From NCBI GenBank assembly GCA_030656075.1, contig JAUSOT010000133.1, positions 1-32,477 on the forward strand: DNA of 32,477 bases, in the 5' to 3' direction. The notes below the pieces were generated by a model, which was not told the origin of the DNA, ran no database searches, and saw only the letters and a program-made list of their open reading frames with translations. This stretch comes from Candidatus Cloacimonadales bacterium (lineage in GTDB: Bacteria > Cloacimonadota > Cloacimonadia > Cloacimonadales > TCS61). The position numbers were made by a program, and so were the translations under genes. Shown here one piece after another: positions 1 through 32,477 of the stretch. Numbering within the stretch: position 1 is the stretch's first letter; each line of letters begins with the position of its first letter.

Positions 1-149
1 AACTTTTGTCCCGAAAGCTTTGCACCCCGAGATTACTCTCAACGCACATTTCGGTAGACTACTGATTGTGAAAAATCAGGTGAAGTCAATGCTTGATAAA
101 CCATTGCTCCACAATTAATTATGCAACTTCTTGTCGCACGAACGCTTTG

Positions 150-2072
150 TTAGGCTGATTTTATCAAAACACCTAAACATTCGGACACGATTTCATGATA
201 TTGCTGATACTCTAATTTAGACACACTCCATGCAAGAAAGTTTTCTGACCCAGGGTGTGAAACTTGATTTGTATTCCTTCGGTCAAACAACTTGCGCACT
301 CCAATACATACTTGGGAAGAAATGCCCTGCGCCTGCAAAAATTGAACAACTTTATTAGCGTCGTAATCCTTGCTTTTATTTACATTGCTGTCAATTTGAT
401 AACAGATACCATGCAATTCATTCAGTAAATGGTTTAACGCCACAGAATAAGAACCTATTCTTTCATTGAAAACTCTATGCCTTACTTGTTCAATAACTTC
501 TGTCATTGGAATTAATTTTTCTACTTGCTTATCATTCAAACCATAATAACCTGACTGCGAATAAGATATATCTGGATTTGTAATCCGTGCAATAATCTTA
601 TTCATCGGCGTATATTGTTCTAAAAGTTTAAGGACATCGCTATCAGAAAAATTGATTTGACAAAGATATATCAGTATTAAATCCACATCTTTTGTAGCGA
701 TATTTTTTCGATTTAGCAAATATTCTCTAAATGCGTCCTTTACCGTCTTATCCTTTAATATAAGAATAATCATCGGCAAAGGATATTCCTTAACTCTATT
801 GAAGTCAAAATCTTTGAAAACTTGGCGAATCCGTTCTTTGTTTTCTGAACTATCCAATAATTGCGTTACACGTTTATCAAAAACTTCTTTCAAAATCTCA
901 TCTGCTAACTCGTGCTGAAAAGTTGCAGGCTCAATACTGGACTTTTTGAGTCTTTTTAATTCATCAAATACATTGATGATTTTGTTATCCAAAGTCTCAT
1001 CGCCAGCGTCATCAATACCTGAATAATATCGCGGGGATACTTTTTTTAGTGATGATTTCAATTCTTTTAATTGCTCAGGGTCGTCTAGCCAGAAAAAGCG
1101 TGTTTTTGGATTTAATCTTAATCCCAAGTTGTAATAAAGCAGGTCGGAAATTCTTGCGCCAATTGATTCAATGTACTCTTTTTGCTCGTTAATACCTATG
1201 TTGTCTTTGAATTTTAGCGATATAAAAATATCATCAACGTATCTTATGATTTTGTATCGCTCAAGAATTTCTGGGTCTTTTCTCAATTCGTCATCAATAT
1301 ACAAGTCGCCAAATATCAAATACAGATAACCAATAACGCTAGAAATTAAACTGTTATCTGACTGTGGAATACCAATTCTGTCGTTGGCTAGAAATCGAAA
1401 CAAAAACTCTATTTGTTCCTTTGTTGTTGTGTCAAAATTGAAACTGGCTTTTTCGCTATCTTTGTATTTTTGCTCAAAGTGTTCCAGCAGAATCGGTATT
1501 GAAATTTCATCATAATAATTTTGAATATCTATTCTGACAACTACTTGCTTATCCCCATCAGCATTAATTTCTTTCCGAACTACGTTACGAAACCTGTGGT
1601 AGTATGATGAAAAATAGATATTTTTTTTAGTAACAACCAGTCTACCGTTTTCAAAATAAATCCCGCCACCATAGAAAGAACTAATATTTTGGTTTTTACG
1701 ATAGTAGTTTTTTAGAAATTCGTCGGATAATTTCAACGCATAAAGACCTACGGAGTCGTATACCGCACGCATTGGATAAGTCAAAAACTTATAATTTCGC
1801 AACCCTAAACCAGCCTTTGGCGTAATGTATGGATAAATGGCGAACTCATTTTCCAAACCGTAAAATAAGTTGTTGGTTATGTATTTCTCGAAAAATTCAA
1901 TGGATTCTAACTGTTGAATTGCATTCCCTAATTTTTTATAATAAATCATGCTGAGACTCTTGAAATGCTTATTGCTTTCTTGTCCCTCAACATGAGCATT
2001 TATTAATTTCAAGGCGTCTTGCCATAATTCGTAAGTCAAGAAATGTCCGATGTTTTTGTCGTCATTGTTCAT
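150..2072 (-). CDS. Reverse transcriptase with C-terminal HEPN-like domain (AbiA-like abortive infection RT)
   Basis: 640-aa ORF. RT motif A 'VVVRIDIQNYYDEI', motif B-like 'GIPQSDNSLISS', catalytic 'RYVDDIFI', motif D-like 'GLRLNPKTRFFW'. C-terminal helical region with 'RNTNQVSH' (RNx5H), matching the HEPN Rx4-6H RNase motif. Confidence 0.82.
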   Translation of the reverse strand: MNNDDKNIGHFLTYELWQDALKLINAHVEGQESNKHFKSLSMIYYKKLGNAIQQLESIEFFEKYITNNLFYGLENEFAIYPYITPKAGLGLRNYKFLTYPMRAVYDSVGLYALKLSDEFLKNYYRKNQNISSFYGGGIYFENGRLVVTKKNIYFSSYYHRFRNVVRKEINADGDKQVVVRIDIQNYYDEISIPILLEHFEQKYKDSEKASFNFDTTTKEQIEFLFRFLANDRIGIPQSDNSLISSVIGYLYLIFGDLYIDDELRKDPEILERYKIIRYVDDIFISLKFKDNIGINEQKEYIESIGARISDLLYYNLGLRLNPKTRFFWLDDPEQLKELKSSLKKVSPRYYSGIDDAGDETLDNKIINVFDELKRLKKSSIEPATFQHELADEILKEVFDKRVTQLLDSSENKERIRQVFKDFDFNRVKEYPLPMIILILKDKTVKDAFREYLLNRKNIATKDVDLILIYLCQINFSDSDVLKLLEQYTPMNKIIARITNPDISYSQSGYYGLNDKQVEKLIPMTEVIEQVRHRVFNERIGSYSVALNHLLNELHGICYQIDSNVNKSKDYDANKVVQFLQAQGISSQVCIGVRKLFDRRNTNQVSHPGSENFLAWSVSKLEYQQYHEIVSECLGVLIKSA

Positions 2073-2234
2073 TGAAATTGCGCCTTATGAATTAGGTATT
2101 TGCACGAAAGAAAAGGCTAACATACATTATACTGCTTAAAATTCCATATCCTGCTAAATTAAGCAACATCTTAGATAATCGATATTTACACATCTTTTTC
2201 CATCTCTGCGAAACCGAATTTCAATAACATCAAC

Positions 2235-2411
2235 AAATTGAAGAAATTGGATGCTCTTTTTCTGACAAATATTTTGTGTAAACTCGGCAGGTTTTCGAGT
2301 CGTAAGGAGAGTAGCGACGACGACTCGAGACCGGCACATACATTATTCGCTTCGACTCGACGCTGCTCTTTCGAGTCGAAACTTACCGCCACTTATGTCA
2401 CAGCAGTTTCC
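2235..2411. repeat. Copy 1 of dispersed imperfect repeat with two internal hairpins
   Basis: Aligns with 3491-3660. Shared blocks include 'AGTAGCGACGACGACTCGAG', 'GGCACATACATTATTCGCTTCGACTCGACGC' and 'TTTCGAGTCGAAACTTACCGCCA'. Internal stems CGAGTCGT/ACGACTCG and TTCGACTCGA/TCGAGTCGAA. Confidence 0.85.
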
Positions 2412-2735
2412 GGTAAGCGGAAAGGTTCATTTCCCAAATCGAATTCTCCCCGTACAAACAAGCCGGTATCATCTTTCAGGATTGTTTCGAAATCGTATTT
2501 GAGTTGATCGGGCGGGAAGTAATATTTGATCTCTTTGATCGAATCCGATTCGATGATTTTCGCTACTTGCAAGTCGAAAGGATGTGCAAAAATCACATCC
2601 AGCACGTGTAGGATGCCATTCTTTGAAGCTGATGCCGGAGAAAACCCGGACAACAAAAGTGTGGAATTCGTTTCTCAGGATTTCATTGTCTTCGTAATTT
2701 TCGACTATTTCAGTTTGCACAGATTCAAAATTCCA
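2393..2735 (-). pseudogene. Possible frameshifted remnant of an unidentified gene
   Basis: Two overlapping minus-strand ORFs in different frames (2469-2720 and 2393-2656). Each looks protein-like over only part of its length ('VQTEIVENYEDNEILRNEFHTFVV', then 'GILHVLDVIFAHPFDLQVAKIIESDSIKEIKYYFPPDQLKYDFETILKDD'). No family recognised. Confidence 0.3.
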
Positions 2736-2769
2736 AATTAATCAATTTTGTGAGTTTCTCAACAGCTTT

Positions 2770-3183
2770 TTATAATAATAATGTTTTTACCGAGTTTACA
2801 ATTCGTTCTGCAATTTCGACTGCATCTCGGCATATTGTTTCATCGGGATCGAAATCTGGCAAAGCACTGCCTATTGGATATTTTGATGGTAAATAAATTG
2901 TATTCAAAAAATCGCATTCATCATCCGAAAGGATTACCCTGATATTGCTGCTTTCCAAAAGATACTTTAACTCTAAAATGTTATGAGTTTTAGTAATTTT
3001 TAGCTTTTTTTCAACCAAGATTGCTTTCAAAGCCTTTTCGACAGATTGCTGAACATTTTGTAGGCAAGGATTATAGAGTTGGCTTGCAAGTAGAATTTTA
3101 GACGATTCCAAGTTTTCTATTGCAAAACTCAGCCAGGTCCTTGTTTCACTTTTCATATATTGTCTCGCCTTTTTCAATTTCAT
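2770..3183 (-). CDS. HEPN domain protein, partner of upstream MNT nucleotidyltransferase
   Basis: 'WLSFAIENLESSKILLASQLYNPCLQNVQQSVEKALKAIL...KTHNILEL' is typical of HEPN proteins. Start probably at an internal Met (MKSETRTW). Overlaps the 3' end of the MNT ORF. Confidence 0.75.
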   Translation of the reverse strand: MKLKKARQYMKSETRTWLSFAIENLESSKILLASQLYNPCLQNVQQSVEKALKAILVEKKLKITKTHNILELKYLLESSNIRVILSDDECDFLNTIYLPSKYPIGSALPDFDPDETICRDAVEIAERIVNSVKTLLL

Positions 3184-3451
3184 CCAAAAAAGTGCTTTCC
3201 GCTCCCATTTTGAGAGGGAGAATATCCAAGGGTATTATTCTTGAAATCTCTCTTAAAAGTTTTCGGTATCTCATCGCTAAGTTATAGTATTTTTCTTCAC
3301 TGTCTTGAAATATTGCTACATCTAAATCATTGGGAGTGTTGGAATTAACAAATGAACCGAATAAGATTATTTTTTGAATTTCGTTCTCATTAGAAAGTTT
3401 CATTTTAATCATTTTTTTCAATTCTTCTTTTTGAATTTTTGAAAAAGTCAT
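3146..3451 (-). CDS. MNT-type minimal nucleotidyltransferase domain protein
   Basis: 'IILFGSFVNSNTPNDLDVAIF', the GSx(n)DxD nucleotidyltransferase motif. Directly upstream of and overlapping the HEPN ORF. Confidence 0.8.
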   Translation of the reverse strand: MTFSKIQKEELKKMIKMKLSNENEIQKIILFGSFVNSNTPNDLDVAIFQDSEEKYYNLAMRYRKLLREISRIIPLDILPLKMGAESTFLDEIEKGETIYEK

Positions 3452-3490
3452 ATCAAATCACCTCGATTATCATTCCTAATTAATTATCTA

Positions 3491-3660
3491 AAATTGAAGA
3501 AATTAGTTGTCTTTTTTCTGTCAAACATTTTATAAATTGTATTCGAGTCGTAAGAAGAGTAGCGACGACGACTCGAGGCTGGCACATACATTATTCGCTT
3601 CGACTCGACGCAGTCTTTCGAGTCGAAACTTACCGCCAATCACGTTACCGCTGTTCCCAA
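3491..3660. repeat. Copy 2 of dispersed imperfect repeat
   Basis: See 2235-2411. The same internal hairpins are conserved. Confidence 0.85.
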
Positions 3661-3696
3661 AATCTGACAGATTTTAAAACAATGGTAGTCGATTCT

Positions 3697-3978
3697 TTAT
3701 TTTGCCGAATGCTTCAGTTCATCATCAATTCTATCTTTCAAGATAAATTTAATCAAAGATTGATACGGAACGTCTCTCTTATTGGCGATCATTTTAATTT
3801 CGTCTAACATGTGCTTCGGAAGCCGTAAAGAAATCGTTTTAGTTGAAGGCTTCAGTTTTGGGAAAGTAACTCTATCAGCATTTTTCCAATTGATATACTG
3901 AGACGAATCTGCCTCTTTCCAGAATTTTCTTTCTTCATCTTCATTTTTAAATTTTGGAATCTTTTTATCTTTGTTCAT
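3697..3978 (-). CDS. brnA: BrnA-type (CopG/RHH-like) antitoxin
   Basis: 'KTISLRLPKHMLDEIKMIANKRDVPYQSLIKFILKDRI' RHH-like C-terminus. Directly downstream of and overlapping a BrnT ORF. Confidence 0.82.
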   Translation of the reverse strand: MNKDKKIPKFKNEDEERKFWKEADSSQYINWKNADRVTFPKLKPSTKTISLRLPKHMLDEIKMIANKRDVPYQSLIKFILKDRIDDELKHSAK

Positions 3979-4264
3979 TATAGATATCTCTCTCTTTTTT
4001 ATTCATGTTCCTTGCTGATATTACACGCACCAATTTGTTTCTGATTGCAAAGACAATAAATAATAATCGTTCAGAATCAGTTTGGCCAAGAACATACCGG
4101 CATTTTTCTATTTGTGAATGTTTTAAATCATCAGCGACAATTGAGGGCTCATTGAAAAACACCTGCTCACATTCGCTGTTTGAGACCTGGTGAAGTAACC
4201 AATTTTTCTCTGAATTACCGTCATCCCATTCAAAACCTTCACAATTAATCAACATCTCATCCAT
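3965..4264 (-). CDS. brnT: BrnT family toxin
   Basis: 'FEWDDGNSEKNWLLHQVSNSECEQVFFN...VRVISARNMNKKERDIY', the characteristic BrnT pattern. Confidence 0.85.
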   Translation of the reverse strand: MDEMLINCEGFEWDDGNSEKNWLLHQVSNSECEQVFFNEPSIVADDLKHSQIEKCRYVLGQTDSERLLFIVFAIRNKLVRVISARNMNKKERDIYNEQR

Positions 4265-4376
4265 ATCAGATGTATATTTTTGACATATACAAAATGAGTC
4301 AATATTTTATTTTAATGAAATCGGAAAAAAAGCGTTGGAGTTCTTTAACATTCGCCACTACGATATGAATCTAATC

Positions 4377-4799
4377 TTACTTCAGTTTTTCTTTAATTTC
4401 GATCAGAATTTTAGTCATTTCCAAATCTGCAGCTTTTCTGATTTCTACGGTTACCTCTCTGATTTTCCCATACCTTTTGCCATTCAGGAATCGATCGATG
4501 TATTCCTGCTTCAATTTACTGTTGGTTAATAAATCTTCCACTCTATCCGGAAAATAGAAAGTAGTTCTAAACATCTTTTCACAAATAGATACCCAGCAGA
4601 TGGTCTTTTTCTTTTTGGTGATCTTAAACAGCCAACTCTTGCCATCGTTATAATAATGCCATTCCGTGGAAAATGCCGGATATTCCACTTTGATAAAATC
4701 AAGGAACGAATCCCAGATGGTTTTTGTTTTCCCGAGATAAAGACTCAAAACTTCATCATTGGGATATTCATTTTTATCAATTAAACAGGGCTTTTCCAT
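4377..4799 (-). CDS. DUF3788-like protein
   Basis: 140 aa. 'LGKTKTIWDSFLDFIKVEYPAFSTEWHYYNDGKSWLFKITKKKKTICWVS' resembles the DUF3788 family. Start overlaps the MnmH C-terminus. Confidence 0.6.
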   Translation of the reverse strand: MEKPCLIDKNEYPNDEVLSLYLGKTKTIWDSFLDFIKVEYPAFSTEWHYYNDGKSWLFKITKKKKTICWVSICEKMFRTTFYFPDRVEDLLTNSKLKQEYIDRFLNGKRYGKIREVTVEIRKAADLEMTKILIEIKEKLK

Positions 4800-5809
4800 A
4801 GTTCTCCTTCAATTAATTTTTTTGCTGTATTCTTCGGATCATTCTCATCCAATTTTAAGGAAATTATCGTTTGTCCTTCCCTCTGGGAAAGGCCGTAGGA
4901 ATATGTTTTATCATAATAGAAAAGCACGATGTCGATGGCGGCAGTAAAATCATTTTTCTCAACTGCTTCGATAGCTTGTTTGGTAGCCATTCCACCCAAA
5001 CGACGAGAGATGTTTTGGATGGAATTGACGATCAAATTTTTATCAAAATCTGTATATTCGTTAACCAGTCTTTTAATGCGGAGCTCCTTGCTAAGTTCCA
5101 GTTTGAATACTTTTGCTTTGCGTATTTGATCGAAAAGCGGTTTAGGAATGCGTACTTTTCCCACCAGTTGGCTTTCATCTTCCAGCCAGATCGGTTTGCA
5201 AAGATTGAGTTTGGAAAAAACGGCATGCAGCTTGTTTTCAAATTGTTCTATAGTTGGTTGCGGAAGTTGTCCCAAAGCGCCGAAAGCCGAACCTTTGTGA
5301 TGAGCGATCCCTTCCAGATCCACGATCTGCTCTCCCAAATTTTCGATTTCCTTCAGTACATCGCTTTTGCCGCAGCCGGTCATACCACCGAGTATCAACA
5401 ATTTTAACGGCTGATCAAAACTTTTCAAAACCGCATTGCGATAGTTTTTATAACCGCCGTCCAAAATATGAACTTTGTAACCGTCAGCTTGGAAAAGACT
5501 GGCCATTCCAGCGCTGCGCATACCGCCTCGCCAGCAGTGAACCAGAATTTCTTTGCGGTTCAGTTTCGCAATTTCATCCAGATAGAAATCGACTTTCTGC
5601 GAAATGAAATGGATCGCCTCCGCCATGGCTGTATCGCGGCTTTGCTGCTTGTATTTGGTGCCGACTATTATCCGTTCTTCATTGGAAAAGATCGGGATAT
5701 TGATCGCTCCCGGAATATGACCTTTGGCAAATTCGTCCGTTGTGCGCACATCGATGATGGACAGAGATTTGGCTTTTTGAAAAAATGCTTCAACTGGAAT
5801 TTGAGACAT
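4781..5809 (-). CDS. mnmH: tRNA 2-selenouridine synthase (rhodanese plus P-loop domains)
   Basis: Rhodanese 'IIDVRTTDEFAKGHIPGAINIPIFSNEERIIVGTKYKQ', 'HCWRGGMRSAGM', P-loop 'GGMTGCGKS'. Confidence 0.92.
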   Translation of the reverse strand: MSQIPVEAFFQKAKSLSIIDVRTTDEFAKGHIPGAINIPIFSNEERIIVGTKYKQQSRDTAMAEAIHFISQKVDFYLDEIAKLNRKEILVHCWRGGMRSAGMASLFQADGYKVHILDGGYKNYRNAVLKSFDQPLKLLILGGMTGCGKSDVLKEIENLGEQIVDLEGIAHHKGSAFGALGQLPQPTIEQFENKLHAVFSKLNLCKPIWLEDESQLVGKVRIPKPLFDQIRKAKVFKLELSKELRIKRLVNEYTDFDKNLIVNSIQNISRRLGGMATKQAIEAVEKNDFTAAIDIVLFYYDKTYSYGLSQREGQTIISLKLDENDPKNTAKKLIEGELWKSPV

Positions 5810-5864
5810 AGATTTTTCTAATTCACCAAAATTTCTTCCGACACTTCCCCGAAAAGACCGAAAA

Positions 5865-7586
5865 TTATTTGATCTCCTTCAGTTCTTCCCGCACAAAATC
5901 TACCAGTTTTTTCACATACTGGGCGCTGAAATCGAACTTGAGACCGGCAGCTTCATAAAGTTCGTTCACCGGTTTGGAATAGCCCAATGCCAGGAAATTT
6001 TCATATTTCTGCAAAGCTTCTTCTTTGCCGCTTAATTTGTAATTTTTGTAAACGGAAAGCGCTCCGAGTTGACTCATGCCATATTCGATATAATAGAAAG
6101 GAACTTCAAAAATGTGCAGCTGGAACAGCCACATGATCTTTTTGAAATCTTCCAATCCCGACCAATCGACGCCGGTATTGAAGCGGTCCATCAACGAAGC
6201 AAAGAAATCTTCGCGTTCTTCTACAGTATGATCCGGATTCAGGTATATCCAGTGTTGGAAGGCATCGACGATCATGCACCAGGGCAAAAAGCTGAGAGCA
6301 CCTTGCATTTGGTCTTTGCGTGCTTTATTAAAATCTGCTTCATCCGAATAGTATTTATTCCAAAGGTTCATGGAAAGAAATTCCATGCTCATGGAAGCCA
6401 GTTCTGCCACTTCGCTGGGAGTGTTTTTGTAGGCTCCAATTTTGAAATCATTGGTAGCAAAACTATGCATGGCATGTCCTGCTTCGTGCAGCAATGTGAC
6501 CACATTTTGATGCATTCCCACGGCATTCATAAAGATGAAGGGAGCGCCTGTTTCGGCGAGGTGATAATTGTAACCGCCCGGTGCTTTGCCTTTTCTATTT
6601 TCCAAATCTAAGAGATCGGAATTCTTCATCAGGTTCAGACGAATACCGAATTCCGGTTTGATTTCGTACAGAATATCAATGCCTTTATCCACAAATTCAT
6701 CGATGGTTTTGAACGGTTTCAAAATTTTACCGTCCAGATCGACCAAAGTATCCCAGGGACGCAATTTATCGACACCAAGTTTTGCTTTTCGTTCTTCGCT
6801 CAATTCTCGCAGGAAGGGCAGCACTTCTTTTTCCACGGCGTCGTGGAATTTATAAATATCTGCGGGAGTGTAGGAAAAGCGTCCTTTTCTTTGATGCATG
6901 TAATCGCGGTAGTTTTCAAAACCGGTATTTTTAGCTTGCTGAATGCGCAACTTCTTCATTTCATCGAAAAGCTGATTGAATTCGGCGCGTTTTCCCATTA
7001 AGGCATTTATCCGCAGGTTCCAGACTTCTTCACGAACTTTGCGGTCGGGGTCTTTCATCAAAGGAGCAAGTTGGGAAAGAGTTTTTTCTTCACCTTTGTA
7101 GGTAACGGTCAATTTGGAAAATGAGCCGCCGTATTTATTGGCCAATTCTCTTTCCTTCACATTCAAAGGAATGTTTTCTGCGCGGAAAAGCTCAATATCG
7201 TTGGAAATGATCTGATTCAGATGACCGTATTCTTTTTCATTCAGTTCCTGGCGGAAAGGACTATCATAGAATTTTTTGTTAAATTTGAATTCATAAGGAC
7301 GAACTTTGGCCATCACACCGGAATAAAATTCGTTGTATTGCTTCTCTATTTCTTCATCATCGGCGAAGCAGGTCATTTTGATGTAACGCTGCGCCATTTC
7401 TTCACCCAGCATGTCGTCAAACTCCCCGGTTTTTTCCATGAATTCGATCAAGTCATCCGCTGAGTTTATCTTTTCAGCTTCCAGTTTTTTCAGTTCCCTC
7501 TCCACATTTTCCCACTTCGTGATATCCAGATCATCCGAAAAAAAAGTCCGTTGTCTTTTCACGATTTTTTCATCAGTGTAGTTCAT
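5865..7586 (-). CDS. M3 family oligoendopeptidase (PepF-like)
   Basis: 573 aa with zinc motif 'LLHEAGHAMHSF' and M3-type sequence throughout. Confidence 0.9.
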   Translation of the reverse strand: MNYTDEKIVKRQRTFFSDDLDITKWENVERELKKLEAEKINSADDLIEFMEKTGEFDDMLGEEMAQRYIKMTCFADDEEIEKQYNEFYSGVMAKVRPYEFKFNKKFYDSPFRQELNEKEYGHLNQIISNDIELFRAENIPLNVKERELANKYGGSFSKLTVTYKGEEKTLSQLAPLMKDPDRKVREEVWNLRINALMGKRAEFNQLFDEMKKLRIQQAKNTGFENYRDYMHQRKGRFSYTPADIYKFHDAVEKEVLPFLRELSEERKAKLGVDKLRPWDTLVDLDGKILKPFKTIDEFVDKGIDILYEIKPEFGIRLNLMKNSDLLDLENRKGKAPGGYNYHLAETGAPFIFMNAVGMHQNVVTLLHEAGHAMHSFATNDFKIGAYKNTPSEVAELASMSMEFLSMNLWNKYYSDEADFNKARKDQMQGALSFLPWCMIVDAFQHWIYLNPDHTVEEREDFFASLMDRFNTGVDWSGLEDFKKIMWLFQLHIFEVPFYYIEYGMSQLGALSVYKNYKLSGKEEALQKYENFLALGYSKPVNELYEAAGLKFDFSAQYVKKLVDFVREELKEIK

Positions 7587-7700
7587 ATCAACTCCCTATT
7601 AAATTTAATTTTCTATTGCCCCGATGTTTTTAATTAAGTCAAATCTGACAAGTAATTTTGTAGAACGAACTGTTTGATCGTTTTGGAAAATCTCATTGGA

Positions 7701-8000
7701 CTTGCCCCGATGCAAAACTTGGGGCAAGAACAATGACATTTTTACCGCAATTCTCGACTCGTACTTCGTTCACGAGTCAAGTCTTACTTATGGAATTGCC
7801 TCAATGCGGAGACTTTAAGTAAGGACGGTGATTTCGAAAATGAGCAATTCTTAGCTAACACTTTGTCGTGAGTCAATTCTCGCTATTTGTTGGTTCAATC
7901 CTTTCAGGTTGAACCAAAGATTTATGATTACCTTTTTGGTGTTTTCATTCAAGACCAAGGATGGTCTTGTTTAACTTTTCATTCAACCAAGATGGTTGAA
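7701..8000. repeat. Cluster of five short inverted repeats (hairpins) upstream of glyQ
   Basis: CTTGCCCC/GGGGCAAG (7701-7728); GCAATTC/GAATTGC enclosing GACTCGT/ACGAGTC (7747-7799); TTGGTTCAA/TTGAACCAA (7890-7917); CAAGACCA/TGGTCTTG (7950-7969); TTCAACCA/TGGTTGAA (7982-8000). Confidence 0.8.
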
Positions 8001-8190
8001 CGGACGGCAGAAGCTGGAAGAAATTCGAGAAATTCTTCGAAAATAAAACTATAAGATCCCTCAGAATGACATCTTTTGTTAGCTTTTGTTCGTTTTCGTT
8101 AGTTGCTAAAAATCCATATTTCAATTTCAGCTTGACGTTTGAGCCGCTTATTTTGAATAGATATTACTAATTATTATTATTGGAGTTAAT

Positions 8191-9036
8191 GTGAATTTTC
8201 AGGATATAATTCTAACATTACAGCATTTCTGGGCCGAAAAGGGCTGCAATGTTCTACAGCCTTATGATGAAAACATGGGAGCCGGAACCTTTCATCCTGC
8301 CACTTTTTTCGGCGCTCTGGGAAAGAAACCAGCTTACGTTGCGTATGCTCAACCCTGCCGTCGCCCCAAAGATGGACGTTATGGTGAAAACCCAAACAGA
8401 ATGCAGCATTACTACCAGTTCCAAGTTATCATCAAACCATCGCCGGATGATATTCAAACACTTTATCTGGAGAGTTTACAAGCAATCGGCATCCAAACTG
8501 AAAAGCATGACATCCGTTTCGTGGAAGATGACTGGGAAAGTCCAACTCTGGGTGCCTGGGGACTGGGCTGGGAAGTCTGGCTGGACGGCATGGAAATTTC
8601 GCAGTTCACCTATTTTCAGCAGGTGGGCGGCATCGAAGTTTCCCCGGTCAGCGTGGAACTGACTTACGGTTTGGAACGGCTGGCAATGTACATTCAGGAC
8701 GTGGATGATTTCAAAAAACTGCAATGGGATGACACCACTAAATACGGCGAACTTTTCTTCGACAAAGAAGTAGAATATTCTGAATTTAATTTTAAATTAG
8801 CTGATGTGAAATCGCTGTTTGCCGCCTTCAAAGATTATGAAAAACAAGTGGAATTCCTGATCGAAAAGAACCTGGTTTATCCGGCTTATGATTATCTGCT
8901 CAAATGTTCTCACACCTTCAATCTGCTGGATGCGCGCGGTGTGATCAGCGTGACGGAACGCGCAGCCTATATCGGCAAGATCCGCACCATGGCTAAGAAA
9001 TGTGCAGTTTTATATATAGAAAAATATGGGGAATAA
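8191..9036 (+). CDS. glyQ: Glycine--tRNA ligase alpha subunit
   Basis: '[35 protein letters not shown]...[35 protein letters not shown]'. GTG start preceded by a GGAG RBS. Confidence 0.96.
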
Positions 9037-9048
9037 TCTGACCATTTC

Positions 9049-10791
9049 ATGAAAACCTTTGAAAAAGTAATTCCCTTCCTCAAGAAGAATATCTTCAAAC
9101 TGATCATCGGCATCATTCTGCTGGTGATCGTCGATGCTGCCCAGCTTTACACGATCAAGATCATGCAGAAAGCGATCGACGATCTGAGCAAAACAGGTTT
9201 TACTCAGCACATGTTGCTGAATGCCAGTCTGCTGATCGTGGGAATTACTCTACTGATCACCATCCTGCGTTATTTCTGGCGGATCGCTTTCATCGGCACC
9301 GCCTGGATCATGGACCGCGATCTGCGCCAAATGTATTACGATCATCTGATGAAACTTTCGGCGAATTTTTATAACAAAGCCAAAACCGGCGACCTGATGG
9401 CTTATGCCACCAACGATATGAACGCCGTCCGCATGCTGATCGCCTTCGGTTTTGTGATCGGAGCGGACATCATTGTCATTGCTGTAATGTCGATAGTTTT
9501 CATGGTGGATATCAGCCTCAGACTCACCCTGCTTTCCATCATGCCGATGCCGTTTCTCACTTTGATCATCATGTATTTTGGCAAGAAAATCCATGTGAGA
9601 TTCCGCCAGGTACAGAAGACCTTCGCCACCATGTCCGGCATTGTGCAGGAAAGCATTTCCGGCATCCGCGTGATCAAAGCTTTTGTGCAGGAAGAAGCGG
9701 AATTGGAAAAAATGTCGAAATCTGCCCGGGATTATGTGGATTATAATATCAGCCTGGTAAAGATCTTTGCTCTTTTTCATCCGGCCATGTTTCTGCTGGT
9801 GAATATCTGCATGGGAATTGTGCTCATTTACGGTGGGCAGGCAGCAATTCTACACGATATTTCCATGGGAGAATTCGTCGCTTTCTTCCAGTATCTGGGA
9901 ATGCTGGTGTGGCCGATGATCGCCATCGGCTGGATCGTGAATATGTTCCAGCGGGGAACAGCCTCCCTGAAAAGATTGAATTCCATTTTTGAAGTTGCTC
10001 CGGAAATAGTTGATAAAAATATCGACGAAAATATTTCAACTTTGCATGGAAAGATATCATTTCAGAATCTGAAGTTCAGCTATTCAGACGAATCTCAGCT
10101 AATTTTTGACGATATTTCCTTCCGGATCGAAGCGGGAAAAACCCTGGCGATCGTGGGCAGAACCGGCTGTGGAAAAACGACCATCATCGACTTGCTGTCA
10201 CGGGTTTATAATCCTCCCGGAAATACGATTTTTATCGACGATAATGAAATATATAAAATTCCGCTGGAGACCCTGCGTTCCAACCTGGTGATGGTGCCGC
10301 AGGAAATTTTCCTGTTTTCCGATACAGTGGCCAATAACATCAGTTTGGGAAAAAATGAAGCGACCCGGCAGGAAATCGAAGCAGTGACGAAAAAAGCGCA
10401 GGTGTACGATTCGATCATCGAATTTGAAAAAGGTTTCGACACGATCATCGGCGAGCGGGGCGTAACCTTATCCGGTGGACAGAAACAACGCCTGGCAATT
10501 GCCAGGGCCCTGCTGACCGATCCGCAAATCCTGATCCTGGATGATGCTCTTTCGGCTGTGGACACTAAAACCGAAAAAGGCATCCTGGTTGACTTGATCA
10601 AGATGCGCAAAAATAAAACTACGATCATCATTTCTCACCGAATTTCTTCCATCCAGCATGCCGATAAAATTATCGTTTTGAATAAAGGCAAAATCGAGGA
10701 AGAGGGAAATCACGCCGAACTTCTGAAAAAATGCGGCATTTATCGCGATTTGTATGAAAAGCAACAGATCGAAGAGAAACTGGCCAAATGA
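9049..10791 (+). CDS. ABC exporter half-transporter (permease-ATPase), subunit A
   Basis: TMD plus NBD. Walker A 'GRTGCGKTT', signature 'LSGGQKQRLAIARAL', Walker B 'ILILDDALSAVD' (Asp in place of catalytic Glu). Confidence 0.94.
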   Translation: MKTFEKVIPFLKKNIFKLIIGIILLVIVDAAQLYTIKIMQKAIDDLSKTGFTQHMLLNASLLIVGITLLITILRYFWRIAFIGTAWIMDRDLRQMYYDHLMKLSANFYNKAKTGDLMAYATNDMNAVRMLIAFGFVIGADIIVIAVMSIVFMVDISLRLTLLSIMPMPFLTLIIMYFGKKIHVRFRQVQKTFATMSGIVQESISGIRVIKAFVQEEAELEKMSKSARDYVDYNISLVKIFALFHPAMFLLVNICMGIVLIYGGQAAILHDISMGEFVAFFQYLGMLVWPMIAIGWIVNMFQRGTASLKRLNSIFEVAPEIVDKNIDENISTLHGKISFQNLKFSYSDESQLIFDDISFRIEAGKTLAIVGRTGCGKTTIIDLLSRVYNPPGNTIFIDDNEIYKIPLETLRSNLVMVPQEIFLFSDTVANNISLGKNEATRQEIEAVTKKAQVYDSIIEFEKGFDTIIGERGVTLSGGQKQRLAIARALLTDPQILILDDALSAVDTKTEKGILVDLIKMRKNKTTIIISHRISSIQHADKIIVLNKGKIEEEGNHAELLKKCGIYRDLYEKQQIEEKLAK

Positions 10792-12914
10792 GCAAGATAG
10801 ATAAAGGTTTAGTCGAAGACCAACTTCAAGGCAAAATCTACGATAAGGTTTTGTTCACGCGGCTCATCAAATACCTGAAGCCCTATAAACTTTTAGTGGC
10901 GATTTCGTTTGTTCTGCTTTTGCTCATCACAGGAACGAATCTCTTAAGTCCGGTGATAACTCAGCGCGCCGTGGACAGAGTGATCCTTTCCAATAACGAT
11001 TTGATTAAATTTGAGAATCTTTCCCAAGCTGAGGAATTCTCGGCTGAATATCCCAGAATCAAATCCAAACAATACGAATTTGGTGGAAATGGTTATCTTA
11101 TTTTTCCTCATAAAAAGATAAATTTCATCCCAAAATCTAAAATTGAAGAATTGCAGGAATCGGGCAAAATTCTGCAAAAAATTGCTGTCTTGAATAATAC
11201 CGAAGAAGTGCGGAAGATCCTTTCCAACGAGGATTTCATCGAGATTTCCAACCAAGAAATTGTTATCTTGAATTCCACGATTGCGGATATGAAAGAAGCA
11301 GGCAATATCAGCAAAGAAGATATCCGGCTTTTAAGGAAAAAGGATTTTGATAAACTCATTTTATATGGTATTCTGTTTTTTGCAGTTATAACTCTGCAGT
11401 TGGTTTTCACCTACTTTCAGGTTTATTATGTGAACGTTGCCGCTCAAAAAGCGATGTATGATCTGCGGCGCGACTTATTTTTCAAATTGGAAAGAATGCC
11501 GCTTTCCTTCTTCGATAAAAATCCGATCGGAAGGTTGGTGACGCGGGTTACGAACGATATCGGTACGCTGAACGAAATGCTGGGCGACGGACTCATCCAA
11601 CTCATCCAGGAAATGTTCGTGCTGGTCGGCATCATGGTGGCGATGCTGATTTATGACTGGAAAATGGCGCTGGTTTCATTTGCAATTCTGCCGGTTACGG
11701 CAGTTTTATTCACGGTTTTTATCAATCGCAGCCGCAAACTTTACCGGCTCGTGCGCCGCAAACTGGCTAATATCAACGCCACCCTTTCCGAAGATATTTC
11801 CGGCTTCAAGATTATTCAATTGTTCAACCAATACAAACGAAAAGTGGACGAATTCAAGATCATCAATGGGGAGTATTATGGCGCATCCATGAAGATGTTG
11901 AAGCTGTTTGCCATATTCCGTCCGGCGATAAATTCCACCCGCCGAATTGCCGTGGCTATTTTGCTCTGGTACGGCGGCGGACAGATAATCCAGGACAGGA
12001 TCACGCTCGGGGTGTTCATGGTTTTTCTCTGGTTCCTGGATAGATTCTTTGAACCGATCGATCATTTGAGTGAAAAATTCAATATTCTGCAGGCAGCCAT
12101 GAGCGGTTCGGAGCGGATTTTTGATCTGATGGATAAAGACATCGAAGATTACAGGCTGGATAAATCCAATGACATTTCCCACAATCTGAAGGGCGAGATC
12201 GAATTTAAAAATGTGTGGCTGCGCTACAATGACAGCGGTAATGTGCTGAAAGATATTTCCTTCAAAGTGAAAGCGGGAGAAAAAGTGGCGCTGGTTGGCC
12301 ATACTGGCTCCGGTAAGACTTCGATCATCAGTATTTTGTCGGGATTATATCCATTCCGGAAAGGACAGATTCTGGTCGATGGGAAAGATATTCACGAATA
12401 TAATTTGAAAGAACTGCGTCGTAATATCGGCATCGTGCAGCAGGATGTGTTCCTGTTTTCCGGCACGATCAAAGATAATATCGTGCTCAGCGATGAGTCT
12501 ATTTCTGCAGAAGAAATGGAAAAAGTAGCCCGCTATGTGAATGTGCATGATTTCATCGATATTCAGCCGGGAAAATATCTGGAACCGGTGATGGAACGCG
12601 GGGCTACTTTCAGCGTTGGCCAACGCCAGCTCATCGCTTTCGCCAGAGTGCTGGCTTATGATCCTGCTATTTTTGTGCTGGATGAAGCGACTTCCAATAT
12701 CGATACCGAAACGGAAATCCTGATTCAGGATGCCCTGAAAAAACTGATGGAAAACAGAACTTCCATCATCATTGCCCACCGGCTTTCCACCATTCAGCAT
12801 GTGGATCGCATCATTGTGATGCACAAAGGCGAGATCGTGGAAGAAGGCAATCACCAGGAACTGCTGGCTAAAGAAGGATTGTATTACGATCTGTATCGAT
12901 TGCAGTATCAATAA
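10788..12914 (+). CDS. ABC exporter half-transporter, subunit B, with long insertion after TM1
   Basis: TMD plus NBD. Walker A 'GHTGSGKTS', degenerate signature 'FSVGQRQ', Walker B 'IFVLDEATSNID'. ATGA overlap with subunit A. About 120-aa hydrophilic segment between TM1 and the next TM. Confidence 0.94.
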   Translation: MSKIDKGLVEDQLQGKIYDKVLFTRLIKYLKPYKLLVAISFVLLLLITGTNLLSPVITQRAVDRVILSNNDLIKFENLSQAEEFSAEYPRIKSKQYEFGGNGYLIFPHKKINFIPKSKIEELQESGKILQKIAVLNNTEEVRKILSNEDFIEISNQEIVILNSTIADMKEAGNISKEDIRLLRKKDFDKLILYGILFFAVITLQLVFTYFQVYYVNVAAQKAMYDLRRDLFFKLERMPLSFFDKNPIGRLVTRVTNDIGTLNEMLGDGLIQLIQEMFVLVGIMVAMLIYDWKMALVSFAILPVTAVLFTVFINRSRKLYRLVRRKLANINATLSEDISGFKIIQLFNQYKRKVDEFKIINGEYYGASMKMLKLFAIFRPAINSTRRIAVAILLWYGGGQIIQDRITLGVFMVFLWFLDRFFEPIDHLSEKFNILQAAMSGSERIFDLMDKDIEDYRLDKSNDISHNLKGEIEFKNVWLRYNDSGNVLKDISFKVKAGEKVALVGHTGSGKTSIISILSGLYPFRKGQILVDGKDIHEYNLKELRRNIGIVQQDVFLFSGTIKDNIVLSDESISAEEMEKVARYVNVHDFIDIQPGKYLEPVMERGATFSVGQRQLIAFARVLAYDPAIFVLDEATSNIDTETEILIQDALKKLMENRTSIIIAHRLSTIQHVDRIIVMHKGEIVEEGNHQELLAKEGLYYDLYRLQYQ

Positions 12915-12974
12915 AATAGCCACAAAAAGCACAAAAGATAAGCCACGAAGAACACCAACGAACCACGAAGAAAA

Positions 12975-13222
12975 ATGATGTCTTTCTGAGTTCACTTTTA
13001 GCTTTACACACGAAGAATCTCCTGAAAATCTTATAAGTTTTACTTCTTTTTTGCCGCTGATTTACACAGATAAACACGGATAAAACCTTGCGAACGGTTG
13101 TAGAACTTCTTGCTTTTTTTTGACCTTCGCAACGGTTTCTAATAACAATATCGATTTTGTCTTTCTGAGGTTTCTTTTAGCTTCACCCTCGAAGAATCTT
13201 TTGGATTTTCTTGCAGCTTTTC
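12975..13222. repeat. Two imperfect direct copies of a 'TGTCTTTCTGAG...TTTTAGCTT...CGAAGAATCT' intergenic element
   Basis: 12976-13020 'atgtctttctgagttcacttttagctttacacacgaagaatct' versus 13157-13200 'ttgtctttctgaggtttcttttagcttcaccctcgaagaatct'. Confidence 0.75.
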
Positions 13223-13318
13223 TTCCCATCAAAAGAAAATAGCCACCGAATTTTGAAGTAATTCCAACCTTGAAAGCGCTGACTTGAATGAATCGGTGAA
13301 AGAAGCCTTTTCAAGGTT

Positions 13319-14038
13319 TTATTCATCCAGTCCCGTCCGAATGAAGCTGCGAGCATCGGGTAATTGTTTTTCAGCTATTTTTTTGATCCTGCGGAGCAAA
13401 GCCACAATTTCCAAAATTGATTTTGCCTGATCTTTGATCACGTTCAGGATCACATTCCAGGCGGCCAGAGAGCGGTCGATGCCGATCAAAGCTACTTTGG
13501 CAGAACCGTTTCTATCTATAAGAGTAAATTCCTCATCTTCTTCCGTAAAAGTGAGTAAAGCTCGACGGAATTTCACTTCAATCAGATATTGATACCAGCG
13601 GATAACTTCCGTTGCATCTTTAAGTTCGATTTGTTTGGATTCAATAAATTCTGCAGTTTCCAAATCTACATAAACAGATTCTTTGAACCATTCAGTTGAT
13701 AGCTTTTCATATTTCAGGCAAAGCTGCACCAGAAAATGACTTTCCATATCTTCAAAATCCGGAACTTTCTCAGCTTCTGTCAGATTATCCAGATCGATGC
13801 CAAATTCCTGGGCTTTTTCTCTCACCATTTCCATGGTTTCGCTCAAAACACCGGCCAGCCTTTCCCAGAACTGTGCATTATTGAGATCGGTGTTTTTCAA
13901 ATCTCCAAAACGGTCTTCTCCAATGGCGTAATTGGCACATTGGGAAGTGAAAGAACAACGTTCACACCAGCGGTTGCAATAGTTGTAAATCCCTGGAATG
14001 AAATTTGGATTTTTGGCTAATTCTTTGATCGATTTCAT
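13319..14038 (-). CDS. Uncharacterized protein with N-terminal Cys cluster
   Basis: 239-aa ORF with 'YCNRWCERCSFTSQC' (Cx3Cx2Cx5C) near the N-terminus. Composition looks coding. No family assigned. Confidence 0.75.
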   Translation of the reverse strand: MKSIKELAKNPNFIPGIYNYCNRWCERCSFTSQCANYAIGEDRFGDLKNTDLNNAQFWERLAGVLSETMEMVREKAQEFGIDLDNLTEAEKVPDFEDMESHFLVQLCLKYEKLSTEWFKESVYVDLETAEFIESKQIELKDATEVIRWYQYLIEVKFRRALLTFTEEDEEFTLIDRNGSAKVALIGIDRSLAAWNVILNVIKDQAKSILEIVALLRRIKKIAEKQLPDARSFIRTGLDE

Positions 14039-14041
14039 CGT

Positions 14042-14644
14042 TTATTTGGACTTCCTTCTATAACCGAACAACCAGTTCCAGGATTTGTTCCAATTTGTAG
14101 ATTCATAGGAAATATCCGGCAAAGCGCCGCGGCTGAGATGCCGCAGATCTTCAATGGTATAAAATGCATTTGGATTATAGATTTTCACGGTATCAATGAT
14201 CTGTTTTATATCTTTCCTGCGAGCAGGAAGGAAAATAATTTCCACATCACCGCTATTTGCCACAGCAGGAACGTTTGTTACCGAATATCCTTTGGCTCGC
14301 AAATCAACGAGTAACTCAGGAGCTTTTTTACGGGTGATAATTCTGATCAAAGTGATTCCCATTGCCAGTTTCTGCTCGATCATGATTCCCACATAGTTAC
14401 CCGTAGCAAAACCAGCTGCATAAGCAATGTAATTGATGGGAGATTTCATGCTCTGCATGATCTGGCTGATAACAATCAGCCAGATGAGAACTTCGAAAAA
14501 TCCGATGATCGGCGCCAGATTGCGCATTCCCCGGTTAACAAATATGATCCGCAATGTTCCCAGGGTAACATCGAATATTCTGGATAGGAAAATTAAAATC
14601 GGTAAAACATAGAATAGCGATTCTTTTGGAATGAAATCCAACAT
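14042..14644 (-). CDS. UPF0316/DUF2179-type membrane protein
   Basis: N-terminal TM segments plus 'AMGITLIRIITRKKAPELLVDLRAKGYSVTNVPAVANSGDVEIIFLPARRKD', typical of UPF0316/DUF2179 proteins. Confidence 0.82.
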   Translation of the reverse strand: MLDFIPKESLFYVLPILIFLSRIFDVTLGTLRIIFVNRGMRNLAPIIGFFEVLIWLIVISQIMQSMKSPINYIAYAAGFATGNYVGIMIEQKLAMGITLIRIITRKKAPELLVDLRAKGYSVTNVPAVANSGDVEIIFLPARRKDIKQIIDTVKIYNPNAFYTIEDLRHLSRGALPDISYESTNWNKSWNWLFGYRRKSK

Positions 14645-14702
14645 AATATCTCCTTCGAAAATTCATTCATGCAGTAAAGTTCTAATAAGGTGGATTTTGG
14701 GC

Positions 14703-14743
14703 AATAAAAAAACTTCCGAAATCTAAATCAGATTTCGGAAGTT
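14703..14743 (-). terminator. Rho-independent terminator for the ferredoxin-like ORF
   Basis: Perfect 14-bp stem AACTTCCGAAATCT/AGATTTCGGAAGTT with 5-nt loop, followed on the minus strand by a T run. Confidence 0.9.
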
Positions 14744-14760
14744 AGTAAATAGTCAGGTTA

Positions 14761-14937
14761 TCAGGCTTTTCTAAAAACGTGACAAACACGGGTACAAAGA
14801 CCGCAATCCGTGCATTTTTCTTTGTTTATTGTGGGGGCAGAAAAGGCGTTTTTCTGCTCAATTGCTCCAGCGGGGCAATGGTGCTGTGCCGGGCATTTGT
14901 GGTTTTGCGGACAATATTGCTCATTTACTTTTATCAT
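14761..14937 (-). CDS. Small 4Fe-4S ferredoxin-like protein (58 aa, not in the supplied ORF track)
   Basis: Manual translation: MIKVNEQYCPQNHKCPAQHHCPAGAIEQKNAFSAPTINKEKCTDCGLCTRVCHVFRKA*. CxxCxxCxxxC motif, upstream GGAG, and a terminator just downstream. Confidence 0.85.
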   Translation of the reverse strand: MIKVNEQYCPQNHKCPAQHHCPAGAIEQKNAFSAPTINKEKCTDCGLCTRVCHVFRKA

Positions 14938-15042
14938 GGTTTTTCTCCTATTATATATTTCCTCTAATTTCTTTAAGTCAAAAAATTCCAGTCAGTTTTA
15001 GAGTCAACAATATATTTGACAGGGTGAAAGAATGAGGTGGAT

Positions 15043-18000
15043 TTACTTTATCAGCAAGCACTTTTGTGAAGCAATATTCTTTCTATTCACAAACAAAGAA
15101 TAGTAGTAGATACCAGAGGAAACAGGTTTGCCTATTAAATCGTTTCCATCCCATATAACAATATTGGAATAAATACCCGGTTTTAATTCTTGAACGATCT
15201 GACCTTTAATATTAAAGATCTTTATAGTTACTTCTTGATCACAGAATTCCGAAGAAAATGCAATTGTGGTAGACGGATTAAAGGGATTGGGATAATTACC
15301 CAGAATATCATGATCTGGAGGAATCTTAATTTCATAATCTTTGATACCCGTGAAGTACCAACCAGCAGTATTTGGACCACCGTAAACACCCATATCATTA
15401 GTGATCGTACCAAGGGCAGGATAAAACGCTAATCCTGGATTCTGAAAATCTTCTGGATCATTATAAACTGGATCAGGATTGCCGGCATCGATACAGGGTG
15501 AAGAAGTGGTCAGCATCCAATCTGCATCCCAGACTTCGTTTGTTAGACCGATTGTTACAGTCGGTGCCTGGAATTCAGGATTCTCATCAATATTATTAGT
15601 AAACAGAGAATCAGGATAGTTAATTGAACCGTTTCCACTAAATGAATTGAAACCACTTTGGATATTACAATAATCAAAAATGGGAAGACATTCATCATCT
15701 GCGAGATATATTTGCCCTGTCGCATTTCCAGGTATAGAATGCCAAAAAACGGAATTCTTTATTGTTGGGTAAGATTCACATAAATAGATGGACGCACCAA
15801 GATTGTAATAAACAGCATCATTATTCCAAAATACACAATTGGTTATTTGTGGATTTAAATGATATGAATACAATCCACCACCATAATCACTCAGGTTATT
15901 CGCAAATATTGTATTTTTTATGGAATTTCTACTATATCTTAGATAAATTGCTCCCCAGTCTGATCGATTACTCAATATCTTACAATTATTGAATTCTGTT
16001 AGGCTATTATAACAGTAAACTGCTCCACCTTCGTCGGCAAGATTATCATAAAATGTGCAATTATCAATAACAGGAGATGTGGCATCTAAATAGATTGCAC
16101 CTCCTTGCTCAGCTTCATTACCAATAAAGCTGGAATTTGATATTTTTGCTTTAGAAAAATCATCAAAATATATAGCACCACCACGTGTAGGATTATTATT
16201 TGAATGAGAGAAAGCAACCGAATATTGAAAAGAGCAAAACTTAAAAATAGTACTATCAGCATCTTCTGGAGTGTAATCAAAAATGATGGATTTCCACCAA
16301 GTTGAATTATACGGGATAAAATAGATGGAGTCATTTTCAGTTCCTTCAGCTATAATATTTCCTCTAATATCAATTGTGCATGAAATGGGTAATAAGACTG
16401 TAACTCCCGGAGATATTGTTAAGGTAGCGTCTTCTTCAATGATAATTGAACTCATAACAGAAACCGTATCAACATCCCATAAGGTGTTTTCGGATATTGC
16501 TCCTGTATGTACAAATAGCGTGTGTATGAAATTCTCTTTTGTTAATGTCTGTGAATCAAATGAATTAGTAACAGTTAATGAAATGTCATACCAGCCGATT
16601 TCATTGTAAGTCCATTCTGGATTTTGTTCGTAAGAATCAATATTCCCGTCACCGTCCAAATCCCATTCCCAGGAATCGATTATTCCTTCAGTTAAATCTT
16701 CAAATGAAATTATTACAGGTATCCATCCAACATGCGGATCGGAATCAAATTCTAAAATAAAAGGAAGAATTTCAATACAATCTTCTAGTAGATAAGTATC
16801 GTTATTTGTTCCATCTGATACAGTCAATGAGACACTGTAAATTCCAATATCGTCATAAATCCAAGTTGGATTTTGATCATTAGAATCAATAACTCCATCG
16901 TTTTCAAAATCCCATTCCCAGGAAACGACATTTTCTATGCTTGCATCTGTAAATGAAACTGCTAATGGAACAACTCCATATGCAGTATTGAGTGTGAAGG
17001 AAGCTTCCGGCGGTAAAACTCTAATTAGATTATCTTTTATTATTGTTTCGCTATTAGTCCCATCCGATATTGTTAATGATACAGAATAATATCCGGTCTG
17101 ATAAAATGTCCATTCTGGATTTTGATCATAAGAATCGATGATACCGTCATTATTAAAATCCCATTCCCAAGTTGAAATATTCCCAAAGGAATGATCGGTG
17201 AAATCTGCGATAAAAGGTGAATATGAAAGGGTATCTGAACAGGTAAAATGTGGTATTATAGAAGGAAATGATATTGGATCGGTCACATAAACATCACAGC
17301 CAGAATTGGAGGAAATAAAATATAAATTATCATCATTTTCATTCTTTAAAATTGTAATCGGCAGGAAAGGAGCTTCTTCGGCAATCACATATTCACCGGA
17401 AATCAGATCACGGATTTCCAGATAATAAAGATCGGGATATTTACTACCAAAATACAGAACAAATTGATTACCTTGATTTGTGTTGATCGTTGATGAAAGC
17501 TCAGTTCCATATCCCAGATTTCTTAACTCACTGAAATCGGATTCCCAAAGTTGCGCATTAGAATTCTGATCATAATTTGCAAATACATAGCTATTTCCGT
17601 CGCTATCGATCCGGTAGAAATAAAATGGATAACCATAATTCCAAGGATCATTATATTGTTTCAGCAATCTGAATCCTCCAGGATAGTGATTGTAAATCGT
17701 ATTACTCATATAATCACCTGAGAAGTTACCGGATGCGCTAAATACTGTTTGTACGGGATTTGAATTGAAATAACTCAACTCTTTCACATAGTAAGCTCGG
17801 GAACCATCCCAGGCTTGACCCATTCCTACAGAGGAAGATGATGAATGATAACCTGAAGAATAGAAGGTCGAGTTATCAATAAATCTAACGCTTGTACCAT
17901 TATCATCAAACTCATTCATTAATGATAAACTATATCCATTGAAAAGAATTTGATAAAGCCTGCTTAGATAGCTCGAACCACTGTCGAATTCATCACCCCA

Positions 18001-18531
18001 GTGGTGGATTTTGGAAATTCCCAGAAACAGGTATGCTCCTGATCCCCAAAGCTTATCTTTTATCAGATGTGTAGAAAAATTATAACTTGAATATCCATAA
18101 TTTGTATATTGACCTATTAAAAATGATATTTCATCAACAATTGTATTCGGTTGCCAATCTATAACTTGCAGATTGCAATAACGTGAAACTTGGTTTCCTG
18201 CGATCTGAGTAAGATTAATATTTGCAACAAAATAAAGAGTATTGAAGAGCCTGACAAAATGAATTTTGTGGTATTGATAATTTTCTGTTATTGCGTAATC
18301 TCTTGAATCTAAAATTGTGCCGGATTGATTATATACAACAATGCGGAATATGTCGCTATTTGTATATGTGATTACAATTTCATCTGAACCATTATTATCC
18401 AGGTCAAATAGAAGAATTTGTTTAAGTTCATCCTGCGGATCGTATTTTGGGAGATCGAATTGATACTGAAATGAAACAGTACAAAATAACTGCCCTAGTA
18501 ACAACAAAAAAAATACAGCCAGAGCTTTCAT
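15043..18531 (-). CDS. Secreted multidomain protein: three PKD domains, right-handed beta-helix region, C-terminal FlgD-like/sorting domain
   Basis: Signal peptide 'MKALAVFFLLLLGQLFCTVSF' preceded by GGAGG, so 18531 is the likelier start than 18561. Three 'SWEWDxxxDGxIDSxxQNPxWxY' PKD repeats. 'GGAIYFDD..GGAIYLDA..GGAVYCYN' beta-helix. C-terminal 'LGNYPNPFNPSTTIAF...SSGIYYYSL'. Confidence 0.9.
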   Translation of the reverse strand: MKALAVFFLLLLGQLFCTVSFQYQFDLPKYDPQDELKQILLFDLDNNGSDEIVITYTNSDIFRIVVYNQSGTILDSRDYAITENYQYHKIHFVRLFNTLYFVANINLTQIAGNQVSRYCNLQVIDWQPNTIVDEISFLIGQYTNYGYSSYNFSTHLIKDKLWGSGAYLFLGISKIHHWGDEFDSGSSYLSRLYQILFNGYSLSLMNEFDDNGTSVRFIDNSTFYSSGYHSSSSSVGMGQAWDGSRAYYVKELSYFNSNPVQTVFSASGNFSGDYMSNTIYNHYPGGFRLLKQYNDPWNYGYPFYFYRIDSDGNSYVFANYDQNSNAQLWESDFSELRNLGYGTELSSTINTNQGNQFVLYFGSKYPDLYYLEIRDLISGEYVIAEEAPFLPITILKNENDDNLYFISSNSGCDVYVTDPISFPSIIPHFTCSDTLSYSPFIADFTDHSFGNISTWEWDFNNDGIIDSYDQNPEWTFYQTGYYSVSLTISDGTNSETIIKDNLIRVLPPEASFTLNTAYGVVPLAVSFTDASIENVVSWEWDFENDGVIDSNDQNPTWIYDDIGIYSVSLTVSDGTNNDTYLLEDCIEILPFILEFDSDPHVGWIPVIISFEDLTEGIIDSWEWDLDGDGNIDSYEQNPEWTYNEIGWYDISLTVTNSFDSQTLTKENFIHTLFVHTGAISENTLWDVDTVSVMSSIIIEEDATLTISPGVTVLLPISCTIDIRGNIIAEGTENDSIYFIPYNSTWWKSIIFDYTPEDADSTIFKFCSFQYSVAFSHSNNNPTRGGAIYFDDFSKAKISNSSFIGNEAEQGGAIYLDATSPVIDNCTFYDNLADEGGAVYCYNSLTEFNNCKILSNRSDWGAIYLRYSRNSIKNTIFANNLSDYGGGLYSYHLNPQITNCVFWNNDAVYYNLGASIYLCESYPTIKNSVFWHSIPGNATGQIYLADDECLPIFDYCNIQSGFNSFSGNGSINYPDSLFTNNIDENPEFQAPTVTIGLTNEVWDADWMLTTSSPCIDAGNPDPVYNDPEDFQNPGLAFYPALGTITNDMGVYGGPNTAGWYFTGIKDYEIKIPPDHDILGNYPNPFNPSTTIAFSSEFCDQEVTIKIFNIKGQIVQELKPGIYSNIVIWDGNDLIGKPVSSGIYYYSLFVNRKNIASQKCLLIK

Positions 18532-18722
18532 TTCGCCTCCTTTGTATAAAGCCAAATACATGAACTTAATTAAAATACGTCAAATAGTTTTTTTGAAAGA
18601 GATTTCATAATTCAATTATCCATCTACATCTTTTTTCTTTACACATTATCTTGGTTGACAATTTCATGCCCGCCAATAAATTAAATGATTGAAATAAATT
18701 GATTTGAGGATAAATAAGTGGA

Positions 18723-19004
18723 ATGATGAAGAAAAATGAAATAATAGCATTACTGGATATGAATAAGAAGGAAATTCAGGATCGATTTCATGTTACCAAA
18801 ATAGGGTTATTTGGATCTTATGCTAACGACATGGAAAACGATGGAAGTGATATCGATATAATTGTGGATGGGAAAAAGATATTAGACGAGGAATTGAGAA
18901 TATTTTTAGAAAGTAAATTTCATAAAAAGGTAGATATCGTGAAAAGAGAAACCCTCTATCATTTTATGAAATTTTTAATTGATGAAGAAGCAATTTATGT
19001 ATAA
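18723..19004 (+). CDS. mntA: MntA-type nucleotidyltransferase antitoxin
   Basis: 'KIGLFGSYANDMENDGSDIDIIVDG', GSYx(n)SDIDI motif. Overlaps the following HepT ORF. Confidence 0.85.
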   Translation: MMKKNEIIALLDMNKKEIQDRFHVTKIGLFGSYANDMENDGSDIDIIVDGKKILDEELRIFLESKFHKKVDIVKRETLYHFMKFLIDEEAIYV

Positions 19005-19449
19005 AAAAGATACTGGTTTCCTGTTGGCAATTTTAAAAATGTGTGATGATATAGAAAGTTATAAAATTGAATATAAAGATTTGAATAAATTACTTAAAAC
19101 ACGAATCGGACAAAATGCCTGTTTAATGAATATCTCGCAAATCGGAGAATATTCCGGTAAATTAAGCCAAGAATTTACAGACGAATTTTGTGATGTTGAA
19201 TGGAAAAAAATCAAGTTTCTGAGAAATATAATAATACATGACTACCTGGGTGTTGATCTTGAGAAAATCAAAATGATCATAAAAACTAACGTTCCTGAAT
19301 TAGTGAATGATATTATGGTCATACTGAAAAAATTATTAATTTCCGGAAGAATAAACGAACAATTACTTTCAGCCAGTTCGAAAGATTTTAAGACAATTTC
19401 ATTTATTAAATTTGGAATTACTTTAAGAGGAAACAATGATCAGCAGTAA
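18997..19449 (+). CDS. hepT: HepT-like (DUF86) HEPN RNase toxin
   Basis: 'LRNIIIHDYLGVD' carries the Rx4HxY motif of HepT. ATG at 18997 sits inside the MNT stop region; the ORF track start is 18979. Confidence 0.85.
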   Translation: MYKKDTGFLLAILKMCDDIESYKIEYKDLNKLLKTRIGQNACLMNISQIGEYSGKLSQEFTDEFCDVEWKKIKFLRNIIIHDYLGVDLEKIKMIIKTNVPELVNDIMVILKKLLISGRINEQLLSASSKDFKTISFIKFGITLRGNNDQQ

Positions 19450-22204
19450 AGAAATCAGAAAGCAGTTTATAGAATTTTTTGAAAGCAAGCAGCACAAAGC
19501 TGTTCCGTCCGCTCCAGTCATACCGATCGATGATCCGACCTTGCTGTTTACGAATGCCGGTATGAACCAGTTCAAAAATATTTTTCTGGGGCAGGTGGAG
19601 CCAAAATATCCAAGGATTGTGAACACTCAAAAATGCATTCGGGCTGGCGGCAAACATAACGATCTGGACGAAGTGGGCAGAGACGGCTATCATCACACTT
19701 TCTTTGAAATGCTGGGCAATTGGAGTTTTGGAGATTACTACAAAAAAGAAGCTATCAGCTGGGCTTGGGAATTGCTGACAGGAGTTTGGAAATTTCCGAA
19801 AGAGTTGCTTTATGCAACCGTTCACACATCCGATCAAGAAGCTTATGATTTTTGGAAATCGGAAACCGATATCGATCCGGAACATATTGAATATCACGAC
19901 GATAAAGATAATTTCTGGGAAATGGGAAATACCGGACCTTGCGGTCCTTGCTCGGAAATTCACATCGATCGCGGCAGCGAATTCTGCAATTTGCAGCACG
20001 ACCCGAATCATGTTTGCAAAGTGAACGGCGATTGTCATCGCTACATCGAACTCTGGAATCTGGTTTTCATTCAGTTCAATCGGGATGAGAACGGGGAATT
20101 GCACCATCTTAAAAATAAACACGTCGATACCGGCGCCGGTTTTGAACGCATCTGCCAGATTCTGCAAAATAAAAAATCCAACTACGATACCGATCTTTTT
20201 GTTCCGATCATTGAAGAAATTGCACGTATTTCCGGAGTGAAATATTCTAAAGATGAACGCGGCACTTCCCATCGCGTCATCGCCGATCATGTTCGCGCTC
20301 TCAGTTTTGCCCTGGCTGATGGCGGCTTGCCTTCCAACGAAGGACGCGGTTATGTGCTACGCCGTATTTTGCGCCGGGCGGCCCGGCATGGTCATTTACT
20401 GGGTTTGAAAGAACCATTTCTGCATGAACTGGTAGATACTGTTATCAAGGTGATGGGAGATCACTTCCATGAATTGAAGGAAAAGCGTACTCACATCAAA
20501 ATGATCATCAAAGCTGAAGAAAAAAGATTTAATGAAACTTTGGATAATGGACTGGCACGATATACGGAGGTTTTAACAGCATCTTCTCAGAAAGCTATTC
20601 GAGTTATTAATTTATTACCAGTAGATATGAGAGAAAAAGATAAAATTTCTGACGAATTAAAAAATCTTAATTTCAAAGAATTATCTAAAATAACGACTAA
20701 TCTACTTACGAAAGGAAAAATTAATCAAACAACTATCAATGATATTACTTCAATTTCAGGATCAGACGCTTTCCAACTTTACGACACTTACGGCTTTCCA
20801 CTCGATTTGACCAAAATCATGGCGGAAGAAAAAGGCTTGAGCGTGGATGAAGCAGGCTTCCAAAAAGAAATGGAAAAACAGAAAACCAGAGCCAGGGAAG
20901 CTAATAAATTCGATATGGGAACCAGTCAAATGGAGAAACTGGGACTGAGTTCATCCGTTGTAACCAGGTTCTCCGGTTATGATAAAAACTATCTTCATAC
21001 CCGCATGATCAAGCATTTCGTCGATGATGAGCAGGGTGTTATCATCGTGCTGGAGGAAACGCCATTTTACGCTGAATCGGGCGGGCAGGTGTCGGATACT
21101 GGTGAGATTTATAATGAAAATTTCAGAGCAAAAATACATGAAGTTCAAAAAGAAAATGAAGTGTTCTTCCATTTTGGCAAGCTGCTTTCCGGAGAAATAA
21201 TATCGGATGAAGTTACGGCAAAGATCGATCCAGAAAGACGCAAAAACATTGCCCGTAATCATACCGCAACTCACCTTCTGCATAAAGCTTTGCGCGATAT
21301 TCTGGGGGATCATGTTCAGCAAAAAGGTTCCCTGGTTCATCCCGATCATCTGCGTTTCGATTTCACCCATTTTCAGCAGGTGAGCAACCTTGAACTGGAT
21401 ATGGTGGAACGTGCCGTGAATGAAAAAATCAGGGATTGCCTCAATTTGAACATCCAAATTCAACGAATCGAAGAAACCAGAAAATCGGGCGCAATGGCTT
21501 TGTTCGGTGAAAAATACGACGAAAATGTGCGGGTTGTTTCTATCGGCGATTATTCCAAAGAATTGTGTGGCGGAACGCATCTCAACTTCACCGGTGAGAT
21601 TGGATTTTTCAAAATAACCTCCGAATCTTCCATTGCAGCCGGAATCCGCCGGATTGAAGCTATCACCGGCATTCAGGCTGAGAAATACGTGAAAGTTCTG
21701 GAAGATGAAATCGATCAAATTGGCCGGCATTTAAATGCTCCGTCGGCTACCGTGCTGGAAAAGATCGAGAAAATGATCTCGGAAAATAAGAAGCTGCATG
21801 TTCAACTTAAAGCCGTTCGCGTCAAATCGGCCGGCAGCGCTTTGGATCAGATGATCGAAAGAGCAGCAGAAGTGAATGGCATTAAAGTTGTCGTTGCCAG
21901 AGTTAACGTTCCCAATCCTGGTATAATGCGGCAATTGGGCGATCAACTAAAGGATAAATTAAAATCCGGCATTGGCGTGCTTTTCGCCGAAATCGATGGG
22001 AAAGTATCTATTTTAACGATAGTAACCAAAGACTTAATCAATAAGTATCATGCTGGAAAAATTACTGGAAAAGTTGCAGAACTGGTTGGCGGCAAAGGCG
22101 GTGGCAGACCGGATATGGCAATGGCCGGCGGAAAAGATGTGGCAAAAATCCCGGAAGCAATGAAGCAGGTTGCAGAGATTGTTAAAGAATTGAAGCAGGA
22201 TTAA
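19436..22204 (+). CDS. alaS: Alanine--tRNA ligase
   Basis: 'FTNAGMNQFKNIFLGQ', 'CIRAGGKHNDLDEVGRDGYHHTFFEMLGNWSFGDYYK', 'HTATHLLHKAL', 'CGGTHLNFTGEIG', C-terminal 'GGKGGGRPDMAMAGGKD'. Confidence 0.97.
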   Translation: MISSKEIRKQFIEFFESKQHKAVPSAPVIPIDDPTLLFTNAGMNQFKNIFLGQVEPKYPRIVNTQKCIRAGGKHNDLDEVGRDGYHHTFFEMLGNWSFGDYYKKEAISWAWELLTGVWKFPKELLYATVHTSDQEAYDFWKSETDIDPEHIEYHDDKDNFWEMGNTGPCGPCSEIHIDRGSEFCNLQHDPNHVCKVNGDCHRYIELWNLVFIQFNRDENGELHHLKNKHVDTGAGFERICQILQNKKSNYDTDLFVPIIEEIARISGVKYSKDERGTSHRVIADHVRALSFALADGGLPSNEGRGYVLRRILRRAARHGHLLGLKEPFLHELVDTVIKVMGDHFHELKEKRTHIKMIIKAEEKRFNETLDNGLARYTEVLTASSQKAIRVINLLPVDMREKDKISDELKNLNFKELSKITTNLLTKGKINQTTINDITSISGSDAFQLYDTYGFPLDLTKIMAEEKGLSVDEAGFQKEMEKQKTRAREANKFDMGTSQMEKLGLSSSVVTRFSGYDKNYLHTRMIKHFVDDEQGVIIVLEETPFYAESGGQVSDTGEIYNENFRAKIHEVQKENEVFFHFGKLLSGEIISDEVTAKIDPERRKNIARNHTATHLLHKALRDILGDHVQQKGSLVHPDHLRFDFTHFQQVSNLELDMVERAVNEKIRDCLNLNIQIQRIEETRKSGAMALFGEKYDENVRVVSIGDYSKELCGGTHLNFTGEIGFFKITSESSIAAGIRRIEAITGIQAEKYVKVLEDEIDQIGRHLNAPSATVLEKIEKMISENKKLHVQLKAVRVKSAGSALDQMIERAAEVNGIKVVVARVNVPNPGIMRQLGDQLKDKLKSGIGVLFAEIDGKVSILTIVTKDLINKYHAGKITGKVAELVGGKGGGRPDMAMAGGKDVAKIPEAMKQVAEIVKELKQD

Positions 22205-22233
22205 CAGGATTAAAAAAGATTTTCAGGATGAGA
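22192..22233. repeat. Left arm of inverted repeat flanking the GxxExxY gene
   Basis: GAAGCAGGATTAACAGGATTAAAAAAGATTTTCAGGATGAGA. Matches the reverse complement of 22618-22658. Confidence 0.9.
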
Positions 22234-22237
22234 CTGA

Positions 22238-22603
22238 ATGTTCGAAGATGACAAATTGACTTATAAAATCATTGGTTGTGCCATGAAAGTTCACAACGCT
22301 TTGGGTTGCGGTTTTCAAGAGGTTATTTATCAAAGATGTCTGGCAAAAGAGTTCGAAAATGCAGGATTATCTTATGAACGAGAAAAAGAGATGGAAATTT
22401 ATTACAATAATGAAATGGTAGGTACACGAAGAATAGATTTTTTTGTAGAAGACAAAGTTATTGTCGAATTAAAAGCATTAGCAAAGCTGGATGATGTACA
22501 CTTAGTTCAAGGGAAGAATTATCTAAAAGTCTTTAACCTTGAAGTTGGCTTACTAATAAATTTTGGTTCAACGAGTTTAGAGACAAAACGTCTGTTCAAA
22601 TGA
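22238..22603 (+). CDS. GxxExxY family protein (predicted PD-(D/E)XK-like fold)
   Basis: 'VHNALGCGFQEVIYQRCLAKEFENAGLSYEREKEMEIYY...RRIDFFVEDKVIVELKAL', containing GFQEVIY (GxxExxY). Confidence 0.93.
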   Translation: MFEDDKLTYKIIGCAMKVHNALGCGFQEVIYQRCLAKEFENAGLSYEREKEMEIYYNNEMVGTRRIDFFVEDKVIVELKALAKLDDVHLVQGKNYLKVFNLEVGLLINFGSTSLETKRLFK

Positions 22604-22617
22604 AAACAAAATCCTTC

Positions 22618-22658
22618 TCTCATCCTGCAAATCCTACAAATCCTGACAATCCTGCTTC
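22618..22658. repeat. Right arm of inverted repeat flanking the GxxExxY gene
   Basis: Reverse complement GAAGCAGGATTGTCAGGATTTGTAGGATTTGCAGGATGAGA. Confidence 0.9.
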
Positions 22659-22664
22659 CGACAA

Positions 22665-23651
22665 ATGAAAATTCTCCTCATCCGGCTCAGTTCTCTCGGT
22701 GATATCGTTCTCACTCAATCAGTTGCAGCAGCTTTGCGGAAGAAGTATCCGAATGCGGAAATCCATTTCATCACCAAGAAAGCTTTTGTACCGATCGTCG
22801 AAGCTTTTGGATGCATTGATCAAATCCATGTCTGGGGAGAATACAAATCATTTTCCAAACTGAGAAAACTGGCAAAAAACAGATTTGATCTGGTGATCGA
22901 CCTGCATAATAAATTCAATACATTTCTTATCAAAAAGATCGTAAATGGCAAAAATACGGCAACTTATAACAAACATCATCATTTACGCTGGAAAATCGTG
23001 CAGCACCAAACCAACCAATCAATTTCTTCGACAGTTGAACTGTATTTTTCAGCTCTGAAAAAAGCTGGAATTGAAGCGGAAATTTCAAATCCTGAACTTT
23101 ACCCCAAAAATGAATTGAACGAAAAGTTGGCGGATTTATTTGAAACAAATAAACACAACGTTGCTATCTTTCCGGGAGCGCTGCATAAAACCAAACAATA
23201 TCCAACAGAGCAACTGGCAGAAATGATCAATTCGTTGGATGAGAAATTTAACATTTTCCTGCTGGGTTCTGCAGCGGAGAAAAATCTGATCTCTGATCTC
23301 CGGAAACTGCTGAATCGTCCAATCATCAATTTTGTAGGAAAATTGAATATTGCCGAACTGATCAGTTTTATGCAAAAAGCTGATGCAGTCATTTCCAACG
23401 ACAGCGGACCGATGCACATTGCTGCTGCTCTGCAAAAACCTCAAATCGCCATTTTCGGTGCTACAAATCCCCGTTTGGGATTCGCTCCACTCAATAAGAA
23501 AGCTATTGTCCTGATAGCAGATCTGGCTTGTCAACCCTGCTCTCTGCATGGCGGAAAAAATTGTCCGTTGACTCATTTCAATTGCATGCAGAGCATTTCA
23601 CCGCAAAAGATTAAAACCGAACTTCTAAGGATTCTTTCAGAAAAAAAATGA
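22665..23651 (+). CDS. Glycosyltransferase family 9 (heptosyltransferase-like)
   Basis: 'MKILLIRLSSLGDIVLTQSVAAALRKKYPNAEIHFITKK', 'AVISNDSGPMHIAAAL', 'IAIFGATNPRLGFAP'. Confidence 0.9.
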   Translation: MKILLIRLSSLGDIVLTQSVAAALRKKYPNAEIHFITKKAFVPIVEAFGCIDQIHVWGEYKSFSKLRKLAKNRFDLVIDLHNKFNTFLIKKIVNGKNTATYNKHHHLRWKIVQHQTNQSISSTVELYFSALKKAGIEAEISNPELYPKNELNEKLADLFETNKHNVAIFPGALHKTKQYPTEQLAEMINSLDEKFNIFLLGSAAEKNLISDLRKLLNRPIINFVGKLNIAELISFMQKADAVISNDSGPMHIAAALQKPQIAIFGATNPRLGFAPLNKKAIVLIADLACQPCSLHGGKNCPLTHFNCMQSISPQKIKTELLRILSEKK

Positions 23652-23824
23652 ATTTCAACTTCTTTGCACCACAAACTAATCTATAAACAATCAACTGTCA
23701 CTTTTTTTTACACACAGAAAAACTTAGTTGACAAATATATAGCTCAAAACATTTTATTTTTCCTGATTTTATTGGTAAAGGGGTTGTTTATGGTTTACCG
23801 GAATTTGCGGAAGAGGAGTAAACT

Positions 23825-26800
23825 ATGGAAGATCGAATAGTTCAGATGCTCTCAAATTTTATCACTAATGACCAGACTTTAGTTCTCAATATTTATACCA
23901 AACTCCAGCACAAACAAAGCAAAATTATAGAGATTGTGGGCGAACCTGGTTCCGGAAAAACTTTTTTCTTCCGGCAACTGCTGGAGAAACTCAGTATGGA
24001 AAATAAGGAAGCAGAGTATTGTATTCCGCAGCTTTTTCGTTTCAATCAGTTTGAAGAAATTGTACAGCTTACAACCGATATAAATAAAAGCGATTTTAAC
24101 GAACTTATTGCCGAAGCTGAAAAATTAGGGATTAAGCAGAAATATGATCTCTTCTATTTTCTCACCGAGAAAATGACTGAGAGAAAAATCTTGAAGCCCA
24201 AAACTATTATCCTTTATGAAACCTCCGGCCTCGATCAATACTCTTTGGATTTCATTCAATATCTGGTGCAATATTCCGAAGATGTTCCCATTCAATTTGT
24301 GCTTTTCACCTGTAGAAAAACTTTTTCTTTTTCCGAAAAGGTCATTATTCCCAAACCTACTCAGGAGAATCTGCAGAAAATATTATCAAACTTATTCCCG
24401 GACAGCAAAAATGATTATTATTCCGAAAGCGAAATCCTAGAAAATATTACGAAAGGAAACATGGCAACCATTAGCTATGTTTTATTTCATTCCATTAAAA
24501 GCGATAAAAAGAAAATTGATTTCTCCGCATTTCTGGATAAAAAACTCAGTATTAAGAACATAATTCGTAATAATATCGAAACTTTTAATGAAAAACAGCA
24601 AACGTTGTATTACACGATATTGTTGTTGGATACGTTTGCCTCGGATAGCACGTTAAAGAAAATTTTTGGACAGACTGCCTTTACAAAAGATTTGAATTTT
24701 CTTAAAAAACAGAGCATAATTTATATGCTGAACGGCAAATACCATTCCAAAAAAACGGTTTACGGAAAAGATTTTTTTGCCAAACTAAGTGCCAAAAAAC
24801 AGGATGAGATTTATCAGAACGTGTCTAAAGTATTAACTCCTGAACACCTTGATGATCTGCGGATCTCGATTAAAAAATATGATCCTGACACGATCCTGAG
24901 AATAGTGAATAGAATTTCAAAGCTGTTTGATTATGATGCAAATGTAAAACTTTATAAGCTTTTAATGGAAATGCAAATTTCTCTCCCTGAGCAGGCGGAT
25001 GCAATAAAAAATCTGGGGAAAGCTTATCATAACCTGGGAAAATATGACATTGCTTCCGAATATTATCGGCGCGCTTTACGAATTTGCGTGGAAAATAACC
25101 TGCCTCTGGATGAAATTGTGATGGAGCTGGCAAGGAGTTTGAAAAAAGTAGGTTCATCAGCTTACGCTCTGGAAATTATTAAAAAATACACTCCTGAACC
25201 GAAAGATAAAATTGTGGAATATCCTCTCCTTCTTCTAAAAATTGAAATATTGATGGATTTGGAAGAATTTGATGATGCCAAGGATCTGATCGATAAAGTT
25301 TATCGTATTGCCGATCAAAACAAAGATGAACAAACCCGTTATAACATTATGGCCGAATGTAGAAAATTAAGAGGAAAAATTTATTATTTTTTGAATGACT
25401 GGGTCAAAGCAGAATCCGAATTTAACGAATCAGAAAAATTTTATCTGAAAGTGAACAATCTCGAAGGTCTTTCTGCCATTTACAATAATCTCGGTGCTCT
25501 GGCCAGCTATCGGGGTGAAAGCAAAGTTGCCGAAACTTTGATGTTGAAAAGCCTGAATTTAGATAAACAAAGGTATAATCTTAATGGCGTTTCAGTTAGC
25601 TACAACAACATGGGCAGCATGTTCGAAGATACCAGTGATTATAAGAAATGTCTAAAATACTTTAATGAAGCCATCCGTATTCAAAAACTGCTGGGTGGCA
25701 GAACGGTAATTGCTAACTTGTACAACAATATTGGAATCACCTACATGAATAATGCCGAATATGACAAAGCAGAAGAATCTTATCGGTCGTCTTTGAAGAT
25801 CGGCATAGAATTCAATCTGTACATTATTGTTGTTTCCAGCTATAGTTCTCTGGGAGCCATGTATTTCCGGGCCGGTGATTTTACCAAGGCGATCGATTAT
25901 TATGAACGGGCCGTAAAAAAATCCAAAGAGCATAATCTGACTGAAGGATTGTGTCAAAATTATAACAATATAGGCGAGCTGTTTGAAAAACGGGGAGAAT
26001 ACAATCTTGCTTATGATTTTTATTTGAAATCCAAGGAACTTCTTCCCGTGATATCAAATGATTTTCTCAGAGCTGAGTTATTTGGAAACCTGGGTAGTGT
26101 GCTCACTCAACTGCATCAGTTCAAGGAAGCTTATGCCTATCTGGTGGAAAGCTCAGATTACTTCAAGAGTTTAGATGCCAAAGATAAAATTTTGGAAGGC
26201 GCTCAAAAACACGCCATCTTCTTTATCAGCACCAGGAATTTTGAAAGTGCAAATTACTATCTGGACCAGGCTTTGAAGTTAGCCGAAGAATTGGAAAACG
26301 AATTCCAGATCGGAAAATGCTATTACATCCGCGCTCTTATGGAAAAAGATGAAACCGATAAAGCCTTGGATCTATTGAAGAAAGCCAAAGAAAAATTTGT
26401 GAAAACCAACAACAATTTCGAACTCGCCATGGCAAATTTTGAGTATGCTGAATTGCTGCTTATAAAAGAAGATTGGGAACAGGCACTGCAAATTTTGAAT
26501 GATAATAAAAAAATCATTCAAAAATTTGAAGCGATAAAATTCCTGGAAAAAAATGATATCCTGATCCAGAAAATCAATACAAAATATGAAAAAGAACTGA
26601 AAGAATCTAAAGTTCAGGAATCGATGCTGAATAAATTTTACGAGATCACACAGCAGCTCAACGTTATTACCGATTTTGATATTCTGCTGGAAATAGCCTT
26701 GGATAAGTTAGTGGATTTTGCCGAAGCAGACAGCGGAATTTTCGCCCTTTATAATAACAAACAGTTAAAAGATTCATGGGATTATTTGTTATTGAATAAC

Positions 26801-28075
26801 TTCTCAAATCAGGATATTGACTTTCCGATCTTGATGGACCTGGTGCAGCAAACCTATAATGATGGAATTAGTCGGAATCATAAGCAACCGCATTTTGCTC
26901 CGCAATACAACAACATCATCACCTACCCGCTCACTGTGCGAAACGAGAAAAAGGGTGTGATCTGTCTTTTCACCAAAAGGGGAAATCACTACTTCACAGA
27001 GAAAACGTATAATCTCATCAGCGCTTTATGCAACCAGATAGTGGTGATAGTGGAAAATATTTCCTACGAAAAATTGCAGAAAGCTCACGAAATAATCAGA
27101 GAGGAACTGGCTGAATCAAGTACTTTCACCAATATCATAGGCAAAAGTGAAAAAATCCAGGAAATATTCCGTATGATCGAAAAGATCAAAAATGCCACCA
27201 CTACAGTTCTCCTGGAAGGTACCAGCGGAACCGGCAAGGAATTGATCGCCCGGGCTATTCATTACAACAGCAACCGGCGCAATAATAAATTCGTAGCTCA
27301 ATATTGCGGCGCTCTACCCGAAACTTTGCTGGAAAGCGAATTATTCGGACATATGAAAGGCTCATTCACCGGTGCCACTCACGATAAAAAAGGACTTTTC
27401 GAAATTGCGGACGGCGGTACTTTTTTCCTGGATGAAATCGCTGATATCAGCCTTTCTACCCAGGTTAAATTATTGCGTTTCCTGCAGGAAGGCGAAATCA
27501 AACGAGTTGGTTCTACCAATACACAACACGTTGATGTGCGAGTGATCTGCGCCACGAATGTTTCTCTGCGGGAAAAGGTGGAAAGAGGCGAATTCCGTCT
27601 TGATCTTTTTTATCGGCTGAATGTGATCCGCATCGAAGTGCCGCCCCTTAAAGAAAGGAAATCCGATATTCCGCTGCTGGCTGTGCATTTCCTGGATAAA
27701 TACTGCAGCAAAATGAACAAAAGCATCAACGGCATCACCGAAGAAGCGATGAAATACCTCATGAATTATGACTGGCCGGGTAATATCCGCCAATTGGAAA
27801 ATGAAATTGAAAGAGCTGTAACTTTATCGGAAGGTGAATCATCCATTCGTTCATCTGAGCTTTCGGAAGAAATTTTCCGCTTCCAGGAACACACCGAAAC
27901 CGTGAATTTATTGGAAAAGAGAAGCCTGAAAGATGCGGTGGAAAAGCTGGAAAAACAAATGATTATCAGCGTTTTGGATGAAACCGACTGGAACCAGACT
28001 CAGGCAGCCAAAAAGCTTGGTCTCAGCCGCCAGGGACTCATCAAAAAAATGCAGCGTTATAAATTGGAAAGATAG
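23825..28075 (+). CDS. Giant sigma54-interacting regulator: N-terminal ATPase, TPR array, GAF, sigma54 AAA+, Fis-type HTH
   Basis: N-terminal P-loop 'GEPGSGKTFFF'. Repeated TPRs ('YNNLGALASYRGESKVAETLMLKSLNL', 'YNNIGITYMNNAEYDKAEESYRSSL'). GAF-like region. 'GTSGTGKELIARAIHYNS', 'GSFTGATHDKKG', 'GGTFFLDEIADIS'. C-terminal HTH 'NQTQAAKKLGLSRQGLIKKMQRY'. Confidence 0.9.
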   Translation: MEDRIVQMLSNFITNDQTLVLNIYTKLQHKQSKIIEIVGEPGSGKTFFFRQLLEKLSMENKEAEYCIPQLFRFNQFEEIVQLTTDINKSDFNELIAEAEKLGIKQKYDLFYFLTEKMTERKILKPKTIILYETSGLDQYSLDFIQYLVQYSEDVPIQFVLFTCRKTFSFSEKVIIPKPTQENLQKILSNLFPDSKNDYYSESEILENITKGNMATISYVLFHSIKSDKKKIDFSAFLDKKLSIKNIIRNNIETFNEKQQTLYYTILLLDTFASDSTLKKIFGQTAFTKDLNFLKKQSIIYMLNGKYHSKKTVYGKDFFAKLSAKKQDEIYQNVSKVLTPEHLDDLRISIKKYDPDTILRIVNRISKLFDYDANVKLYKLLMEMQISLPEQADAIKNLGKAYHNLGKYDIASEYYRRALRICVENNLPLDEIVMELARSLKKVGSSAYALEIIKKYTPEPKDKIVEYPLLLLKIEILMDLEEFDDAKDLIDKVYRIADQNKDEQTRYNIMAECRKLRGKIYYFLNDWVKAESEFNESEKFYLKVNNLEGLSAIYNNLGALASYRGESKVAETLMLKSLNLDKQRYNLNGVSVSYNNMGSMFEDTSDYKKCLKYFNEAIRIQKLLGGRTVIANLYNNIGITYMNNAEYDKAEESYRSSLKIGIEFNLYIIVVSSYSSLGAMYFRAGDFTKAIDYYERAVKKSKEHNLTEGLCQNYNNIGELFEKRGEYNLAYDFYLKSKELLPVISNDFLRAELFGNLGSVLTQLHQFKEAYAYLVESSDYFKSLDAKDKILEGAQKHAIFFISTRNFESANYYLDQALKLAEELENEFQIGKCYYIRALMEKDETDKALDLLKKAKEKFVKTNNNFELAMANFEYAELLLIKEDWEQALQILNDNKKIIQKFEAIKFLEKNDILIQKINTKYEKELKESKVQESMLNKFYEITQQLNVITDFDILLEIALDKLVDFAEADSGIFALYNNKQLKDSWDYLLLNNFSNQDIDFPILMDLVQQTYNDGISRNHKQPHFAPQYNNIITYPLTVRNEKKGVICLFTKRGNHYFTEKTYNLISALCNQIVVIVENISYEKLQKAHEIIREELAESSTFTNIIGKSEKIQEIFRMIEKIKNATTTVLLEGTSGTGKELIARAIHYNSNRRNNKFVAQYCGALPETLLESELFGHMKGSFTGATHDKKGLFEIADGGTFFLDEIADISLSTQVKLLRFLQEGEIKRVGSTNTQHVDVRVICATNVSLREKVERGEFRLDLFYRLNVIRIEVPPLKERKSDIPLLAVHFLDKYCSKMNKSINGITEEAMKYLMNYDWPGNIRQLENEIERAVTLSEGESSIRSSELSEEIFRFQEHTETVNLLEKRSLKDAVEKLEKQMIISVLDETDWNQTQAAKKLGLSRQGLIKKMQRYKLER

Positions 28076-28244
28076 TGGAATGAAACCTTAAGAATGGTCT
28101 CTACAGAGAAATGCTTTCGGATAGACCTTCGCAATGGTAAAAAAAATAGAAATGAATGAACGGTTTGTAAATTAGGAATAGCAAACCCCCTTAAATTCCC
28201 CCTTCTCAGGGGGATAATATGGAAAAAGGAATTTATATAATATA

Positions 28245-31064
28245 GTGAAAGAATTATTCAATTTTGTCGCACTGGATATTGAAACTACCGGTTTCGATTT
28301 CGTCAAGGACGAAATCATTGAGATCGGGGCAGTTCGATATTATAAAGGCGAAGAAAAAGACAGCTTTTCCCTCTTTATCAAACCGACAAAACCGGTCCCG
28401 CGTTTCATCAAACAACTTACTCACATCACGGACGAGCAATTAGCCGGGGGAGAAAGCCTGGAAGATGCTTTGGTTAAACTGCTGGAATTTCTGAGCACCG
28501 ATCTGGTTTTGTGTCACAATACTTTCTTCGACATAAATTTTCTGAACACAAAATACGAATCAAAAGGCTTACCGAAACTTTCCAATCAGCATCTGGACAC
28601 ACTCGACTTGGCTCGTATGTATCTTCCCTTCATCCAAAATCACAAATTGGGAACGGTAGCGGAATATTTCCAGATCGATCTTTCCAATGCACACCGGGCT
28701 ATTTTTGATGCCAAAGCGACTGCTGAAATTTTACTGAAAATGCTGGAATTTATCGATGAGAACATTCCGCTCAAATTGAATCATCAATTATTGGAAATTG
28801 CCAATTCCACGCGTTCTTTGATCGGATTATCAATCTTTCTGGAAAAAATCGTTGAACATCAAAAAGTGAATGCCCTGCTTTCCAAACAGAAACCTAAAAT
28901 AGATTTTCACAACCGGAATTATATCGAACATATCCCGGAAAAAACTGAAGAAATTACCATTGATGAAGCCTTCCAAAAAGGCGGTTTATTCGACCGGCAA
29001 TATGACAAATATGAACTGCGGGAAGGCCAGATAGACATGGCTAAAGCCATCCTGGATAAATATGAACGCAGCGAATTCCTGCTGGTGGAAGCTGGAACCG
29101 GCGTCGGAAAATCGCTGGCTTATCTGGTGCCGTCCATCATGTTTTCCAATGCCAACGACAATAAAAAGATCATCATTTCCACCAATACCAAAAACCTGCA
29201 GGAACAGCTTTTCTACAAAGATCTGCCCACTGTCAGCAAAAGTATAAACCTGCCGTTCAAAGCTTCGCTTTTGAAGGGACGCCGCAATTATGCCTGCCAG
29301 AAAAAATGGCTGGAAGTTTCCATGGACAGGGATAGAATGCTGAACAGTTCGGAGATGCGTTCGATGCTCAATCTGGTCGTCTGGAAAGAATTTACCGAAA
29401 CCGGTGATATTTCGGAGAACAGTTCTTTCAATCCGAACCGGGATGCCAGCCTCTGGAAGAAACTTTCGGCTGATAATTTCATCTGCCGTAAAAGACGCTG
29501 CCCTCATTTCAAACAATGTTATTTGATGAATATCCGCACCAAAGCTGAAGAATCTAACCTGGTGATCATCAATCATCATCTGCTGCTGGCTGATCTCACA
29601 GCCGAAAATGCAGTTCTGGGAGAATATGAATATCTCATCGTGGATGAAGCGCACAATCTTCCGCAACTTGCCCAGATCGAATTAGGCATGTCGCTTTCCT
29701 ACCCGGAGGTAAATAATTTCTTCACCTCGCTTTTTTCAGCAAAAAAGAAGTTTCAATTCGGTGTGTTGGTAAACCTGAAAACGGCAGCTATCAAAAGCGA
29801 ATTCCCCGCTAAAACCGAATTTCTGGAAAAAATCGAAGAAGTCATCAAACTGATCAATGACAATAAAGATATGTTCGCCGATTTTTTCCGCAAAATTGCC
29901 GAAGTCGTCAAAAGTCAGGGAAATTATGGAAAACTGCGCATCAAAGACACCGGAGATCATGAATTTCTAACAAGCTACTTCAACAAGATCATCAATTTCT
30001 GGGAGGAATTTTCCCGTAGTTTCCTGCCGATATTTGAAATCTTGTCAAAAGTGAATAAGCAGCGTTTTGTCGATCACGGGCAGAACCTGGAAATGCTGGA
30101 AAGCATCCAACTCAGAATAGCTGAATATTACAACTCTTTGCTGCTGCTGTACAATCCCAACCTGAAGGAATTTGCTTATTGGATGGAAACGTTCCCAACC
30201 CAGGATGAAAAATATCCGGCGGGTGTTTTGTGTTATTGTCCGCTCAATGTGAACGAGATTTTCCAAAAGAAGCTGTATGAACGCATGAAATCGATCGTGT
30301 TCACTTCCGCTACGATTGCCATCCGTGACAAATTCAAATATTTCTCCAACCGCATGGGTCTCGATCTGCTGGAAGAGGGTTTTGTGCAGGAACTTGTTGT
30401 GCAGTCGCCTTTCGATTATCACAAACAGTCTATGGTTTTAGTCGCTGGTTTTTTGCCCGATCCGAAAGACAGATTTTTCAAAGCGCAGAGTTTGGAAGTG
30501 ATCCGCCAAAGTGTGGAAATTTCGCAGGCAGGAACGATGGTTCTCTTCACTGCCTACAAAAACTTGAATGAAGCGTATGATGAATTTGGTGATGAATTCT
30601 ATGCCAAAGATATTTTACTGCTCACGCAGGGTAAAGGAATGGGGCGTTCTGCCATGCTAAAAGAATTTCGCAAACAGCGCAATTCCGTGCTTTTGGGAAC
30701 GAACTCATTTTGGGAAGGTGTAGATGTTCCGGGTGAATCGCTGGAATTATTGATTTTGCATAAATTGCCCTTCCTGGTTCCTTCCGAGCCGATCGTGGAA
30801 GCCTACCTGGAAAAACTGGACGAAGAAGGAAAAGACAGCTTCATGCATTATATGCTGCCTAATGCGCTGCTCAAATACCGGCAGGGTTTTGGCCGGCTGA
30901 TCCGGCATAAAACTGATCGCGGAGTGGTGCTGGTGCTGGATAATCGTGTTCTTACCAAACGCTACGGCCAGTTCTTCATAGATACCGTTCCCGCCAGAAC
31001 GATCATCACTAAATCCGATCTGGAAATCTATGATTTTCTGGCAAAATGGTTCCATAAGATTTAA
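28245..31064 (+). CDS. dinG: DinG-type XPD-family helicase with N-terminal DnaQ-like 3'-5' exonuclease
   Basis: 'FVALDIETTGFDFVKDEIIEIGAVRYY' exonuclease I; 'EAGTGVGKSLAYLVPS' Walker A; 'LIVDEAHNL'; 'LGTNSFWEGVDVPG'; Cys residues 'YACQKK...FICRKRRCPHFKQCYLM'. GTG start. Confidence 0.9.
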   Translation: MKELFNFVALDIETTGFDFVKDEIIEIGAVRYYKGEEKDSFSLFIKPTKPVPRFIKQLTHITDEQLAGGESLEDALVKLLEFLSTDLVLCHNTFFDINFLNTKYESKGLPKLSNQHLDTLDLARMYLPFIQNHKLGTVAEYFQIDLSNAHRAIFDAKATAEILLKMLEFIDENIPLKLNHQLLEIANSTRSLIGLSIFLEKIVEHQKVNALLSKQKPKIDFHNRNYIEHIPEKTEEITIDEAFQKGGLFDRQYDKYELREGQIDMAKAILDKYERSEFLLVEAGTGVGKSLAYLVPSIMFSNANDNKKIIISTNTKNLQEQLFYKDLPTVSKSINLPFKASLLKGRRNYACQKKWLEVSMDRDRMLNSSEMRSMLNLVVWKEFTETGDISENSSFNPNRDASLWKKLSADNFICRKRRCPHFKQCYLMNIRTKAEESNLVIINHHLLLADLTAENAVLGEYEYLIVDEAHNLPQLAQIELGMSLSYPEVNNFFTSLFSAKKKFQFGVLVNLKTAAIKSEFPAKTEFLEKIEEVIKLINDNKDMFADFFRKIAEVVKSQGNYGKLRIKDTGDHEFLTSYFNKIINFWEEFSRSFLPIFEILSKVNKQRFVDHGQNLEMLESIQLRIAEYYNSLLLLYNPNLKEFAYWMETFPTQDEKYPAGVLCYCPLNVNEIFQKKLYERMKSIVFTSATIAIRDKFKYFSNRMGLDLLEEGFVQELVVQSPFDYHKQSMVLVAGFLPDPKDRFFKAQSLEVIRQSVEISQAGTMVLFTAYKNLNEAYDEFGDEFYAKDILLLTQGKGMGRSAMLKEFRKQRNSVLLGTNSFWEGVDVPGESLELLILHKLPFLVPSEPIVEAYLEKLDEEGKDSFMHYMLPNALLKYRQGFGRLIRHKTDRGVVLVLDNRVLTKRYGQFFIDTVPARTIITKSDLEIYDFLAKWFHKI

Positions 31065-31201
31065 AGTACCTCGACCTGCCAGGTTGAGCAATTTAGCAAG
31101 CTGGCAGCTTGCTCTACGAACCTTGCCGTCGCTTCTATCATTGCGGCTTTCATTTGGCAATGTCAAGGTTGGCGATAGAAGAGAAGAATATGTGAATGTA
31201 A

Positions 31202-31247
31202 GTCTTTGCGAGTTTTCTGACAGCAGCTTCAGACGAAGCAATCATAA
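31202..31247. repeat. Intergenic element 'GTCTTTGCGAG...CGAAGCAATCAT', copy 1
   Basis: Direct repeat with 31683-31727. Confidence 0.75.
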
Positions 31248-31490
31248 TAGGAATTTACAGTTAAGATTGCTTCGAAAGAAATTAAGGAAGATTTTCCACA
31301 ATGACAGTTTGGGAAGATGTAAAAGAAATCTTGGCAGGATCAAGGCTACCTTGCCATCGCCTCTCTAAAGGAATCTTGCACTTGGCAATGTCAAGGTTGG
31401 AATTATGATTAGGAGTGAAAGAAACCTTGGCAGGGTCAAGCAGGAAGCTGCATCGAAAGAGCTCCTGACAAGGTTAATTACCATTTTTTT

Positions 31491-31597
31491 CTTGTTCCAA
31501 TGCTCTGCGTTGGGACAAGTGTTTCCCGCTCCTGCGGATAAATATTTTTTGATACACAGAGCGTAGAAGTCCGGTTCCAACGCAGAGCATTGGAACC
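31491..31597. repeat. Pair of hairpins with exactly complementary 9-nt loops
   Basis: CTTGTTCCAA-TGCTCTGCG-TTGGGACAAG (31491-31519) and GGTTCCAA-CGCAGAGCA-TTGGAACC (31573-31597). Confidence 0.9.
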
Positions 31598-31682
31598 AGT
31601 ATTTCCTGGCAGGAAAAAACGAAGATAAGGTTGTGAAAAAAGCTATCCCAAAGGAAGATAAACATTGGCAGAATAATTCGAT

Positions 31683-31727
31683 GTCTTTGCGAGCATTCTT
31701 TCAACGGCATCGAACGAAGCAATCATG
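31683..31727. repeat. Intergenic element 'GTCTTTGCGAG...CGAAGCAATCAT', copy 2
   Basis: Its 3' end contains the ATG of the downstream HhH-GPD gene. Confidence 0.75.
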
Positions 31728-32399
31728 AAGAAGAAATTAATTCAAATCTACCAGACCTTACTTACCCATTTCGGACATCAAAACTGGTGGCCCGCTGAAA
31801 CAAAAGACGAGATCATCATCGGAGCAATTCTCACTCAGAGTATCAGTTGGCAGAACGTGGAAACCGCCATCCAAAACCTGAAGAGAGAAAATCTCTGCAG
31901 TCTGGAAGCGATCTATCATGCCAAAATTGAAACCATTGCTCCGCTCATCAGATCGACATTGTACTACAATCAAAAAGCTAAAAAGTTGAAGAATTTCACG
32001 GATATTCTTTTTGCTGAATTTGGCGGAAAGCTCACCAAAATGTTTTCGCTGGAATTGAAAGAATTGAGAGACAAACTTCTTAATATTGCTGGAATCGGAG
32101 AGGAAACAGCCGATTCGATATTGCTTTATGTCGGAGAGAAACCGATCTTCGTTGTCGATGCTTACACCAAACGGATTTTCACGAGATTTGGACTTATTGA
32201 AAACGACTTGGATTATCAGAAGGTTCAGGATTTTTTCATGGAAAATTTGCCTTCTGATGTCGCACTTTTCCAGGATTTTCATGCTCAGATCGTGCGGCTG
32301 GGAAAGGAATATTGCCGGAAACGAAATCTGAAATGTGGGGAATGTCCGGTAAACCTGAATTGTATATATTCACCTTCGGAACGGTCGATTCCCCTCTAA
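31725..32399 (+). CDS. Endonuclease III-family HhH-GPD DNA glycosylase with [4Fe-4S] motif
   Basis: 'LLNIAGIGEETADSILLYVGEKPIFVVDAYTKRIFTRFG' HhH-GPD with catalytic Asp. C-terminal Cx6Cx2Cx5C 'CRKRNLKCGECPVNLNC'. Confidence 0.9.
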   Translation: MKKKLIQIYQTLLTHFGHQNWWPAETKDEIIIGAILTQSISWQNVETAIQNLKRENLCSLEAIYHAKIETIAPLIRSTLYYNQKAKKLKNFTDILFAEFGGKLTKMFSLELKELRDKLLNIAGIGEETADSILLYVGEKPIFVVDAYTKRIFTRFGLIENDLDYQKVQDFFMENLPSDVALFQDFHAQIVRLGKEYCRKRNLKCGECPVNLNCIYSPSERSIPL

Positions 32400-32477
32400 T
32401 AGAGGGGTACGGCTTTAGCCGGGGGGTGTGTAGAACCTTCCGAACGGTGAAAATGAATGAACAAAATAAACGTTCAC

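Follow-up and report, generated by a model that had tools for sequence, protein, structure and literature searches.

Between alaS and a GT9/heptosyltransferase gene, the contig of Candidatus Cloacimonadales bacterium analysed here (32,477 nucleotides, referred to as the window) carries one small GxxExxY gene enclosed by iterated inverted arms. This feature probably belongs, in our view, to a widespread family of minimal mobile cassettes, the arms of each being cognate to its protein. Its anatomy and generality, the clade-specific arms, the filled and empty sites and the orientation with respect to gene 3' ends were established by comparing sequences; expression without a promoter, binding and cutting, and strand transfer or repair rest on inference.

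The cassette between alaS and GT9

The upstream host gene, alaS (19436-22204, + strand; TIGR00344, E=8e-289), ends in AAG CAG GAT TAA (Lys-Gln-Asp-stop) within the left iterated arm (22192-22233, +), where CAGGATT occurs at 22196 and 22205 and CAGGAT at 22224. The ATG of the GxxExxY gene (22238-22603, +) lies 4 nt past this arm. The right arm (22618-22658, -), an inverted copy of the left with four units of the AATCCT/ATCCTG type, is followed after 6 nt by the ATG (22665) of the downstream host gene, GT9/heptosyltransferase (22665-23651, +; PF01075, E=7e-42), and all three genes run in one direction in the window. The arms (GAAGCAGGATTAACAGGATTAAAAAAGATTTTCAGGATGAGA / GAAGCAGGATTGTCAGGATTTGTAGGATTTGCAGGATGAGA) are 81% identical across 42 aligned columns and score 42, compared to a maximum of 28 among 100 dinucleotide shuffles of their own flanks. 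CAGGATT is enriched in the window (17 occurrences versus 6.1 expected), and the source genome contains nine CAGGATT pairs and none of the reversed control pattern. A first-pass annotation of this DNA had described inverted arms built of CAGGATT units, the left one carrying the last codons and stop of alaS and the right one ending 6 nt ahead of the GT9 start, and each part of that description was confirmed.

The cassette has the terminal inverted repeats expected of an insertion sequence or MITE; a known transposase domain is absent from its ORF, for which PF13366 and TIGR04256 were the sole profile matches. A scan of 21800-23000 gave no Rfam match, on which a self-splicing or other known RNA was rejected; the intergenic site likewise does not fit a homing endonuclease encoded in a group I or II intron, and the position between alaS and GT9 rules out a location inside 23S or 16S rRNA.

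The encoded protein of 121 aa was assigned from profiles, homologues and an AlphaFold2 model. It matched TIGR04256 (GxxExxY) with E=6e-42 and 142.6 bits (cut-off 35) and PF13366 (PDDEXK_3) with E=8e-41 and 139.6 bits (cut-off 22). The model (pLDDT 97) had Cas4 SSO0001 as its best PDB match (Foldseek E=1.4e-4, query TM about 0.6), with lambda-type exonucleases next. Because E28 (22319-22321), D67 (22436-22438), E77 (22466-22468) and K79 (22472-22474) are invariant across 53 GxxExxY homologues, selection keeps an active site, though broken copies were found. On the predicted fold and the E-D-ExK residues, the protein meets the requirements for membership in the PD-(D/E)XK superfamily, and nuclease activity is inferred. 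It is not Cas4 proper, as its neighbours are alaS and GT9 and not CRISPR-Cas genes and no Cas4 profile matched at full length; the Cas4b profile gave a weak partial match (E=5e-4). A phage origin was rejected after tblastn against 50,697 phage records returned no match, and a search of plasmids for very recent insertions gave only 8 matches, all distant. In the source genome there are nine matches to GxxExxY, including two fragments at the ends of contigs, and six to S23/four-helix-bundle proteins. In open-licence PMC papers, GxxExxY, PF13366, TIGR02436 and PF05635 were only mentioned in passing.

Several other features of the window were recorded. Directly ahead of alaS, at about 18730-19449 (+), an MntA-like nucleotidyltransferase gene is followed by one for a HepT-like protein (HepT profile E=7e-7, under the cut-off), and the two are probably a type VII toxin-antitoxin pair. 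A 640-aa AbiA-type abortive-infection reverse transcriptase with a YVDD motif is encoded at 150-2072 (-; PADLOC AbiA/DRT, E=2e-82), and a direct repeat of ~170 nt, 83% identical, occupies 2235-2411 and 3491-3658. Solo iterated arms without a gene occur at about 8072-8111, 12918-12971 and 13045-13085, with the themes ACnAAC, CACGAAG and CRCnGAT.

Iterated arms at other loci and their inheritance

Scanning one genome per species yielded 80 further GxxExxY loci in many phyla, and arm statistics were computed for 132 full GxxExxY copies from more than 20 phyla, with 702 other ORFs of the same loci as control. The inverted-arm score exceeded the control 95th percentile in 104/132 copies (79% versus 5% of control ORFs) and the 99th percentile in 74/132. 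Several sub-threshold copies still had visible arms, and some cassettes had direct arms, outward arms or none visible. Absence of arms at other GxxExxY loci, which would have refuted the first reading of this DNA, is not what these counts show. In the source genome, iterated inverted arms enclose all seven GxxExxY copies whose flanks could be read on both sides, and every copy has its own unit as judged by eye: CAGGATT; GCCACAGACT/CACTGACTG; ACACAGAGG; CACTAATTGACACTAATT; CACGGATAAACACTGAT; CGCGGAT; and CACCGAAGGAA. Most loci use units other than CAGGATT, which rules it out as a universal GxxExxY signal. The proposal that CAGGATT arms mark the family was therefore right about iterated inverted arms and wrong about the unit, CAGGATT being only one of several themes, and the suggested search for the literal CAGGATTnnCAGGATT across GxxExxY loci would have failed since the unit is lineage-specific. 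A literature search with literal arm sequences, limited to open-licence PMC papers, gave one unrelated match.

Arm units are mostly 9-10 nt apart. Spacings were exactly 10 for CRCnGAT in 91/124 cases and exactly 9 for AGGAT in 34/52, with a smaller class at 17-20 nt, as if one unit had been lost. Left and right arms are closer to each other within an element than same-theme arms are between elements.

To relate arms to proteins, we built a maximum-likelihood tree of the 132 GxxExxY proteins and assigned four coarse arm themes (110 labelled rows). Arm theme required 19 changes on this tree, compared to at least 50 in free shuffles and at least 37 in within-phylum shuffles, and host phylum required 43. 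For the cross-phylum subset (65 labelled loci, two with doubtful host labels having been taken out), theme required 15 changes, and none of 1000 within-phylum shuffles needed fewer than 16. A theme-free test of cross-phylum GxxExxY pairs gave a Spearman correlation of 0.18, with a permutation maximum of 0.126. Left-arm sequence was common to both members (score over 35) in 47% of cross-phylum protein pairs of more than 70% identity, and in about 0-2% of those of less than 50% identity. The TTGACAGGAT clade spans Planctomycetota, Pseudomonadota, Calditrichota and Cloacimonadota, and the GTCTGAA-leader clade spans Bacteroidota, Fibrobacterota, Cyanobacteriota, Ignavibacteriota and Peregrinibacteriota. 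The themes had been drawn up manually from these data, the hosts include many metagenome bins, and support for many forks of the tree is weak. One locus labelled Armatimonadota (L083) has flanks that match a Cloacimonadota locus at 76% and is likely mis-binned.

An arm theme that tracks the protein across phyla is what horizontal movement of the protein together with its cognate ends would predict, and co-inheritance of arm unit and GxxExxY protein across phyla is well supported by these comparisons. The earlier suggestion that the arms are recognition sites of the encoded protein gains from this co-inheritance of theme and clade; binding itself remains an inference without binding data.

Genes for the four-helix-bundle protein (S23, TIGR02436) also lie between such arms, which scored above the control 95th percentile in 27/33 cases and above the 99th in 23/33, with units quite unlike those of GxxExxY. 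For S23, the correlation between protein and arm pairs was not significant (0.107, permutation maximum 0.188), so co-inheritance is claimed for GxxExxY only. In one complete genome from the same order, 2,246,820 bp long, a census found 30 iterated inverted arm pairs; several have no ORF inside, and the GGTTGAGA theme of an S23-bearing copy recurs in several, gene-less pairs among them. That two folds with no relation to each other occupy the same architecture suggests that what defines the element may be its arms plus a common pathway instead of any one enzyme. At one locus (L199), a four-helix-bundle gene lies between very long CCCTAA-type arrays that resemble telomere repeats.

Filled and empty junctions at gene 3' ends

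The alaS-GT9 junction differs among relatives. The CAGGATT cassette is present in the source genome and in G101, while in G071, G075, G073 and G076 the alaS end is followed by a GxxExxY gene from a different clade, with CACTGAAAACACCGAA arms, and in G073 the alaS reading frame runs into the arm. A third arm sequence is found in G081, short scars made of arm pieces in G098, G094 and G095, and no arms whatever in G002, which belongs to the same genus. Since a wide distance on the tree separates the CAGGATT pair from the CACTGAA group, this junction has been occupied at least twice.

The cleanest empty/filled pair was found at the junction of the fumarate hydratase alpha and beta genes, with flanks 95-97% identical. 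In G072 the junction is empty and 24 nt long (GCAGTGATATAAAAGGAGAGAGCatg); in G077 it is 535 nt long and contains a GxxExxY gene between GCAACnAAC arms. AAAA stands on either side of the G077 insert, in an A-rich context, and the possible target-site duplications in general are not decisive because they are short (4-6 nt) and A-rich. At least twelve genomes have no arms at this junction, and three arm families occupy it elsewhere, with or without a gene. At carbamate-kinase-like 3' ends, the source genome has GxxExxY (L007), whereas G074 and G119 have S23 cassettes (L208 and L211). A single genome can hold 6-16 copies at unrelated junctions.

Three further observations concern these sites. In the source genome (contig C51), a fumarate hydratase alpha/beta junction holds a decayed GCAACnAAC cassette (L364) that has kept its arms, the gene having been replaced by another dispersed repeat. 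L348 and L362 each have a tandem of two gene-less elements at a single junction, separated by a repeat of the target stretch (14 nt in L348, over 20 nt in L362); this reflects either long target duplications or later duplication. Contig C113 of G001 is identical to G100 at the fumarate hydratase junction and is likely mis-binned.

Among 81 well-armed cassettes, the upstream ORF, called mechanically, was co-directional in 67 and divergent in 9. In 31 of the 67 co-directional cassettes the upstream stop codon lies no more than 10 nt from the outer edge of the arm, and in 47 no more than 25 nt. Co-directional placement behind a stop codon fits a promoterless cassette expressed by read-through, both of which are inferred. 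The 3'-end bias may reflect target choice or selection after insertion, and either remains possible. Mobility of the cassettes is well supported by the filled and empty sites, judged from sequence, without direct observation of transposition or excision. The first-pass annotation had proposed a mobile unit using 3'-end targets and had asked for empty alaS-GT9 sites in relatives; such a site exists in G002, and the filled and empty orthologous sites, with the coincidence of stop codon and arm, uphold that proposal.

Proposed mechanism, alternatives and known systems

In the reading we propose, each cassette is a single small gene without a promoter, set between inverted arms that comprise 2-4 units spaced 9-10 bp. 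Each protein lineage has its own arm unit and takes it along from phylum to phylum. Insertion would occur into a short A-rich gap at the 3' end of a gene, usually co-directionally, such that read-through from upstream could express the cassette gene and neither host gene would be broken. Several protomers may bind the units of an arm at intervals of about a helical turn, all on the same face of the helix, after which the two inverted arms would be drawn together and the E-D-ExK active site would cut the ends or the target, with the cassette being moved or copied. Loss or internal deletion of the gene would leave gene-less arm pairs, which perhaps are moved in trans.

An element acting at the RNA level is an unlikely alternative that cannot be dismissed. 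Here the arms would pair in the read-through transcript, the stem would be processed as by RNase III on 23S intervening sequences, the protein would be an RNA-associated factor, and spread would follow a retro or recombination route with host or other enzymes. The cassette transcript folds better than shuffles (z=-2.9) into a predicted stem that joins the arms, the arm match is stronger within than between elements, and the cassettes are co-directional with upstream transcription. The arms might thus act as a stem and not as separate binding sites, although the folding and the within-element likeness are compatible with a stem in RNA, a stem in extruded DNA, or renewal of the arms at each move. 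This alternative stays open mainly because S23, with a fold unrelated to that of GxxExxY, fills the same kind of cassette. S23 is the protein that 23S rRNA intervening sequences encode; in Coxiella such a sequence holds an S23p ORF within inverted repeats, which form a stem of 28 bp that RNase III cleaves (PMC4990558). As S23 cassettes have the same architecture without a nuclease, GxxExxY may not be the source of the chemistry. However, a stem needs neither iterated units at helical-turn spacing nor lineage-specific units, the arms are often just ~75% complementary with unpaired linkers, the GxxExxY fold is DNA-nuclease-like, and Rfam had no match within the scanned region.

Repeated occupation of the orthologous alaS-GT9 and fumarate hydratase junctions could also result from homing, in which GxxExxY would cut empty 3'-end junctions and repair from homologous flanks would copy the cassette in, and small homing endonucleases of the PD-(D/E)XK kind do exist, I-Ssp6803I being an example named in the literature. 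This is improbable, as unrelated junctions within one genome and different arm families at one junction indicate spread to new sites and not allelic spread only. A reading of the arms as ordinary repeats or regulatory signals of intergenic DNA that gather at gene ends, with GxxExxY there by chance, is very hard to sustain; arms are also found alone, but the excess over control ORFs, the theme that follows the protein, and the gene and arms that come and go together at orthologous sites all speak against it.

A mobile cassette with protein-cognate arms, the reading we prefer, can be compared to several known systems. The 23S rRNA intervening sequences with an S23p ORF in Coxiella and Leptospira are bounded by inverted repeats, sporadic and proposed to be mobile, and share with the cassette a single small ORF within terminal inverted repeats and a size of about 0.4-0.5 kb (PMC4990558); they lie inside rRNA and are excised by RNase III, whereas the window cassette is intergenic and has a nuclease-like protein and iterated clade-specific arms. 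REPIN/RAYT systems (PMC3116915, PMC6006769) likewise have a domesticable gene, cognate inverted terminal repeats and gene-less intergenic pairs in the same genome. RAYTs are transposases of the Y1 HUH type and each REP is a single short hairpin, whereas the cassette has a PD-(D/E)XK protein and arms of non-palindromic units 9-10 nt apart; lacking a Y1 HUH transposase gene, it is not a REPIN/RAYT. The cassettes resemble REPIN/RAYT and the intervening sequences in logic and belong to neither.

Terminal inverted repeats, empty and filled sites, a possible short target duplication and gene-less derivatives are shared with insertion sequences and MITEs, from which the cassettes differ in having no known transposase domain, clade-specific iterated arms and a strong preference for co-directional placement at 3' ends. 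With integron gene cassettes, the likeness is limited to a cassette-like anatomy. The window protein has the fold and E-D-ExK residues of Cas4/RecB-like nucleases and PD-(D/E)XK homing endonucleases, but is only 121 aa, stands alone in its cassette without adjacent cas genes and is not in an intron or intein. The TAACTGA heptamer repeats of Beggiatoaceae and cyanobacteria (PMC4679880) are also iterated short intergenic units, patchy across phyla; unlike the arms they are contiguous direct repeats, mostly right before start codons, unpaired around genes and without a known cognate protein. No paper describing such cassettes was found among open-licence papers. We put at about even the chance that they form an undescribed class present in more than 20 phyla, in which a stand-alone Cas4-like PD-(D/E)XK protein, or a four-helix-bundle S23/Avd-like one in sister cassettes, would recognise co-diverged iterons at helical-turn spacing, and movement to 3' ends would proceed differently from that of any known transposase.

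The very common GxxExxY and S23/four-helix-bundle proteins have so far lacked an explanation, and the link to mobile cassettes offers them a concrete role; it would also explain a large class of odd intergenic repeats. The filled and empty pairs and the dozens of natural protein-arm pairs provide material for tests of a recognition code, and a nuclease-like protein this small with a modular-looking iterated site would have practical interest.
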